Assembly (NCBI RefSeq): GCF_022429645.1
Contig: NZ_CP092480.1
Location: forward strand, 461,501-525,500
DNA: 64,000 bases
Direction of reading: 5' to 3'
DNA from: Lutibacter sp. A80
GTDB lineage: Bacteria; Bacteroidota; Bacteroidia; Flavobacteriales; Flavobacteriaceae
The notes below the pieces were generated by a model, which ran no database searches, was not told the DNA's origin, and saw nothing but the letters and a program-made list of their open reading frames with translations. Positions within the stretch are counted from its first letter, which is position 1. Every line of letters starts with the position of its first letter. The position numbers were made by a program, and so were the translations under genes. This document shows positions 1-64,000 of this stretch, in pieces.

Positions 1-827
1 CTAAAAATGCTGATATAGTACTCTTTTTTGGAGGATTAAATAAAAATTATCAGCAAGATTGTGAAGGAGGAGATAGAATAGATTATGGATTACCTTTTGG
101 ACAAGAAGAATTGTTAGATGAATTGATTGAAGTTAATAAAAATATTGGAGTTGTTTTAGTAAGTGGAAATGCAGTTGCAATGCCTTGGTTATCAAAGGTA
201 AATGCGGTAATGCAAGGTTGGTACCTAGGAAGTGAAGCAGGAAATGCATTAGCTGATGTTATTAGCGGTGATGTAAATCCTTCAGGAAAATTACCTTTTT
301 CTTTTCCAGTACATTTAACTGACAATTCTGCACATCATTTTGGTGAAATTTCATATCCTGGAAATGGTGAATATCAGGAATATAAAGAGGATATATTAGT
401 TGGTTACAGATGGCACGATACTCAAAAAATTAAACCTCTTTTTGCCTTTGGATATGGTTTATCTTACACAAATTTTAATATTGATAATGTAAGTGCAGAT
501 AAAAAAACATACACTTCTTCAGATATTATTAAAGTTACCTGTGATGTTTCTAATATTGGTGCCATTACTGGTTCTGAAGTTGTTCAGGTATATGTTGGTA
601 AATCAAAATCAAAAGTTAAAAGAGCTGCAAAAGAACTTAAAGGTTTCGAAAAAATTGTAGTAAAAAATAATTCAACTGAAACTGTTGAGGTTTCAATTGC
701 AGTAGAAGATTTGGCATATTATAATGAAACTATTTCAGATTGGAGTTTAGAAAAAGGTACTTATGAAATTTATGTTGGAAATGCTTCGAACAATATTTCA
801 AAAAAACTTAAAATAAGCATCAAATAA
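1..827 (+). CDS. GH3 family beta-glucosidase, C-terminal part (cut by left edge)
   Basis: The open frame runs from the window edge (codons in phase with position 3) to TAA at 825-827, so the 5' end and the catalytic (beta/alpha)8 domain lie outside. What is visible is the GH3 C-terminal alpha/beta sandwich (GGDRIDYGLPFGQEELLDEL, then NPSGKLPFSFP) and the hallmark segment PLFAFGYGLSYTNF, followed by the fibronectin type III-like domain of about 100 residues (VSNIGAITGSEVVQVYVG). In the family this architecture hydrolyses beta-linked glucosides or xylosides, usually in the periplasm. The exact substrate cannot be inferred without the N-terminal half. The gene is followed by a strong hairpin terminator. 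Confidence 0.9.
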   Translation, partial: KNADIVLFFGGLNKNYQQDCEGGDRIDYGLPFGQEELLDELIEVNKNIGVVLVSGNAVAMPWLSKVNAVMQGWYLGSEAGNALADVISGDVNPSGKLPFSFPVHLTDNSAHHFGEISYPGNGEYQEYKEDILVGYRWHDTQKIKPLFAFGYGLSYTNFNIDNVSADKKTYTSSDIIKVTCDVSNIGAITGSEVVQVYVGKSKSKVKRAAKELKGFEKIVVKNNSTETVEVSIAVEDLAYYNETISDWSLEKGTYEIYVGNASNNISKKLKISIK

Positions 828-858
828 AAATAGAATTTTTAGAATAATGTTAATTCAA

Positions 859-897
859 ATTAGCCCATAAATTTTAATAGTTTATGGGCTAATTTTT
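859..897 (+). terminator. Rho-independent terminator after the GH3 gene
   Basis: A perfect 12-bp inverted repeat, TTAGCCCATAAA (860-871) and TTTATGGGCTAA (881-892), with a 9-nt loop and a T-run on the plus strand. It lies between the convergent GH3 gene and ruvX and may serve both. Confidence 0.8.
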
Positions 898-941
898 GTT
901 GTAATTTATAGCTTGTTTTTTAAATTTTTAAAGGTATTCTG

Positions 942-1352
942 TTATTTTGAGTGTAAATACGATTGTAGAATTAAAGTTGCACTAATTTCATCAATTAATG
1001 CTTTGTTTTGTCGTTGTTTTTTCTTTAAACCACTGTCAATCATACTTTGAAAAGCCATTTTAGAAGTAAAGCGTTCGTCAATACGTTTTATTGGAATTTT
1101 TGGAAAAGTAGTACTTAGTTTTTTTATAAATGGTTTTATAAATTGTTCACTTTCGCTGGCAGTATTGTTCATTTGTTTTGGTTCACCAACAATAAATAAT
1201 TCAACAGTTTCATTTTTTAAATACTCGGTTAAAAAAGAAAATAATTTATTAGTGTTAACTGTTGTAAGTCCTGAAGCAATAATCTGAAGTTCATCAGTTA
1301 CTGCAATACCAGTTCTTTTCTCACCATAATCTAAAGCTAAAATACGTCCCAA
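942..1352 (-). CDS. ruvX: Holliday junction resolvase-like protein RuvX/YqgF
   Basis: RNase H-fold protein of the YqgF/RuvX family, a pre-16S rRNA processing nuclease that was also named as a putative Holliday junction resolvase. The N-terminal GRILALDYGEKRTGIAVTD carries the first catalytic Asp; VGEPKQMN, DERFTS and KALIDEISA supply the later acidic positions of the RNase H site. About 136 residues, normal for the family. The frame stays open to a TTG at 1382, but I start at the TTG at 1350-1352 because homologues begin right at GRILA. Neither choice has an ATG, so the start is uncertain. Divergent from dapD. Confidence 0.88.
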   Translation of the reverse strand: MGRILALDYGEKRTGIAVTDELQIIASGLTTVNTNKLFSFLTEYLKNETVELFIVGEPKQMNNTASESEQFIKPFIKKLSTTFPKIPIKRIDERFTSKMAFQSMIDSGLKKKQRQNKALIDEISATLILQSYLHSK

Positions 1353-1418
1353 AATAATAACAGAAATTTTAAAGTTGTGCAAATTTAGTCATTTTGAAAG
1401 ATATAAGTATTTTAATTT

Positions 1419-1426
1419 TATATTTG
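1419..1426 (+). promoter_or_regulatory. Bacteroidetes-type -7 element for dapD
   Basis: TATATTTG matches the TAnnTTTG consensus, 21 nt upstream of the dapD ATG, with TTTTG at 1392-1396 as a plausible -33 element. Confidence 0.5.
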
Positions 1427-1447
1427 CGCTTTAACAAAACTAAAGGA

Positions 1448-2263
1448 ATGGAAAAAATTAAACAAATTATAGAAAATGCTTGGGAAGATAGAGCATTGTT
1501 AAAAGATGAAGCTACACAAAATACAATTAGAGAAGTTGTTGCTTTATTAGATGCAGGAACTTTAAGAGTTGCAGAACCAATAGATGGAGGATGGCAAGTA
1601 AACGAATGGGTGAAAAAAGCTGTTGTTTTGTATTTCCCAATTCAAAAAATGGAAACTATAGAAGTTGGTTGTTTTGAATACCATGATAAAATTCCATTAA
1701 AAACAGGTTATAAAGAAAAAGGAGTTCGTGTGGTTCCACATGCTGTTGCTCGTCATGGTTCATATATTTCTGCTGGTGCAATTTTAATGCCTAGTTATAT
1801 TAATATTGGTGCTTATGTAGACGCTGGTACTATGGTAGATACTTGGGCAACAGTTGGTAGTTGTGCACAAATTGGTAAAAATGTACATTTAAGTGGAGGT
1901 GTTGGAATTGGTGGTGTTTTAGAGCCTTTACAAGCAGCTCCGGTAATAATTGAAGATGATGTTTTTGTAGGTTCACGTTGTATTGTTGTAGAAGGTGTTC
2001 ATGTAGAAAAAGAAGCTGTTTTAGGTGCTGGTGTTGTTTTAACAATGAGTACTAAAATTATAGATGTTACAGGACCAGAACCAATTGAGATGAAAGGTAG
2101 AGTGCCAGAGCGTTCTGTAGTAATTCCAGGAAGTTATAAAAAACAATTTCCAGCTGGAGAATTTAACGTTCCTTGTGCTATGATTATTGGAAAACGTAAA
2201 GAAAGTACCAATAAAAAAACTTCTTTAAACGATGCGCTTCGTGAGAATGATGTAGCTGTTTAA
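1448..2263 (+). CDS. dapD: 2,3,4,5-tetrahydropyridine-2,6-dicarboxylate N-succinyltransferase
   Basis: Enzyme of the succinylase branch of lysine/meso-diaminopimelate synthesis; transfers succinyl from succinyl-CoA to tetrahydrodipicolinate in the cytosol. The 271-residue length is typical. The N-terminal helical domain (MEKIKQIIENAWEDR) is followed by a left-handed beta-helix of hexapeptide repeats (SYINIGAYVDAGTMVDTWAT, IGKNVHLSGGVGIGGV) and the C-terminal PGSYKKQFPAG segment. The frame is open further upstream to 1394, but the ATG at 1448 fits the family N-terminus and sits just after a TAnnTTTG promoter. Monocistronic, with its own terminator. Confidence 0.96.
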   Translation: MEKIKQIIENAWEDRALLKDEATQNTIREVVALLDAGTLRVAEPIDGGWQVNEWVKKAVVLYFPIQKMETIEVGCFEYHDKIPLKTGYKEKGVRVVPHAVARHGSYISAGAILMPSYINIGAYVDAGTMVDTWATVGSCAQIGKNVHLSGGVGIGGVLEPLQAAPVIIEDDVFVGSRCIVVEGVHVEKEAVLGAGVVLTMSTKIIDVTGPEPIEMKGRVPERSVVIPGSYKKQFPAGEFNVPCAMIIGKRKESTNKKTSLNDALRENDVAV

Positions 2264-2286
2264 AAATAATTCTAATATATTTTTAT

Positions 2287-2326
2287 AAAAGCTGTTTTAA
2301 TTTTTAAAAATTAAAACAGCTTTTTT
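2287..2326 (+). terminator. Terminator after dapD
   Basis: Long near-perfect hairpin: AAAGCTGTTTTAATTTTT pairs with the following AAAAATTAAAACAGCTTT, then a T-run. Confidence 0.85.
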
Positions 2327-2400
2327 TATGAAAGATTCCTTCTTTCTAAGAAATGACAGATTATTTAAAATTCTTTTTTAATTAACTAATTTGAAAACAC

Positions 2401-2408
2401 TATTTTTG
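2401..2408 (+). promoter_or_regulatory. -7 element upstream of the surface-polymer pair
   Basis: TATTTTTG fits TAnnTTTG, 20 nt before the ATG at 2429. No convincing -33 element is visible. Confidence 0.4.
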
Positions 2409-2428
2409 TTTTACTATTATAATAAAAT

Positions 2429-3466
2429 ATGAAATTTTTACTTTATATATCATATGATTATGGTTTTCCAATAGTGAGACCATTACAAGAAGAAATCTTA
2501 AAAAGAGGTTATCAGGTTGCCTGGTTTGCAGAAATAGAAGAGAGTAAAAAAAAGTTGCTACCAACAGAAAACTTATTAAATACTGTTGATGAAGTTGTTG
2601 ATTATAAACCAGATGCAGTTTTAGTGGCAAGTAATGAAGTACCACATTTTTTCCCAGGTATAAAAGTGCAATTGTTTCACGGCTTTAGTGTAAATAAACG
2701 AAGTAAAGAGAAAGGACATTTTAGAATTAGAGGTTTTTTTGATTTGTATTGTACACAAGGACCTTCAACAACAAAAACGTTTAAAAAATTAGCACGTAAA
2801 CATAAAAATTTTAAAGTAGTAGAAACCGGTTGGTCTAAGGTAGATATTTTGTTTCCAATTGAAGATAATACCAAGACACATAAACCCGTTATTTTTGTAG
2901 CTTCTACATTTACAGAACGTTTAAGTTTAGCACATAATGATAATGTTTTTAATGAAATAGTTAAACTTATTGAAAATGAAAACTGGGGTTGGATTGTTAA
3001 TTTACATCCAAAAATGAATGAAGATATAGTACGTAAGTTTCAAGAATTAGATACATATAAGAACGTTACTTTTATTCCTTTTTTAGAGGATTTAGCTCCA
3101 TTGAAAAATGCAGATGTAATGTTAACCGATACATCTTCAATAATTACAGAATTTATTATTCAAAAAAAACCAGTAATTACATTTAATAATAGAAAGCCTA
3201 AAAAAAGCTTTATAAATGTTACTAAAGTCAGTAAAATTAAGCCTGCAATAGAAAAAGCAATAAAAAGACCAAAAAAACTTATCAAAAAAATAGAATCATT
3301 TGCATTAAAACAGCACCCATATTTTGATGGAAAATCGAGTGAAAGAGTAATAGATGCTGTTGAAGATTTTGTAAATAATAATGAGCAAAAATTATTAAAA
3401 AGCAAACCGCTTAACCTTATTAGAAAGTTTAAAATACGAAAGCGTTTAAAGTATTTTAAATTTTAA
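2429..3466 (+). CDS. CDP-glycerol:poly(glycerophosphate) glycerophosphotransferase-like protein
   Basis: A 345-residue protein resembling the TagB/TagF family (Glyphos_transf). Members transfer glycerol-phosphate or ribitol-phosphate from a CDP donor to a lipid- or sugar-linked polymer. Visible family features are the N-terminal Rossmann half (LLYISYDYGFPIVRPLQEEI), the conserved VQLFHG histidine segment, and the C-terminal donor-binding half (VNLHPKMNED, then DVMLTDTSSIITEFI with the DTSS motif). The C-terminus is strongly basic, fitting peripheral membrane binding. It begins a run with the TupA-like gene (17 nt apart) and tsaC. In a Gram-negative it probably decorates capsule or O-polysaccharide with a polyol phosphate; this is inference. 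Confidence 0.75.
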   Translation: MKFLLYISYDYGFPIVRPLQEEILKRGYQVAWFAEIEESKKKLLPTENLLNTVDEVVDYKPDAVLVASNEVPHFFPGIKVQLFHGFSVNKRSKEKGHFRIRGFFDLYCTQGPSTTKTFKKLARKHKNFKVVETGWSKVDILFPIEDNTKTHKPVIFVASTFTERLSLAHNDNVFNEIVKLIENENWGWIVNLHPKMNEDIVRKFQELDTYKNVTFIPFLEDLAPLKNADVMLTDTSSIITEFIIQKKPVITFNNRKPKKSFINVTKVSKIKPAIEKAIKRPKKLIKKIESFALKQHPYFDGKSSERVIDAVEDFVNNNEQKLLKSKPLNLIRKFKIRKRLKYFKF

Positions 3467-3483
3467 TTTCTTATAATAGCAAA

Positions 3484-4386
3484 ATGAAATTTAAAAAATC
3501 AACTTACAGACTTTTAAAAAATTTTAAATTTTTACCTAATAAAAGATTGCTAAAAATTAGATATAGATATTATACTGATGAGAAGTTAAATCTAGAAAAC
3601 CCTAAAAAATTTAATGAAAAAATTACTTGGTTAAAGTTGCATTTTCATGTGCCACTTTTAACACAGTTGGCAGATAAATTTGCTGTTAGAACATATGTTT
3701 CAGAAAAAATAGGCGATGTTTATTTAAATGAATTGTACAATGTTTATTACAGTGTAGACGCTATTGATTTTGACCAACTTCCTAATCAATTTGTATTAAA
3801 AGGTGTACACGGTAGTAGCTTAAATATTATTGTAAAAGATAAAAGTAAATTAGATATTAAAAAAGCTAAAAAGACAATGCGAAAATGGATGAAGCATTGC
3901 CAATATAAAAAAGTAGGTTTAGAATGGGCTTATAAAAATATAGAACCTAAAATTATAGCAGAAAAATATTTAGAAGAAGAAGGAAAGGATGTTTTACACG
4001 ATTATAAATTCTTTTGTTTTAATGGAGAACCTAAATTTTTGCAAGTAGATATTGATAGAGGATCTAAAGATTACAGGTGTTTTTACGATTTAGATTGGAA
4101 TCAACTTCCTTTTTCTGTTTTAACTAAAACATTATATAATTGTGATGTTACAAAACCTTCAAATTTTGAAGAAATGAAAACCTTAGCAAAAACTTTGGCA
4201 GATGACCTTCCGTTTGTTAGAGTAGATTTTTATGCTATAAATAATAAAACTATTTTTGGAGAAATGACTTTTTATCCGGGTGATGGTAAAGAAATTTTTT
4301 CACCACATAAATACAATACAATTATAGGAGAGTATTTAAAATTACCAAAAATACCAGAAGAACATAAAATAATTACAGTTTTTTAA
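3484..4386 (+). CDS. TupA-like ATP-grasp protein (surface-polymer modification)
   Basis: A 300-residue member of the TupA-like ATP-grasp family (teichuronopeptide synthesis type). The family signature NPKKFNEKITWLKLH near residue 39 and LADKFAVRTYVSEKIG are followed by the ATP-grasp core (FVLKGVHGSS, KIIAEKYLEEEG, HDYKFFCFNGEPKFLQVD, VRVDFYA, FGEMTFYPGDG with the metal-binding Glu). Such proteins ligate amino acids or similar groups to cell-surface polysaccharide; the exact substrate is unknown. It follows the glycerophosphotransferase-like gene by 17 nt and overlaps the tsaC start by one base, so all three are probably co-transcribed. Confidence 0.78.
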   Translation: MKFKKSTYRLLKNFKFLPNKRLLKIRYRYYTDEKLNLENPKKFNEKITWLKLHFHVPLLTQLADKFAVRTYVSEKIGDVYLNELYNVYYSVDAIDFDQLPNQFVLKGVHGSSLNIIVKDKSKLDIKKAKKTMRKWMKHCQYKKVGLEWAYKNIEPKIIAEKYLEEEGKDVLHDYKFFCFNGEPKFLQVDIDRGSKDYRCFYDLDWNQLPFSVLTKTLYNCDVTKPSNFEEMKTLAKTLADDLPFVRVDFYAINNKTIFGEMTFYPGDGKEIFSPHKYNTIIGEYLKLPKIPEEHKIITVF

Positions 4387-4946
4387 TGGAACAAGAAATT
4401 AAAAATAGTTTAAAAACACTTCAACAAGAAAAAGTACTGTTATATCCAACAGATACAGTTTGGGGAATTGGTTGTGATGCAACGTCTAATAAAGCTGTAA
4501 AAAAGGTGTTTAATATAAAAAATCGCTCAGAGAGTAAAAGTTTAATAATTTTGGTAGATAGCATTAAAATGTTAGAACATTATGTGCCAACTATTTCAAA
4601 TAAAATTATTGAATTATTAACTGCAACAACCAAACCAACTACAATTATTTATAACAAGCCTATTGGTTTAGCTACAAATGTGGTTGCAGAAGACGCAACA
4701 GTAGCAATTAGAATTCCTGAAAATAAGTTCTGTAAGCAATTAATAAAGGCATTTGGAAAACCTATAGTTTCTACATCAGCAAATGTAAGTGGAAATGTAA
4801 CTCCTAAAAGTTTTAAAGAAATAGAGCAACCAATTTTGGATAGCGTAGACTATATTGTAAATTTGCAGCGAGAAGTAGTAAATGAAAAGTCTTCAACTAT
4901 TTTAAAAGTTGCTGATAATGGAGATATAATTGTGCTTCGTGAATAG
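4386..4946 (+). CDS. tsaC: Threonylcarbamoyl-AMP synthase (YrdC/Sua5 family)
   Basis: Makes threonylcarbamoyl-AMP from threonine, bicarbonate and ATP for the t6A37 modification of ANN-decoding tRNAs. The 186 residues cover only the YrdC domain, with no Sua5 extension. Motifs: LLYPTDTVWGIGCDA, the KxR-type segment NIKNRSESKSL, VAIRIPENKFC and the nucleotide-binding PIVSTSANVSGN. The start codon overlaps the upstream stop (TAATG), suggesting translational coupling to the TupA-like gene, although the function is unrelated housekeeping. Confidence 0.92.
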   Translation: MEQEIKNSLKTLQQEKVLLYPTDTVWGIGCDATSNKAVKKVFNIKNRSESKSLIILVDSIKMLEHYVPTISNKIIELLTATTKPTTIIYNKPIGLATNVVAEDATVAIRIPENKFCKQLIKAFGKPIVSTSANVSGNVTPKSFKEIEQPILDSVDYIVNLQREVVNEKSSTILKVADNGDIIVLRE

Positions 4947-4958
4947 TTATGAAAAATT

Positions 4959-5038
4959 CGTCATTCTGAACTTGTTTCAGAATCTCATGCAGTTTTAAGT
5001 AAATAATGATGTGAACCTGAAACAAGTTCAGGTTGACG
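4959..5038. repeat. Compound palindromic intergenic repeat
   Basis: An 80-bp element bounded by CGTCA (4959-4963) and TGACG (5034-5038). It contains two small palindromes, ATTCTGAA-N5-TTCAGAAT (4963-4983) and AACCTGAA-N5-TTCAGGTT (5014-5034), which are also inverted relative to each other, so the whole can fold as one long hairpin. It resembles the short palindromic elements scattered between flavobacterial genes (from memory). It could act as a terminator for tsaC, although it has no T-run. Confidence 0.7.
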
Positions 5039-5085
5039 TTTATTATTAAAATAAAAGAAATATTAAAATATAGTCAAATAAATTT

Positions 5086-6510
5086 ATGCCTAGTAATAAC
5101 ACATATAAAGATGCTTTAATACATCCAATATTTGAATATATTTCAAAAGCTTCAAAAAATTTACAATTAGATTCTTACGTAATTGGAGGTTTTGTTCGTG
5201 ACTATTTTTTAAAAAGAGGAGCACCAAAAGATATTGATATTGTAGCCGTTGGTAGCGGAATAGAATTAGCACAAGAAGTAGCTAATTTATTACCAAATAA
5301 ACCAAAAGTTCAGGTTTTTAAAACTTATGGAACTGCTATGTTACGTTATAATGATGTTGAAATAGAATTTGTTGGGGCTAGAAAAGAATCTTATAATGAA
5401 GCCAGTAGAAATCCTGTTGTTGAAGATGGAACTTTACAAGATGATCAAAATAGAAGAGATTTTACTATAAATGCATTGGCTTTAAGTTTAAACGAAGCTA
5501 ATTATGGCGTTTTATTAGATCCTTTTGAAGGAATGAAGGATTTGGAGTCTAAGATTATTAAAACACCTTTAAATCCAGATATCACTTATTCAGATGATCC
5601 TTTAAGAATGATGCGGGCAATTCGGTTTGCATCACAATTAAATTTTATTATTGAAACAGAATCTTTAAATGCAATTACAAGAAATGCTGAAAGGTTAGAT
5701 ATTATAACAAGAGAACGTATTATTGATGAGTTTAATAAAATAATGCTTTCTAAAAAACCATCAGTAGGAATTTTATTATTGCATAAAACTAAACTGCTAC
5801 ATAGATTTTTACAAGAAGTAACAAATTTACAAGGTGTAGATGAAATAGAAGGTCAAAAACATAAAGATAATTTTTACCATACCTTAGAAGTGGTTGATAA
5901 TATTTCTGAAAATACAGATGATTTATGGCTACGCTGGGCAGCATTATTACACGATATTGGAAAAGCGCCTACTAAAAAGTTTGATAAAAATATAGGTTGG
6001 ACTTTTCATTCTCACGAATTTGTAGGCTCTAAAATGGTATACAAATTATTTAAACGGTTAAAAATGCCTTTAAATAATAAAATGAAGTTTGTTCAGAAAA
6101 TGGTGTATCTAAGTTCTAGACCTATTGTTTTAGCAACGGACGTAACTGATTCTGCTGTAAGACGTTTAATTTTTGATACGGGTGAAGATATTGATAGTTT
6201 AATGACGCTTTGTGAAGCTGATATCACAACTAAAAATCCAACTAAATTTAAACGTTACCATAATAATTTTAAAATGGTTCGCGAAAAAATTAAAGAAGTT
6301 GAAGCTCGAGATCACGTACGTAAATTTCAACCTCCAATTTCTGGTGAGTTAATAATGGAAACTTTTAATTTAAAACCGTGTAGAGAAATCGGGCAAATTA
6401 AAGACGCTATAAAAGAAGCTATTTTAGATGGTAAAATTGCAAACGATTACGATGAAGCTTATGCGTTTATGTTACAAAGAGGTGAAAAATTAGGACTTAA
6501 AATTAATTAA
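5086..6510 (+). CDS. cca: CCA-adding tRNA nucleotidyltransferase with HD domain
   Basis: Adds or repairs the 3' CCA of tRNAs. The 474 residues match the class II polyA polymerase/CCA enzyme with a C-terminal HD domain. The head domain carries VIGGFVRDYFLKRGAPKDIDIV (GGxVRD and DxD metal ligands), EFVGARKESY and RRDFTINALALSL; the RNA/NTP-binding neck has DDPLRMMRAIRFASQL. The HD domain near residues 255-330 has WAALLHDIGKAPTK and HSHEFVG, a phosphohydrolase motif. It stands alone between the palindromic repeat and the thioesterase gene. Confidence 0.93.
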   Translation: MPSNNTYKDALIHPIFEYISKASKNLQLDSYVIGGFVRDYFLKRGAPKDIDIVAVGSGIELAQEVANLLPNKPKVQVFKTYGTAMLRYNDVEIEFVGARKESYNEASRNPVVEDGTLQDDQNRRDFTINALALSLNEANYGVLLDPFEGMKDLESKIIKTPLNPDITYSDDPLRMMRAIRFASQLNFIIETESLNAITRNAERLDIITRERIIDEFNKIMLSKKPSVGILLLHKTKLLHRFLQEVTNLQGVDEIEGQKHKDNFYHTLEVVDNISENTDDLWLRWAALLHDIGKAPTKKFDKNIGWTFHSHEFVGSKMVYKLFKRLKMPLNNKMKFVQKMVYLSSRPIVLATDVTDSAVRRLIFDTGEDIDSLMTLCEADITTKNPTKFKRYHNNFKMVREKIKEVEARDHVRKFQPPISGELIMETFNLKPCREIGQIKDAIKEAILDGKIANDYDEAYAFMLQRGEKLGLKIN

Positions 6511-6562
6511 AATCTCTATTACATTTAATATCAAATAGAAAAATATCAACCAGATAAAATTA

Positions 6563-7315
6563 ATGAAAAACTTGGAATCTATTTTTGAAGAAAATTATAA
6601 AGTAAATAGCATAAACATAAATACAAATAAAAAATTAGGTTTATTTGGTTTGTTGCAAATACTACAAGATATTGCTAGTGAACATGCATTAAAACTAGGT
6701 TTTGGTTACGAAAGTTCAATAGAAAAAGGTTTTTTTTGGGTGCTTACCAGACAAAAATTGCAAATGGATACCTGGCCATGCTTAGATGATACCATAACTA
6801 TTAAAACTTGGACAAAACCAGTTATTGATTTTTATGCAATTCGTGAATATGAAATATTTTTAAATCATAATAAAATTGGTGCTTGTTCAACAAGCTGGAT
6901 GATTTTAGATAGTAAAACCAGAAGGCCTAAAAAAATAGAAAATACTGAAAGTTTATTTAAACCTAGAAAAGATTATTCATTAGATTTTATAGCAGAGAAA
7001 ATTATTCTTCCTAAAGAAATTGGGGCTACAAAAATGTTTGAAGTTAGAATTAGTGACTTGGATATGAATAATCATGTAAATAATGTGAAATACACACAAT
7101 GGGTACTTGATTCTATACCGTTTAATTATCATAAACTATTTAGGGTTAAAGAATATGAAATTAATTTTTCAGCAGAAACTTTTTTAGATGATAAAATAGA
7201 AATACATAGTAATATTAACAATCTAGAATCAAATAGTAATCATGAATTGTTTTTTAAGGGCAATAGATTAAAAGATTCTAAAGTAGTTTTTACGGCAAGA
7301 ATGCTTACTAAATAA
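6563..7315 (+). CDS. Acyl-ACP thioesterase (double hotdog)
   Basis: A 250-residue acyl-ACP thioesterase-like protein that should release free fatty acids from acyl-ACP. The first hotdog (LFGLLQILQDIASEHALKLG, FFWVLTRQKLQM, the TWTKP strand) and the second (MFEVRISDLDMNNHVNNVKY) are both present; the latter DMNNHVNN contains the catalytic Asn/His pair of FatA/FatB-type enzymes. The start is the ATG at 6563. It is 52 nt from the CCA gene and followed by a bidirectional terminator. Confidence 0.85.
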   Translation: MKNLESIFEENYKVNSININTNKKLGLFGLLQILQDIASEHALKLGFGYESSIEKGFFWVLTRQKLQMDTWPCLDDTITIKTWTKPVIDFYAIREYEIFLNHNKIGACSTSWMILDSKTRRPKKIENTESLFKPRKDYSLDFIAEKIILPKEIGATKMFEVRISDLDMNNHVNNVKYTQWVLDSIPFNYHKLFRVKEYEINFSAETFLDDKIEIHSNINNLESNSNHELFFKGNRLKDSKVVFTARMLTK

Positions 7316-7323
7316 AATGTATT

Positions 7324-7355
7324 AAAAAAAGTAACGTCTTAAACGTTACTTTTTT
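7324..7355. terminator. Bidirectional terminator
   Basis: AAAAAAGTAACGT and ACGTTACTTTTTT form a perfect hairpin with A- and T-runs on each side, between the convergent thioesterase and sugar-kinase genes. Confidence 0.85.
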
Positions 7356-7381
7356 ATAATAGGCATTATTTAACCTAAATT

Positions 7382-8386
7382 TTATCTGTTTAATCTACCT
7401 GTAATATTTCCTTCTAAAATGCCTAAAACTTCATCTACAGATGAAAAGTTTACATCACCTTCATAGGTATGTTTTAAAGCACTTGCAGCACTTGCAAATT
7501 CCATAGATTTTACATCATTATAATGTTGTAAACCATAAATTAATCCTGCAGCAAAAGCATCTCCTGTTCCAATTCTATCTATAATATGTGTAATATCTAA
7601 ATCTTTTGTTTCTCTAAATTCGTCACCATTCCACATTCTAGCTCTAATTTTATTCCAAGAAGAATTTACTGCAGTTCTTATTTTTTCAAATACCTTTTCT
7701 ATAGAAGGAAATTTAGACATTAGCTGTTTGCTAGCTTCGATAAATTCTTCATTAGTATATCCAAAATTTGTATCTAGTACTTCATTAATTTCGTCAATAC
7801 CACCAATAAAAATTGTTGAGTAATTTAATAAATCGATTAAAGCGTCTTTGGCGTTTACTCCATATTTCCATAGACCTCTTCTATAAGTAGGATCTGCTGA
7901 GATTGTTAAGCCTTTCTTTTTAGCTAAAATTAAGCCTTCTTTTAAAGTTTCGTAGCCACCTTTACAAAGGGCAGGAGTAATGCCTGTCCAGTGAAACCAT
8001 TTACCACCTTCTAAAGATTTTTCCCAATTTACCATGCTTGGCTCAATTTCTGAGAAAGATGAATGCGAACGATTGTAAGAGATACTACTCGGTCTCATAA
8101 CAGCGCCTACTTCTAAAAAATAAACACCTAATGGGCGTTTAGATCTTACTATAGCAGAAGTATCTACTCCAAATTTTCGCAAATATGAAATAGCTGTGTC
8201 ACCAACAAAATCTTCTGAAATACAACTTATATGTTTTACATCACCACCAAAATTGGCTATTGAAATACCAACATTTATTTCTGTTCCTCCAAAATAAAAT
8301 TCAAGTGAATTAGCTTGAATAAATTTCTTATTTCCTTCAGGAGATAAACGCATTAATACTTCTCCAAATGTTATTATCTGACTCAT
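7382..8386 (-). CDS. kdgK: PfkB-family sugar kinase, probable 2-dehydro-3-deoxygluconokinase
   Basis: A 334-residue ribokinase/PfkB protein. The N-terminus ITFGEVLMRLSPEGNKKFIQ, the FYFGGTEINVGISIANFG segment and the GVYFLEVGAVMRPSSISYNR substrate region match KDG kinases, which phosphorylate 2-keto-3-deoxygluconate to KDPG. The catalytic/anion-hole motif is DRIGTGDAFAAGLIYG (GTGD). KDG kinases commonly serve uronate catabolism (alginate or pectin), but no KDPG aldolase or uronate genes are in the window, so the pathway assignment is inference and another sugar is possible. Confidence 0.8.
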   Translation of the reverse strand: MSQIITFGEVLMRLSPEGNKKFIQANSLEFYFGGTEINVGISIANFGGDVKHISCISEDFVGDTAISYLRKFGVDTSAIVRSKRPLGVYFLEVGAVMRPSSISYNRSHSSFSEIEPSMVNWEKSLEGGKWFHWTGITPALCKGGYETLKEGLILAKKKGLTISADPTYRRGLWKYGVNAKDALIDLLNYSTIFIGGIDEINEVLDTNFGYTNEEFIEASKQLMSKFPSIEKVFEKIRTAVNSSWNKIRARMWNGDEFRETKDLDITHIIDRIGTGDAFAAGLIYGLQHYNDVKSMEFASAASALKHTYEGDVNFSSVDEVLGILEGNITGRLNR

Positions 8387-8393
8387 AAAAATA

Positions 8394-8423
8394 CTATTTG
8401 TTTTTATGTAAATTTACAAATAG
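8394..8423. promoter_or_regulatory. Inverted repeat upstream of the sugar kinase (possible operator)
   Basis: CTATTTGT (8394-8401) and ACAAATAG (8416-8423) form a perfect 8-bp inverted repeat with a 14-nt spacer, 7 nt upstream of the kinase start. Position and symmetry suggest a regulator site; no regulator gene is adjacent. Confidence 0.35.
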
Positions 8424-8494
8424 AACTTTAATTTGCCTAACAAATATTAAGATCAAAACTTAATAAAGGAATCTGTTAAGTTTTATAAAAAAAA

Positions 8495-10321
8495 TTAAAG
8501 TGTTTGCATAGTAACCAACTTAAAATATTCACCTTTTTCGGCTAATAATTCTTCGTGTTTACCTTGTTCTACAATTTCTCCTTTTTGAAGTACTATAATT
8601 AAATCTGCTTTTTGTATTGTTGATAAACGATGTGCAATTACTAATGATGTTCTATTTTCCATCATTTTTTCTAGGGCTTTTTGTACCAACTGTTCACTTT
8701 CGGTATCTAGCGCAGAAGTAGCCTCATCTAAAATCATTATTGGAGGATTTTTAAGTACAGCACGTGCAATACTTAAACGTTGTTTTTGTCCACCAGAAAG
8801 TGTATTTCCACTATCGCCAATATTAGTTTGGTATTGTAAAGGTAAGTTTTTAATAAATTCGTGTGCATTTGCAATGTTTGCAGCGTCTTCAACTTCTTCT
8901 AAAGTAGAGTTTTCAACTCCTAAGCTAATATTATTTTTAACAGTATCATTAAATAAGATGGATTCTTGAGTAACAATTCCCATTAAATCTCTTAATGATT
9001 TTTGTTTTATATCTTTAATATTTACACCATCTATTTTAATGGAGCCTTTATTAACATCGTAAAATCGTGTAATTAAATTTGCAAGTGTAGATTTACCACT
9101 ACCAGACTGTCCAACAAGAGCAACAGTTTGCCCTTTTTTAATATTTAAAGAAAAGTTTTTTAGAACATATTCATCTAAATATTTAAATGAGATGTTTTCA
9201 AATGAAATTTCACTATCAAAGCTTTTTTTAGCAATTGCGTTTGGAGTATCTGTTATGGTATTTTTAGTTTCTAAAATATCGATAATACGTTCTGCAGATG
9301 CATTTCCTTTTTGAATGCTATAAAATGCAGTAGAAATAGCTTTTGCAGGATTTAACACTAAATAAAATAGTCCAATATACCCAAAGAATTCTTGTGGTTG
9401 CATACCACTATTATCAGTTAAAACCAATCTTCCTCCAAACCATAAAATTGCAATTATTGTAGCAGAACCTAAAAATTCACTCATAGGAGAAGCTAATGTT
9501 TTACGTTGGATTACGCTTGTCATTAAATCTCTAAATTTTGTAGTAGAATTATTAAATTTATGTTCAATTTTAGTTTCAGCATTAAAACCTTTTATAACAC
9601 GTAAACCAGTTAAGGTTTCTTCCATAAAAGATAAAAATGTGCCTGTTTCTTGTTGTGCTAATAAAGATTTTGCCTTTAATTTTTTGCTAATTGCAGAAAT
9701 TATAAACCCTGAAACAGGTAATAAAATAAATACAAATAATGTCAATTTTGCACTTATAGCAAACATTGATATTAATGTTAAAATTATGGTTAAGGGCTCA
9801 CGTACTATGGTTTCTAATGATGTTAAAAAAGAATTTTCAACTTCTTGAACATCAGATGTCATGCGAGCAATAATATCTCCTTTTTTCTTTTCTGAAAAGT
9901 AGGAGAGTGGTAATCCAATAATTTTATGATATAAGCTATCTCGTAAATCTTTAACTACACCATTTCTTAAAAAGGCTAAAACAAAAGAAGCTAAATATCT
10001 GAATAGATTTTTAAAGAAAAATAAACTGAAAGATAAAATACAGATAAAAAGTAAGGCTTTATCAATTCCACCATTTTCCATTAATTCGGTGACTTTATAA
10101 TTTAAAGAACCAGAAACAAAATCGTATAAGCTTGCAATACCAGTATATACAGGCTTTGTATAGGTTTTTTCTTCTTTTCCAAATAAAATACCGAGTACAG
10201 GAATAAATCCTAAAACAGAAAGTACATTAAATAATGCATACAAAATATTGAAAACAATATTTAAGTATGCATATTTAAGGTAAGGTTTTGCGTATTTTAA
10301 TATCTTTTTGAAATAATTCAT
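8495..10321 (-). CDS. ABC exporter, MsbA/MDR-like half transporter
   Basis: A 608-residue fused membrane-plus-ATPase half transporter. The N-terminal ABC-transmembrane domain spans about residues 15-330 with six predicted helices; the ATPase domain (about 360-600) has Walker A GQSGSGKST, signature LSGGQKQRL, Walker B IMILDEATSALD and the H-loop VIAHRLST. Such proteins work as homodimers exporting lipids (lipid A-core for MsbA) or drugs; which one cannot be told here. Its ATG overlaps the phosphohexomutase stop by one base, so the two are co-transcribed and translationally coupled. Confidence 0.85.
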   Translation of the reverse strand: MNYFKKILKYAKPYLKYAYLNIVFNILYALFNVLSVLGFIPVLGILFGKEEKTYTKPVYTGIASLYDFVSGSLNYKVTELMENGGIDKALLFICILSFSLFFFKNLFRYLASFVLAFLRNGVVKDLRDSLYHKIIGLPLSYFSEKKKGDIIARMTSDVQEVENSFLTSLETIVREPLTIILTLISMFAISAKLTLFVFILLPVSGFIISAISKKLKAKSLLAQQETGTFLSFMEETLTGLRVIKGFNAETKIEHKFNNSTTKFRDLMTSVIQRKTLASPMSEFLGSATIIAILWFGGRLVLTDNSGMQPQEFFGYIGLFYLVLNPAKAISTAFYSIQKGNASAERIIDILETKNTITDTPNAIAKKSFDSEISFENISFKYLDEYVLKNFSLNIKKGQTVALVGQSGSGKSTLANLITRFYDVNKGSIKIDGVNIKDIKQKSLRDLMGIVTQESILFNDTVKNNISLGVENSTLEEVEDAANIANAHEFIKNLPLQYQTNIGDSGNTLSGGQKQRLSIARAVLKNPPIMILDEATSALDTESEQLVQKALEKMMENRTSLVIAHRLSTIQKADLIIVLQKGEIVEQGKHEELLAEKGEYFKLVTMQTL

Positions 10322-12036
10322 TAAGATAGTTTCATTTCAGTAATTATACGTTGAATTTTAGTATCTAATTCCGCTTCAACTTTTTTAGCATTTTCAATTG
10401 CATCTAGTGGTGCTTTTACGCTAAAATAAAATTTAATTTTAGGCTCAGTTCCACTTGGTCTTGCAGCAATTTTAGTACCTTCAACAGTTTCGTAAATTAA
10501 CACGTTAGATTTTGGAATGTCAATAGCTTCAACGGTATTTGTAAGTAAATTTGTTTTAGTTGAGGCATCGTAATCGTATAAATATTTTACTTTAGAACCA
10601 TCAATTTCAGTTACTGGATTTTCACGTAAATCTACCATCATTTGAGCAATTTGTTGTGCTCCATCCATTCCTTTTCTTACCAATGCAATTAAATGTTCTT
10701 TATAGAAATTAGTGTCAGCATAAATTTGTAGTAATTCTTGGTATATTGAACTTCCATTAGCTTTTGCATTTGCAGCAATTTCACATGCTAAAAGTGTAGA
10801 AGAAACGGCATCTTTGTCACGTACAAAATCTCCTATCATATATCCAAAACTTTCTTCACCACCACCAATAAAATCTAATGTTCCTTCGGCATCTCTAATC
10901 ATTTTAGCAATCCATTTAAATCCAGTTAGACTTACTTTAGATTGAACACCATATTTTTCGGCAATTTCTGCAACTAAATTGGTAGAAACTATAGTAGAAC
11001 CTACAAACTGTTTTCCGTTTAATTTACCAGCTTCTTTCCATTTTTTAATTAAGAAATCGGTCATTAAACACATTGTTTGGTTACCGTTTAATAATTTCAT
11101 ATTACCATCTAAATCTCTAACTGCAATACCTAAACGGTCACAATCTGGATCTGTTCCAATAACAATATCAGCACCAATTTTATTTGCTAATTCTGTAGCC
11201 ATTTTTAAAGCCTCAGGTTCTTCTGGGTTTGGTGATTTAACAGTTGGGAAATCACCATTTGGTTCGCGTTGTTCTTCAACAATATGTACATCTGTATATC
11301 CTGCTTTTTCAAAAGCATTTGGAACAGCTGTAATAGAGGTTCCGTGTAATGAAGTAAATACAATTTTTAGGTTTTCTTTACCAGCAGTATTAAATGTACC
11401 ATTTTTTACTGAAGCATCAATAAAAGCATTGTCTACTTTTTCGCCAATAACTTCAATTAAATCTTCTTTTGCATCGAATTTTATTTCAGAAAAATCTAAA
11501 CTGTTTACTTTTTCAATTATTTTATAATCGTGTGGTGGTACAATTTGTCCTCCATCAGCCCAATACACTTTATACCCATTATATTCTGGAGGATTATGAG
11601 ATGCAGTTAAAACTATACCTGCATCACAATCTAAATGGCGCACTGCAAACGATAATTCAGGTGTTGGTCTTAAAGCTTCAAATAAAAATACTTTTATTCC
11701 ATTTGCAGAAAATACATCTGCAACAATTTTAGCAAATTTTTGACTGTTATGACGACAATCAAAAGCAATAACAACTTTAAGTTCTTTATTAGGGGAAGTT
11801 TGTATTAAATAGTTAGACAACCCTTGTGTAGCTTTACCTAATGTATATTTGTTAATTCGGTTTGTACCTGCACCCATAATACCACGCATACCACCAGTAC
11901 CAAATTCCATATCTTTGTAAAACCTATCAGCTAATTGATCTTGATTGTTATCAATTAAAAGTTGAATTTCTTTTTTTGTTTCACTATCAAAAGTGTCTGT
12001 AAGCCAAAGTGAGGCTTTTTCTAAGATTGTAGTCAT
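10321..12036 (-). CDS. Phosphoglucomutase/phosphomannomutase (alpha-D-phosphohexomutase)
   Basis: Interconverts hexose 1- and 6-phosphates, feeding nucleotide-sugar and glycogen or cell-wall metabolism. The 571 residues fit the long PGM2/ManB type. Motifs: the phosphoserine loop VLTASHNPPEYNGYK, the metal loop GTDPDCDRLGIAV, the sugar-binding loop GGGEESFGYM and the C-terminal phosphate-binding RPSGTEPKIKFY. The frame extends to a TTG at 12051, but the ATG at 12034-12036 (MTTILEKASLW) is the natural start. It is upstream of, and overlaps by one base, the ABC exporter gene. Confidence 0.92.
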   Translation of the reverse strand: MTTILEKASLWLTDTFDSETKKEIQLLIDNNQDQLADRFYKDMEFGTGGMRGIMGAGTNRINKYTLGKATQGLSNYLIQTSPNKELKVVIAFDCRHNSQKFAKIVADVFSANGIKVFLFEALRPTPELSFAVRHLDCDAGIVLTASHNPPEYNGYKVYWADGGQIVPPHDYKIIEKVNSLDFSEIKFDAKEDLIEVIGEKVDNAFIDASVKNGTFNTAGKENLKIVFTSLHGTSITAVPNAFEKAGYTDVHIVEEQREPNGDFPTVKSPNPEEPEALKMATELANKIGADIVIGTDPDCDRLGIAVRDLDGNMKLLNGNQTMCLMTDFLIKKWKEAGKLNGKQFVGSTIVSTNLVAEIAEKYGVQSKVSLTGFKWIAKMIRDAEGTLDFIGGGEESFGYMIGDFVRDKDAVSSTLLACEIAANAKANGSSIYQELLQIYADTNFYKEHLIALVRKGMDGAQQIAQMMVDLRENPVTEIDGSKVKYLYDYDASTKTNLLTNTVEAIDIPKSNVLIYETVEGTKIAARPSGTEPKIKFYFSVKAPLDAIENAKKVEAELDTKIQRIITEMKLS

Positions 12037-12108
12037 AATAATTATTGTCAAATTTTATACAAAAATACTGTTATTAGTTGTAAATAAATAGTGCTTTTTA
12101 CTAAAACG

Positions 12109-13056
12109 TTATATATTAATTTTGTTTGAAATTGAATACCTTTTTGTAGCTGATTTAGTGCGAAGCATTAACTCTCCTAAAAAACCTGCTAAAAAGAATT
12201 GTGTTCCAATTATCATAGTTGTTAAAGCAATGTAAAATTGTGGTCTTTCGGTAATTAACCTACCTGTTGGATTAAAAAATAGTTTGTCTACACCTAAATA
12301 AAAGGCAAATGTACATCCAACAACAAACATAAGTGTTCCTAAAAAACCAAATAAATGCATGGGCCTTTTTCCAAAAGTAGATAAAAACCAAATAGTAATT
12401 AAATCTAAAAATCCGTTTATAAAACGCTCTATTCCAAATTTGGTTACACCATATTTTCTAGCCTGATGTACTACTACTTTTTCATCAATTTTAGTATATC
12501 CAGCGTTTTTTGCAAGTACTGGAATGTAACGGTGCATTTCACCATTAACATCAATATTTTTAATAACCTCTTTTTTATAAGCTTTTAATCCGCAATTAAA
12601 ATCGTGTAATTTTAAACCTGAAGTTTTTCTAGCGGCAGCATTAAATAATTTTGAAGGTATATTTTTTCTAATTTTAGAATCGTAGCGTTTCTTTTTCCAA
12701 CCAGAAATTAAATCGAAACCATCTTTACTAATTAGATTGTATAATTCAGGAATTTCGTCTGGACTATCTTGTAAATCAGCATCCATTGTAATTACAACAT
12801 CGCCTATTACTTCTTTAAAACCCGCATTTAAAGCTTGAGATTTTCCATAATTTTTTTGAAAACGTATGCCTTTTACAGCTGTGTTTTTTTTTGAAAGATT
12901 TTCGATTACTTCCCAAGAAGTATCTGTACTACCGTCATCAATAAAAAGAATCTCATAAGAATAACGATTGGATTGCATAACTTTTACAATCCAATCGTGT
13001 AATTCATTTAAAGATTCTTCTTCATTAAGTAGTGGAATAACTACTGATATATCCAT
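12109..13056 (-). CDS. GT2 glycosyltransferase, polyprenol-phosphate type, with two C-terminal TM helices
   Basis: A 315-residue family 2 glycosyltransferase of the dolichol-phosphate-mannose-synthase/ArnC-like group. It has the GT-A start SVVIPLLNEEESLNELHDWI, FIDDGSTDTSW, KGIRFQKNYGKSQALNAGF and the metal-binding MDADLQDSPDEI, then GLKAYKKEV. Two membrane helices follow at roughly residues 230-305 (FGFLGTLMFVVGCTFAFYLG and FYIALTTMIIGTQFFLAGF). It probably transfers a sugar from a nucleotide donor to undecaprenyl phosphate at the inner membrane. It lies 12 nt downstream of the DUF4199 gene in the same operon. Confidence 0.87.
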   Translation of the reverse strand: MDISVVIPLLNEEESLNELHDWIVKVMQSNRYSYEILFIDDGSTDTSWEVIENLSKKNTAVKGIRFQKNYGKSQALNAGFKEVIGDVVITMDADLQDSPDEIPELYNLISKDGFDLISGWKKKRYDSKIRKNIPSKLFNAAARKTSGLKLHDFNCGLKAYKKEVIKNIDVNGEMHRYIPVLAKNAGYTKIDEKVVVHQARKYGVTKFGIERFINGFLDLITIWFLSTFGKRPMHLFGFLGTLMFVVGCTFAFYLGVDKLFFNPTGRLITERPQFYIALTTMIIGTQFFLAGFLGELMLRTKSATKRYSISNKINI

Positions 13057-13068
13057 TTATTTTTTATT

Positions 13069-13596
13069 TTAATCTTCTTCAGATTTTTTTAAAATTAAAC
13101 CTTCTATAAGTGAAATTATAAAACCAAAGAATAAACTACCTATAATTCCCATTGCTGCTCCAATTAGTGGACTAGAAAATTTTTCTTGCATTGCTATTGC
13201 AACTTCCAATTGTTCATCAGTCATATTTGGGTTTTGTTCTAACATTTTTTCTTGACCAACTTTCATCATATTTTCCATAAAATCTGGTTCAATAAAATTG
13301 ATAAAAATTTGATTGTAAAGTACAGATATTATAGCACCAATTAATGCAATTCCCAATCCAATTTTTAATGCATCTCCTAAACTTAAAAGGTTATTATTAC
13401 CATCTTTATAGTTTTTTAACCCCATAAAAATTATAACAGCCATTATTACAAAGCTCGCAGCCATTACTCCAAATCCTTGATCGTAAATTTTACCCATTGC
13501 ATAAATTGCAACTGAGAGTATAACAGAAACTACACCTAATATTAGTCCGTAGTTAAGCATTACTTGTTTTGATGTTGTTGATTTTTGGTTTTCCAT
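13069..13596 (-). CDS. DUF4199-type four-helix membrane protein
   Basis: A 175-residue integral membrane protein with four hydrophobic segments (LILGVVSVILSVAIYAMG; GVMAASFVIMAVIIFMGL; LKIGLGIALIGAIISVLYNQIF; GAAMGIIGSLFFGFIISLI) and a polar Met/Glu-rich loop before the last. This matches the DUF4199 family, common in Bacteroidetes and of unknown function, typically found beside this GT2 gene. First gene of a two-gene operon with the glycosyltransferase, which suggests a role in the same envelope step. Confidence 0.75.
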   Translation of the reverse strand: MENQKSTTSKQVMLNYGLILGVVSVILSVAIYAMGKIYDQGFGVMAASFVIMAVIIFMGLKNYKDGNNNLLSLGDALKIGLGIALIGAIISVLYNQIFINFIEPDFMENMMKVGQEKMLEQNPNMTDEQLEVAIAMQEKFSSPLIGAAMGIIGSLFFGFIISLIEGLILKKSEED

Positions 13597-13764
13597 AATT
13601 GTTTGTTGAGTTTTTAGAGTAACAAATATACTAAATACACATTTAGTATAAAGTTAATTTAATTAATATTAGTATTTGTTTATAATAATTTATTAGTAAT
13701 CAGAATTTTAAAAATGTTACATAAAATTATAAAAAAAAACATTGTTTAAACTAAAAATTGATTG

Positions 13765-13772
13765 TAAATTTG
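13765..13772 (+). promoter_or_regulatory. Promoter of the SRP RNA
   Basis: TAAATTTG (TAnnTTTG) lies 5 nt before the RNA 5' end, with TTGTTT at 13742-13747 at the expected -33 spacing. This is one of the best-placed promoters in the window. Confidence 0.65.
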
Positions 13773-13776
13773 CACC

Positions 13777-13877
13777 GGGCAAGTCCTACACAACCAGCTC
13801 CCTTTGAATCCTCCAGGGCGGGAACGCAGCAAAGGTATTAGGTCGTAGCGGTGTGATGTAGGTAGCTTGCCTTTTTT
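13777..13877 (+). ncRNA. ffs: Signal recognition particle RNA (small bacterial type)
   Basis: About 100 nt. The terminal stem is GGCAAG (13778-13783) paired with CTTGCC near 13866-13871. The apical SRP54-binding loop is recognisable as the run GGGCGGGAACGCAGCAAAGG, the conserved GGNA tetraloop region plus the asymmetric AGCA internal loop. A T-run follows the closing stem and acts as terminator. The RNA scaffolds Ffh and FtsY for co-translational membrane targeting. Confidence 0.93.
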
Positions 13878-13947
13878 TCTACTCTTTTTTTCCTATTTAA
13901 TATCCTTTTTAATTTCTTACTAACTTTTAATTACCTTATAAATAATG

Positions 13948-13955
13948 TACTTTTG
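13948..13955 (+). promoter_or_regulatory. Possible promoter in the 13.88-14.15 kb gap
   Basis: TACTTTTG fits TAnnTTTG about 195 nt before the SDR start codon. If used, the SDR mRNA has a leader of roughly 190 nt. Apart from this I see nothing recognisable in the gap between the SRP RNA and the SDR gene. Confidence 0.3.
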
Positions 13956-14149
13956 AAATTATTTTAAATGGTTGTCTGTTTTTAAGTTTTAAAGGTTGTT
14001 TTCTTTTAAACATGTTTTAGAGAGCGTATTTTTAACTTGTGTGTTAAGTATAATGAGATACTCAAAAATGTTAAGCATTACGTTGCCAAAAATTAACACT
14101 AATTACGGATACTCAATTATTTTTTAATCTTTCAATTTTTTATTATTTA

Positions 14150-14953
14150 ATGAAAAAAGTAGTTTTAATTACTGGCGGGTCTTCTGGAATTGGAAAATCT
14201 GTTGGAGAATTTTTATCGGAAAAAGGATATATTGTTTATGGAACAAGTAGAAATCCTCAAAAAATATCCAAACATCCATTTAAATTAGTGGCATTAGATG
14301 TTACTAATGTTGAAACAATTAATACGGCAGTAACCGAAGTTATTACACAAGAAGGAAGGCTGGATGTGTTAATTAATAATGCTGGAATGGGAATTACCGG
14401 ACCTATTGAAGAAACTCCAACTGATGAAATGCGAAATGTTTTCAATACAAATTTTTTTGGTGCAATTGATGTAATGAAAGCTGTTTTACCTCAAATGAGA
14501 ACTCAAAAAAGTGGTTTAATTATTAATGTTACGTCTATTGCTGGTTATATGGGATTGCCTTATAGAGGTATTTATTCTGCAACAAAAGGTGCCTTGGAAA
14601 TTGTAACAGAAGCTGTTAGAATGGAAGTTAAAAATTTTGGAATACAAGTAACAAATGTAGCTCCGGGAGATTTTGCAACTAATATTGCTTCAGGAAGATA
14701 CCATACACCTGTTTTTGATAATTCTCCTTATAAAAAAACATATAAGGAAAATTTAGATTTAATGGATGCCCATGTAGATAGTGGAAGTGATCCTTTAGAA
14801 ATGGCAACTGCTATTTATAAAATTATTAAAACTCCAAAACCTAGAATACATTATAAAGTTGGAGATTTTATGCAAAAAAGTTCTATTGTATTAAAAAAAA
14901 TACTTCCAGATACTATGTATGAAAAATTATTAATGAATCATTATAAATTATAA
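14150..14953 (+). CDS. Short-chain dehydrogenase/reductase
   Basis: A 267-residue classical SDR. The cofactor loop is TGGSSGIGKSVGEFL; the NAG motif is INNAGMGITGP; the active site has the Ser of INVTSIAGYMG and YSATKGALE (YxxxK). The Arg in YGTSRNP after beta-2 suggests NADP(H) preference. The C-terminus is basic and extended, as in SDRs acting on lipid-like substrates. Substrate unknown. It appears monocistronic. Confidence 0.85.
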   Translation: MKKVVLITGGSSGIGKSVGEFLSEKGYIVYGTSRNPQKISKHPFKLVALDVTNVETINTAVTEVITQEGRLDVLINNAGMGITGPIEETPTDEMRNVFNTNFFGAIDVMKAVLPQMRTQKSGLIINVTSIAGYMGLPYRGIYSATKGALEIVTEAVRMEVKNFGIQVTNVAPGDFATNIASGRYHTPVFDNSPYKKTYKENLDLMDAHVDSGSDPLEMATAIYKIIKTPKPRIHYKVGDFMQKSSIVLKKILPDTMYEKLLMNHYKL

Positions 14954-15059
14954 AGTCTAAAAGTATGTTATTTTAATTATTGTAATTGTAGAAAAGCTTC
15001 AAAATTAGATTTTTACTTTAATTAACTCTAACACTTTTATTCAATTCCACATTAAAAAC

Positions 15060-15067
15060 TATATTTG
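15060..15067 (+). promoter_or_regulatory. -7 element for the aldolase gene
   Basis: TATATTTG (TAnnTTTG) lies 25 nt upstream of the ATG at 15093. Confidence 0.5.
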
Positions 15068-15092
15068 TAAACTAAACTTAAATAAACTTAAA

Positions 15093-15746
15093 ATGAAATT
15101 TTTTATCGATACAGCAAATCTAGACCAGATTAAAGAAGCACAAGCATTAGGTGTTTTAGATGGAGTTACTACTAATCCATCATTAATGGCAAAAGAAGGA
15201 ATAACAGGAGCTGATAATATTTTAAAACATTATGTAGCTATTTGTAATATTGTTGATGGTGATGTTAGTGCAGAAGTAATTGCTACTGATTTTGCTGGAA
15301 TGGTTAAAGAAGGTGAAGCTTTGGCTGCTTTACATCCACAAATTGTAGTTAAATTACCTATGATTGCTGATGGTGTAAAAGCGTGTAAATATTTTTCAGA
15401 TAAAGGTATTAAAACAAATGTAACGTTAGTTTTCTCTGCAGGTCAAGCTTTATTGGCTGCAAAAGCAGGAGCAACTTATGTATCTCCATTTATTGGACGT
15501 TTAGATGATATTTCTACAGATGGTTTGAATTTGATTTCTGAAATAAGACATATTTATGATAATTATGGTTTTACTACCAAAATTTTAGCTGCATCTGTGC
15601 GTCATACAATGCATATAATTGATTGTGCTAAATTAGGTTCTGATGTTATGACAGGTCCTTTAAGTGCAATAAAAGGTTTATTAAATCACCCTTTAACAGA
15701 TATTGGATTGGCAAAGTTTTTAGCTGATTATCAAAAAGGAAATTAA
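15093..15746 (+). CDS. fsa: Transaldolase / fructose-6-phosphate aldolase-like protein
   Basis: A 217-residue short transaldolase (TalC/FSA subfamily). FIDTANLDQIKEAQ, GVTTNPSLMAKEG, SAEVIATD, IVVKLPM (with the Schiff-base Lys) and TNVTLVFSAGQALLAAKAGATYVSPFIGR are all family signatures. It works in the cytosol, either as a transaldolase in the pentose phosphate pathway or by cleaving fructose 6-phosphate to dihydroxyacetone and glyceraldehyde 3-phosphate. Bacteroidetes proteins of this length are more often transaldolases, so the activity is undecided. Confidence 0.88.
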   Translation: MKFFIDTANLDQIKEAQALGVLDGVTTNPSLMAKEGITGADNILKHYVAICNIVDGDVSAEVIATDFAGMVKEGEALAALHPQIVVKLPMIADGVKACKYFSDKGIKTNVTLVFSAGQALLAAKAGATYVSPFIGRLDDISTDGLNLISEIRHIYDNYGFTTKILAASVRHTMHIIDCAKLGSDVMTGPLSAIKGLLNHPLTDIGLAKFLADYQKGN

Positions 15747-15771
15747 TACAATTACAATTTATTAATAACGT

Positions 15772-15811
15772 TATTAAAGCTAACAAGTTTTCAAAACCTG
15801 TTAGCTTTTTC
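15772..15811. terminator. Bidirectional terminator between the aldolase gene and uvrB
   Basis: AAAGCTAACAAGTTTT and AAAACCTGTTAGCTTT form a long hairpin (one mismatch) with A- and T-runs, between convergent genes. Confidence 0.8.
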
Positions 15812-15813
15812 TT

Positions 15814-17802
15814 TTACACTTTCTCTTTCAAAACTTTTATTTCATCACGTAATTGAGCAGCAACAATAAAATCTAATGCTTTTGCAGCAGTTTCCATTTG
15901 CTTACGTTTTTCTTTAATACGTTTTTCAATTTCAGTTTTAGATAAATAATTTAATTCTTCTTCCGCAGCCATATTTGCTGCATTGTCGTAATTATAAGAT
16001 GAAACAGTGTTTTTTGCTAATGTATTTTCAATACTCTTCTTAATTTGAGTAGGTGTAATATTATGTTTTGTATTGTAATTAATTTGTTTTTCTCGTCTTC
16101 TAGCAGTTTCATCAATAGTTTGTTGCATACTATTTGTAATTTTATCGGCATACATAATTGCTTTACCTTTAACATTACGAGCGGCTCTACCAATAGTTTG
16201 TGTTAAAGAACGGTGCGAACGTAAAAAACCTTCTTTGTCTGCATCTAAAATTGCAACTAAAGAAACTTCTGGTAAATCCAAGCCTTCACGTAAAAGGTTT
16301 ACTCCAATCAATACATCAAAAAGACCTTTTCGTAAATCTTGCATAATTTCTACACGTTCTAAGGTATCTACATCTGAGTGAATATAACGACAGCGAATAT
16401 GAATTCTAGTTAAATATTTAGCTAATTCTTCTGCCATTCGTTTAGTTAATGTTGTTACTAATGTACGTTCATCTTTTTCAACTCTAATTTGAATTTCTTC
16501 AATTAAATCATCAATTTGATTGATGCTTGGACGGATTTCAATTTCAGGATCTAATAAACCTGTTGGTCTAATTACTTGTTCCACAAAAACACCTTCGGTT
16601 TTTTGTAATTCGTAATCTGCAGGTGTTGCACTTACAAAAATAACCTGATTTTGAATGCTTTCAAATTCATCAAACTTTAAAGGTCTGTTGTCCATTGCTG
16701 CTGGCAATCTAAATCCATATTCTACTAAATTTACTTTTCTAGACCTGTCTCCTCCGTACATTGCATGTACCTGTGGAACAGTTACGTGGCTTTCATCAAT
16801 AACCATTAAATAATCATCAGGAAAATAATCTAATAAGCAGAAAGGTCGTGAGCCTGGAGTTCTTCCATCTAAATAACGCGAATAATTCTCGATTCCACTG
16901 CAATAACCTAATTCACGAATCATTTCTAAGTCAAATTCGGTACGTTCTTTTAACCTTTTAGCTTCTAAAGGTTTACCAATTTCATTAAAATAATCGTATT
17001 GTTTCATTAAATCTTCTTGAATAGCGTGTATTGCATTCTGTAGCACATCTGGAGAAGTTACAAACAAGTTTGCTGGATAAATAGAGAGTTGTTCAAATTT
17101 TTCTATTACCTGATTGTTGGTAACGTCAAAACTTTCAATTTCTTCAATTTCATCGCCAAAAAAATGAATTCTATAAGCATGTTCACCATAAGAAGGGTAT
17201 ACGGTTATGGTATCACCTTTAACTTTAAATGTTCCACTGCTAATTTCGGTTTCAGTTCTAGAGTACAAACTAGTAACTAACAATTGTAAAAATTTTGTAC
17301 GTGGAATTTCTTGGTCAACTTCTATTGTAATAATATTTTTTTTGAATTCAACAGGATTTCCAATACCATAAATACACGAAACGGAAGCAATAATTATAAC
17401 ATCACGTCTTCCAGAAAGTAGAGCAGACGAGGCACTAATTCTAAGTTTTTCAATATCTTCATTAATAGATAAATCTTTTTCTATATAAGTTCCGGTTGTA
17501 GGTAAAAAAGCTTCTGGCTGGTAATAATCGTAATACGATACAAAATATTCAACAGCGTTGTTAGGGAAAAATTGTTTAAATTCAGAATATAGTTGAGCAG
17601 CTAGTGTTTTATTATGTGCTAAAACTAAGGTTGGTTTTTTTACTTTTTCAATTAAATTGGCTACAGTAAATGTTTTTCCGGAGCCAGTAACACCTAAAAG
17701 AGTTTGGAATTTTTCACCAGATTCAATTCCTGCTACAAGTTGTTTAATTGCTTCAGGTTGGTCTCCAGTAGGTTTAAATTTTGATTCTAATTTTAATTGC
17801 AT
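15814..17802 (-). CDS. uvrB: Excinuclease ABC subunit B
   Basis: DNA helicase-like damage-verification subunit of UvrABC nucleotide excision repair. The 662 residues are full length. Motifs in order: GVTGSGKTFTVAN (Walker A), the beta-hairpin region VSYYDYYQPEAFLP, SCIYGIGNP, VIDESHVTVPQVHAMYGGD, VSATPADYEL, DVLIGVNLLREGLDLPEV and QTIGRAARN, ending in the C-terminal UVR coiled coil (EKRIKEKRKQMETAAKALDF). On the minus strand a TAnnTTTG element (17807-17814) lies only a few bases before the ATG, implying a very short leader. Confidence 0.97.
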   Translation of the reverse strand: MQLKLESKFKPTGDQPEAIKQLVAGIESGEKFQTLLGVTGSGKTFTVANLIEKVKKPTLVLAHNKTLAAQLYSEFKQFFPNNAVEYFVSYYDYYQPEAFLPTTGTYIEKDLSINEDIEKLRISASSALLSGRRDVIIIASVSCIYGIGNPVEFKKNIITIEVDQEIPRTKFLQLLVTSLYSRTETEISSGTFKVKGDTITVYPSYGEHAYRIHFFGDEIEEIESFDVTNNQVIEKFEQLSIYPANLFVTSPDVLQNAIHAIQEDLMKQYDYFNEIGKPLEAKRLKERTEFDLEMIRELGYCSGIENYSRYLDGRTPGSRPFCLLDYFPDDYLMVIDESHVTVPQVHAMYGGDRSRKVNLVEYGFRLPAAMDNRPLKFDEFESIQNQVIFVSATPADYELQKTEGVFVEQVIRPTGLLDPEIEIRPSINQIDDLIEEIQIRVEKDERTLVTTLTKRMAEELAKYLTRIHIRCRYIHSDVDTLERVEIMQDLRKGLFDVLIGVNLLREGLDLPEVSLVAILDADKEGFLRSHRSLTQTIGRAARNVKGKAIMYADKITNSMQQTIDETARRREKQINYNTKHNITPTQIKKSIENTLAKNTVSSYNYDNAANMAAEEELNYLSKTEIEKRIKEKRKQMETAAKALDFIVAAQLRDEIKVLKEKV

Positions 17803-17806
17803 AGTA

Positions 17807-17814
17807 CAAAAATA
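17807..17814 (-). promoter_or_regulatory. -7 element for uvrB
   Basis: Read on the minus strand this is TATTTTTG, ending 4 nt before the uvrB ATG. Transcription would start near the start codon, giving an almost leaderless mRNA. No clear -33 element is visible. Confidence 0.35.
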
Positions 17815-17937
17815 AGCTAATTTTTATGGTTTTCTTAGTTCATTTAAATTCGGTTTTTTCTATTGTTAATAATTATCTTAATAACATATTTTAAAAATTA
17901 GTTTTTCAACAAGTTTCTTGATTAATTTTAACCTAGA

Positions 17938-18110
17938 ATTTGGTTCAGTTACACTATTACGGTGTATTTGATTAAAAGGGAATCAGGTGAAATACCTGAA
18001 CTGTTCCCGCAGCTGTAAGTTCAATAGAGGTTTTACACTCTTTGTCACTGTTTTATTTAGAAATGGGAAGACGTAAAACTAGAACAAGTCAGAAGACCTA
18101 CCAATTTCAG
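17938..18110 (+). promoter_or_regulatory. Cobalamin riboswitch upstream of nrdG-nrdD
   Basis: The conserved order of the adenosylcobalamin aptamer is present: GGTTCAGTTACAC at the 5' side, AAAAGGGAATCAGGTGAAA, CCTGAACTGTTCCCGCAGCT, CACT, TGGGAAGACGT, and the 3' B12 box AGTCAGAAGACCTACC (18088-18103). It lies about 140 nt upstream of the class III ribonucleotide reductase genes on the same strand. B12 binding should lower expression, fitting a cell that switches from a B12-dependent (class II) enzyme to this B12-independent one; the class II enzyme is not in the window. Confidence 0.92.
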
Positions 18111-18198
18111 TTTAATGTCAAGCTTTCGGGAGAAAAGTGAATGGCATAGAATATTCTTATTTTGAATAATCTTAGCTTTTGGCAATTTATTAATTAAT

Positions 18199-18234
18199 CT
18201 ATAAATGAATGATGCATTGCTTCATTTTTATAGA
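18199..18234 (+). promoter_or_regulatory. Hairpin between the riboswitch and the nrdG start (possible expression platform)
   Basis: TCTATAAATGAA pairs with TTCATTTTTATAGA apart from a 2-nt bulge, around an 11-nt loop. It ends 15 nt before the preferred ATG (18250), a good position to block ribosome access or, less likely, to terminate transcription, since it lacks a following T-run. Confidence 0.45.
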
Positions 18235-18249
18235 TAAAACGTGTTAGTG

Positions 18250-18702
18250 ATGAATTTTTCGAGCGTTCAAATAGTTTTACAGGAAGTACCTGGAGAAATT
18301 AGTATTTGCTTTAGTATTTGCGGTTGTACTTTGGGGTGTAAAGGCTGTCATTCTCCTATCTTATGGAAAGCTTCTAATGGAGAACCATTAACTATAGATA
18401 TATTTAAAAAAATACTTGCAAAATATAAGGGTTTGGCAAGTTGTGTATTATTTATGGGAGGTGAATGGCATAAAAATACATTGCTTAATTATCTCGAATA
18501 TGCTAAAAATGTTGGTTATAAAACCTGTCTATATACTGGTAATGATAATGTTGACAGTAAACTGCTAGCACATTTAAACTTTATTAAAACAGGTAAATGG
18601 ATTCAAGAATTAGGAGGTTTAGATTCACCAACAACCAATCAGAAATTTAAAGAAGTACAATCAAATAAATTATTAAATCATTTATTTCAACAAAAATTAT
18701 AA
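18250..18702 (+). CDS. nrdG: Anaerobic ribonucleotide reductase activating protein (radical SAM)
   Basis: A 150-residue radical SAM activase that installs the glycyl radical on NrdD. It carries the CX3CX2C cluster motif as CTLGCKGC within CGCTLGCKGCHSPILWK, and FMGGEWH in place of the usual GGEP-type SAM-binding motif. The frame is open from GTG at 18241, but the ATG at 18250 (MNFSSVQIVLQEVPGE) is the better start. NrdD follows after 3 nt, and both are under the upstream cobalamin riboswitch. Confidence 0.9.
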   Translation: MNFSSVQIVLQEVPGEISICFSICGCTLGCKGCHSPILWKASNGEPLTIDIFKKILAKYKGLASCVLFMGGEWHKNTLLNYLEYAKNVGYKTCLYTGNDNVDSKLLAHLNFIKTGKWIQELGGLDSPTTNQKFKEVQSNKLLNHLFQQKL

Positions 18703-18705
18703 GCC

Positions 18706-20580
18706 ATGATTAGATTAACCGAACAACAAGTAGCTAAAAAAATTAATTTTATTAGTAATTATATTAATGCTAATAATGCAGCAGATGGATCTAAAATGGA
18801 TGCAAATGCAAATGTTTCTTCAAAAAATATTGCTACCATGGAAGCCGAACTGAATAAAGATATTAATATTCAAGTAAACCGACAGCTAGTAAAAAATAAA
18901 ATAGAACAACTTTTTGGTAACGATTTGGCTAAGGAATATATTCGGCAAATAGAATCTCATGAAATTTATGTACACGACGAAACATCATTAAAGCCCTATT
19001 GTACTTCTATAAGTATGTATCCTTTTTTGTTTGATGGATTAACCAAATTAGGAGGTGAAAGTAGAGCACCGCAACATTTGGAGAGTTATTGTGGTGAATT
19101 TGTGAATCTTGTTTTTGCTATAAGTTCTCAGTTTGCTGGAGCTTTAGCTACAGTAGAATTTTTATTGTATTTCGATTATTTTGCAAGAAAAGATTTTGGT
19201 AATGATTACTTAAATACAAATACTAAAACTATTTCCAATCATCTACAGCATGCCGTTTATGCAATTAATCAACCAGCAGCTGCACGCGGGTATCAGTCAG
19301 TTTTTTGGAATATTTCTTTATATGATGAAAAGTATTTCGATAGTTTATTTGGTGCATTTGTTTTTCCAGATATGAGTAAGCCAAAATGGGATAGTTTAAA
19401 AAAATTACAACATTTTTTTATGAAATGGTTTAATGCAGAAAGAGAAAAAGCAGTGTTAACTTTCCCCGTTGTTACTGCCGCAATGTTGGTAAAAGATGGA
19501 AAACCTGCTGATACTGAATTTGCTGAAATGTGTGCTACAGAATTAAGTGAAGGCAATTCTTTTTTTATTTACCAATCGGAAAGTGCAGATAGTTTGGCAT
19601 CTTGTTGTAGGCTTAGAAATGAAATTAGCGATAATACATTTAGTTATTCACTAGGAGCAGGAGGTGTTTCAACTGGTTCTGTAAATGTTATTACCTTAAA
19701 TATGAATCGTTTAATTCAAAAAGGAAACGATCTTAAAACTGAAATTACTAAAATTCAAAAATATCAAGTTGCTTATAGAAGTCTAATTGAAGAATATAAA
19801 AATGCAGGAATGCTTCCTGTTTATAATGCTGGATTTATTTCGTTAGAGAAACAGTTTTTAACCATTGGAATTAATGGTATGGTTGAAGCAGCTGAAAGTA
19901 AAGGAATAGCAGTTGAAAACAGTACAGCATACAAGGAGTTTGTTTCAAAACATCTTAAAATTATTTATGATGCGAATAAAGAAGCAAAAAAGAAATACGG
20001 TTTTATGTTTAATACCGAATTTGTTCCAGCTGAAAATTTAGGTGTAAAAAATGCTAAATGGGATAAAGAAGATGGCTTATTTGTTCCGCGTGATTGTTAT
20101 AATTCTTATTTTTATCCTGTTGAAGATACTTCAATAAATACATTAGATAAAATTATACTACACGGAAAAGAAATAATTAAATATTTAGATGGTGGATCAG
20201 CGCTTCATTTAAACTTAGAGGAAGCACCAAATAAAGAAGGTTTTTTAAAATTAATTAATGCAACTGCTTTGGCTGGATGTAATTATTTTTGCTTTAATAT
20301 AAAAATTACTATTTGTAATGATTGTGAAAATATAGATAAAAGAACGCTTCAAAAATGTAGTAAATGTGATTCTAAAAATATAGATTATGGTACTAGAGTA
20401 ATTGGTTATTTAAAACGTGTTTCGAATTTTAGTTCTGCAAGACAACAAGAACACGATTTAAGATTTTACCATTGTGAAGAACTAAAAAATACTACTTCGA
20501 AATTACAAAGTACAAGAATTGAAAAATTAAAAATGTTTGAGCAAAAAACACAGGAAGAATATACAACTGTAAAACACTAA
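18706..20580 (+). CDS. nrdD: Anaerobic (class III) ribonucleoside-triphosphate reductase
   Basis: Glycyl-radical enzyme reducing ribonucleotides in the absence of oxygen and without B12. 624 residues. The C-terminal zinc ribbon is CNDC...CSKC (about residues 535-552). The glycyl radical site is in RVIGYL, Gly about residue 567. The N-terminus lacks a recognisable ATP-cone and starts directly with the catalytic part (MIRLTEQQVAKKINFI), shorter than E. coli NrdD (about 710 residues). Several catalytic-core Cys are present (e.g. ASCCRLRNE). It is followed by a hairpin shared with the convergent neighbour. Confidence 0.93.
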   Translation: MIRLTEQQVAKKINFISNYINANNAADGSKMDANANVSSKNIATMEAELNKDINIQVNRQLVKNKIEQLFGNDLAKEYIRQIESHEIYVHDETSLKPYCTSISMYPFLFDGLTKLGGESRAPQHLESYCGEFVNLVFAISSQFAGALATVEFLLYFDYFARKDFGNDYLNTNTKTISNHLQHAVYAINQPAAARGYQSVFWNISLYDEKYFDSLFGAFVFPDMSKPKWDSLKKLQHFFMKWFNAEREKAVLTFPVVTAAMLVKDGKPADTEFAEMCATELSEGNSFFIYQSESADSLASCCRLRNEISDNTFSYSLGAGGVSTGSVNVITLNMNRLIQKGNDLKTEITKIQKYQVAYRSLIEEYKNAGMLPVYNAGFISLEKQFLTIGINGMVEAAESKGIAVENSTAYKEFVSKHLKIIYDANKEAKKKYGFMFNTEFVPAENLGVKNAKWDKEDGLFVPRDCYNSYFYPVEDTSINTLDKIILHGKEIIKYLDGGSALHLNLEEAPNKEGFLKLINATALAGCNYFCFNIKITICNDCENIDKRTLQKCSKCDSKNIDYGTRVIGYLKRVSNFSSARQQEHDLRFYHCEELKNTTSKLQSTRIEKLKMFEQKTQEEYTTVKH

Positions 20581-20593
20581 TTTAAATCTGGTA

Positions 20594-20627
20594 AATTGTT
20601 TTTCTGGTCTTGGCTAGAAAAACAATT
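20594..20627. terminator. Convergent terminator after nrdD
   Basis: AATTGTTTTTCT and AGAAAAACAATT form a perfect 12-bp stem around a 10-nt loop; the stem itself is T/A-rich on both strands. It reaches the last bases of the stop of the opposing T9SS gene. Confidence 0.7.
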
Positions 20628-23463
20628 ATCGTCTAATTAAGCTAAAATGACCGTTTTTTATGCGTGTATTATTTTGTTTATCAGTAAGTTCAACGGAGAA
20701 CCAATAATCTGTTGCAGGCAATACTTTGCCGTTTAATGTTCCATCCCAACCATTTCCATTAGGATTTAGGGATGTTATAATTTTACCAAATCTATCAAAA
20801 ATATAGATGTTAGATGTTGGGTAAAAATAGTTGTTGGCTCCGAGAACTTTCCATGTATCATTAACACCATCATTATTTGGAGTAAAAAAATTCGGAAAGC
20901 CTATAACTGAAACTTCAAGAGAGGTAAAACCACATCCATTTTTATCTATAGTATATATTGTATGTATTCCAGCAGAAACATTTTCAAAATAAGGATCTGG
21001 TTGGTAATCACCATTATAATTATCTAATGCAAACTCATAAGTTCCAATTCCTAAATTAGTTGTATCTATAGTAATAGTATTATTGTCAGAATCGTCTAGA
21101 ATAGTTATGTCTTTAGCATATAAAACAGGAATATTAGACTCTTTTACATTAAATAAACTAAAACCTTCACAACTTTTGTTTGCATAATCTCTATAAACTT
21201 TAACCTCATAAATACCTTCTTTTTCAGCATAATAAATTGGTTCTGTTGCATCTATAATCGGTGAATTGTTATAATACCATTGGTATTTATCACCATTTTC
21301 ATAAGTGTTTCCATTTAGTTGTACTCGATATGTTTTTGGAGTATCTTCAATAGTTCCTATGCATAAAATAATATCTTCAATTACACTATTTGGTAAAGGT
21401 ATTTTATTAATGATAATGTTAAATTTCCCTGCTGAAATACAATTGTTGTTTTCTTTATTAGAAATTCTTACAAAAATTTCGCTATCAGGGTAATCTTTAA
21501 CTCCTTCTATTTGATTGATTTGTAGTTGAAGATCGTTTGTGTTATTATAAAACTCTACAGCTGTTTCAAATGCGGGATTAGCAGATAAATTATGTATGGA
21601 AGCCCTTTTCGCTTCAAAATCAAAAGAGGCAATTCCACTGCTAATACTTGTTTCTGTACCAATTCCTAAGTCATTTTCACAGAGATATTCATTTGTATAA
21701 CTATCTAAATTTGGCGTTTCATATACATTTAATTCCATCTCGCCAAGAGTAAAACAATTTGTATTTTTATTTGTTATTTTTAAAATTAGGTTTGCATTTG
21801 TAGTTGAATTATATGCTGAAGGATTTAAAATTGGATTGTTATTTTTAAAATCGTTTTCTGAATCAAAAAATTGAACTTCTAAATCAGTATTATTATTGGT
21901 GATTTCTGATAATTTAGAGTTTAAATTAAATAGTGTAATTCCGTTTAAACTATTAGTATCTATATCACATTGGTCATAAATAATTTTTGAAGGCGCTGTT
22001 GGTGGATCGTAAACTTCAACTTCAAATTCACCTTTGTAAAGTATCGCTTTTCCACATTTATCCACTAAATTTATTTCAAGATTATACAATCCTTCATCTG
22101 ATTTTGTAACATTTGTTAGTGATAAATTTTTTAGATTTTGAGTTCCTGGAATTATAACATTGTTAAACGTCCAATTATAAATTGGAGTTCCTATACCAGA
22201 AATATCTTCTGTATTAAAAATATAATCATTACCGGTACACAATTTTATAGTTTGGTTGGTAATTATTTCTTGGGTTTCATTGTTTGTAATTTCTATAGTA
22301 GAAAATATTGAAGCAATAAATGGAGGTAAACCTTGTGTAGATTTATTTGTGCCTAAACTTATTGCGTTGGGGATGTAATTACTTGCATTACCATCATTTT
22401 CAGGACTTTCAATAACGCTTAAATAAGAACTACCATCATCATAGGTAGAAGACATTGTTCTATATATTTTTTGGTCTGGACCAAGTTGTAATGCACTTCT
22501 AAATTGATTTCCAGTATCTAGAATTACTTTAGAGCTATTAATTTCAACAGTTGTGTTTTTTGTAATATCGAATTGGTAAAGAGAAGAAGTATGGTTGTTT
22601 GGGTTGTTATATTCAGCATAAACTTGATTAAAGTAATTGTTAGAACCTGTAACATATAATTTTTCTCCGTTTCCAGAAAATTCAGCCCCGTAAGGAAAAT
22701 CATTTGGTGCTGTTAAATTTAAAGTTTGCGGGTTGCTAACACTTCCGGTTTCATTATTAAAATCATATAAAATAAAACGTTTTTCTCCTAAATGAGCAAT
22801 AGCTATTTTTTTGCCATCAGGAGAAATTTTTAGGTATCCTCTTGGATCATCAGAAAAATAACTTGAGTTTGATGTTGTTGGGGTATTTGCAACACCAGTA
22901 GCACTAACTTTGTAGGCTTTAAACTCATTTTGAACATAAGAAACTACCCAAAAAGTTTCACATTCTTTACCATTTATTGCTGCTACTTTTTCAGACCAAT
23001 TTTCAGCTTTTCCTTCATTTAAATCAACAGGGCCGTTAATGATATCTCCTAAACCATTATTTTGATTCATATCTATTGTGTAATAATAAAACCCTTTTTC
23101 ACCATTATCAATTGCAGCACCAACCGTAAATAAATAATAGATATTTGTTGAACTTGGTTTTGGAATAATCATAGCTGATTGTGTACTAGAAGCATTTCCT
23201 TTTAAATTTAAACCGTTTGGCATAGGAGTATGGTTTTTATTCCAAACAGTTTTACCGTCAGAATAAAACAATAAATTTCCATTTGTATCAGAAAAAGAAG
23301 AGCAACCTTCACGCGTATTTATTTGTCCGCCATCTATTGAAACTGGAGTTCCAGAATTAAAATCAATTCCTGCATGTTCTCCAAAATACCAAATATTTGC
23401 CTCACTCTGAGCAAAAGCGGTTAAATTGAACAAAAATAAAATGATGAATAATTTTTTTTTCAT
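20626..23463 (-). CDS. Secreted T9SS protein with type B sorting domain (beta-propeller plus Ig-like repeats)
   Basis: A 945-residue export protein. I start at the ATG at 23461-23463, giving a clean signal peptide (MKKKLFIILFLFNLTAFAQ). Residues 25-390 contain propeller-like strands (IWYFGEHAGIDF, LLFYSDGKTVWN, LKISPDGKKIAIAH) ending in LPPFIASIF, then Ig/PKD-like domains, and the last 85 residues are the gliding-motility-associated/type B sorting domain (GFPNFFTPNNDGVNDTWKV, YIFDRFGK, GWDGTLNGK, PATDYWFSVEL). The domain directs passage through the type IX secretion system and attachment or release at the surface. It is 52 nt downstream of a paralogue with an almost identical C-terminus. Function at the surface is unknown. 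Confidence 0.85.
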   Translation of the reverse strand: MKKKLFIILFLFNLTAFAQSEANIWYFGEHAGIDFNSGTPVSIDGGQINTREGCSSFSDTNGNLLFYSDGKTVWNKNHTPMPNGLNLKGNASSTQSAMIIPKPSSTNIYYLFTVGAAIDNGEKGFYYYTIDMNQNNGLGDIINGPVDLNEGKAENWSEKVAAINGKECETFWVVSYVQNEFKAYKVSATGVANTPTTSNSSYFSDDPRGYLKISPDGKKIAIAHLGEKRFILYDFNNETGSVSNPQTLNLTAPNDFPYGAEFSGNGEKLYVTGSNNYFNQVYAEYNNPNNHTSSLYQFDITKNTTVEINSSKVILDTGNQFRSALQLGPDQKIYRTMSSTYDDGSSYLSVIESPENDGNASNYIPNAISLGTNKSTQGLPPFIASIFSTIEITNNETQEIITNQTIKLCTGNDYIFNTEDISGIGTPIYNWTFNNVIIPGTQNLKNLSLTNVTKSDEGLYNLEINLVDKCGKAILYKGEFEVEVYDPPTAPSKIIYDQCDIDTNSLNGITLFNLNSKLSEITNNNTDLEVQFFDSENDFKNNNPILNPSAYNSTTNANLILKITNKNTNCFTLGEMELNVYETPNLDSYTNEYLCENDLGIGTETSISSGIASFDFEAKRASIHNLSANPAFETAVEFYNNTNDLQLQINQIEGVKDYPDSEIFVRISNKENNNCISAGKFNIIINKIPLPNSVIEDIILCIGTIEDTPKTYRVQLNGNTYENGDKYQWYYNNSPIIDATEPIYYAEKEGIYEVKVYRDYANKSCEGFSLFNVKESNIPVLYAKDITILDDSDNNTITIDTTNLGIGTYEFALDNYNGDYQPDPYFENVSAGIHTIYTIDKNGCGFTSLEVSVIGFPNFFTPNNDGVNDTWKVLGANNYFYPTSNIYIFDRFGKIITSLNPNGNGWDGTLNGKVLPATDYWFSVELTDKQNNTRIKNGHFSLIRR
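20633..20910 (-). repeat. Direct repeat copy A (encodes T9SS sorting domain)
   Basis: About 270 bp at the 3' end of the 945-residue gene, highly similar (by eye near 85-90%) to 23541-23820. Long identical stretches are shared, such as the segments encoding IYIFDRFGK and NNDGVNDTWKV. The pair could support recombination or gene conversion between neighbouring paralogues. Confidence 0.75.
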
Positions 23464-23533
23464 TTTAAAATTAAAAATTTGCACTAAATATATGACAAGT
23501 AATTTTAAAATTCATGTATTAATAATAAATCTA

Positions 23534-26500
23534 TTATTTTCTTATTAAACTAAAATGACCATTTTTTATGCGTGTATTTCCATATTTATCTGTAAGTTGT
23601 ACAGAAAACCAATAATCTGTTGCAGGCAATGGCTTGCCGTTTAATGTTCCATCCCATCCATTTTCGTCTGGAGTTAAGGAGGTTATGACTTTACCAAATC
23701 TATCAAAAATATAGATGTTAGATGTTGGATAAAAATAGTTATTGGCTCCGATAACTTTCCAAGTATCATTAACACCATCATTATTTGGAGTGAAAAATTT
23801 TGGAAATCCAATAACTGAAATGTCTATTGACTGAACAGCACAACCATTTTTATCATTTACATAAATTGTGTGAATTCCAGCTGTTACATCTTCAAAATAA
23901 GCTTCATCAGTGTAAGATTGTGTATTGTCAAGTGAAAATTCATAGTCTCCAATGCCTAAATTATCTGTATTTATTTTAATTGTGTTATTTTCATTATCGT
24001 CAATTATTTCAATATCAAAAATAGTGAGAACCGCCATTTTTGATGGTTTTACCTCAATTTCTTTTGTTGTAGAACAAAGTAAGCCATCTTTATTAGTAAG
24101 TGTTATATAATAAAATCCAGCTTCAGTAATGTTACACTCAAAAGAGTTAGAAATTAAATCTCCAGAAGAGTTGTGCCAAAAATATTGGTATAAATCGGTA
24201 TTTAAATTTTCAATTTCAGGAGTTAATATTAAAGGTTTTTGAGGTGTTGTTATACATAAAATTTGAGGAGAATTTACTTCAAATTCAGGTAGTTTTTCTG
24301 TATGCAGTGTTGCTACATGGTTTAACCCTAAACAAGCATTCATATTATCGCTATCAACTCTAGTATATATTTTTTGTACCCAAGGTGTGGTGTTTCTATA
24401 ATTTGAAATATCAGAAATGCTATTAGTTTCGGATAAAGCATCCTCTAGATTTTCGAAAAATAAAATTTGGATTTCTTGTAAAGAAAATAAAGGGTTGCTA
24501 TCTAATACTTTTTGTTGTAGATCACTAAAATTAAATTGTGTTTTACCATCTTGATTGTTTGCAGGATATTCTTCGCAACTATAAAAGTGTAAAATTTCAA
24601 AATCCGAAGGAATTTGTGTTACACTTACTTTTAATGTTATTTCTGAATAGCTTTCGCAATTATTAGTGTTTGAAATTTTTACATAAACTTTACTGTTTAT
24701 TACTGATGGATTTTTATATGCAATAGGATTTTTTATGAGGCTTAGATGTTCTTTGTCTGAGTAAAATTCAAAATTTTCATTATTATAATTTTCAGAGATT
24801 AATTTTTTGGATTCATTTAAATTGAAAAAGCTAAAACCATCATTGTCATCATCGCATTGCGTTAATTCAACAGAATTTTTAACATTGGGGAGTAAATTAA
24901 CTGTTAATGTAGCTTCATTAGAATATAAACCACAAGAATTCCCTAACTTTTCCATATAAACTCTAAAACTATAGTTGTTGAAACTATTAGGAGTATTTTT
25001 AATAGTTAATGTATTAGAGTTACTTCCATTATAATTTTCGTTATCAGTAATGTTTTGCCATCTAGTGCCATTATCTGTACTTACCTGCCATTGATATAAA
25101 TCTATTTGGTTTGTATTTATTGTAAAAATTGAATTTGTAAATATGCAAGAATTTATATTTTTAGGTTGATCTATAATACTAATTTCTGCAAATGTATTGT
25201 AGTTACTATTTGGTAGTGTATATCCATTATTGGCATTAGTTACTACACCATTATTATTTACAGTAATAGTTGAATTTCCTAAATAATTATCATTATTTTC
25301 ATCAGAAAAACCAGCTTCAATACTATCATTACAATTGTCACCGTCGCTATCAAAATCTATATAACTAAAAACACCATCTGAATCTAAATCATTAAGAGTA
25401 TAACCGATTTCTCCGCTATCTGGAGTTTTTTCTGCATTATTATCCCAACCATTAAATCCAATTGTTGCGTTTACATTATCAATTATTCCGTCATAGTTTT
25501 TATCGAGTAAATTGCTTCCAGATTCAAAAAGATCAAAAATACCATCATTATCACTATCTAAATCGTAAAAATCAACTACATCATCATTGTCAGAATCAAT
25601 AGGAGTGGAATTTATATCAAATACGTCATCTAAGCCATTTTCATCTGTGTCTACAGCAGCTAATAAAATTTCTTTACCTTGGTTTTCAATAATATCAGGA
25701 ATTCCATCATTATCACTATCTAGATCAAGGGCATCTTCAATTCCATCATTATCGTTATCATTAGCATAATCAGTAAGAGAAATTATACCATTAAATATTG
25801 ATGGATCATTAATATTTGTTAATTGATGAATAAATGAAAATCCAGTAACTTTATTTGCTAAAAACTGAAAAGGAGTAGTACCACTAGGTGTTGGATTAAT
25901 TTTAAAACGAATTTCAGAACCAGTTATTTGCGTTATACCTGTTTCGTAAATTTCATCAAAATTTGTGTCAACAAGAAGCCGATTATCTGGATCAATAAGT
26001 GTAATTGTTTTATTGGCAGGAGTAATTTTAGCAACAAAATAGGCTCCTTCGTTAATTATGTGTGTAATAGCAGTGTTTTCAGTGAATTTAAAATTTATAG
26101 AGTCTGAAAAATTTATAGTATAATTATTAATTGTGTTTATAGTAGCTGAAATTTCACTTTTAAAATTTCCATTAGCATCTCCAGTAAAACTATTTGTAGT
26201 GTTTGTATTGTCTGTAATTGTAAAATTTCCACTTGCAAAATTTTTAATTTCTGGTTCGTTGTTAAGAACAATACTAGGAGAATTTATATTTGATAGATTA
26301 ATTTTTGCATCTCCTTTAGATTCAATAGAATTTAAGATACCATCATTATCATTGTCAATATCTATATTGTCAATAATACCATCTTTATCAGTATCTGCAG
26401 GACAAAAGCTAATGGGTACTTCAAAGGATTCGAAGGTTAAATTTGTACAACTTATGTAACCTATTAATTTATAGATTCCTGGATCAAGCGGAGTTAAAAC

Positions 26501-28018
26501 AGTACTATTTCCTTTGCTAACAAAACCGGTTCCATCATTAAAGAACCACTCTAAAGAATCGAAGTTTTGTGTATTTAGAGCTTCTAAAGTAATATTACCA
26601 ATACAATTACCTAATGTTTGAAAACTGGTATTGAAATTTATTTCTGGAGCTGTAGGAAAACCAGAATAAAAACTTCCAGAGCTTGCAGATCCGTTATAAT
26701 TAAAATAAGCACAATATAGTTCGTTATCACTTTCTACAGAAACATTTCCACTAAGTCCAGTAGCTTTATAGGTAACATACTCTGTATTTCCAGGAACATC
26801 ACTTGGACTTGAAAAATTTGTGATTGGTAAATTATTGATAGTTACTGTAGCTCCTTTTTTTGATATAATTGTAACACCACCCGTAAAAGTAATTGATCCA
26901 ATTTTATCAATGTTAGCAATATTATCTACATTTCCTCTAGTACTACAACTTAAAGGAGGTACAAAAAACATACCTTGGTTAGCTTCAGAATTTGTTGCGC
27001 CAATTCCTTGATATGCAAAAACATCTTCTGAAGTTTTTACGTACATATTACCATTAGTACTGTATTTATCACCTTCAATTAAGTAATAATTTCCTGCATT
27101 TAAGGTAGCTTCTACAGATGTACTTCCGTTAATATAAATTTCTGTATTATTATAATTAGCAACAATTAGTACATTTTCCCACTCATTTTCACCGTCACCT
27201 TTAACAAATATGTATTCTGTACCAATTTTTTCAGCTCCAACAATTTGATCTATCCCATAATCTCTTCCTCCACCATTAGAAAAACTTCCATTTGCAGAAC
27301 CACAGTTAACAACAATATCTTTATCAGATTTTACCAAACAACCAATTAAACCATCTTTATTTGCATTGCTAAAACTACTGTTAGTAGCAATTATATAACT
27401 TTCACCTTTATTTAGGTTGGCTTTTACAGGAGTTGCACCCGAATAATTTTTTATTACTAAATCTGCCGGAAGATTACTAAAATTAACTTTAGTATTATCT
27501 TCTGTAGCCATAACGGAAACAAAATTTAAATAATTAGTTTGAGGATTTTGATTGGTATAACTACCAACTCTAAATTCTTTTCCAAGGGCAGAAAGTCCTT
27601 TACTAACCAAAGCTCCAGCTTGGTCACTACTACCAGCTGACATTCTAACAGAAACATAAATTACACCTGAAGCCTCTACAATATAGCCTTTATTATTAAT
27701 AACTTTACTTGTTTGGTTAGATTGAACAAATAGTTGGGAATATCCTGTTCCTATGTAAATATCTTGGGGATTTGATTTAGAAACTTTACCTGTTATTGCA
27801 TTATTTGAAGAACCAACAGGAGTAATAGTATATGGTATTTCATTTTCACTTGGTGTTGAAATATAAATATATTGACTTTCTGGATTTGCATTTCCTATTT
27901 CAGCATTTGTTAGAGGCGGTATATAATGCGTTTTACTTAATTGGGCAAAGCTTAGTTGCCCAAAAATAAAATAAAATAGGGTGAAAATAAGTAAATATAA
28001 ACGAGGTTGCTTAATCAC
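23534..28018 (-). CDS. Giant secreted T9SS protein with calcium-type TSP3 repeats and type B sorting domain
   Basis: About 1494 residues. I choose the GTG at 28016-28018 because it gives a standard signal peptide (LYLLIFTLFYFIFGQLSFAQ); a TTG at 28042 is also open. Residues 30-420 resemble the IgGFc-binding-type N-terminal domain (VSVRMSAGSSDQAGALVSKG, GCLVKSDKDIVVNCGSANGS). A stretch from about residue 550 to 900 carries many Asp-rich thrombospondin type 3 repeats (DTDKDGIIDNIDIDNDNDG, DLDSDNDGIPD), which bind Ca2+. Ig-like repeats follow, then the type B sorting domain (FFTPNNDGVNDTWKV to NGHFSLIRK). Likely a surface adhesin or S-layer-like protein; role inferred only. Confidence 0.85.
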   Translation of the reverse strand: MIKQPRLYLLIFTLFYFIFGQLSFAQLSKTHYIPPLTNAEIGNANPESQYIYISTPSENEIPYTITPVGSSNNAITGKVSKSNPQDIYIGTGYSQLFVQSNQTSKVINNKGYIVEASGVIYVSVRMSAGSSDQAGALVSKGLSALGKEFRVGSYTNQNPQTNYLNFVSVMATEDNTKVNFSNLPADLVIKNYSGATPVKANLNKGESYIIATNSSFSNANKDGLIGCLVKSDKDIVVNCGSANGSFSNGGGRDYGIDQIVGAEKIGTEYIFVKGDGENEWENVLIVANYNNTEIYINGSTSVEATLNAGNYYLIEGDKYSTNGNMYVKTSEDVFAYQGIGATNSEANQGMFFVPPLSCSTRGNVDNIANIDKIGSITFTGGVTIISKKGATVTINNLPITNFSSPSDVPGNTEYVTYKATGLSGNVSVESDNELYCAYFNYNGSASSGSFYSGFPTAPEINFNTSFQTLGNCIGNITLEALNTQNFDSLEWFFNDGTGFVSKGNSTVLTPLDPGIYKLIGYISCTNLTFESFEVPISFCPADTDKDGIIDNIDIDNDNDGILNSIESKGDAKINLSNINSPSIVLNNEPEIKNFASGNFTITDNTNTTNSFTGDANGNFKSEISATINTINNYTINFSDSINFKFTENTAITHIINEGAYFVAKITPANKTITLIDPDNRLLVDTNFDEIYETGITQITGSEIRFKINPTPSGTTPFQFLANKVTGFSFIHQLTNINDPSIFNGIISLTDYANDNDNDGIEDALDLDSDNDGIPDIIENQGKEILLAAVDTDENGLDDVFDINSTPIDSDNDDVVDFYDLDSDNDGIFDLFESGSNLLDKNYDGIIDNVNATIGFNGWDNNAEKTPDSGEIGYTLNDLDSDGVFSYIDFDSDGDNCNDSIEAGFSDENNDNYLGNSTITVNNNGVVTNANNGYTLPNSNYNTFAEISIIDQPKNINSCIFTNSIFTINTNQIDLYQWQVSTDNGTRWQNITDNENYNGSNSNTLTIKNTPNSFNNYSFRVYMEKLGNSCGLYSNEATLTVNLLPNVKNSVELTQCDDDNDGFSFFNLNESKKLISENYNNENFEFYSDKEHLSLIKNPIAYKNPSVINSKVYVKISNTNNCESYSEITLKVSVTQIPSDFEILHFYSCEEYPANNQDGKTQFNFSDLQQKVLDSNPLFSLQEIQILFFENLEDALSETNSISDISNYRNTTPWVQKIYTRVDSDNMNACLGLNHVATLHTEKLPEFEVNSPQILCITTPQKPLILTPEIENLNTDLYQYFWHNSSGDLISNSFECNITEAGFYYITLTNKDGLLCSTTKEIEVKPSKMAVLTIFDIEIIDDNENNTIKINTDNLGIGDYEFSLDNTQSYTDEAYFEDVTAGIHTIYVNDKNGCAVQSIDISVIGFPKFFTPNNDGVNDTWKVIGANNYFYPTSNIYIFDRFGKVITSLTPDENGWDGTLNGKPLPATDYWFSVQLTDKYGNTRIKNGHFSLIRK
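23541..23820 (-). repeat. Direct repeat copy B (encodes T9SS sorting domain)
   Basis: Partner of the repeat at 20633-20910, in the same orientation about 2.9 kb away. The encoded last 85 residues differ at only a small number of positions. Confidence 0.75.
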
Positions 28019-28100
28019 AAATGACTTTAATATATAAATCAAATATAATAAGTAAATAGTTATTTTATATATAAATTTTCTAAAATATATTTGTAAAAAA

Positions 28101-28946
28101 TTATAAGTCTCTCTTTTTTAATAACGCATAAGAAAAGTAAATAAATAAAGCTGTCCAGGCAATTACAATTATTAAATCTAGGGGTTGAATAGAAAAATCT
28201 TTAGATAAATTTTCGCCCACCTGTTTAGCTACTGTTTTTACAGCACTTAAACGTGTAAAAGGTTCTTTTATTAAGTTAGAAATTGATTCTAAAGGTAAAA
28301 ATTGCATAATGCTGTTTACACGTTCAGTTGTATTATCAATATCTTTAAATTGCCAAAATAAAAATCCTTTTATAATACTTTCTCCAAAAAACCAGACTAA
28401 GATTCCTCCAACAGCAAAAGCAGAACGTTTTACTAAAATTCCCATAAAAAGACCAAAAGAAAAGAAGGCGGTTAATTTTACAAAAAAGGCAACTAAATAT
28501 TCTAAATCTGTTGTAACAATAGAGAATTCATTAAAATCAGAGTAACTATAACCTAAAATTAAAGAGGTAATAAAAACAAATAAGGTAGATGTTAAAGCAA
28601 GCGCAATAACAGTATAAAATTTTGAAAGTATAAATTCCTTTTTACTTAAACCATCTATTAAATTTTGCTTTAATGTTTTGTTACTGTATTCATTAGCCAT
28701 CATAGAGACAATTACTAATAACAAAAAGAATTTAAAAATGGAAGCCATAAAAGTATTAAAATGCCAGATATATGGAAAATTAAAAATACCTTGTTCTGCA
28801 AGATGAAACTGTATTGGGCCTATATCAAATTTTATGGCAGCAATAAGTGCTATAGAGGTTAATAATATAAAGTAAATAAGTATTAAAATTCTACTCGCTC
28901 TATTATGCTTTAGTTTATGAAGTTCTATATTTAATAATCGTAACAT
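28101..28946 (-). CDS. ABC-2 type transporter permease
   Basis: A 281-residue membrane protein with six hydrophobic segments (first near residues 19-40, last LIIVIAWTALFIYFSYALL) and a short basic C-terminus (KKRDL). The layout matches ABC-2 permeases: MMANEYSNKTLKQNLIDGLSK is the typical coupling segment after the second helix. Its start overlaps the stop of the ATPase gene by one base, so the pair forms one transporter. The substrate is unknown; related Bacteroidetes pairs are annotated as Nat/Ccm-type or bacitracin-like exporters. Confidence 0.87.
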   Translation of the reverse strand: MLRLLNIELHKLKHNRASRILILIYFILLTSIALIAAIKFDIGPIQFHLAEQGIFNFPYIWHFNTFMASIFKFFLLLVIVSMMANEYSNKTLKQNLIDGLSKKEFILSKFYTVIALALTSTLFVFITSLILGYSYSDFNEFSIVTTDLEYLVAFFVKLTAFFSFGLFMGILVKRSAFAVGGILVWFFGESIIKGFLFWQFKDIDNTTERVNSIMQFLPLESISNLIKEPFTRLSAVKTVAKQVGENLSKDFSIQPLDLIIVIAWTALFIYFSYALLKKRDL

Positions 28947-29848
28947 TATGAATTTTTGTTGGTTAGTGATAAAAATTGTTGTTCTAAACTAGGTTTTCTT
29001 TTAACTAAATGCGATAAAACAACGCCGTTTTTAAATAAATAATTATTAATTTCTGTAGCAGAAACAGGTTTGCTTAATGTTGCAATTATGGTATCGTTTT
29101 CTATTTTTGAAGTTGAAATTCCATCAAATTTTGTTAAAAGGTCAAGCAGTTGATTGTTATTAGAATCAACTTTTAATTCAAACAATCCGTGTGAAGCGGT
29201 CATTTCATCTACGCTTCCTGCATATAATTTAACACCTTCTCTAATTACAACTACATGGGTGCATACTTTTTCAACTTCATCTAATAAGTGAGAAGCTAAT
29301 AAAATAGTAGTTCCGTTACTGGCAATATCTTTAATAATCTGACGAATTTCGTGAATTCCTTGTGGATCTAATCCATTAGTTGGTTCATCTAAAATTAAAA
29401 TTTCTGGATCGTTTAATAGGGCAGAAGCTATTGCTAAGCGCTGCTTCATACCTAAAGAATAGGTTTTAAACTTGCTATTTCTACGTTCAAATAAATTGAC
29501 AGTTTTAAGTTTTTCTTCAATCTTAGCAAACGGAATTTCCTTTATTTTACAAACCAATTCCAAATTTTGAACAGCTGTCATATAAGGATAAAAGTTAGGG
29601 CGTTCTATAATTGCGCCTACTTTTTTTAAGGCTTTGTGTGTAGATAAATCGCCATTAAACCAGCTAAATTCACCTGAAGTTTTGTTTACAACATTTAAAA
29701 TTATACCAAGTGTAGTTGATTTTCCACTTCCATTAGGTCCTAAAATTCCATAAATTGTACCTTTTTTTATGTCAAAAGATAAATTATTTACGGCATGTAT
29801 ATTTCCAAAATGTTTATTTAGATTTTTTAGAGAGAGAATAGTTTCCAA
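28946..29848 (-). CDS. ABC transporter ATP-binding protein
   Basis: A 300-residue ATPase. Walker A GPNGSGKSTTLGI, Q-loop region, signature YSLGMKQRLAIASAL, Walker B ILILDEPTNGLDPQG and H-loop LLASHLLDEVEKV are all intact. A C-terminal extension of about 80 residues (LKVDSNNNQLLDLL and beyond) is usual for the bcrA/DrrA-like class. Partner of the adjacent permease. Divergent from the 354-residue unknown gene. Confidence 0.92.
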   Translation of the reverse strand: METILSLKNLNKHFGNIHAVNNLSFDIKKGTIYGILGPNGSGKSTTLGIILNVVNKTSGEFSWFNGDLSTHKALKKVGAIIERPNFYPYMTAVQNLELVCKIKEIPFAKIEEKLKTVNLFERRNSKFKTYSLGMKQRLAIASALLNDPEILILDEPTNGLDPQGIHEIRQIIKDIASNGTTILLASHLLDEVEKVCTHVVVIREGVKLYAGSVDEMTASHGLFELKVDSNNNQLLDLLTKFDGISTSKIENDTIIATLSKPVSATEINNYLFKNGVVLSHLVKRKPSLEQQFLSLTNKNS

Positions 29849-29908
29849 TATATAATAGTTTTATATAAATTTAGACGACGATTATTAAAATTTGTTACGG
29901 CAATATAC

Positions 29909-29916
29909 TAAATTTG
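29909..29916 (+). promoter_or_regulatory. -7 element before the 354-residue gene
   Basis: TAAATTTG (TAnnTTTG) lies 20 nt upstream of the ATG at 29936. TTTG at 29891-29894 is somewhat too close for an ideal -33 element. Confidence 0.45.
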
Positions 29917-29935
29917 AATTTTAGAAGCTATTAGA

Positions 29936-31000
29936 ATGGAAGAACAGAAATTAATTTCACAGAAGAAACCGGCATACCCGATAAATGATAAATTATTCGC
30001 TTATTTAAGAGAATACGATAGAAGTATTAAAATACCTGTTTCGTATGATGATTTATTACGTTTTACTGGTGCAATTGTGGTTTACGATAAAAATGGAGAA
30101 GATAGTTTATGGGTGCGAGTTTATTATGCAGAATACGAACGCGATGAAATAGATTTAAGTTTAAAATTAATGTATTTAATTTTGCACGGAGATGGGAGTG
30201 AAGAATCCTTACCATTTTTAACTGTAGATGCTATAGATTACTGCACATTTGGAAATTCTAAACCGTTTAGAGTTAAGGTGAGAAATATTTTAAATGATAA
30301 CCATACATATTTGTATATTAAAAAAGCAGATGCTTCTAGAATTTATGGTTTAGAGTTAGAGCATATATTATCTCCAAATAATATAAATTTCTTGGTTTAT
30401 CAAGACACATTAATAGAAGAACATGTGTTAGGAATTCCTGGAGATCAATTTTTGGTAGAGAATTTTAAAACAATTTCTGAAGGTAGTAAAAAAAGAATAT
30501 CAAAAGAATTTGTGAAATTTAATGAGCGTTGTATGATCCGTTTATTAGGCGATATGCGTTCTTATAATTATGTAATTGTAGCTTCTTACGATTTTGATCA
30601 AGTAGAGTACAGAATTAGAGCAATGGATTTTGATCAACAAAGTTTTGAAGGTAATTTAAAAGTTTATTTTCCACAATATTTTAAAGAAAACTATCCATTT
30701 GTTAAAATGGTTTCAGAAAATTTACAAAATGAATCTATAGAGCAGTACAAAAAAGAAGAACGTTCTGCAATAGCTCGTAGACTTAGAGGGTCTCAAGAAA
30801 GAGTGAATGATTTATTAGCTTGTATGAAAGAAGATCGAATTTCTACACCAGAAAAAGTGAAACAACTAAAAATGGATTTATATGATTACACGTTAGATAA
30901 GCATTTTAAAAAATGTAAAACTATGGGTGAAATTTTAAGAGTTGCTTTTAATTTTGTTACTAGAAATTATGAAAATGTGAATACTTATATTATTAGATAG
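29936..31000 (+). CDS. Conserved cytosolic protein of unknown function (354 aa)
   Basis: I do not recognise a named domain. The protein has no signal peptide or membrane helix. It looks alpha/beta in the first 230 residues (repeated strands such as TGAIVVYDKNGEDSLWVRVYY, NYVIVASYDFDQVEYRIRAMDFDQQ) and ends in a charged helical region (YKKEERSAIARRLRGSQERVNDLLACMKEDR). Base composition and promoter look native. Divergent from the ABC transporter and followed by EamA. It reads like a well-kept flavobacterial core protein rather than an acquired one; function unknown. Confidence 0.7.
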   Translation: MEEQKLISQKKPAYPINDKLFAYLREYDRSIKIPVSYDDLLRFTGAIVVYDKNGEDSLWVRVYYAEYERDEIDLSLKLMYLILHGDGSEESLPFLTVDAIDYCTFGNSKPFRVKVRNILNDNHTYLYIKKADASRIYGLELEHILSPNNINFLVYQDTLIEEHVLGIPGDQFLVENFKTISEGSKKRISKEFVKFNERCMIRLLGDMRSYNYVIVASYDFDQVEYRIRAMDFDQQSFEGNLKVYFPQYFKENYPFVKMVSENLQNESIEQYKKEERSAIARRLRGSQERVNDLLACMKEDRISTPEKVKQLKMDLYDYTLDKHFKKCKTMGEILRVAFNFVTRNYENVNTYIIR

Positions 31001-31122
31001 CCTGCTTATTTAACTTATACAAATTAGTTTAATAAAACATGGTAATATTTAACAATTTTTAGCTTAAATAAGCTCATTTTAAAATGATTAACTAAGCTAT
31101 TTTCGCCATCAAAATTTAACAA

Positions 31123-32037
31123 ATGGCAAAGGCGCGAATAGCATTAGTAGTTGGGATATTGTGTATTTCAATTTTTCCAGTTTTAGTAAAATTAAATTTA
31201 ACACCAGGCTTAATATCTGCCTTTTACAGAATGGCAATAGCATCTGTTGTTATTCTTCCGTATGTTTTAATTACTAATAAATTCCATTTACCCACAAGAA
31301 AAAACATATTACTTTCTATAATTTGTGGTACTTTATTTGGCGCAGATGTAGCTGTTTGGAATATTGCCATACAAGAATCTACAGCAACAGAAGCTACACT
31401 TTTAACAAATTTATCACCAGTGTGGGTTGGAATTGGTGCTTTCCTTTTTTTAAAAGACAAACCAACTAAAAATTTTTGGATTGGAACAGTAATAGCTATT
31501 TTTGGAATGGTGCTTTTAGTTGGTTTTACAACATTTTTAGATTTAAATTTTGACTTAGCGTTTTGTTTTGGAATTTTATCTGGTATGTTATATGCTGTTT
31601 ATATGTTAACTAGCAAAAATATTTTGAATGAAGCCGATGTTATAAGTTTTATGACCATAAGTGTGGTATCTTCAGCCGTTTCTTTAGGTGTAATTAGTTA
31701 TTTTATAGGAGCTTCATTTTATGGATTTAGCGATTTAGCTTGGGTTGTTTTGGTAATACAAGGATTGGTTTGCCAATTAACAGCTTGGTTACTTATAAGT
31801 TACGCTACAAAACATATGAGAGCAACAAGAGTATCTGTAAGTTTATTGGGACAAGCAGTGTTAGCTACATTTTTAGCTTGGTTATTTTTAGACGAACAAA
31901 TATCATTACAGATGATAATTGGAGGTTTTTTCTTGCTTTTTGGAATACGTATTACATTTTATCAAAAGCAATTAAAGGTGTTTAAAATAGTTAAAAAAAG
32001 AAAAACAAAAACAATTGATTTAATAGCGAAATCTTAA
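31123..32037 (+). CDS. EamA/DMT-family transporter
   Basis: A 304-residue inner-membrane protein with ten hydrophobic segments arranged as two EamA repeats (first starting IALVVGILCISIFPVLVKLN, second around FCFGILSGMLYAVYMLTSKNI). Motifs such as SAFYRMAIASVVILPYV and LLTNLSPVWVGIGAFLFLKDKP are typical of DMT metabolite exporters. The C-terminus is basic and cytosolic. Substrate unknown. It overlaps the convergent pRiA4b-like gene by 4 bp. Confidence 0.9.
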   Translation: MAKARIALVVGILCISIFPVLVKLNLTPGLISAFYRMAIASVVILPYVLITNKFHLPTRKNILLSIICGTLFGADVAVWNIAIQESTATEATLLTNLSPVWVGIGAFLFLKDKPTKNFWIGTVIAIFGMVLLVGFTTFLDLNFDLAFCFGILSGMLYAVYMLTSKNILNEADVISFMTISVVSSAVSLGVISYFIGASFYGFSDLAWVVLVIQGLVCQLTAWLLISYATKHMRATRVSVSLLGQAVLATFLAWLFLDEQISLQMIIGGFFLLFGIRITFYQKQLKVFKIVKKRKTKTIDLIAKS

Positions 32038-32537
32038 TAATTATCAAAATCAATATTATCTAAATCCTCAAAATTATTTTCGTCATCAAAGGCATCAAAA
32101 TTATCGGTATCAGCATCTTCTCCAATAAATTCTTTTTCAGGAGCATTATCTGGAGTGTTTCCAAACGAAAGTGCAATTAGAGGTAATTCCTTATCAATAT
32201 CATTAATAATTTCTGTTAATTCTATAAAGAAAGTCCACATAGAGAAGAAATCGTAAATATAAATAAGTTTATCTCCTTCTTTTTTTAGTACCATTGAAGT
32301 GATACAATTGGGCATAGAAAACGAGTTCTCATCTTCAGACATATCAAATAAAGGAATTTCTTCACCTTGCTCCCAAGTAGCCTCAGTTAAATAAAAAGAA
32401 GCCATTTCTTGACCTTTAAATCCGAATGATTTAGCTATTATAAAGTGTAATTCTTCTAAATTAATTGTCTCATTTACAATAATATCTCTAAAAACATCTT
32501 GCTCTACATCTAATATTACTCTAATTTTATATGCCAT
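32034..32537 (-). CDS. Plasmid pRiA4b ORF-3-like protein
   Basis: A 167-residue protein of the pRiA4b ORF-3 family (IS1096-associated TnpR-like fold). It shows KIRVILDVEQDVFRDIIV, LEELHFIIAKSFGF and YIYDFFSMWTFFIELTEI in family order. The last 40 residues are very acidic (Asp/Asn/Glu). The family name reflects its discovery, and members occur as ordinary chromosomal genes in Bacteroidetes; there is no transposase nearby, so this is not evidence of a mobile element. Function unknown. Confidence 0.78.
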   Translation of the reverse strand: MAYKIRVILDVEQDVFRDIIVNETINLEELHFIIAKSFGFKGQEMASFYLTEATWEQGEEIPLFDMSEDENSFSMPNCITSMVLKKEGDKLIYIYDFFSMWTFFIELTEIINDIDKELPLIALSFGNTPDNAPEKEFIGEDADTDNFDAFDDENNFEDLDNIDFDNY

Positions 32538-32559
32538 TTTATACTATATATTTAAAGTA

Positions 32560-32567
32560 CAAAGGTA
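32560..32567 (-). promoter_or_regulatory. -7 element for the pRiA4b-like gene
   Basis: On the minus strand this reads TACCTTTG (TAnnTTTG), 22 nt before the ATG at 32537; it is nested in the near-palindrome GTACAAAGGTAC. Confidence 0.45.
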
Positions 32568-32612
32568 CTATTAATAGTTTAAATTCTTATTTTTACAAAT
32601 TAACTTTTAATT

Positions 32613-33032
32613 ATGAATACTAAAAAAGAAGTGTTAGAAACATTAAATAAAATGTGTGAAAACACATTAAATGAAACTCTAAATATAAAATATACGGATG
32701 TTGGTGAAGATTATTTAGTGGCTACAATGCCTGTAGACTCTAGAGTACATCAACCAGATGGAATTTTAAATGGCGGTGCAACTATGGCTTTGGCAGAAAG
32801 TGTTGGCAGTCCAACGTCTATATTAGCTATAGATAGAGAAAAATATTCGGTACGTGGTATTGAGTTTTCTGCGAATCATTTAAGAAGTGTTAAAAGTGGA
32901 TTTGTAACTGCTACAGCTAAAATTATTCATAAAGGAAAAACAATACATTTGGTTGAAATTAAAGTAGAAGATGATCGAGGACGTTTAATTTCTATTTGTA
33001 AAATAACCAATTATATTTTACCCAAAAGATAA
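32613..33032 (+). CDS. PaaI/MenI-type hotdog thioesterase
   Basis: A 139-residue hotdog-fold thioesterase. The catalytic helix region HQPDGILNGGATMALAESVGS is the PaaI/YdiI pattern with the conserved Asn-Gly-Gly and Glu. Because it heads a run of menaquinone genes (hydrolase, menF, then menD), the natural substrate is plausibly 1,4-dihydroxy-2-naphthoyl-CoA (MenI activity); that is inference from context. The next gene follows after 3 nt. Confidence 0.82.
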   Translation: MNTKKEVLETLNKMCENTLNETLNIKYTDVGEDYLVATMPVDSRVHQPDGILNGGATMALAESVGSPTSILAIDREKYSVRGIEFSANHLRSVKSGFVTATAKIIHKGKTIHLVEIKVEDDRGRLISICKITNYILPKR

Positions 33033-33035
33033 TGT

Positions 33036-33896
33036 ATGCAAATAAGGTTTAAAAAAATTGCAAAAATATGTTGTATTGTTTTCTTTTTACTTTTTACAGT
33101 TTTAATTGTGGTTATACACTATTTTTCTACTCCTAAATCTGATAAAGAAATTAGAGAAGAATTCTCTAAAAATAATACACCTGTTTTTATAGAAAATGCA
33201 TCTTTTAAAGACTTTAATTATCGGGTTTTAAGTACACAAAAAGAGATAGATACATCTAAAACAACAGTTGTTTATGTACATGGTTCCATCGGTTCGTGCT
33301 TAGATTTTAAAAATTATATGTTCGATATTGATATTAACTCAAATGCTAATTTAATTTCTTATGATAGAATTGGTTATGGAGAAAATTCATTAGGTAATGT
33401 TCAAGAATCTATTGCATTTGAATTGGATATGTTAGAAGATTTAACTAAAAATTTAAAGAGTTCAAAAACTATTTTAGTAGGTTATTCTTATGGCGGTCCA
33501 ATTGTGTTGGCTTCAAAAAAAAAGTATAAAAAAATAATATTATTGGCTCCAGCAGTTTATGCTAAGCCCGAACCAATGCCTTGGGCTTTAAATTTTTATA
33601 AATGGAAATTAACAAATTGGTTATTGCCAGATATTTGGAAAGCTGCTTCTAAAGAGAAATTATCACATAGAATAGATTTACTTAATTTTGAAGCTAATTG
33701 GAAAGAAAACCCTTCAAAAGTTTTGAGTATTCATGGAAATAAAGATTGGATTGTTCCTTATGAGAATTCTTTAATGTTAAAAGAGAATTTAGTAGCAGCT
33801 CAATTTGAGTTGTTAACTTTAGATGGAGCTGGACATGGCTTAGTTTGGTCACATTTTAACGAAATTAAAAATAGTTTATTACAACAATTAAATTAA
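33036..33896 (+). CDS. Membrane-anchored alpha/beta hydrolase
   Basis: A 286-residue alpha/beta hydrolase with an N-terminal membrane anchor (about residues 9-30, CCIVFFLLFTVLIVVIHYF). The oxyanion/HG segment is VVYVHGSIGSCLDF; the nucleophile elbow is VGYSYGGPIV (GxSxG); the late Asp and His lie in HGNKDWIVPY and DGAGHGLVWSH. Its place between MenI-like and menF invites a MenH (SHCHC synthase) call, but MenH is soluble and this protein is membrane-anchored, so the role is left open. The stop overlaps the menF start (TAATG). Confidence 0.75.
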   Translation: MQIRFKKIAKICCIVFFLLFTVLIVVIHYFSTPKSDKEIREEFSKNNTPVFIENASFKDFNYRVLSTQKEIDTSKTTVVYVHGSIGSCLDFKNYMFDIDINSNANLISYDRIGYGENSLGNVQESIAFELDMLEDLTKNLKSSKTILVGYSYGGPIVLASKKKYKKIILLAPAVYAKPEPMPWALNFYKWKLTNWLLPDIWKAASKEKLSHRIDLLNFEANWKENPSKVLSIHGNKDWIVPYENSLMLKENLVAAQFELLTLDGAGHGLVWSHFNEIKNSLLQQLN

Positions 33897-34969
33897 TGGA
33901 TTTAGTAACTAATATTAATGTGTTTTTTAAGGAATTTGAAGATATTTATACTTCAAATAAACCTTTTGTAGTTTATAGAAAACCAAATGCAACAAAAATT
34001 TCTGGTTTGTATCAAAACTCATCAGATCTTCACACTTTAAAATCTTTTGAAGCATCTGGTTTTATTTTTTCACCTTTTAATAAAACGGAGGCTAAAATTA
34101 TATTTCCTTTAAATATCTGCAATCTAATTACTTCAACTATTGATAATGATTTTCAAGTCAATAAATCTGATTTAAAATTTAAAAATGTAACTGATGAAAC
34201 GGTAAAAAATAATTATAAAACAATTGTACAAAACACAATTGATTTTATAAATAATGATAGCGCTAAAAAAATTGTTTTGTCTAGAAAAGAGACTATCTTA
34301 ATTAATAAAGTAGTTGTGTTTGATGTGCTTAAAAGGATGTTAAATAATTATAAAAATGCTTTTGTTTATTTATGGTTTCATCCAAAAGTTGGTTTATGGA
34401 TGGGAGCAACACCAGAACGTTTAATAAGTGTTGATAAACAGTTGAATTTAACAACCATGGCCTTGGCAGGAACTCAAAAGTTTAATGGCAGCTTACAAGT
34501 AACTTGGCAAGAGAAAGAGTTGCTAGAGCAACAATACGTAACAGATTATATTTTAGAAAATATTGGAGACAAAATTTCTGAAATTCAAAAAAAAGGACCG
34601 TATACAACAAAAGCAGGGAGTTTAGTGCATTTACAAACAGATATTATAGCAAAATTAAAATCATCAAATTTATTAGGTGATTTAATCCATTCTTTACATC
34701 CAACTCCTGCAATTTGTGGAATTCCAAAAAATGTAGCAACAGATTTTATTTTGAAAAATGAAAATTATAATAGATCCTTTTACTCAGGATATTTAGGAGA
34801 ATTAAATATTAATAATGCTACTAATTTATATGTTAATTTAAGATGTATGCAAGTTGCTGCTAGTAAAGTTACACTGTTTATTGGGGGAGGAATAACAGAT
34901 AAAAGTATAGCTAATAATGAATGGGAAGAAACTGTTGCAAAAGCAGAAATAATGAAACAAGTTTTATAA
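33896..34969 (+). CDS. menF: Isochorismate synthase
   Basis: A 357-residue chorismate-binding enzyme that converts chorismate to isochorismate, the first step of menaquinone synthesis. The C-terminal chorismate domain has KKIVLSRKE, AFVYLWFHPKVGLWMGATPERLI, TTMALAGTQ, HLQTDIIAKL, LHPTPAICGIPK and the final RSFYSGYLGE; these are family signatures with the metal-binding Glu. The N-terminus is short and weakly conserved, as usual. Followed after 131 nt by menD with its own promoter. Confidence 0.92.
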   Translation: MDLVTNINVFFKEFEDIYTSNKPFVVYRKPNATKISGLYQNSSDLHTLKSFEASGFIFSPFNKTEAKIIFPLNICNLITSTIDNDFQVNKSDLKFKNVTDETVKNNYKTIVQNTIDFINNDSAKKIVLSRKETILINKVVVFDVLKRMLNNYKNAFVYLWFHPKVGLWMGATPERLISVDKQLNLTTMALAGTQKFNGSLQVTWQEKELLEQQYVTDYILENIGDKISEIQKKGPYTTKAGSLVHLQTDIIAKLKSSNLLGDLIHSLHPTPAICGIPKNVATDFILKNENYNRSFYSGYLGELNINNATNLYVNLRCMQVAASKVTLFIGGGITDKSIANNEWEETVAKAEIMKQVL

Positions 34970-35070
34970 ATTAGTTGCTGCTAAAGTTAATGTACTAATT
35001 AGTATAATTTTTAATACTAATTCTAGTATGTATCTTGTTTTATTTCATAAATATTCACAATTTCTTTATG

Positions 35071-35078
35071 TACCTTTG
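35071..35078 (+). promoter_or_regulatory. -7 element for menD
   Basis: TACCTTTG matches TAnnTTTG and lies 22 nt before the menD ATG. Confidence 0.5.
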
Positions 35079-35100
35079 CATTTTAAAAATAGAAAAATAA

Positions 35101-36765
35101 ATGCCACAATTTCCTAAAAACGAATTGGCTCAAATTGTAATAGCATCTTGTATTGCTAATGGAATTGAACACGTTGTAATATCTCCAGGATCTAGAAATG
35201 CTCCTTTAACAATAGGTTTTACAAATTCTTTAGAAATTAAAACGTATAGTGTTGTAGATGAGCGCTGTGCGGCATTTTTTGCATTAGGTAAAGCACAACA
35301 GTTGCAAAAACCGGTAGCTATTGTATGTACATCTGGTTCAGCTCTTTTAAATTATTATCCTGCAATTGCTGAAGCTTATTATAGCAATATACCATTGGTT
35401 GTAATTTCGGCAGATAGACCAGCGCATTTAATAGATATTGGTGATGGTCAAACAATTAGACAAGAATATGTGTTTGAAAATCATGTTTTAGAATCTTTAA
35501 GTTTAAATGAAACGTTAAATCATAATGGTTCTATTCAGGAAATGTTAAATGAAATTTTTAAAATTTCATACCTTCAAAAAGGTCCAGTTCATATTAATGT
35601 TCCTTTTGATGAGCCTTTGTATGAAACTACTGATACTTTAAAACATTTTGACCCAATAATTAATAATTTTGAAGAGATTCCGTTAAATGTAGATTTTTTA
35701 GAAGAATTTGCTACAATTTGGAACACTTCAAAACGAAAAATAGTACTGGTAGGTTCTAATTATCCGAGTGAATTATTACAAATTCAATTGGAACATTTAA
35801 CCAAAGATCCATCGGTATTAGTATTGATTGAAAACACAGCAAATGTTTCAAATACTAAATTTATAAATAGTATTGATAAGCTAATTTTTCCTTTAGAAGA
35901 TGATGAATTATCACATTTTCAACCAGATATTTTATTAAGTTTAGGAGGATTAATTGTTTCAAAAAAGATAAAACAACATCTTAGAAAATTTAAACCGAAA
36001 TACCATTGGCACGTAGATAGTAAAAGAGCATTTGATACTTATTTTTCTTTAAATCACCATTTTAAAATTACACCAGAATTATTTTTTAGTCAATTTTTCT
36101 TTTTAACAAAACCAGTTGAAAGTGATTATCAAGAGTTTTGGTTGCATAAAAAAGCAAAACGTTTAAAAAAGCATCAAAAATTTACTGAAACTTGTCAGTA
36201 TTCAGATTTTAAAGTTATCGATATCATTTTAAAATCTATACCAAACAATTCGCAATTACAAATTAGTAATAGCTCAATAATACGGTATACACAATTATTT
36301 GATATTGATAGTTCGCTTCAAGTTTTTTGTAATAGAGGAACCAGTGGTATAGATGGAAGCACAAGTACAGCTATTGGAGCAGCCACTGTTGTTGAACAAA
36401 ATACTGTTTTTATTACGGGTGATATTAGTTTTTTTTATGATAGTAATGCGCTTTGGAATACGTATATTCCCAAAAATTTTAGAATTATTTTAGTTAATAA
36501 TTCTGGTGGTGGAATTTTTAGGTTTATTCCAGGTCCAAAGCAATCAAATGCCTTGGATTATTTTGAAACACCACACAATTTAACAGCTAAACATTTATGT
36601 AAAATGTATAATTTTGAGTATGTTGTAGCTGAAAATGAAACTGAATTAAAAACTGGGCTTAAAGAATTTTATAATGATTCTGATACACCTAAGTTATTAG
36701 AAATTTTTACACCAAATGAACAAAACGATTTAATATTAAAAGCATATTTCAACAATTTAAAATAA
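35101..36765 (+). CDS. menD: 2-succinyl-5-enolpyruvyl-6-hydroxy-3-cyclohexene-1-carboxylate synthase
   Basis: ThDP-dependent enzyme joining isochorismate and 2-oxoglutarate in menaquinone synthesis. 554 residues. The N-terminal Pyr domain has VVISPGSRNAPLTIGF with the catalytic Glu in SVVDERCAAFFALG; the PP domain has GTSGIDGSTSTAIGAA, FITGDISFFYDSNALW (GD...N ThDP motif) and NSGGGIFRFIPG. The N-terminal PGSRNAPL signature is MenD-specific among ThDP enzymes. The S1 protein follows after 7 nt. Confidence 0.96.
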   Translation: MPQFPKNELAQIVIASCIANGIEHVVISPGSRNAPLTIGFTNSLEIKTYSVVDERCAAFFALGKAQQLQKPVAIVCTSGSALLNYYPAIAEAYYSNIPLVVISADRPAHLIDIGDGQTIRQEYVFENHVLESLSLNETLNHNGSIQEMLNEIFKISYLQKGPVHINVPFDEPLYETTDTLKHFDPIINNFEEIPLNVDFLEEFATIWNTSKRKIVLVGSNYPSELLQIQLEHLTKDPSVLVLIENTANVSNTKFINSIDKLIFPLEDDELSHFQPDILLSLGGLIVSKKIKQHLRKFKPKYHWHVDSKRAFDTYFSLNHHFKITPELFFSQFFFLTKPVESDYQEFWLHKKAKRLKKHQKFTETCQYSDFKVIDIILKSIPNNSQLQISNSSIIRYTQLFDIDSSLQVFCNRGTSGIDGSTSTAIGAATVVEQNTVFITGDISFFYDSNALWNTYIPKNFRIILVNNSGGGIFRFIPGPKQSNALDYFETPHNLTAKHLCKMYNFEYVVAENETELKTGLKEFYNDSDTPKLLEIFTPNEQNDLILKAYFNNLK

Positions 36766-36772
36766 AAAAATT

Positions 36773-37186
36773 ATGGATTTAAAAGTAGGAGATAAAGTAG
36801 ATTTAATTGTTGTTAGAAATATAGCAATAGGATTTACGGTTTTAGTAAATGAAGAATTTGAAGGAATGCTTTATAAAAATGAACTTTACCAAAAAATTGA
36901 AGAAGGAGAACGGTTAGTTGGTTATATAAAGAAAATTCGTGATGATGGAAAATTAGATGTTAGTTTACAAGCAGTCGGTTTTAAACATACTATTGTTAAA
37001 AATGAAATAACAATATTAAATGCATTAAGACAAAATGATGGTTTTTTACCATTGCATGATAAAAGCGATCCAAAAGAAATAAAGTATCAATTAGGTATGA
37101 GTAAAAAAGCGTTTAAAAGTGCTATTGGTGGTTTATTTCGTCAAAAATTAATTGTTCTTTCAGATGAAGGAATCAAGTTTGTATAA
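36773..37186 (+). CDS. Short S1/CvfB-type RNA-binding protein
   Basis: A 137-residue protein with one S1 domain (VGDKVDLIVVRNIAIGFTVL, FEGMLYKNELY) and a C-terminal winged helix (YQLGMSKKAFKSAIGGLFRQKLIVL). This matches the second half of CvfB (about 280 residues); the first S1 pair is absent. It probably binds RNA. It is a fixed neighbour of menD in related genomes from memory, with no known functional link. Confidence 0.8.
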   Translation: MDLKVGDKVDLIVVRNIAIGFTVLVNEEFEGMLYKNELYQKIEEGERLVGYIKKIRDDGKLDVSLQAVGFKHTIVKNEITILNALRQNDGFLPLHDKSDPKEIKYQLGMSKKAFKSAIGGLFRQKLIVLSDEGIKFV

Positions 37187-37247
37187 ATAGGAACTAGAAA
37201 AGTTTTCTAAAAAGTATAATAAGGATTAACTTACTAAGTATGTAAGT

Positions 37248-37287
37248 AAAAAAAAACTCAGGATTGTATATAATCCTGAGTTTTTTT
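37248..37287. terminator. Bidirectional terminator after the men block
   Basis: A-run, ACTCAGGATT, short loop, AATCCTGAGT, T-run: a perfect hairpin between the S1 gene and the convergent C1 peptidase gene. Confidence 0.88.
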
Positions 37288-37304
37288 AGCTAATTATAAG
37301 AAAG

Positions 37305-38462
37305 TTATATTTTTAGATCATTTTTTAAATTATTACTCAGCGCACTTTTATTAACTAAAATAGAGATAGTTTTAAGTCTAAAAAAAGCTTTACTCATATA
37401 GATATATCCATTATTTCCTATTTTACCTACCTTAGCACCCCAAGAGTTTTTTACTTTGTAATACTCGTTTCCGTTTTGATCTTTAACCATTCCAACAATG
37501 TGCATTAAATGGTCGTCTGTAGTATTATAATTTTCAAATTCTTGTTGTCTCAATTCAGGTGAAACAGTATTTTCTTCAACAACATAAGTTAAACATTTTT
37601 CTTGATCTTCTATGTTTTTAGGAAGTATAGCTACTCCATATTTAGCAGAAAATGTTTTTTCTGAAACATCACAATCTAATGCAATTGTATAACCTTGTTT
37701 TAAAGCATTGTCAGTTTCATGTACCAATGCATCTAAAGTTATATTGTAAAAAAGTCCGTTTGAAAAATTATCAGGAATATTTAATACAAAGCTAGTATTG
37801 TATGGTTGATGTTTAAAAGATGTTAATGTAATATAGTCTGATGCTTGAATTTTTGTTTTTTTAAGAAAAGTAAGAGGGTCGTACATTATTCCATCATAAA
37901 AAAATGTAGTTGGTACTTTACCTAAATGAAGATCTAAAATAGAATCTACAGAGGTTGTCCAACTTGGATATTCAGATTTTTTATCATTTTTAATATAGGC
38001 ATCTAAAACTACTTTTAATTCAGGAACAATTTTAGAATGGTCGTGTTTTGTTTTACCATTTTTCAATCCGGAATAGGCACTTTCAGGAACTAAACCATAG
38101 GTAGCAACAGAATTAAAAACATCATGAGCTAAACCACCTTCGCTAAATTGAATTTTACCTTGTCTCATTACATAATTCCAAGCTTTTTTAGGATACGTAT
38201 GTCTAACATTGTACATTTCAGAAATATCGATCATTTCGCCAGTGTTTTTATAGATTTCAGATTCTAAAAAAGAAGAAGAGGCATAACTCCAGCAGGTACC
38301 TGTATTTCCTTGACTTTTTACAGCAGAGGCTTCAATATCAATAACAGGAGTAAATTCATATTTTTGTTCGGTAGGTAATTGTACATTTATTACGTTATCT
38401 TCTTGTGCGTAAAATAATGTAGTTGTAAATAATAAAAATAGGGTAAAAAATGTTTTTTTCAT
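37305..38462 (-). CDS. Secreted C1-family cysteine peptidase (bleomycin hydrolase/PepC-like)
   Basis: A 385-residue peptidase with signal peptide (MKKTFFTLFLLFTTTLFYAQ). The active-site region is QGNTGTCWSYASSSFLESE (oxyanion Gln and catalytic Cys); the His is in DDHLMHIVGMVKD and the Asn in YYKVKNSWGAKVG, so the triad is complete. It resembles aminopeptidase C/bleomycin hydrolase in layout but is exported. Probably takes part in peptide turnover in the periplasm. It is 18 nt downstream of the esterase-like gene. Confidence 0.88.
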   Translation of the reverse strand: MKKTFFTLFLLFTTTLFYAQEDNVINVQLPTEQKYEFTPVIDIEASAVKSQGNTGTCWSYASSSFLESEIYKNTGEMIDISEMYNVRHTYPKKAWNYVMRQGKIQFSEGGLAHDVFNSVATYGLVPESAYSGLKNGKTKHDHSKIVPELKVVLDAYIKNDKKSEYPSWTTSVDSILDLHLGKVPTTFFYDGIMYDPLTFLKKTKIQASDYITLTSFKHQPYNTSFVLNIPDNFSNGLFYNITLDALVHETDNALKQGYTIALDCDVSEKTFSAKYGVAILPKNIEDQEKCLTYVVEENTVSPELRQQEFENYNTTDDHLMHIVGMVKDQNGNEYYKVKNSWGAKVGKIGNNGYIYMSKAFFRLKTISILVNKSALSNNLKNDLKI

Positions 38463-38480
38463 TGTTTAATTATTAAGGTT

Positions 38481-39656
38481 TTATTCGGTATAGGTACCAT
38501 CTCTTTTTTGTAGTACACGTTCAATATTTTCATAATATCCATCAGAATTTGGGTCTCCTTCCGGCAGTTTCATATAGCCGCTTTTGTAATATCTTAAAGC
38601 GAGTCTATAATTTTTTCCTGTTTCGTAATAACGTCCAATATAATAATCTCCAATAGGAGATTCATTATATAATTTACTAATCATTTCTCCGAAATTTTTT
38701 AAATAATCACCATTTTCTTTATCTAAAATAATACTTTCTATTGCAAAAATATCTTTTTCTCTAATTTTAAGGTCGCTTCCAAATAAGTACTCAATTTCTA
38801 CATATTTGTTTTCTAAGTATGCAATTGCATCGGGTGGCGACATATTTTTAATGTTATTTTCAAATTCTTCATCGGAGATAGTAGAATACATTTCAAAAAT
38901 AAAAGCTAAAGCGCTTGGAACTGATTGTCCAATTGCAGAAGTTCTAGAACTATTTTTAAAAGCATCGTATTTATATTTAAATTTAGCATTATTTATATCT
39001 TTTAAAATAGTGTCTGTATCTTTAATTGTTTGTGCTCTTTCTATAGAATTATTTTTATTATTTGAAAGGTAATAATAGATGTTTTCTCCTTTTAAATTTG
39101 ATGCTTTTTGATGAAGTAAAACAGGCATGTCTAAAGCATAATAAGGACTTATATTAATATAAGCATTAAAAGTAGGGTATTGTTCTATTAAAAAATAATT
39201 GATAAAATTAGCTGTTAATGTATTACCAACTACAGTTTTAAAAGGCGATATTCTATAATTTTCTTCTAAGTAATTCATCAATTCTATTTTAACAAACTGA
39301 TAAAAAGTTTCTCCTTGTCTTGTCGGTAAGCTATTTTCTTTTTGATAGGCGCAATCTTCATAACGTTCTCCATTGTAATTTTGGTTAATACCTACAATAA
39401 TTTGTTCTGGAGCTTTATCTTTAGTTGCAAATAATATGGAATTTCCAACATACATATCAAATAAATATTCCGCATCAAAAACTATAGTAAGTGGATAGTG
39501 TTTAGAAGTTTCTGAAGTATAACTAGGTGGAACATATATTTTTAAATACCGTTCGTTTTGAAGAATTTCTGAATTAAATTTTTTAGTTTGAATTGTTTGC
39601 GAAAACAAAAAAGTTGAAATACTTAATAATAGAATTGATAAAAGGAGTTTTTTCAT
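38481..39656 (-). CDS. Secreted esterase-like protein lacking the canonical catalytic serine
   Basis: A 391-residue protein. The start is taken at the ATG 39654-39656, giving a signal peptide (MKKLLLSILLLSISTFLFSQ); the frame is open to 39707. The N-terminal domain looks like the esterase D/enterochelin esterase family (RYLKIYVPPSYT, YPLTIVFDAEYLFDMYVGN). At the nucleophile elbow the usual GxSxG is VVGNTLTAN, with Thr where Ser is expected, so hydrolysis may be lost. The last 90 residues look like TPR-type helices (YYIGRYYETGKNYRLALRYY). It lies between the C1 peptidase and the large phosphoesterase on the same strand. Confidence 0.72.
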   Translation of the reverse strand: MKKLLLSILLLSISTFLFSQTIQTKKFNSEILQNERYLKIYVPPSYTSETSKHYPLTIVFDAEYLFDMYVGNSILFATKDKAPEQIIVGINQNYNGERYEDCAYQKENSLPTRQGETFYQFVKIELMNYLEENYRISPFKTVVGNTLTANFINYFLIEQYPTFNAYINISPYYALDMPVLLHQKASNLKGENIYYYLSNNKNNSIERAQTIKDTDTILKDINNAKFKYKYDAFKNSSRTSAIGQSVPSALAFIFEMYSTISDEEFENNIKNMSPPDAIAYLENKYVEIEYLFGSDLKIREKDIFAIESIILDKENGDYLKNFGEMISKLYNESPIGDYYIGRYYETGKNYRLALRYYKSGYMKLPEGDPNSDGYYENIERVLQKRDGTYTE

Positions 39657-39669
39657 AATTGTTTTTTTA

Positions 39670-42600
39670 TTAGAATCCGAAACCGAGTCCAAAATTAAAA
39701 TAAGCACCGTCTTTAGAATTAAAAACAGAAATATTTAAATTAATTAAATCTGCACCTACAAGCCAAAAACCACCTCCGTAAGATGTTTTCCAATTGTTTG
39801 AATTTTCATTATCTAGCCAAACACGGCCATAATCAAATCCAGTAAATAGGCCTAATTGTAAAGGTACAATTTCTGTTTTTACTTTTCGTAAATTAAAGCG
39901 AATATCATTATTTTGATAGAAAGATCTATTTCCTGTAAAACGTTGATTTCTATAACCACGTAATCCATCTAAACCACCAATACTTGCTGCATCATAAAAC
40001 TCAAAATTGTCGCCAATTATTATATTTCCTTTAAGTTTTGTTGCAAAAACTATTTTTCCATTAGATGATAATTTGTAATTTATTCCAAATGCAGGTGAAA
40101 TATATGTATGGTTTTCGTTTTTGTTATCTAAATTAGTTTTCCAACCGGCATTTAATGAAAAGTTCATTCCTAATGTTGGAAAAACTTTATGATCAAAATT
40201 TTCATAAACATAAGATGTTTTAAAGCCTGCATAGGTTTTTCTTTCTTCTAAAGTATAATTGAGTGTGCTAATAAATCTATTTGTTGAGGCTTCAACTTCT
40301 TTACTTTCTATGGTTGCTCCAATTTTAAAAATAGCACCTAAACGACTTTCCCATTTTAAAGACGGATTAATTGCATAAGTACTTAAGCGAACTCTATGGT
40401 AATTTTCTCCAAAATCATCTTCGTAATTTGTTGTTTCATTTCCAAACCCATAATGGTTAATACTGTAGTTTGGACTTGTAAATAATGATTCAACTAAAAA
40501 ATTCCATTTGTTAAAAACATTGGCAAATTCTCCTTTATAAGAAATTTCAAATCCATTAGTAGCAAAGTAGTAATTTGCGTTTAAAGTATGTTGTTGTGTA
40601 AATGGATTTCTTTCAAATCCATATGTAGTAAATACATTGTTAATACCAATTTTTATACCGTCATCTGGATTGGAACCAATAGATGGAATTATTTGATTTT
40701 GGTTGTATTTTATTTTTTTATAATTGTAGGTATTTGTTTTGTAATTATCTAAAAATTTAAATGTACCATTGTTTTTTATGATTGTATTTTTTTTTGATTT
40801 AAAATCATAAATGGTGACTTTTTTACCGTTTTCAATTATATATTCATCATTATTTTGTCCACCAATTATTCTTAATGGTATTACATTCTTTTTTGTGCCA
40901 ATAATATTAAATACATCTTTATCATCTAAACCATATACCCAAATTTCTGATGTTTCTTCTTTTAAATATATTTTATTAAAAAATTTACTTCCTTTTTTAC
41001 CATTTTTAATATTGTAAGCTTTTACGGAAGTACTTCCATTTTCTAAACGCTCAATATCAAACCAATTATCTTTATCAGTTCCTTTTATAACAGCATATTT
41101 AGATGTATGCTTATAATATTGCTTTGCAATTTTGGGTAAGTTTTTTAAACGACCAATTAGCTTAGTTTTAATATCTTCAACAGTAACATCATGTACTTCT
41201 TTTGGAAAGTTTTTAAAAGCTTCATCTATAATTTCACTTGTTATATTTTTTTGAATAAAATTAACTTGTTCTTCCCAATTAGAATAATTAGACTGATTAA
41301 TAAGTGCCATATCTAAAGGGTAGGGTGAAGAGTTAAACCATTTAACACTTCTTATATCTTCATCGTATACTTGCATTGCTTTTAATGCGGGTATAGCACG
41401 TGTAAGAAATCCTAAAATAAAACCATCATTTTTAGAAAATACTTGATCTCTGTCTCGAGGTACAGGTTTAAATACGGTTTTTTTACCATTTTTAAATTCT
41501 GTCCAACGCCATTGATCTTGGTGTCTATCCCAATCTCCAATTAGCATATCAAATAATCTAGCTCTAATATAAGTGTTTTCATCAACGCTATAATCATCAG
41601 ATTTACGGAGTTTTTTTAACAAATCGCTTGTACTTATTAATTCATTAGAAAAACCAAAACTTTTTAAATTACCATGGTTGTCTCCAGCACGTTCTTCTAT
41701 CATATATAATTCGTTTCCATAATCTTTATTAAAATGTTTTAACGCATTTTGTTTTGGAATATAGTACAAAGTTGGATTTGTATGATAGATGTCTATAGCA
41801 TCAGCTAGTTTTCCAACAGTAAAAGGAGCGTACGGATGTGCAGTTGTGTAAATGTCTAATAATAAGCTTTCTGTGTAAGTATTGTTGTATTGTCCTTCAA
41901 TATATTGATTTTTAAAAGCTACAGCTTGTATGTATTGTGTAGCACTTTTTTTTAATGCTCTCATAACAAACTCTCTACCTTTTTTATCTTCTAAACGCAA
42001 AGACTTAGACTGATGTCCTCCACCAGATCTAACAGGAGTTAAACCACCAAAAAGCGTATCTAATAAAACTGTTGGAGCTGCTACTTTTTCACCATAATAT
42101 TTTCTATAATGATCTCCCCATAATCCTAAAAATAATTTTCCTTTAGTTACTTCATCTTTATTATAAATAGAACTAGTAACAGTTTTAGGAAAATCTTTTG
42201 AATAATTATAGGTAATTTTATCTGTATTTGGAGGATAAATTTCTGTTTGAAATAAAAGTTTTTTTGTATTGTTTTCTTCAGTATAGTATTTAACTGTAGA
42301 AGCACCATTTTTATACACACTTACTTTTGCATAACCTAATTTACCGTATGCAAATTTACTTCCATTTATGGCTCTAACAGCACTTGTTTTAGAACCTGCT
42401 CCACTAACAATTTGAGGAATATTATCTTTAAAAATGTATTGTAAATTATGTTCATGACCAGAAACAACAATAATTTTATCTGATTTTTGTGAAAGCGTAA
42501 CAATACGATTTTTAAATTCTAAATATAACTTGTTATTCATGTCTTGAACAGAAATTCCACTGGTTTTTCTTAATAAGTTTGCTATTGTACCAAGAACGGG

Positions 42601-43368
42601 TAACGGAATTTTATTATTTACGGGGTATAATTGAGATTTTAAAGAAAACTGTCCGCCGTGAGAACCATTACTAAAAAGAGGATGATGTACTGCAACAACT
42701 GTAGTTTTGCCTTCATTTTTTTTAATTAAACTTTCAAATTCATCAAAAAATTGTTCTTTATTTTTAATATCACACTCATCATTCATCGTTGGGTTTTTAT
42801 CCCAGTTTTCTAGGTGCCATTGCGAGTCAATAATTATAAGTACAATTTCATTTGACACATCAATTTTTTTGATAGGGCATCCATTTTTTGGAAAAAAAGA
42901 ATTTTTATTTAAATGTTTAACTATGTAATCTTCTTCGCGTTTTAAACCTTTTATACCATCGCTATAATATTCATGATTTCCTGGAATAAATATTGTTTGA
43001 CCCTTAAAGTTTTCAACTAATTCAATTTGAGCATCTAATCTATGTTCAGAAAGTTTTCTAGAGCTGTGCTCTTTTTTAGGCATACCTTTTTCATATAAGT
43101 TATCTCCTAAAAAAAGTGCAGTAGTATTTTTATCAGCTTGTGAAAGCTCTTGTTTTAATAATTTAAAATGATTTAAACTTTTACCTTCTTTTGCATTTCC
43201 AGCATCTCCAATTAAATAAAATGTATGATCGATTTCATAATTTTCATCAATAATATTTTCATTCCAATTTAACCCAGAGTCTTTATATTGAGCATTGTAA
43301 GTAGCACAACTTGTAAATAAAAAGATGTAAAATAAGAGGTGAAATTTAAAAACTGAAAATCTATTCAT
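39670..43368 (-). CDS. Lipoprotein with metallophosphoesterase, kinase-like segment and C-terminal beta-barrel
   Basis: A 1232-residue lipoprotein: lipobox LFTSC at residues 17-21. Residues 48-330 are a calcineurin-like phosphoesterase with all metal-site motifs (GDAGN 54-58, GDN 88-90, GNHE 130-133, HH 228-229, GHEH 304-307). Residues 430-860 hold FVMRALKKS, YMIEERAGD, MLIGDWDRHQDQW (609-620) and VPRDRDQVFS (636-645), the spacing expected of HipA/Fam20/CotH-type kinases; this part is inference. From about 870 to the end is a D15/BamA-like barrel (GLDGLRGYRNQRFTGNRSFY, ending FNFGLGFGF). It is probably outer-membrane, with domains on one face. The esterase-like gene follows 13 nt downstream. 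Confidence 0.82.
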   Translation of the reverse strand: MNRFSVFKFHLLFYIFLFTSCATYNAQYKDSGLNWNENIIDENYEIDHTFYLIGDAGNAKEGKSLNHFKLLKQELSQADKNTTALFLGDNLYEKGMPKKEHSSRKLSEHRLDAQIELVENFKGQTIFIPGNHEYYSDGIKGLKREEDYIVKHLNKNSFFPKNGCPIKKIDVSNEIVLIIIDSQWHLENWDKNPTMNDECDIKNKEQFFDEFESLIKKNEGKTTVVAVHHPLFSNGSHGGQFSLKSQLYPVNNKIPLPVLGTIANLLRKTSGISVQDMNNKLYLEFKNRIVTLSQKSDKIIVVSGHEHNLQYIFKDNIPQIVSGAGSKTSAVRAINGSKFAYGKLGYAKVSVYKNGASTVKYYTEENNTKKLLFQTEIYPPNTDKITYNYSKDFPKTVTSSIYNKDEVTKGKLFLGLWGDHYRKYYGEKVAAPTVLLDTLFGGLTPVRSGGGHQSKSLRLEDKKGREFVMRALKKSATQYIQAVAFKNQYIEGQYNNTYTESLLLDIYTTAHPYAPFTVGKLADAIDIYHTNPTLYYIPKQNALKHFNKDYGNELYMIEERAGDNHGNLKSFGFSNELISTSDLLKKLRKSDDYSVDENTYIRARLFDMLIGDWDRHQDQWRWTEFKNGKKTVFKPVPRDRDQVFSKNDGFILGFLTRAIPALKAMQVYDEDIRSVKWFNSSPYPLDMALINQSNYSNWEEQVNFIQKNITSEIIDEAFKNFPKEVHDVTVEDIKTKLIGRLKNLPKIAKQYYKHTSKYAVIKGTDKDNWFDIERLENGSTSVKAYNIKNGKKGSKFFNKIYLKEETSEIWVYGLDDKDVFNIIGTKKNVIPLRIIGGQNNDEYIIENGKKVTIYDFKSKKNTIIKNNGTFKFLDNYKTNTYNYKKIKYNQNQIIPSIGSNPDDGIKIGINNVFTTYGFERNPFTQQHTLNANYYFATNGFEISYKGEFANVFNKWNFLVESLFTSPNYSINHYGFGNETTNYEDDFGENYHRVRLSTYAINPSLKWESRLGAIFKIGATIESKEVEASTNRFISTLNYTLEERKTYAGFKTSYVYENFDHKVFPTLGMNFSLNAGWKTNLDNKNENHTYISPAFGINYKLSSNGKIVFATKLKGNIIIGDNFEFYDAASIGGLDGLRGYRNQRFTGNRSFYQNNDIRFNLRKVKTEIVPLQLGLFTGFDYGRVWLDNENSNNWKTSYGGGFWLVGADLINLNISVFNSKDGAYFNFGLGFGF

Positions 43369-43394
43369 TTACAAAATGTTTTAAAAATTTAAAT

Positions 43395-43412
43395 GTACAT
43401 AAAATTATGTAC
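43395..43412. promoter_or_regulatory. Inverted repeat overlapping the HD-PycTM promoter
   Basis: GTACATAA-AA-TTATGTAC: 8-bp arms with a 2-nt spacer, located between the divergent phosphoesterase and HD-PycTM genes and touching the -7 element of the latter. Good candidate for a dimeric regulator site. Confidence 0.45.
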
Positions 43413-43417
43413 TTTTG
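43410..43417 (+). promoter_or_regulatory. -7 element for the HD-PycTM gene
   Basis: TACTTTTG matches TAnnTTTG, 22 nt before the ATG at 43440. Confidence 0.5.
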
Positions 43418-43439
43418 ATATTCATTATATTTTTTTACA

Positions 43440-44663
43440 ATGTTAGAAAATGATTTTTTTAAAGAAGTTTCGGTTTATATTTTCAATTTACTGAAAAACG
43501 AACTTTCTCCAGAAGTTATATATCATAATTATGAACATTCTTTAGAAGTTGCAAAGCACGCTTACGAAATTGGTGTTGCTGAAAATTTAACTGAAGCAGA
43601 TTTAGAAATTTTGTTGCTTGCTGCTTGGTTTCATGACACTGGTTTTATTTATGGAGTTGAAAATCATGAAGAGAGGAGTAAAGAAATTACAAAAAAATAT
43701 TTACTTGAAAAAGGGTTTTCTGAAGTAAAAATTGCTAAAGTTAATGCTTTAATTGAGGTAACTAAAATTAATGAAAAGCCTAAAAACCTAATTGAAGAAA
43801 TTATTTGTGATGCAGATTTATACCATTTAGGAGCTGATTATTTTAATGAAAAATCTAATTTATTACGTTCCGAATGGGAACAATTATGCAATAAATATTT
43901 AACAGATATTGAATTTTTAACTAAAAATGAAAAATTTTTAAAATCACATCGATTTTATACCAATTACGCATTTGCAACTTTAAACGATCAAAAAACTAAA
44001 AACTGGTTAAAAGTTCAGAAAGATTTACGAAAAACCATTATTAAAGAAGAGGAGTTTAAAGCAAAACATAAAGTAAAAAAAGCTGAATTAAAGCGTAAAA
44101 AAGAAAAAGCAGAAAGACCTGAGCGTGGTATAGAAACTATGTATCGTGTTACACTTAAAAATCATATAAAATTAAGTGATATTGCAGATACAAAAGCAAA
44201 CATATTATTATCTGTAAGTGCTATTATTTTATCTATTGCCTTGTCAAATTTATTTCCAAAGTTAGATAAGGCTAGTAATTATTATTTAATTTATCCAACA
44301 ATATTTTTCTTGTTTATTACGGTAGTTACAATGATTTATTCAGTTTTATCTACCAGACCTAAAATTACGTCAGGGACATTTACTAAAGAAGATGTTAAGA
44401 ATAAAAAAGTAAACTTGTTATTTTTTGGAAATTTTCACAAAATGGAATTAGAAGATTTTCAAGAGGGTATGACTGAAATGATGAATGATAGGGATTATTT
44501 GTATAAATCTTTGATGAAAGATTTGTATTTTTTAGGTAAAGTTTTAGATAAAAAATATAGGCTATTACGCATAGCCTATACTATATTTATGATTGGAGTA
44601 GTTATTTCTGTAATTGCGTTTGTAATTGCTTTTGAAATGATGAAATTACAAGGGATTGATTAA
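43440..44663 (+). CDS. HD phosphohydrolase fused to Pycsar-effector transmembrane domain (PycTM)
   Basis: A 407-residue two-part protein. Residues 1-195 are an HD domain (YHNYEHSLEVAKH, WFHDTGFIYG with HD at 65-66, and CDADLYHLG), which could hydrolyse cyclic or linear nucleotides. A charged linker follows (about 195-235, KHKVKKAELKRKKEKA). The rest matches the Pycsar effector TM domain: RVTLKNHIKLSDIADTKANILLSVSAII, then LSTRPKITSGTF, with three clear membrane helices, the last IAYTIFMIGVVISVIAFVIA. PycTM proteins kill or impair infected cells on cCMP/cUMP; no uridylate or cytidylate cyclase gene is next to it here. Convergent with the GAF gene through a hairpin. Confidence 0.85.
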   Translation: MLENDFFKEVSVYIFNLLKNELSPEVIYHNYEHSLEVAKHAYEIGVAENLTEADLEILLLAAWFHDTGFIYGVENHEERSKEITKKYLLEKGFSEVKIAKVNALIEVTKINEKPKNLIEEIICDADLYHLGADYFNEKSNLLRSEWEQLCNKYLTDIEFLTKNEKFLKSHRFYTNYAFATLNDQKTKNWLKVQKDLRKTIIKEEEFKAKHKVKKAELKRKKEKAERPERGIETMYRVTLKNHIKLSDIADTKANILLSVSAIILSIALSNLFPKLDKASNYYLIYPTIFFLFITVVTMIYSVLSTRPKITSGTFTKEDVKNKKVNLLFFGNFHKMELEDFQEGMTEMMNDRDYLYKSLMKDLYFLGKVLDKKYRLLRIAYTIFMIGVVISVIAFVIAFEMMKLQGID

Positions 44664-44666
44664 TGT

Positions 44667-44691
44667 ATTTCACCTATTAATTAGGTGAAAT
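44667..44691. terminator. Convergent terminator
   Basis: ATTTCACCTA and TAGGTGAAAT form a 10-bp stem with a short loop, spanning the stop of the GAF-type gene. Confidence 0.65.
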
Positions 44692-47061
44692 TTCTCGCAT
44701 AATTTCTTCAAAAGTAATATTGTTTTCTTCAGATTTATTAAAATTAATTGTTACACGAAGTGCTTTTAAACCTGTAATGCCTTGTAGATCTTCTATATCT
44801 AATTTTTCTATAGGGTTTAAAAAATAGTTTTTGTCTTGTAAGTATTTTATATACTTTAAATATTCTTTAGCATCGTTGTTTTGGCTGTAAACAATTGCTA
44901 TTTTACCAGGTTGTGTTAATCGCTCATTTGTGTTTTTTATCAGTGCTTTATCAATACGTTTTTTAATTATTTCATATCTAATATTGTAAGCTCCATCAAC
45001 ATCAAAACGTTTTTCATCCATTCTAAACCTTATAGCTAAAGGAGTACTGTGTACTAGTATTAAAGAAGCTACTTCTAAAGGATGTTTTAATTTGGTTTTT
45101 AATTTATTTGCTAAATTTTCCGATTCACACAACATTTGTAATTGCCATAATCGTAAGTTGTATAAGTATAATTTATTATAGGTACGATCATTAACTAAAG
45201 ATTTTCCAATATACATATTATGGTCAATTCCATCAGTTTTATAACGTTCAAAGTAATGAGGGAACATTTTTTGAGCTTCAACTTGTTTTAAATCAATATA
45301 TTTAGATAATTCTTCATTTAGTAAAGTAACACTTTCTTCGTAATCTTTTCTTTTTTCATAAACAACTTGAAGTTTATCATCTAAATGACTCATATATAAT
45401 TCTATATCTTGATTTAGATCGTTGTCAATGGTTTTTAAATGATTAAAAACTGGATAAATATCTTTATTTAAAAAGTCGGTAACCATAACTTCATCACCAG
45501 AATTTAAACCATCTTTAATATCTTTTAAACAAGTGTCTATTCTATATAATAAATCTTTATAAATAGGAAGTTTATATTTTGAATTTGTTTTTTCAATTAT
45601 ATTTCTTGCTAATTTTAATTGTTTGCTTAAATCTTTTTGAATGGCATAATTACGAGCTATAGATGAACCTTTAATATCTGTTTGTCCATATAGTGGAATA
45701 ACATTTTCAAACACTATACTTTTTAAATTATAAGGAATTTTTTCTGTATTATTTTCTGTAAAAAATAGCGTTTCAGCTTGTTCGTAAAATTTCCACTTTA
45801 CAGTTGGATGTAAGGAGGTGTAATTTTCTTGAATTATGGATTCTAATTTATTTTCAATTTCTTCCATTATTCTTTTTACAGCTATTTTAAAAACTGGAAT
45901 AACATCTTTTAACTTATAGGCATTTATTGAATTTAATTCAAATTTATTTTTTGATACTATTTCCATAATTCCAAATAAATCTTCTTTTAATTTTAAAGGA
46001 ACTAGAATAATACTTTGTATGTTTTGTTTATCTAATGCTTTATAGAGACCATTGTAGTGTGTTGCTTTAGCATAAGCTTCTATATCTGAAATTGCAATAA
46101 GTTCATGGTCTTTAAAAACTGTTGTGATAATGTTTTCACAAAAATAGCCGTCAAAATCAAAGTCTACTTCTTCATTTAGTAGAAAGCTTTTTTGTATTTT
46201 ATGGTTTTTAAAAGTTGTATTCGTTTTATTAAAATGGTAGGTAGAAAAACCAAAGAGAATATCGCTAGAACCAAATAGTTTGGCAATACTTTTTTCTATT
46301 TTATCAAAACTATTTTCATCTTTTTTATTTCTAATTAAGTTTTCGGTTAAATTAGCTAAAGACTGATCTTGTGTAACATCAAACAAGTTCATAATACCAA
46401 ATCCAGTAAATTGGTAACTGTTAGGAGGAAATTTTTCTTTCCAAATATCTATGTTATCAAAATTATCTAATAATAATTTTACATCTTCATCTGTTATTAT
46501 TGGAGCAGAAGCTAAGGGTTCAACTTTAAAAAAATCGCCATTAATAAGTGTTCTATAATGTTTGGTAATACCTGTTTTTATATTTGGTATATCAAAAAAG
46601 AACGGTCTCCTAAAATCAACATTAACATTATAATAACTAGATAAAATAAAGGAACAACTTAAAATGTAAATGTTAAGTTCATCAAAATTTCGAAGTTTAA
46701 ATTCAAAATCTTCACCTGCATCTTCAATAATTTGTTCAAACCTTTTAGAGAGTTTAAAAGTTGTAAATTCAAAAGGAATTGTAGCAGCTTTTATTTCATT
46801 ATTTTGTAATAATTCTGGAAATAAAAAAGATAATAATTTATCAATTTCTTTATTGTATTTATTTAAATAACTCAGGTCTTCAAACCCGTCTCTTAATTCT
46901 GGAAATTGTTTAAATTCCTCTAATAAATTAATTGCTATATGTTGTAAATAACTATTTTTATCTTGTGCAAGTTTCTCTAAATATTCAAACACGGCAACAA
47001 AACTAACCTTTAGTTTAATAGGTAGTTCGGATTTATTTATATTATAAGGAAGAATTTTCAT
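44677..47061 (-). CDS. Large GAF-domain-like cytosolic protein, unknown function
   Basis: A 794-residue soluble protein without signal peptide or membrane helix. Around residues 260-390 a GAF-like fold is suggested (LLNEEVDFDFDGYFCENII, IQSIILVPLKLKEDLFGIMEIVS, then AYKLKDVIPVFKIAVKRIMEEIE). The N- and C-terminal thirds are helical (RKDYEESVTLLNEELSKYIDLKQ) and not recognised. Conserved GAF proteins of this length exist in Bacteroidetes without assigned function. The ligand is unknown. Convergent with the HD-PycTM gene. Identification rests on the middle domain only. Confidence 0.65.
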   Translation of the reverse strand: MKILPYNINKSELPIKLKVSFVAVFEYLEKLAQDKNSYLQHIAINLLEEFKQFPELRDGFEDLSYLNKYNKEIDKLLSFLFPELLQNNEIKAATIPFEFTTFKLSKRFEQIIEDAGEDFEFKLRNFDELNIYILSCSFILSSYYNVNVDFRRPFFFDIPNIKTGITKHYRTLINGDFFKVEPLASAPIITDEDVKLLLDNFDNIDIWKEKFPPNSYQFTGFGIMNLFDVTQDQSLANLTENLIRNKKDENSFDKIEKSIAKLFGSSDILFGFSTYHFNKTNTTFKNHKIQKSFLLNEEVDFDFDGYFCENIITTVFKDHELIAISDIEAYAKATHYNGLYKALDKQNIQSIILVPLKLKEDLFGIMEIVSKNKFELNSINAYKLKDVIPVFKIAVKRIMEEIENKLESIIQENYTSLHPTVKWKFYEQAETLFFTENNTEKIPYNLKSIVFENVIPLYGQTDIKGSSIARNYAIQKDLSKQLKLARNIIEKTNSKYKLPIYKDLLYRIDTCLKDIKDGLNSGDEVMVTDFLNKDIYPVFNHLKTIDNDLNQDIELYMSHLDDKLQVVYEKRKDYEESVTLLNEELSKYIDLKQVEAQKMFPHYFERYKTDGIDHNMYIGKSLVNDRTYNKLYLYNLRLWQLQMLCESENLANKLKTKLKHPLEVASLILVHSTPLAIRFRMDEKRFDVDGAYNIRYEIIKKRIDKALIKNTNERLTQPGKIAIVYSQNNDAKEYLKYIKYLQDKNYFLNPIEKLDIEDLQGITGLKALRVTINFNKSEENNITFEEIMREISPN

Positions 47062-47224
47062 GAGAATACATATTAATACTTTAGTTTGGTCGTAAGTATT
47101 GCTGCAAATTTACGGTTTTATTTTTCTTTTTTAGTTTCCAACAAGCTGGTATTAAATAAACTTTTATTTTAGTAGTACAAAAAACATAAAATAAATTATT
47201 TTTACCTTTCTAAAATTGATAGTT

Positions 47225-48064
47225 ATGAGTAATATAAAATGGAAAACCGTTAAAGAATTTGAAGATATAACCTATAAAAAAAGCGGAGGAGTAGCCCGTA
47301 TAGCATTTAATAGACCGAATGTTAGAAATGCATTTAGACCAAAAACAACTAGTGAGTTGCTCGAAGCTTTTCATGATGCGCAAGAAGATTTAAATATAGG
47401 AGTTGTGCTTTTAAGTGCTGAAGGACCAAGTACAAAAGATGGTGTTTTTAGTTTTTGTAGTGGAGGAGACCAACGTGCACGTGGGCATCAAGGATATGTG
47501 GGAGAAGATAATTATCACAGATTAAATATTTTAGATGTACAACGTTTAATCCGTTTTATGCCTAAAGTTGTAATTGCTGTAGTGCCAGGTTGGGCTGTTG
47601 GTGGCGGACATAGTTTACACGTAGTTTGCGATTTAACTTTAGCAAGTAAAGAACACGCCATTTTTAAACAAACCGATGCCGATGTAACTAGTTTTGATGG
47701 TGGTTATGGTTCGGCATATTTAGCTAAAATGGTGGGACAAAAAAAGGCACGTGAAATATTTTTCTTAGGAAGAAATTATTCTGCACAAGAAGCTTATGAA
47801 ATGGGAATGGTTAATGCAGTAATTCCTCATGAAAAATTGGAAGAAACTGCTTTTGAATGGGCACAAGAAATTTTAGAAAAATCGCCAACTTCTATTAAAA
47901 TGTTGAAATTTGCTATGAATTTAACTGATGATGGAATGGTTGGTCAACAAGTATTTGCAGGTGAAGCAACGCGTTTAGCGTATATGACTGAAGAAGCAAA
48001 AGAAGGAAGAGATGCTTTTTTAGAAAAACGTAAACCTAACTTCGACAAAAAATATTTACCATAA
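47225..48064 (+). CDS. menB: 1,4-dihydroxy-2-naphthoyl-CoA synthase
   Basis: Crotonase-fold enzyme that closes the naphthoquinol ring in menaquinone synthesis. About 279 residues. MenB signatures: RIAFNRPNVRNAFRPKT, FSFCSGGDQRARGHQGYVGED, AVVPGWAVGGGHSLHVVCDLTLAS and QTDADVTSFDGGYGSAYLA, the last typical of MenB rather than other crotonases. The frame opens at a TTG (47216), but the ATG at 47225 (MSNIKWKTV) is the normal start. It lies 10 kb from menF-menD, with unrelated genes between. Confidence 0.96.
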   Translation: MSNIKWKTVKEFEDITYKKSGGVARIAFNRPNVRNAFRPKTTSELLEAFHDAQEDLNIGVVLLSAEGPSTKDGVFSFCSGGDQRARGHQGYVGEDNYHRLNILDVQRLIRFMPKVVIAVVPGWAVGGGHSLHVVCDLTLASKEHAIFKQTDADVTSFDGGYGSAYLAKMVGQKKAREIFFLGRNYSAQEAYEMGMVNAVIPHEKLEETAFEWAQEILEKSPTSIKMLKFAMNLTDDGMVGQQVFAGEATRLAYMTEEAKEGRDAFLEKRKPNFDKKYLP

Positions 48065-48175
48065 ATAACTTTCTCTTATTTAGTTAGTTGTAAAAATTAA
48101 GTTTTAATTTTTTATTATATTTATAGTTTGTAAAAGTTTAAAAATAATAAGTAACTCAATTTAAAATAATGCATT

Positions 48176-49159
48176 ATGAAATCTTTTAAAATTAATTATT
48201 TTTTATTTACGCTTATTATTTTACTGCAAATCATTTCTTGTAATACTGCTAAAACCATCGTCCCAAATAATGGTCAAGAAATTCAATCATTAAAATTAAG
48301 TGGTGGCTCAAGTGGAATGGAAAAACTAGATGATACATCTTATTTAGTAGTTTACGATATAAAGAGTTATAAAGAAGGACCCCGATTGGCTATATTAAAA
48401 ATTACTGAAGAAGGAACTCAAGTTTTTCCAATAAATATTTCTGAATGGGGCACTGAAGGAATAGCAAGTGATTTAGAGAGTATTTGTAAAATTCCAGGAA
48501 AAATAGATGAATATTTTATTGCAGAATCTGGAAATTGGAAAGGAGAAATTGGTAGAATATTTCATATTAAAGTGAATACTTCTAATTTAACAGCTACAGT
48601 TTTAGGAATAACAAAATTGCCTTTAATAACTATAAATAACTTAGATTTTGTAGGTGATCAATATGAAGCAATGGCCTGTTTACCATACAATAAATCTGAG
48701 AGAATATTAATGTTAGCCGAAAGGGGAGGTTCAGAAGCAAATCCGAATGGAATTGTAAGATGGGGAATCTATAATTTAGAAACTCATACATTGGTTTTTA
48801 GTGATTTAGGCTTACAAGGTATTAAAGTTCAAGCGCCTGGAAATTGGACAAATACCAATAAAAAAAGAGATGTTACAGACCTTCATATAGATGATGAAGG
48901 AGGGATTTGGGCGGCAGCTTCCGAAGATATTAGTGATGCAGGTCCTTTTTATTCTGTAATTTATAAAATAGGACAAATAGACACATTTAATAAAGAATGT
49001 CCTTTTGAAATTTATAGTAATTTTTCTAATGGAGAAGTTATTTCAGGATTTAAAGTAGAAGCACTTTCGGGACCTACTAAAAATATTAAGGCTACCCATT
49101 CTTTTGGAACTGAAGATGAAATTTATGGAGGTGTATGGAGACCAATAACTGTAGAGTAA
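48176..49159 (+). CDS. Lipoprotein, beta-propeller-like (phytase/SdiA-regulated type)
   Basis: A 327-residue lipoprotein with lipobox IISC near residue 22. The body has repeated propeller-like blocks (GMEKLDDTSYLVVYDIKSY, DLESICKIPGKIDEYFIAESG, DVTDLHIDDEGGIWAAASE) comparable to esterase-like phytase or SdiA-regulated proteins. No catalytic motif is clear. Probably periplasmic or outer-membrane attached, role unknown. It precedes the copper cassette, but no operon link is evident. Confidence 0.65.
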   Translation: MKSFKINYFLFTLIILLQIISCNTAKTIVPNNGQEIQSLKLSGGSSGMEKLDDTSYLVVYDIKSYKEGPRLAILKITEEGTQVFPINISEWGTEGIASDLESICKIPGKIDEYFIAESGNWKGEIGRIFHIKVNTSNLTATVLGITKLPLITINNLDFVGDQYEAMACLPYNKSERILMLAERGGSEANPNGIVRWGIYNLETHTLVFSDLGLQGIKVQAPGNWTNTNKKRDVTDLHIDDEGGIWAAASEDISDAGPFYSVIYKIGQIDTFNKECPFEIYSNFSNGEVISGFKVEALSGPTKNIKATHSFGTEDEIYGGVWRPITVE

Positions 49160-49291
49160 TTTTTACTAAAAAATAGATACTTAAAATAAGAGTAAAAAAT
49201 AAAAAACAGCTATATGATAAAAATCAGTATAATTGTTGGTTTAAATAATTATACATTAGGATTTTTTTAAAAAAAATCTGATATTCGCCAC

Positions 49292-49657
49292 GTGAAAACA
49301 GCGGCACTTATATTAGCTTTATTTTTATTTTTTAAACCAATACTTCCGCTATTGGAGTATGCTGCTTTTTATGATTATATAAAGAATGAACTTTGTATAA
49401 ATCAAGATGTTCCTGAAATGCAATGTAACGGAAAGTGTCATTTAAAAAAAGAATTGGTAAAAGCTTCCAATTCCGAAAATGATACAAAAAAAAATCATTC
49501 TTCTTCTGCAGAGCATTCTTCAGTTTATTTTTATGAAAAAATAGCTTGTTATAACTGCTTAATTTCAGAAGAACAAAAATCAAAATTAAATATTGCATAT
49601 AATAATAGTTATAAATTTCATTATATGGGATTCGTTTTTCATCCTCCACTAGTTTAA
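49292..49657 (+). CDS. Small Cys-rich membrane-anchored protein, first gene near copper cassette
   Basis: A 121-residue protein with GTG start. An N-terminal hydrophobic segment (AALILALFLFFKPILPLLEY) is followed by a Cys cluster (CINQDVPEMQCNGKCHLKKEL) and a later CYNC pair, so at least five Cys plus a His are on the outer side: a likely metal or redox site. Similar small proteins are found beside TonB receptors in Bacteroidetes (memory). Function not established; a copper-handling role is inferred from the neighbours. Confidence 0.6.
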   Translation: MKTAALILALFLFFKPILPLLEYAAFYDYIKNELCINQDVPEMQCNGKCHLKKELVKASNSENDTKKNHSSSAEHSSVYFYEKIACYNCLISEEQKSKLNIAYNNSYKFHYMGFVFHPPLV

Positions 49658-49979
49658 CTTTTTCATAAAGTACTAAATTTTACAATCAAAATACCGTAGT
49701 GTTTAGCTAGCAAATTTTTGTATAGTTAATCATAAATATGCCTTTTTTAGTTATGTATAATTAAAATAGGGTTAGTATAATATATCTTTATTATAATTCA
49801 TTAAAAAGGATATGTTCTAAGTTTGATGTACAAGTTTTTTACTCTTTTAAATAGTAGTACAATTGGTTTTTAACCTTTGTAATTTCTCTAAATAATTATG
49901 TGTTTTTCATTTTGAAATACATTTATAAATTTATTTGAGACTACTTTATTTTCAACAGTTTTTAATTAAACAATAACTA
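49658..49979. other. Intergenic region with no gene seen
   Basis: 322 bp, very A/T rich, between the Cys-rich gene and the lipoprotein gene. I find no ORF of interest, no clear TAnnTTTG promoter and no strong hairpin. It presumably holds the promoter of the copper cassette and perhaps a regulator site. Confidence 0.4.
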
Positions 49980-50903
49980 ATGAAACGTTTACAAATTATT
50001 GTAATTGTAGTTTTTATTATGGTAACTTCTTGTACTATAGATAAAACAGATTACGAGGCAGAATTAAACATTGAAACCACCGAATTTATTGAATTTAAAG
50101 AGGTAACTTCTATTAGTAGTGGTAATTATACTATTAATATTGAAGCTTTAAATGGAGTTTTTTACAAAGGCTATAATAAAATTCATTTAAAAGTTAATAA
50201 CACATTAACCAATGAAAATTTGGAAGGTTTAGAGTTAACTTTTTTGCCAATTATGACAGATGCTAATGGAAACAAAGTTTCTTGTCCGCATAGTTATAAT
50301 TTGGTATATAATTCAACAGAAGCTTATTATGAAGGTTATGTTGTATTTACCAGTGAAAGTGATTCTACGGTAAATTGGCAATTATTTATAGATGTTACCG
50401 AAACTAATGAAACACAGACGTTGCAACAAATTATTACTGTTGAAGAACAAACTAATTTAAATCTAAATATGACGGCGTTTACAGGCAACGATGGCGAACA
50501 GTATTTTATAGCTTTAATTGCTCCACAAAGCCCAAGTGTTTCTCAAAACGATTTGGTTGCTGGTATTTATAAGTACAATCAACCAACAAATGAAGAGGGT
50601 ATTTTTCCAGATCCTTCTCAGTTTTCTTATTCCATAGTTCAAAATCACACCTTATTATTAGATCCAAGAATGCCAGAACCTTCAATGGGAAATCATTCAT
50701 CGCCTAATAATCAAGATTTAACGCAACAGAGTGATGGTTTATATTATGGTGTTGTTAATTATACAATGACAGGTAATTGGACATTGAATTTTATTTTACA
50801 AGATGAAAATGGACAAATTATTAAAGGAACTGAAGTTTCAACAGATTTTACACCAGGAATAGAAGGAGCAAAAGGAGAATTGTATATAGATATTTTATTT
50901 TAA
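49980..50903 (+). CDS. Lipoprotein of the copper cassette
   Basis: A 307-residue lipoprotein with lipobox VTSC. Two beta-sandwich modules with similar patterns are visible (GNYTINIEALNGVFYKGYNKIHLKV, then LNMTAFTGNDGEQYFIALIAP), reminiscent of YtkA/FixH-like domains. Met and His residues are present (MPEPSMGNHSS), which could bind copper. It is 4 nt upstream of the TonB receptor and so part of its transport system. Family assignment is tentative. Confidence 0.65.
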   Translation: MKRLQIIVIVVFIMVTSCTIDKTDYEAELNIETTEFIEFKEVTSISSGNYTINIEALNGVFYKGYNKIHLKVNNTLTNENLEGLELTFLPIMTDANGNKVSCPHSYNLVYNSTEAYYEGYVVFTSESDSTVNWQLFIDVTETNETQTLQQIITVEEQTNLNLNMTAFTGNDGEQYFIALIAPQSPSVSQNDLVAGIYKYNQPTNEEGIFPDPSQFSYSIVQNHTLLLDPRMPEPSMGNHSSPNNQDLTQQSDGLYYGVVNYTMTGNWTLNFILQDENGQIIKGTEVSTDFTPGIEGAKGELYIDILF

Positions 50904-50907
50904 AACT

Positions 50908-52893
50908 ATGAGAATAATAACTATAGCATTGCTCTTAATAACAACAATTGTAAGCGCCCAAACTATGCAAAAAAAGAGCGATAGTTTAGGTGTAGCTTTA
51001 GATGAGGTTGTAATAATTGCAGCTAAAAAAAAGCAACTAGAAACTGAAATGAAAATGGCAGTTACTGTAGACGAGTTTTTGGCATCTTCAAACAATATAA
51101 GTTTTATTAAACGTGGTGCTTATGCTTGGGAACCGTTATTAAATAATATGAGTACAGAACGCTCTACAGTAACTATTGATGGTATGCATATTTTTGGTGC
51201 ATGTACAGATAAAATGGATCCTGTAACGTCATATGTTGAAAGTAATAACCTTTCAGAAATAGATATAAAATCTGGGCAAGAAGGAAGTTTACACGGAGCA
51301 ACAGTTGCTGGTAGCATCAATTTGAAAAGGAAAAGCACCGCATTTACATTTGAGGAAAATTACAAAGGTGCATACCAGACTGGCTTCGAGTTTAATAATA
51401 ATCAATTTTTTAACCTTGCAAATGCTTCTTATTCAAATAAAAAGTTGGTAGTGGACGCAAGTATAGCTCACCGAAAAGCAAATAATTATAAAGACGGAAA
51501 TAATGATGAAATAAAACATTCTCAGTTCGAAAAATTAAATGCTTCTATCGGTATTGCTTATAAAACAAGCGAATTATCTTCTTTAAAAGTAGATGCAATT
51601 TTTGATAAGGCAAAAGATGTTGGTTTTCCGGCACTTCCAATGGATTTATCCCTTTCTAGAGCACTAATAACATCAGTTGCATATAAGCAGTTTTTTGATA
51701 AAGGAACTCTAAAAGTTTGGGATACTAAAGTTTATTTTAATGCTGTAGAGCATTATATGGACGATACAACACGACCTGAAAATTTAGTGCATATGGATAT
51801 GCCAGGGTGGAGTACAACTTATGGACTAGTGTCAAAAATAAACTTAAAAAAAAATGATTTTTCTTCAGAAATACAGTTGAATATTTATGATAATTTATCT
51901 ATTGCAGAAATGAGAATGTATCCACAAGACAGAAGTGAACGTACTATGTTTGCTTATAGCTGGCCTTGGGTTACAACGCGTTATGCAGGACTTTCAACAA
52001 GTAATTTGTTGGAAATTTCAGAAATAAGTCAATTTAATTTTGGGGGATCTTTAGGTCTAAATTACAACTACTCTAAGTATGCGGAATTTAACTGGATTTT
52101 TCATCCAGGAGCACCTCAAGAAAAAACACGACTTTTGCCAAGTTTACATGCGGGTTATACACTACAAATTAATAAATATAATTTTTCTATTGGAACTGGT
52201 TATGGACATAGAGCACCTTCTGTTTCGGAAGGTTATGGCTATTATATTTATAATAGTTTTGATAGATACGATTATATTGGGAATCCAGATTTAAAAAATG
52301 AAATTTCTTATGAAGTAAATGCTAGTGCTGGTATTAAAATTGAAAAAGGAAGCCTACAGGCCAAAGTAAACTATTTCTATATTAAAAATTATATTATAGG
52401 AAGAATTTTAAGCTTGGGAAGCCCTATGAATTATCAGTCTGTAGGAGTAAAAGGCTATACTTCGTTAGACAATGCTTCACTATTTAATTTCTCTTTAGAT
52501 GCTAGTTATAATCTTCTGGATAATTTACATTGGAAAGGAACTTTAACCTATGCAAGAGGTTTAGATGATCATAAAAATAACTTACCATTTATTCGTCCTT
52601 TAAGTTATCAAACATCCTTGCATTTTTCATATCGTAATTTTGGGTTTTTAACGTCGTTAAATGGCGATTTTACACAGGCTAATTATAGTCCTGAATATGG
52701 AGAAGATGAAACTCTTTCTTACAAAAATTGGAATATTTCTGCAGATTACACCTTTTATATTAAAGATTATAAAACGGTATTTCAGGTGGGTGCAGAGAAT
52801 ATATTTAACGAGTATTATAGCACTTATGCCGATTGGGGAAATATACCAAGAATGGGACGTAATGTATTTACGTCTTTAAAAATAAATTTTTAA
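50908..52893 (+). CDS. TonB-dependent receptor, probable copper importer
   Basis: A 661-residue outer-membrane receptor with signal peptide (MRIITIALLLITTIVSAQ). The plug domain spans about residues 30-140 and carries IFGACTDKMDPVTSYVE (C99, M103), matching the CxxxM motif of the copper receptors OprC and NosA; HMDMP near residue 292 is another Met/His cluster. The barrel ends with aromatic residues (NVFTSLKINF), the usual assembly signal. There is no N-terminal carboxypeptidase-like repeat. With the adjacent MbnP/MbnH pair this points to copper rather than siderophore uptake; the specificity is inferred. Confidence 0.82.
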   Translation: MRIITIALLLITTIVSAQTMQKKSDSLGVALDEVVIIAAKKKQLETEMKMAVTVDEFLASSNNISFIKRGAYAWEPLLNNMSTERSTVTIDGMHIFGACTDKMDPVTSYVESNNLSEIDIKSGQEGSLHGATVAGSINLKRKSTAFTFEENYKGAYQTGFEFNNNQFFNLANASYSNKKLVVDASIAHRKANNYKDGNNDEIKHSQFEKLNASIGIAYKTSELSSLKVDAIFDKAKDVGFPALPMDLSLSRALITSVAYKQFFDKGTLKVWDTKVYFNAVEHYMDDTTRPENLVHMDMPGWSTTYGLVSKINLKKNDFSSEIQLNIYDNLSIAEMRMYPQDRSERTMFAYSWPWVTTRYAGLSTSNLLEISEISQFNFGGSLGLNYNYSKYAEFNWIFHPGAPQEKTRLLPSLHAGYTLQINKYNFSIGTGYGHRAPSVSEGYGYYIYNSFDRYDYIGNPDLKNEISYEVNASAGIKIEKGSLQAKVNYFYIKNYIIGRILSLGSPMNYQSVGVKGYTSLDNASLFNFSLDASYNLLDNLHWKGTLTYARGLDDHKNNLPFIRPLSYQTSLHFSYRNFGFLTSLNGDFTQANYSPEYGEDETLSYKNWNISADYTFYIKDYKTVFQVGAENIFNEYYSTYADWGNIPRMGRNVFTSLKINF

Positions 52894-52933
52894 AAATAAT
52901 AATTAAACAAACAATAATAAAAAATCGAAAACA

Positions 52934-53788
52934 ATGAAAAATTTAAAAAACTTTATTTTATTAGCTATTTTATCAATTACATTTATAGCCTGTGAAGATG
53001 ATGATATACCCGTAGCAAACAATGTAGTGTTAGAATTTAATAACACATTTAAAGGTACTACTATAGTGCTTGGTACCGATGCTACAACTGCAACTGTTAA
53101 TACTTCAGAAGCAGGACAAACACATTATTTTTCTGAATTAAAATATGTGATTAGTAATATTAGACTTATAAATGCTGAAGGAATTGAAATTCCTTATAAC
53201 GTTAACAATTTAGATAATGGTGCAACAGTTGTAGATCATTCTAAACCAGAAACATTACAGTATATTTTAAATAATATTCCAACTACAGAATACACACAAA
53301 TAAAATTTGGCTTAGGAGTAAAAACGGAATTAAATACTTTAGATCAAGTAAGTTTTCCTAACTTTTATGCAACTGCAGGTGCAAATGATACTCAAATGCA
53401 CTGGGAGTGGGGTACAGGCTACCGTTTTACAAAAATTGAAGGATTTTATGGTGAAGATAGCAATCAATTATCTTTTCACTCTGGTAGTACTGTAGAAGGA
53501 ACTGAAGGAGATGAAAGTACTTATGTACCAGGTGTAGATGCTTATAGAGATATTACATTAAACTTACCAACAAATGTAATAGTTGGTAGTAATGCTCCTA
53601 AAATTAATATTGAAGTAGATTTTGATAAGTTGTTAAGTGGAGCAGCTAATACAATTGAGTTAGGTGTAGATAATGCAACTCCGAGTATTCATACAGCAAA
53701 TAATATGGTGTTATTTGTAGATAATATTGGTGGTAATGGTTCAACTAATGTAACAGGAATGTTTTCTATTGAAAATGTAGAAAATTAA
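52934..53788 (+). CDS. MbnP-like lipoprotein
   Basis: A 284-residue lipoprotein (lipobox IACE near residue 19). The MbnP family segment MHWEWGTGYRFTKIEGFY near residue 158 supplies conserved Trp/Tyr residues; YVISNIRLINAEGIEIPY and NLPTNVIVGS also fit. In the family, the partner MbnH oxidises a Trp of MbnP to make a copper-binding site. Here the likely partner is the dihaem peroxidase just downstream. A perfect hairpin separates the two genes. Confidence 0.82.
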   Translation: MKNLKNFILLAILSITFIACEDDDIPVANNVVLEFNNTFKGTTIVLGTDATTATVNTSEAGQTHYFSELKYVISNIRLINAEGIEIPYNVNNLDNGATVVDHSKPETLQYILNNIPTTEYTQIKFGLGVKTELNTLDQVSFPNFYATAGANDTQMHWEWGTGYRFTKIEGFYGEDSNQLSFHSGSTVEGTEGDESTYVPGVDAYRDITLNLPTNVIVGSNAPKINIEVDFDKLLSGAANTIELGVDNATPSIHTANNMVLFVDNIGGNGSTNVTGMFSIENVEN

Positions 53789-53801
53789 CATTTAAATAGT
53801 T

Positions 53802-53835
53802 AGAGCCAACTATGTTTGTAAAATATAGTTGGCTC
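53802..53835 (+). terminator. Hairpin between mbnP-like and mbnH-like genes
   Basis: AGAGCCAACTAT and ATAGTTGGCTCT form a perfect 12-bp stem, loop 10 nt, followed by TTTTA. It looks like a terminator, or an attenuator that reduces expression of the peroxidase relative to the receptor and MbnP. Confidence 0.7.
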
Positions 53836-53864
53836 TTTTAAACAATCTCATAAAATTTATTTTA

Positions 53865-54884
53865 ATGAAAATATTTATAAGAAATATTGCTATTTTACTG
53901 TTGTTAGTATCGTGTAACAACAATGACTATGAGATTATTTCTTATAATAATCCAGACTTAGTTCTTAATATTCCAGCAGGATTTCCAGAGTTAAATAATT
54001 CGGTGTATAGTAATTATCCTACAAAATATGGAGTTGAATTAGGTGAAAAATTATTTTTTGATAAAAAATTAAGTGCAGATAATACCATTTCTTGTTCTAG
54101 TTGTCATAAACAAGAAAATGCATTTGCAGATAGCAATGCAATAGGTATTGGAATTGAGGGTAGAGTAGGACTACGAAATGTACCTCCAATTCAAAATATG
54201 GCATTTATGCAAGTATATAATTGGGATGGTAATAAACGTCAATTAGAAAATCAACCATTGGTTCCTATTATAACTCACGAAGAAATGGATTCATCCATAT
54301 TAGAAGTTATTGGTAAAATTGAAGCTGATAAGGATTATATTGAATTATTTAACAAAGCTTTTGGTGATGAAGCAATAACACCAGACAGAATATATAATAG
54401 CATTGCTCAATACGAATATATGCTCATTTCTGCCAATAGTAAATACGATAGTGTAAAAAGAAATGAAGGAGCGGTTTTTACAGAATCCGAAGCACAAGGT
54501 TATCAAATTTTTCAAGAAAAATGTGCAACTTGCCATAGTACCGAACTTTTTACGGATCAAAGTTTTAGAAATATTGGATTTCCAATAAACCCAAATATAG
54601 ATGAAGCTGGAAGAGCAAGAGTTACTGGAGTTGAAGAAGATTATATGAGTTTTCGTGTTCCTACCTTACGTAATATAGAGCATACTGCGCCTTATGGTAG
54701 TTTTGGCCAATTTGCTACTTTAAAAGAAGTTTTAGATTATTTTGATAATGGTGTTTTAGATGCAGACAATTTAGACCCTGTTTTTAAAGATAATGGCAAT
54801 AGAATTCCACTTTCTGAACAAGAGAAGTTAAATCTTATTTCATTTTTAAAAACACTAAATGACTCAGATTTTCTTGGGAAATAA
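53865..54884 (+). CDS. Dihaem cytochrome c peroxidase/MauG family (MbnH-like)
   Basis: A 339-residue lipoprotein with two haem c motifs, CSSCH and CATCH. The start is the ATG at 53865 (MKIFIRNIAILLLLVSC with lipobox VSC); the frame opens at 53829. Other family features are NVPPIQNMAFMQVYNWDGN, PLVPIITHEEMDSS and FRVPTLRNIEHTAPYGSFG. It could be a peroxidase or, more likely from its MbnP neighbour, an MbnH-type enzyme that oxidises Trp of MbnP. Last gene of the cassette. Confidence 0.85.
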   Translation: MKIFIRNIAILLLLVSCNNNDYEIISYNNPDLVLNIPAGFPELNNSVYSNYPTKYGVELGEKLFFDKKLSADNTISCSSCHKQENAFADSNAIGIGIEGRVGLRNVPPIQNMAFMQVYNWDGNKRQLENQPLVPIITHEEMDSSILEVIGKIEADKDYIELFNKAFGDEAITPDRIYNSIAQYEYMLISANSKYDSVKRNEGAVFTESEAQGYQIFQEKCATCHSTELFTDQSFRNIGFPINPNIDEAGRARVTGVEEDYMSFRVPTLRNIEHTAPYGSFGQFATLKEVLDYFDNGVLDADNLDPVFKDNGNRIPLSEQEKLNLISFLKTLNDSDFLGK

Positions 54885-54974
54885 ATTGTAAGTATAACTT
54901 CTTAAATAACAAATGTAAAAATTAATTTAAAAAGATTGTACCATGAGAATTTAATCTGTATGGTCATATTTCAC

Positions 54975-54982
54975 TACATTTG
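54975..54982 (+). promoter_or_regulatory. -7 element for the thiamine-binding-type gene
   Basis: TACATTTG (TAnnTTTG) lies 27 nt upstream of the ATG at 55010. Confidence 0.5.
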
Positions 54983-55009
54983 TAAGTGAATTTAAATACC
55001 TATAAATTA

Positions 55010-55321
55010 ATGTCAGTACTATTAGAATTTGCCATGTTTCCAATGGATAAAGGTGAAAGTGTAAGTCAATATGTGAGTAAACTTATAAATATGATTCGTG
55101 AAAGTGGCGTTAAATATCAATTAACTCCAATGGGTACCATAATTGAAACCGAGACTATGCCTGAAGCTTTGGCCATTGTACAGCAATCTTATGATGTTTT
55201 AGAACCAGATTGCGACCGTGTGTATTCAACAATGACTATAGATGTTCGTAAAGGAAAAAGTAATTGCTTAACAGGAAAAGTTAAATCGGTTGAGAAATTA
55301 ATAGGAGAAGTTAACAAATAA
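55010..55321 (+). CDS. MTH1187/YkoF-type thiamine-binding protein
   Basis: A 103-residue protein of the MTH1187 (DUF77) family: LLEFAMFPMDKGESVSQYVSKL, YQLTPMGTIIETE, DRVYSTMTIDVRKG. It forms tetramers; relatives bind thiamine or a derivative. The frame opens at 54986, but the ATG at 55010 gives the family start MSVLLEFAMFP. It stands alone, with no thiamine genes nearby. Confidence 0.87.
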   Translation: MSVLLEFAMFPMDKGESVSQYVSKLINMIRESGVKYQLTPMGTIIETETMPEALAIVQQSYDVLEPDCDRVYSTMTIDVRKGKSNCLTGKVKSVEKLIGEVNK

Positions 55322-55503
55322 TATTTTTAGCTATAGCTTAATTTTAATTTAAAGGTTAAATGGAAATGAATAATTTCATTTTTCATAGATAAAACTTTTA
55401 TGGAGTAGTCTACTAATTTTGGCTTACTAATATTTTATATGTGAATACCTGTATTTTAGTTAAATGTGTTGACTAAATCTTGGTTTTTTACGTAAGTTAC
55501 TAA

Positions 55504-56544
55504 TTATGTGTTAGAATTTTTTTTTACGATTTTTACAATACGATTGTAAATAATTTCTGCTAAATTCCAGTTATATCCATTAAAGTTGGTTGTATTGTTA
55601 AATTGAATAATAACAGTATCTATATCTTTGTGGTATTCTGCTATACTTTGGTAACCAACAATTAAACCTGTATGTTTGTATTCGTAGACAGACGAATAAA
55701 TTTCTTGTTCACCTTCGTTAAATACAGAACCATCATTTAATGCACGTAGAAAAATTCCTACATCTTCTGTTGTAGCAATCATTAAGCCAGAAAATTCATT
55801 TTTTAAATCCTCTTCAACTCCAACATAATATCCGCTCATTACGTCGTCTATATTTACTTCGTGTAGTGATCCGAATGTGTTTTTTAAGTTTAAAGGGATT
55901 AAAATTTCTTCTTTTATATATTGTTGATGGCTATATCCTAGAGTTTTATCAATAAGGTCTGAAATTAACATATAATTTGTGTTTGAATAACCATAATCTT
56001 CATTTGGTTGAAAATCTGCAGGTAAATCTAGCGCGTATTCAAGAGTTTCTTGTTTGTTTTTTGGTGGTTTAGACCAATAATCAGGGTGATCTACAAAGTT
56101 GGGTATACCACTTCTATGTTGTAGCATTAATTTTAAGGTTATTTTATCTGAATTTTGAATTCTTCCAGCAAGTTCAGGAAAGTAATCAGCCAATGTTTTA
56201 TCTAAAGATAAGCGTCCATCTTTAACTAATTTTGTAGTAGCAACCGCAACATATAGCTTGGTAATACTAGCAATTTTAAATAAGGCTTGTGGGTATGCAG
56301 GTATTTTATTTTTGCGGTCGTGCCATCCAGCAGCATAGTATTCTGGCTGTTTTCCAGCTTGTTCAACATATACAATCATTCCATCAAAATCATAGTCTAA
56401 AGCTTTATTTACTTGCTCTTGAACTGTATTAGGCAGTGGTAAAATCCAAGCTTTTACCAAAATCCAAGGAACAAACCATAAAGAAGATATACTTGCAATA
56501 ATAAATAGTATTCTTAGAATTTGTTTTATTTGTTTCTTTGCCAT
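55504..56544 (-). CDS. Serine hydrolase, class C beta-lactamase/DD-peptidase type
   Basis: A 346-residue protein with an N-terminal membrane anchor (about residues 8-30). Catalytic motifs: FKIASITKLYVA (SxxK near residue 93), DYGYSNTNYM (YxN), and YKHTGLIVGY (HxG in place of KTG). It is anchored at the inner membrane facing the periplasm, like AmpC-related peptidases, esterases or penicillin-binding-type proteins; real substrate unknown. Confidence 0.85.
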   Translation of the reverse strand: MAKKQIKQILRILFIIASISSLWFVPWILVKAWILPLPNTVQEQVNKALDYDFDGMIVYVEQAGKQPEYYAAGWHDRKNKIPAYPQALFKIASITKLYVAVATTKLVKDGRLSLDKTLADYFPELAGRIQNSDKITLKLMLQHRSGIPNFVDHPDYWSKPPKNKQETLEYALDLPADFQPNEDYGYSNTNYMLISDLIDKTLGYSHQQYIKEEILIPLNLKNTFGSLHEVNIDDVMSGYYVGVEEDLKNEFSGLMIATTEDVGIFLRALNDGSVFNEGEQEIYSSVYEYKHTGLIVGYQSIAEYHKDIDTVIIQFNNTTNFNGYNWNLAEIIYNRIVKIVKKNSNT

Positions 56545-56900
56545 TATAATTTTGGGTTAATGTATTTAATAGTACTACTGCAAAAATTTAAAATGTAGAA
56601 CAATTTAATAAAAATTGTGATCTTTTTATTGGAGAAAAAGATAAAATTATTATTTCTAATATTAGAATTAGCATTCATTAAATCTGTAAATAATAATAAG
56701 TGATTTAATAAAGAACATACATTAATTGGCTATAAAAAAGAACTTATAATTGAAGATATTGAAAAGTAAGGTAAAAAATACTGCTGTTAGTATGTATTTT
56801 GTTTCTTACTTATTACTAACTGATACAAAAAGTAATGTAATTAAAAATTGAAGTGTAGAGTTCTTAATTATGAATCTTATATTTAATAAAAAGTTATTGA
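56545..56900. other. Intergenic region with no gene seen
   Basis: 356 bp between the serine-hydrolase start and the AraC-regulator stop, both on the minus strand. Strongly A/T rich. It presumably contains the serine-hydrolase promoter, but I cannot place a convincing TAnnTTTG, hairpin or RNA gene. Confidence 0.4.
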
Positions 56901-57797
56901 TTATACACTCTTTCTAAATTGAGTAGCTGTCATTCCTGTATTACGTTTAAAAAATTGATTAAAATTAGCAGCTTCATTAAAGCCTAATATTTCTGCTATT
57001 TCAGTAATCGTTTTATCCTTTTGGTTTAATAGTGTTTTTGAATATAAAATTTTATAATCAATTATTATTTTTTGAGCACTTTTACCGGTAGCTTTTTTTA
57101 CACATTCTGAGAGGTAAATGGCACTAATATTCATCATTGAGGCATATTCTTTTACAGATAGAAATGTAGTATTGTTTGAAAGAATTTTCTGTTCAAATTT
57201 AGCAAGAATAATATCGTTACGATTCATACTTGTAATTCCCTCATTATTATGCGTTATTCTTTTGATTTTATAAAGTAAAACAAGTAATAGGTGTGTAATA
57301 ATATTTAAATTATTCAATTTACCCGCTCTAGATTCTTCAAATATTTCTTTTGCCAATAATTCTATTCCTTTGAAATCTTCGTCATTCAATTGATACATGG
57401 GTAACGAGTGCAATTTGAAAAAAGGAAATTCATTTTGCACATCATATGAATTATTTAAATTTTCAAACAAAGAGGCTTTAAAATTAATAATGTAACCAAT
57501 GTCATTATTTTTTTTCCCTTTTCGCTTATAATTTATAGTCTGAAAAGGTGAAACTATTGCCAACGTATTTTTTTTATTTTGAAGCGTTTGATTTCCAATC
57601 TGAATTGACACGCTAGTTCTATACAAAATTGCGATTTCAAAAAAACTTCTTTTATGTGGTTTTAAATAAATTTCATCAATTTTGTGGTCTTTCGTATTGT
57701 CGACTTCAATAGACCTTATATAAAAACTATTGGAATAATCGTCAACAGCTTCAGAACTATTAACAAAGTAGTCTTTTATATTATCAAATACCTGCAT
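56901..57797 (-). CDS. AraC-family transcriptional regulator
   Basis: A 298-residue regulator. The N-terminal cupin-like ligand domain (KPHKRSFFEIAILYRTSVSIQ) precedes the C-terminal double helix-turn-helix (VKEYASMMNISAIYLSECVKKATG and ITEIAEILGFNEAANFNQFFKRNTGMTATQFRK). Divergent from the MATE transporter with a 149-bp shared gap, so it probably controls that gene; the inducer is unknown. Confidence 0.88.
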   Translation of the reverse strand: MQVFDNIKDYFVNSSEAVDDYSNSFYIRSIEVDNTKDHKIDEIYLKPHKRSFFEIAILYRTSVSIQIGNQTLQNKKNTLAIVSPFQTINYKRKGKKNNDIGYIINFKASLFENLNNSYDVQNEFPFFKLHSLPMYQLNDEDFKGIELLAKEIFEESRAGKLNNLNIITHLLLVLLYKIKRITHNNEGITSMNRNDIILAKFEQKILSNNTTFLSVKEYASMMNISAIYLSECVKKATGKSAQKIIIDYKILYSKTLLNQKDKTITEIAEILGFNEAANFNQFFKRNTGMTATQFRKSV

Positions 57798-57890
57798 GTA
57801 TTTATTTGTTTTTTGTAAAAATACACTTAAAACCTTAATTGTAATCTTTTTTACCGAAATAGTAATTCATAATTAAGTATTTCAACAGTC

Positions 57891-57898
57891 TATATTTG
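57891..57898 (+). promoter_or_regulatory. -7 element for the MATE gene
   Basis: TATATTTG (TAnnTTTG) lies 48 nt upstream of the MATE ATG, in the gap shared with the AraC regulator. Confidence 0.5.
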
Positions 57899-57946
57899 CA
57901 TTATATTAAATAGTGATTATAGTAAATACGTAATTAGTTAATATCT

Positions 57947-59299
57947 ATGAATTCAAAATATTCACTAAAAGACGGTCCTATATTTAAACTATTATTAGTT
58001 TATGCAGGTCCGGCTGTTTTAGGTCTTTTAATAAATGCTTTTTATAATATTGTAGACAGAGTATTTGTTGCAAAATACGTGGGAGCCGAAGGATTATCTG
58101 CCGTAACAATGGCTTTTCCTATTTCTCTTTTTCAATTTGGAATTGTACTTTTATTTGGAAGCGGAGCAGGAATATTTATATCTAAATATTTAGGTGAATC
58201 TAGACCTGAAAAAGCAGAAAAAGTTCTAGGAAATATGATTGCAGGTTTACTAATAATAGCTGTGATTTTTACTTTTGCAGGCCTACTATTATACAAACCT
58301 TTATTAAGTTTTTTAGGAGCAAGAGATGAACTATTTCAATTATCTGCTGAATATTTGCAAATAATAATTATTGGATTTCCACCTTCATTTGCTTTAGCTT
58401 TAGAGTTTACTTGCCGTGCTGAAGGAAACCCGCGTTTACCTGCAATTCTTATTTTAGTATCATCAGTAATAAACATTGTGTTAGATGTGGTATTTATGAA
58501 GTATTTAAATATGGGAATTAAAGGTGCCGCATTAGCAACAATTACGGCTGTAAGTGTAAATGCTGTTTTTATAATTAGATATTATATAAGTGGCAAAAGC
58601 GTGATAAAGTTTGCTTGGAAAAATATAAAACTTCAAAAGGAAGTAATTTTACCAGTTTTAAGTGTTGGTTTAGCTCCGTTTGTTATGGATATTTCTACAA
58701 GTATTCAAAACCTTATAGCTAATAGTTTGCTTCTTGAAACTGGAGGAACCTATGCAGTTGCAGCTATGGGAATTATTTTTAGTGTAAATATAATTTTTCT
58801 AATGACTGCTCTTGGAACAGGTGATGGTATGCAACCTCTTGTTAGTTTTAATGTTGGTGCGAAACGCCTTGATAGAAATAAAACAACATTAATGTATGCA
58901 TTATTAATAGTAGGTTTAGTTGGTTTATTAGGAATCGTTCAAATTGAGTTATTTCCTGATTTTATTATAAATTTATTTATTAATGATAATGATGAAATTA
59001 TAAGGATTACAGAAAAAGCCTTACAAATTTTCGCTATATCTATTCCTTTTTATATGATTCAGATAGTGCTTACTCGTTATTTTCAGGCGTTGCAATCAAA
59101 TAAAACAGCTACATTTTTAGCACTGCTGCGTCCAATTTTACTTTTTGTACCTATAGTGTATTTTCTAAAGGGACTTTGGGGGTTAAATGGAATCTGGTTT
59201 TCGTTTTTATTTAGTGATTTTTTAGCAGTTCTGGTTTCTTTTTTAATGATGAAAAGAGTTTCTTATAAAAGAAAGAAAGTAATGTTAAAAATAGATTAA
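57947..59299 (+). CDS. MATE family efflux transporter
   Basis: A 450-residue inner-membrane protein with twelve hydrophobic segments in two MatE repeats (KLLLVYAGPAVLGLLINAFYN; then LSVGLAPFVMDISTSIQNL). FRAEG-like FTCRAEGNPRLPA after helix 4 is typical of MepA/NorM-type exporters. It likely couples drug or metabolite export to Na+ or H+. The divergent AraC gene is the probable regulator. Confidence 0.92.
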   Translation: MNSKYSLKDGPIFKLLLVYAGPAVLGLLINAFYNIVDRVFVAKYVGAEGLSAVTMAFPISLFQFGIVLLFGSGAGIFISKYLGESRPEKAEKVLGNMIAGLLIIAVIFTFAGLLLYKPLLSFLGARDELFQLSAEYLQIIIIGFPPSFALALEFTCRAEGNPRLPAILILVSSVINIVLDVVFMKYLNMGIKGAALATITAVSVNAVFIIRYYISGKSVIKFAWKNIKLQKEVILPVLSVGLAPFVMDISTSIQNLIANSLLLETGGTYAVAAMGIIFSVNIIFLMTALGTGDGMQPLVSFNVGAKRLDRNKTTLMYALLIVGLVGLLGIVQIELFPDFIINLFINDNDEIIRITEKALQIFAISIPFYMIQIVLTRYFQALQSNKTATFLALLRPILLFVPIVYFLKGLWGLNGIWFSFLFSDFLAVLVSFLMMKRVSYKRKKVMLKID

Positions 59300-59454
59300 T
59301 TTCATACTGCTGTCAAGTATTTTGATAAAATAAGTTAGTAACAAATTTATTTTTCAATACATAAGTAATAAATCTTTATTTATATAGATATATTGATGTG
59401 CAAGGTGTAATAAAGGTATGTTTTTTAGTTTACTTTATTATCTTTCAATTTCAA

Positions 59455-59477
59455 ATTAAAACAACTCAGTTATTAGT
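59455..59477 (+). repeat. Left imperfect direct repeat flanking the hip module
   Basis: ATTAAAACAACT followed by CAGTTATTAGT. It matches 61076-61098 at 20 of 23 positions, in the same orientation. The two copies bracket the hipBST-like genes and their operators. Confidence 0.45.
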
Positions 59478-59496
59478 TATATGTATATGCATATAA
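59477..59496. promoter_or_regulatory. Hip operator O1
   Basis: TTATATG-N6-CATATAA, a perfect 7-bp inverted repeat, 20 bp long. First of three sites at exact 40-bp spacing. Confidence 0.65.
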
Positions 59497-59516
59497 AATT
59501 AGTGTTTGTAAATAAA

Positions 59517-59536
59517 TTATACGTTTTTACATATAA
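59517..59536. promoter_or_regulatory. Hip operator O2
   Basis: TTATACG-N6-CATATAA, one mismatch from O1 in the left arm, 20 bp, beginning 40 bp after O1. It covers the -33 region of the hip promoter. Confidence 0.65.
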
Positions 59537-59541
59537 TTTAC

Positions 59542-59549
59542 TATATTTG
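59542..59549 (+). promoter_or_regulatory. -7 element of the hip operon
   Basis: TATATTTG (TAnnTTTG) lies 26 nt before the hipB-like ATG, exactly between operators O2 and O3. Confidence 0.6.
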
Positions 59550-59556
59550 TTTAAAA

Positions 59557-59576
59557 TTATATTTAATTACATATAA
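59557..59576. promoter_or_regulatory. Hip operator O3
   Basis: TTATATT-N6-CATATAA, one mismatch from O1, beginning 40 bp after O2. It reaches the first base of the hipB-like ATG, so binding would also cover the transcript start and ribosome-binding region. Confidence 0.6.
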
Positions 59577-59803
59577 TGAAGACGCTTAAACAGTTTGTTA
59601 AAGAACGAAGAAAAGAAGTAAATCTAACTCAAGAAGAGTTTGCAGATAGAGCTGGTGTTGCTTTAACTGTAATCAGAAAAATAGAACAAGGGAAAACAAA
59701 TTTAAACCTTGAAAAAGTAAATCAAGTTTTAAAAATGTTTGGGCATACATTAGTGCCAATAAGTGAAAAAGAACTAAATAATCAATTAGATGAGACAAGC
59801 TAA
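59576..59803 (+). CDS. hipB: HipB-like antitoxin (XRE helix-turn-helix)
   Basis: A 75-residue Cro/C1-type DNA-binding protein (LTQEEFADRAGVALTVIRKIEQGKTNLNLEKVNQVLKMFG). In HipBST-type systems it binds the operon promoter and augments the antitoxin. It overlaps the next gene by 14 bp. Three operator copies upstream fit autorepression. Confidence 0.88.
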   Translation: MKTLKQFVKERRKEVNLTQEEFADRAGVALTVIRKIEQGKTNLNLEKVNQVLKMFGHTLVPISEKELNNQLDETS

Positions 59804-60125
59804 TATTTTTTACAATACAGTTTATTGTGGGCTTTTAACTGAAACAAACGATGGAGATTATACGTTTCAATACGATAATGATTATATAAATAATTATCCA
59901 GAACAGTTTATCACATTTACAATGCCAGTTTCAGATACTGTTTATAGAGATAAAAGACTGTTTTCTTTTTTTGAAGGTTTAATACCAGAAGGATGGTTAT
60001 TAAATATTGCATCAAAAAGTTGGAAAATTAATCCGAATGATAGAATGGGGTTATTGTTAGCTTGTTGTAAAAATTGTATAGGAGCAGTAAGTGTTGAACC
60101 AAAAATAAATAGTGATGAAGAATAA
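59790..60125 (+). CDS. hipS: HipS-like protein (separate N-terminal HipA subdomain)
   Basis: A 111-residue protein equal to the N-terminal subdomain of HipA: VYCGLLTETNDGDYTFQYD, FITFTMPVSD, LFSFFEGLIPEGWLLNIA, and the closing GAVSVEP. In E. coli HipBST the equivalent small protein HipS is the actual antitoxin that inhibits the kinase. It overlaps hipB by 14 bp and the kinase gene by 11 bp (from ATG 60115), so the three are translationally coupled. Confidence 0.85.
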   Translation: MRQANIFYNTVYCGLLTETNDGDYTFQYDNDYINNYPEQFITFTMPVSDTVYRDKRLFSFFEGLIPEGWLLNIASKSWKINPNDRMGLLLACCKNCIGAVSVEPKINSDEE

Positions 60126-61068
60126 ATGTCTGTATTGCTATAAAGAACTTAAAGGTGAAGTTGATTTTCATAAAAAGTGTAGTTTAGAATTTTTTGGTTC
60201 AGAAACTCCTCCAAAATTACCGTATTCATTAGTTCAAATGTCTGAATTAGCTAAAAGTGTAGTTGAAAGGAGTGTTGCTGTTCCAGGGGTGCAACCGAAA
60301 TTATCTATGACATTAATAGAGGAGGAAAAACTAAAGTCGGATAAAAGGTTGACTGTTGTAGGTGCTTTAGGTGGTAACTTTATTTTTAAACCGCCGTCTG
60401 AAAATTTTGTTGAAATGCCAGAAAATGAACATTTAACAATGAGAATGGCAGAATTGTATGGAATTTCCGTTGTACCTTCTTCTTTAATTAGATTAGAATC
60501 GGGTGAATTATCATATATAACAAAACGTGTTGATAGGAGAGAGGATGGATCTAAAATTCATATGATAGATATGTTTCAAATTACCGAAGCTTTTGATAAG
60601 TATAAAGGCTCTATGGAACGTGTAGGAAAGGCGTTAGATTTGTATGCTTCAAATACATTATTAGATAAATTACGTTTTTTTGAATTGACAGTTTTTAGTT
60701 TTATAACTGGAAATAACGATATGCATTTGAAAAATTTTTCAATGATAAAAACTAATATTGGATGGAGTTTATCTCCAGCATATGACTTGTTAAATGTTAC
60801 TATTGTAAATCCTGATGATAAAGAAGAGTTTGCCTTAACAATTGCTGGGAAAAAAAGAAAAATATCTGCTGAAATATTGACTCATTTTGGATTAGGTTTA
60901 GGTCTAAATTCTAAACAGATTAATAGTGTTTATAAGAGGTTTAAAAAACAAAAAGGTAAAGTGTTAAGCTTAATTAACTGTTCTTTTCTCTCTGAGGAGA
61001 TGAAACAAGAATATATTAATTTATTAGAAGATCGATTTATGAAAATTATATTGAAAAAAGATAAATAG
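60115..61068 (+). CDS. hipT: HipT-like serine/threonine kinase toxin
   Basis: A 317-residue HipA-family kinase without the N-terminal subdomain, which is encoded by the previous gene. Residues 5-22 have a Cys-rich start (CLYCYKELKGEVDFHKKC) common in Bacteroidetes homologues. The glycine-rich loop is VAVPGVQPKLS (54-64), the ATP-side Lys is in NFIFKPPS, catalysis uses GNNDMHLKNF (199-208), and metal binding uses YDLLN (223-227). In known HipT the loop carries autophosphorylated serines (SIS); here the equivalent positions are A and P. It should phosphorylate a translation factor such as an aminoacyl-tRNA synthetase; target unknown. I use ATG 60115 rather than GTG 60112. Confidence 0.87.
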   Translation: MKNKCLYCYKELKGEVDFHKKCSLEFFGSETPPKLPYSLVQMSELAKSVVERSVAVPGVQPKLSMTLIEEEKLKSDKRLTVVGALGGNFIFKPPSENFVEMPENEHLTMRMAELYGISVVPSSLIRLESGELSYITKRVDRREDGSKIHMIDMFQITEAFDKYKGSMERVGKALDLYASNTLLDKLRFFELTVFSFITGNNDMHLKNFSMIKTNIGWSLSPAYDLLNVTIVNPDDKEEFALTIAGKKRKISAEILTHFGLGLGLNSKQINSVYKRFKKQKGKVLSLINCSFLSEEMKQEYINLLEDRFMKIILKKDK

Positions 61069-61075
61069 CATTATT

Positions 61076-61098
61076 ATTAAAACAACTGAATTAATAGT
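61076..61098 (+). repeat. Right imperfect direct repeat flanking the hip module
   Basis: ATTAAAACAACT followed by GAATTAATAGT, 20/23 identical to 59455-59477. Confidence 0.45.
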
Positions 61099-61105
61099 AC
61101 TACAA

Positions 61106-61400
61106 TTATTTATTACTTACTAAGTTTTCAAAATCTAATTTAATAAATTCCTAAACCTTACCTTTATAATAATTTGGTTCAAAATCAATATCTGTTAATG
61201 AAAATCAACAATTTCTGATACTAATTGATCTTTAGAATAAGTGTAAGGGTTACTTTTAAGATAAAAACCTATCATTTTAGTTAACGTAAAAGTTTCTAAT
61301 AATTCGTGTATATCCCAGAAGTCTTTTTTGCGACCACCTTATCCAATAACTTTAAATTTCATTGCAGCTATTTCTTCAATACTAGAAAGTTTAATAGTAT
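61106..61400 (-). pseudogene. Eroded remnant of an AbiEii-type nucleotidyltransferase toxin
   Basis: Reading the minus strand gives a recognisable C-terminal part of the AbiEii/DUF1814 family: KLSSIEEIAAMKFKVIG, a stop, then GGRKKDFWDIHELLETFTL and FYLKSNPYTYSKDQLVSEIV, then another stop, and in a shifted frame TDIDFEPNYYKGKV and EFIKLDFENLV. The canonical DIAAMK...GRGxKKDFxDLY pattern is clear. At least two internal stops and one frameshift show the gene is dead. The nucleotidyltransferase N-terminal domain is missing. It lies between the hip genes and an McrC remnant. Confidence 0.7.
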
Positions 61401-61402
61401 CC

Positions 61403-61680
61403 TCATAAAACTTCTATCAATTCAAAAACTTTTTGCCCAATAATTTTAGATAAATCTCCGTTTTCATCTAGTACATTTACAAAACCTAATTTACATTTAT
61501 GCATAATTGGATCGTTTGAATTTTCAAAAGCTCTATAGTTTCTGTTGTCATCATTCCCTGGATACAATAACATTACTTTTTCAGCATCCCAATACCTTCC
61601 GTAGGTATAAACTTGCCTTAAATCTTGAATACTTATATATCACCAAGTCTCCATATGGTGTCTATCACTATTATTTCAAT
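61403..61680 (-). pseudogene. Eroded remnant of McrC (5-methylcytosine restriction, C-terminal part)
   Basis: On the minus strand the segment IIVIDTIWR (PD-(D/E)XK-type core), a frameshift near 61635, ISIQDLRQVYTYGRYWDAEK, VMLLYPGNDDNRNYRAF and CKLGFVNVLDENGDLSKIIG match the C-terminal half of McrC in order; the canonical protein has IDTKWK...DLxQMxxYxxxY...LLYP. The upstream half is absent: the remnant joins the stop codon of the deaminase at 61681-61683. No mcrB is present. It ends at a TGA (61403-61405) next to the AbiEii remnant. Confidence 0.75.
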
Positions 61681-63795
61681 TTATCCCTGTTCTACTCCTC
61701 TTCTCATCATATCAGCTATTTCTCTTAAAACATCTTCATCTTTTAAACCATCGAGTTTTTTCCTTAATTCATTAAATTCTTTACCCTTCAAATTATCTTG
61801 TATTAACTTTTTTAATTGAATTGCCCTTTCCTTATTAGAAACAGATGGTTTTATATCTGACCTTAAAATTGTTTCATCTTTTACAGACATGAAAGGTTCA
61901 TAAAGTTTTTGATAACTTCGACCAATAACACCTTGAAATTGATATACATTTGGATTATTCTTTTCTTTTTTACCACCTTCCAATATATGTTCTTTGGAAA
62001 TACCTGGGTATAAATCAATGTAAAAAATATTTTTAATGCCTAACTGAAAAGCTTTTTTTGAGCAAAGTTCACAAGGAGATGCTGTAGTAAATAAATTCCC
62101 TCCCATTAACGGCTGACCTCCATACTTAGAAATCTGCAACATTGCATTTTCTTCTGCATGTAATGATCTGGTATGGACCTGATTATCTTTTGCTTCATAT
62201 GAATTATGAAAAGATTTAAAACAATAAGAACAAGGTCTTCCCTCTAATCTTTCTTCCAACCCTTTTATTTTTAGGAAATCTTTAGTTATTTTATCAATAA
62301 ACTTTTCTCCATCCTTATACTTATGTTCAGTCTTACCCTGCTCAAAATTTGAAAACTCAGTTATATCTACAGCTCCTGTTAAATCTCTAATATCTCTCAA
62401 TCCACAATGAATTTGACCTACTGGGACTTCATTCCAACCAATTCCTTTAACTGAATAATGTGAATCTGTAACAACTGCTCCTACCTGCCTTGAAATGCAA
62501 CCTGAGTTAAGTTTTGCATTAAAAGCAATTTGCATAATTCTCTCTGGATAAGTTGGAGTAATTAACCCTGGTTGTTGAATTAAACTTATCAACTTCAGTG
62601 TTTGAAAAATAAAAGGTTGATATATATAATACTTATTATCTCCTTTATACTCTTTATTCTTTCTTTTTTTTAATTCTTCTTTATGATCTTTTAGTATATC
62701 ATCAAACTTTAAATCTTCTTTAAAAACAATATGATAATCAGATTTTTGAACACAATTTTCCACATCAAAACTATCAAAATCACCTCTTTTAAATTCATTT
62801 ACTTTATATTCAGTGTCGTCTAATAATTTTATTAGGTTTATATTTTTATTTACATCGGTCTTAGAGGGTTTTTTCCTATTTTTTTCTTTAATATATTCTT
62901 GTCTAACTTTCTCTTTTCTACTACTTACCACCATATAAAAACCAGAATATTTCTCCTTAAAATACATCATTTCATAGGAATTCTTTAACCTATCAATTAT
63001 TATATGTGCTTCTCTTTTATCTTTAATTTCTGATGATGCTTTTCTATGAATTTTAATTAATTGATTTATTACATCCGCTAAAATGTAAATATAATTTAAC
63101 TTTTCCTCTTTCTTATTTTCTTTAATTACTTCAATATCTAAAGTGCCATATCTTCTAAGACAATAAGCTGCGACATGATTTAATTTATGTCTTAAAAAAC
63201 GGCTATACCAGTCTAATTTATTGAAAAATAATTTTGAAAATTCCCTATATGGTTCATTAAAAAAGAAATCACTAATATTTGAAGTTGTTAAAAAATCAAG
63301 AAGTGTATCTCCTTTAAACCGAATATTTATAGTGTCCAAAATATTTTCTAAATACTTCTTGAAATCATTCGATAAAAATTGAGAACTACCTTCTGCAATA
63401 CCAACATCCCCACCAAATCTTGGTGTTTTAAACTCTTTATAATTACCAAGGCTATCAATCCAATTACATATATTTTCAGCATATTTTTTATTATTCTTAT
63501 CGTAATTATGATGTAGGATAAATAATAGAATAACACTTCTGTAATCAACTACATCAAACTTTATCCAATTCTCTTTATGTTTGAAAAAGTCTTTTATTCT
63601 TCTTATTTTTCTCGATTCAATTCCGCTTATATCAGAATACACATTCTCAAAATCTTCAATAAACTTAAATTGTTCTTCTGTTAATTCTTCTTGCGAAAGC
63701 AACTCAACAATTTTGTCTGCTCCTGCCTGCATTTTCCCTGTAAGTCCAAGAAGAATGAAGTTTTTTCTTAATTTATAAAAATTGTTTAATGACAT
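61681..63795 (-). CDS. Anti-phage deoxycytidine nucleotide deaminase (AvcD/DCD-like)
   Basis: A 704-residue protein. The C-terminal dCMP-deaminase-like domain has the zinc motif HAEENAM (546-552) and PCELC (574-578), plus SRQVGAVVTDSHYSVKGIGWNEVPVG. The N-terminal part begins with a P-loop-like segment (LLGLTGKMQAGADK, residues 14-27) that is degenerate compared with GxxGxGK[ST]. This long N-terminal NTPase plus C-terminal deaminase layout is that of AvcD and E. coli anti-phage dCTP deaminase, which deplete dCTP/dCMP during infection. It is downstream of hsdS on the same strand by 37 bp, and A/T rich like the rest of the window. No AvcI-type RNA is evident. Confidence 0.87.
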   Translation of the reverse strand: MSLNNFYKLRKNFILLGLTGKMQAGADKIVELLSQEELTEEQFKFIEDFENVYSDISGIESRKIRRIKDFFKHKENWIKFDVVDYRSVILLFILHHNYDKNNKKYAENICNWIDSLGNYKEFKTPRFGGDVGIAEGSSQFLSNDFKKYLENILDTINIRFKGDTLLDFLTTSNISDFFFNEPYREFSKLFFNKLDWYSRFLRHKLNHVAAYCLRRYGTLDIEVIKENKKEEKLNYIYILADVINQLIKIHRKASSEIKDKREAHIIIDRLKNSYEMMYFKEKYSGFYMVVSSRKEKVRQEYIKEKNRKKPSKTDVNKNINLIKLLDDTEYKVNEFKRGDFDSFDVENCVQKSDYHIVFKEDLKFDDILKDHKEELKKRKNKEYKGDNKYYIYQPFIFQTLKLISLIQQPGLITPTYPERIMQIAFNAKLNSGCISRQVGAVVTDSHYSVKGIGWNEVPVGQIHCGLRDIRDLTGAVDITEFSNFEQGKTEHKYKDGEKFIDKITKDFLKIKGLEERLEGRPCSYCFKSFHNSYEAKDNQVHTRSLHAEENAMLQISKYGGQPLMGGNLFTTASPCELCSKKAFQLGIKNIFYIDLYPGISKEHILEGGKKEKNNPNVYQFQGVIGRSYQKLYEPFMSVKDETILRSDIKPSVSNKERAIQLKKLIQDNLKGKEFNELRKKLDGLKDEDVLREIADMMRRGVEQG

Positions 63796-63832
63796 ATGAC
63801 GTTTTTTTCTTTAGCTATTTTTTTCTTTTCCT

Positions 63833-64000
63833 TTACTCTTTTTTATAACCTTCTCCACTCTCCGCAACCATACCTAATGGCATATCCTGAGCTTGACGAA
63901 GGGCTGCCTCCCCAACCGTAACTTGCCCATTCATTAACATTGGTAATAACCAATCTCGAAGCTTGGAAAGTTTTTGGTTTTCTTTTGAGTTTACAATTAT
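63833..64000 (-). CDS. hsdS: Type I restriction specificity subunit HsdS, C-terminal end (cut by right edge)
   Basis: Not an obvious ORF because only the last 55 residues are inside. On the minus strand the frame runs from 64000 to TAA at 63833-63835. It contains ENQKLSKLRDWLLPMLMNGQ, the strongly conserved C-terminal helix/tail of HsdS, then EAALRQAQDM and LGMVAESGEGYKKE. HsdS gives a type I restriction-modification complex its DNA target; hsdM and hsdR should lie beyond the right edge. It is noticeably more G+C rich than its surroundings, consistent with transfer. The deaminase follows 37 bp downstream. Confidence 0.8.
   Translation of the reverse strand: MIVNSKENQKLSKLRDWLLPMLMNGQVTVGEAALRQAQDMPLGMVAESGEGYKKE
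63881..63907. repeat. Short repeat-like insertion inside hsdS
   Basis: The segment including CCTGAGCTTGACGAAGG (63886-63902) encodes ALRQAQ on the minus strand, in frame, between the two usual halves of the HsdS tail. This sequence resembles a common flavobacterial intergenic repeat (from memory). Confidence 0.45.

Follow-up and report, generated by a model that had tools for sequence, protein, structure and literature searches.

A dCTP-deaminase-like gene behind hsdS in a type I restriction-modification operon of Lutibacter: a probable exchangeable second-line effector

The window, which spans 64,000 nucleotides at positions 461501–525500 of the 3.93 Mb single-contig genome of Lutibacter sp. 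A80, stops inside an hsdS gene, and the remainder of the operon lies beyond its right edge. Genes were called with a simple script as the longest ORFs of at least 60 aa. Extension of the sequence to the right, which the initial annotation had proposed as a way of finding hsdM and hsdR, revealed a complete type I restriction-modification (R-M) operon with the order hsdR, RhuM/Fic, 23S-IVP, hsdM, hsdS and deaminase on one strand, separated successively by 57, 28, 24, −8, and 37 bp (Table 1). The hsdS product was labelled Methylase_S by Pfam, and mnmE is located upstream, its end lying 369 bp from hsdR. The AvcD/DCD-like deaminase follows hsdS on the same strand at the 37 bp noted earlier, and no terminator-like site was found between the two genes. 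By layout, the deaminase is the last gene of a complete type I R-M operon, in agreement with the earlier suggestion that it may belong to it.

Table 1. Features of the deaminase locus and of the compared loci (window-scale coordinate = L009 coordinate + 58500).
Feature	Location	Strand	Remarks
Deaminase homologue, 704 aa	61681..63795	minus	ATG start, no internal stop
A-rich spacer, hsdS stop to deaminase ATG, 37 bp	63796..63832	minus	
hsdS 3′ end	63833..64000	minus	complete gene 417 aa, window-scale 63833-65086 (= L009:5333-6586)
hsdM, 542 aa	window-scale 65079-66707	minus	outside window; Pfam N6_Mtase
23S_rRNA_IVP gene, 116 aa	window-scale 66732-67082	minus	outside window; Pfam
RhuM+Fic gene, 325 aa	window-scale 67111-68088	minus	outside window; Pfam
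hsdR, 1022 aa	window-scale 68146-71214	minus	outside window; Pfam HSDR_N/SWI2_SNF2/T1R_D3-like
mnmE	window-scale 71584-72969	minus	outside window
McrC C-terminus-like remnant, 78 codons	61406..61639	minus	directly downstream of deaminase
47-codon open stretch between stops	61198-61338	minus	protein-like
HipB, HipA N-terminal, HipA C-terminal (three genes)	59576..61068	plus	convergent; context, outside operon
Slot gene AAA_21/AAA_15	L208, L210		Pfam
Slot gene AAA_21	L223		Pfam
Slot gene LRR-Roc-COR-TIR	L211		Pfam
Slot gene AbiV HEPN	L217		Pfam; second gene AAA_21
Slot gene DUF4062	L218		Pfam; then SLFN_AlbA_2 (Schlafen AlbA)
Slot gene DUF5655	L220		Pfam
Slot gene PDDEXK_4 (PD-(D/E)XK nuclease)	L221		Pfam
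Slot gene, methyltransferase-like	L219		Pfam
PDDEXK_4, second gene	L207		Pfam; further off
Reverse transcriptase	L205		Pfam; further off
MazG/dUTPase-like and Schlafen group 3 helicase genes	L018:7761-9946, L045:7286-9810, L046:7364-9939		co-oriented, upstream of deaminase

The deaminase homologue consists of a degenerate P-loop-kinase-like part with a kinase-like fold and a large helical insertion (residues ∼14–407), a dCMP/dCTP-deaminase-like part (∼413–620) with the key residues H546, E548, C575, and C578, and a helical tail (∼640–704). The HAE and PCELC motifs are intact, so that the zinc-binding HAE/PCxxC signature is present in a deaminase fold. The PADLOC dCTPase model (PDLC02373) matched residues 6–675 (E-value 1.7e-106; model positions 147–553 of 630), spanning both the kinase-like and the deaminase parts. 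The equivalog cut-off of NCBIfam NF041025 (400 bits) was missed, the score being 300.6 bits over the whole model. As judged from its sequence, the protein is a divergent relative of the anti-phage dCTP deaminases outside the NF041025 equivalog, and its probable effect is to deprive viruses of a DNA precursor. It shares with the anti-phage dC deaminases AvcD/DcdV the same kinase-like plus dCMP/dCTP deaminase architecture, the HAE and PCxxC motifs and a patchy occurrence, but differs from them in its length of 704 aa with the large helical insertion and a ∼60-aa tail, and in scoring below the NF041025 cut-off. It also differs in having only 37 bp upstream within an R-M operon, most homologues outside Bacteroidota having at least 150 bp.

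The Walker-A-like loop of the protein reads GLTGKMQAGAD (residues 17–27). The initial annotation had described this P-loop as degenerate and expected that activation might differ from known members; the former holds, whereas the canonical motif GxxxxGK[ST] was absent from all 81 compared relatives having the region as well as from the window protein, and the degeneracy is therefore not special to this gene. The form found here, TG[KR][MI][QR]xG, is common to 10 of the 81 and GLTGRTGSGC[ST] occurs in 35. On the same ground, reading a special mode of activation from the degenerate P-loop was rejected as something peculiar to this gene. A housekeeping role as a solely metabolic dCMP deaminase, which had been named as a refuting alternative, is unlikely: no more than 8 of the 397 family genomes surveyed have the gene, and the genome of the window contains other, shorter frames of deaminase-like type (156, 150, and 406 aa). 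None of the 32 matching phage records covered 80% of the deaminase query; 5 of 51 matching plasmid records did so, all with less than 60% identity, and no Flavobacteriaceae plasmid was among the 15 matches listed.

The recurrence of the arrangement was analyzed at two scales. Among 397 genomes drawn evenly from the family, the eight that have the gene include that of the window. Type I R-M operons hold six of the eight copies (five of seven without the window), namely those of the window, L102, L104, L105, L021, and L028. The remaining two, L043 and L054, were not R-M-linked by the rule applied, namely a co-oriented run with gaps of ≤250 bp. L103, L106, L107, and L108 coincide with L021, L028, L043, and L054, respectively, and were counted once. 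The wider survey took one genome per species from 84,980 species and gave 186 relatives, of which the best 80 were kept and combined with L102, L104, L105, and the window into a set of 84 loci; owing to this selection, the set leans toward the window's relatives. By the linkage rule, 21 loci were type I, 4 type IIG-like, and 59 neither; two of the type I rows are doubtful (L041, a type IIG-like gene plus helicase, and L049, with a presumed helicase/PLD-like neighbour that carried no HsdR label in the distance count), and L063 was classed as type I since hsdM follows. None of the 22 non-Bacteroidota loci of the set had an R-M run. A C-terminal tail was considered as a marker of R-M linkage and rejected, as linked and unlinked rows overlap in tail length.

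Distances were compared after dropping loci with less than 600 bp upstream (six deaminase loci, four of them from Bacteroidota, and one TIR locus). Of the 58 Bacteroidota deaminases, 18 had a co-oriented type I gene within 1150 bp, and 13 were separated by no more than 100 bp from an hsdS or hsdR directly upstream. Outside Bacteroidota both counts were 0 of 20, one of these loci having an hsdS nearby on the opposite strand. The controls were the best-scoring TIR_2, AbiEii, and Abi_2 loci of the same family, with type I genes near 0 of 29, 3 of 30, and 9 of 30, respectively; directly behind hsdS/hsdR were 1 of 30 Abi_2 and 0 of 29 TIR_2 genes. By Fisher tests, the directly-behind count differed from that of Abi_2 and TIR_2 combined (1 of 59, p = 0.0005) and from that outside Bacteroidota (p = 0.03). 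The proximity count differed from AbiEii plus TIR_2 (3 of 59, p = 0.0002) and from all controls (12 of 89, p = 0.012), but not from Abi_2 (p = 1); the deaminase is thus not unique in its proximity to type I genes. As AbiEii was always (30/30) found with a co-oriented gene directly upstream, presumably its antitoxin, the directly-behind measure is uninformative for it. The R-M label models were built from deaminase loci, which favours R-M calls there. With Pfam alone, a check confined to the deaminase set, 30 direct upstream neighbours still included nine HsdS and four HsdR-type SWI2_SNF2 domains. The neighbour-gene scan took in 73 chosen neighbours. The survey of hsdS–deaminase adjacency proposed by the initial annotation thus shows that the arrangement recurs across Bacteroidota.

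The order hsdR, hsdS, deaminase, hsdM was observed in L048, L056, and L057, with additional genes in the first two. Abi_2 was found between hsdS and hsdR, 125–165 bp behind hsdS, in four Flavobacteriaceae type I operons (L111, L115, L122, and L128). In placement, the deaminase stands behind hsdS/hsdR, with hsdM coming after it in three loci; Abi_2, by contrast, is mostly found here ahead of hsdR.

The position behind hsdS was then compared among related operons. HsdM of the window type (E ≤1e-150) occurred in 24 of 397 genomes at 26 places including its own, and the best 20 of the 25 other places were fetched, two of them from one genome (G153). The order hsdR, hsdM, hsdS was found in 19 of these 20 sister operons, L211 lying at a contig end with an incomplete hsdR; hsdS is in two pieces in L212 and short in L214, and a RhuM/Fic-labelled gene stands between hsdM and hsdS in L215. 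The deaminase was present in none of the 20. In 16 of them, hsdS is followed within 100 bp by a gene of ≥100 aa in the same orientation (exceptions L205, L209, L214, and L215), and these 16 genes form 13 families at E 1e-4, or 14 with the deaminase. Pfam was applied to 15 of the 16, the 116-aa first gene of L207 being left out. Seven of the 15 are defence-like by name (AAA_21, TIR, AbiV, DUF4062, and PDDEXK); six had no Pfam match (L206, L212, L213, L216, L222, and L224), that of L212 beginning like a secreted protein. At the DNA level, matches of >60 nt to the window span hsdM, as well as hsdR in the operons that have it, and central and 3′ patches of hsdS are matched in 19 of 20 sister operons. 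No match in any of the 20 extends past L009:5360, inside the hsdS 3′ end. A crossover at this 3′ patch would swap the cargo. Within the scope of this survey (one hsd family of one bacterial family, best 20 of 25 places), the best reading is that of an exchangeable cargo slot behind hsdS, occupied here by a predicted nucleotide-depleting effector. Because related bacteria hold other, often defence-like, genes there, the hsd operon appears to act as a vehicle for second-line weapons that can be exchanged.

The deaminase is likely to serve as a second-line anti-phage effector, which the type I R-M operon carries at its 3′ end as exchangeable cargo. This reading is based on placement, domain make-up, intact catalytic motifs, recurrence, and exchangeability, all taken from sequence, from which co-transcription, substrate, anti-phage action, and trigger are extrapolated. 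The deaminase would be co-transcribed with the hsd genes and would act once restriction has failed against a phage, deamination of dCTP/dCMP then stalling phage DNA synthesis. The trigger could reside in the deaminase itself, with the degenerate kinase-like part as the sensor, or in a general change of the infected cell, rather than in contacts specific to a single R-M complex. The locus would thereby hold two defence layers, the second of which the slot allows to be swapped. Effectors are swapped in CBASS and retron systems. By analogy, unrelated effectors (deaminase, nucleases, ATPases, HEPN, and TIR) inserted by recombination at the conserved hsdS 3′ patch might all have the type I R-M enzyme, or the inhibition of that enzyme, as their common sensor, a proposal to which we assign a low probability. 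If the slot is general, a genome scan behind hsdS would provide a list of new candidate effectors, and slot swaps under one hsd operon could test restriction enzymes as second-line sensors.

Effectors within R-M operons have precedents. In PrrC–EcoprrI, an anticodon nuclease embedded in a type Ic R-M operon, the effector similarly forms a second line behind restriction; PrrC targets tRNA, whereas the deaminase is predicted to act on the dNTP pool, and PrrC is described as invariably linked to type Ic systems (PMC2610378), unlike the deaminase. Variable extra genes in hsd loci, rlo and HEPN/Abi, are read as coupled suicide or dormancy modules (PMC2610378, PMC3710099); Abi_2 is described as embedded in R-M operons (PMC3710099), and a review mentions accessory genes coupled to some R-M systems as hypothesised toxins (PMC12707154). 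The rlo and HEPN/Abi genes so described encode RNases (PMC2610378, PMC3710099), whereas a nucleotide-depleting enzyme is predicted here. RNase genes embedded in R-M operons are already known, and a nucleotide-depleting deaminase would represent another chemistry. No such deaminase embedded in an R-M operon was found in the literature searched, a weak negative given that most subscription papers lay outside its coverage.

PrrC suggests a different relation, as there the R-M enzyme itself can be the lock, holding the nuclease of the type Ic operon and freeing it on inhibition (PMC3874165, PMC2610378, PMC12707154). Likewise, the R-M complex might keep the deaminase inactive until a phage anti-restriction protein frees it, the hsd enzyme in effect taking the antitoxin role of the AvcI RNA, which is possible but disfavoured. 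The upstream gap would suit such a guardian: it has a median of 49 bp in R-M-linked Bacteroidota deaminases (≤100 bp in 21 of 25) and of 312 bp in 33 unlinked ones, leaving an upstream RNA antitoxin little room in the linked loci, although the short gap is partly built into the linkage rule. The distribution of partners does not fit. On a tree of 83 deaminases (one row of <500 aa dropped; quick method with SH-aLRT only, gain and loss being indistinguishable), R-M linkage is scattered and changes 21 times for 25 linked rows, against a mean of 21.7 for shuffled labels, which were as low as observed in 215 of 500 shuffles; starred branches alone force at least 16 changes. The number of changes was raised by rows with R-M genes near that were scored as not linked, namely L014 and L016, with same-strand R-M genes nearby yet outside the rule, and L034, L043, L070, L071, L074, L075, and L083, with R-M-labelled genes elsewhere in the stretch. 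As 36 of the 61 Bacteroidota deaminases on the tree had no R-M run by the rule, linkage is optional.

Near relatives also differ in their partners. Among starred sister pairs, L102 (hsdRMS) stands against L014 (a type IIG-like gene some genes upstream), and L053 (IIG-like), L058 (hsdR), and L032 (hsdR) against L045, L046, and L018, respectively, in which the deaminase instead lies behind a MazG-like gene and a Schlafen-type helicase. The type I partners belong to unlike families (median HsdM identity among linked loci 28%), and type IIG-like enzymes occur besides. HsdM and deaminase identities were uncorrelated (rho 0.07, p 0.38; 153 of 171 pairs of 19 linked loci, which are not independent). 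Between the window and L102, the deaminases are 63% and the HsdMs 26% identical, and between the window and L062 the HsdMs are 73% and the deaminases 39% identical; L015 agrees with the window in both (HsdM 76%, deaminase 58%), and L104 and L105 match each other in both. No conserved tie to a single kind of type I R-M, such as that of PrrC, emerged. This change of partners counts against a specific R-M lock, not against a general one; with other genes in the slot of sister operons, a PrrC-like guardian is unlikely. For the same reasons, a fixed deaminase/R-M pair as a general rule was rejected, and the dedicated coupling to this restriction enzyme put forward earlier was not borne out. The exchangeable second-line effector remains the preferred reading.

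AvcI RNA is encoded just upstream of AvcD and is larger than the 37 bp gap, so that the earlier remark that no obvious space exists for such an RNA between the genes stands; the short upstream space of R-M-linked loci in general makes an upstream RNA antitoxin unlikely here. An inhibitory RNA could instead be hidden in the hsdS 3′ end, in the deaminase 5′ end or downstream, as part of a cryptic type III toxin–antitoxin system whose enzyme is switched on by host transcription shut-off. This would parallel AvcD, which the labile AvcI RNA keeps inhibited and which becomes active when a phage stops host transcription and AvcI decays (PMC10511110). Room for an upstream RNA would exist in the 20 homologues from outside Bacteroidota, where the upstream space has a median of 248.5 bp and reaches at least 150 bp in 15 of them. 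Against it stand the 37 bp of intergenic space and the absence from L009 of any hit to the Rfam families at E-values up to 0.5. We consider this alternative improbable.

In a scan for the Bacteroidetes-type −7 motif, none was found upstream of hsdR, where the operon would be expected to have its promoter, and one loose match lay inside hsdS, which counts against the co-transcription predicted above; the 30 sigma-70-like sites fell short of the 40.7 obtained in shuffles. The 3′ flank of mnmE (window-scale 71584 onward) looks like an insertion hot spot. In both congeners examined (L201 and L202), it carries an integrase gene and other defence-like genes further along, AbiEii and a helicase/PLD protein in one, and an N6_N4 methylase, a ResIII helicase, and an SMC-like ATPase in the other. 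As att sites, repeats of the mnmE 3′ end were sought, and no exact repeat of at least 14 nt was found in the searched stretches of three genomes. That the genes are plain defence-island neighbours, the deaminase having its own promoter and trigger and no gain from the R-M operon, would agree with this flank, the −7 scan, the patchy distribution, and the absence of co-variation with HsdM, but is very improbable in view of the frequent short-gap, co-oriented placement relative to TIR_2 and Abi_2 and of the similarly placed genes behind hsdS in 16 of 20 sister operons.

The remnant downstream of the deaminase is 36% identical over 73 aa to residues 344–415 of the 421-aa McrC of L035 (E 1.6e-6 in a search of the fetched ORFs), and its assignment to McrC rests on this single pairwise match; matches to McrC of L015 and L021 were weak (E 0.007 and 0.039). 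Neither the remnant nor the 47-codon piece matched Pfam at a meaningful E-value, and the latter also matched none of the ORFs from the fetched loci. In L015 and L021, of the window's clade, hsdRMS, deaminase, and McrB/McrC-like genes are consecutive, and L035, of another clade, has the same set with one intervening gene of 264 aa. The window locus may once have held a McrB/McrC-like pair. A DUF2779-type gene follows the deaminase by 18–31 bp in L014, L017 (cut by the contig end), and L102. The MazG/dUTPase-like and Schlafen group 3 helicase genes upstream of the deaminase in L018, L045, and L046 could possibly form with it a nucleotide-depletion module of its own. Convergent to the deaminase of the window, the HipA kinase is split into two genes behind a HipB-like gene.
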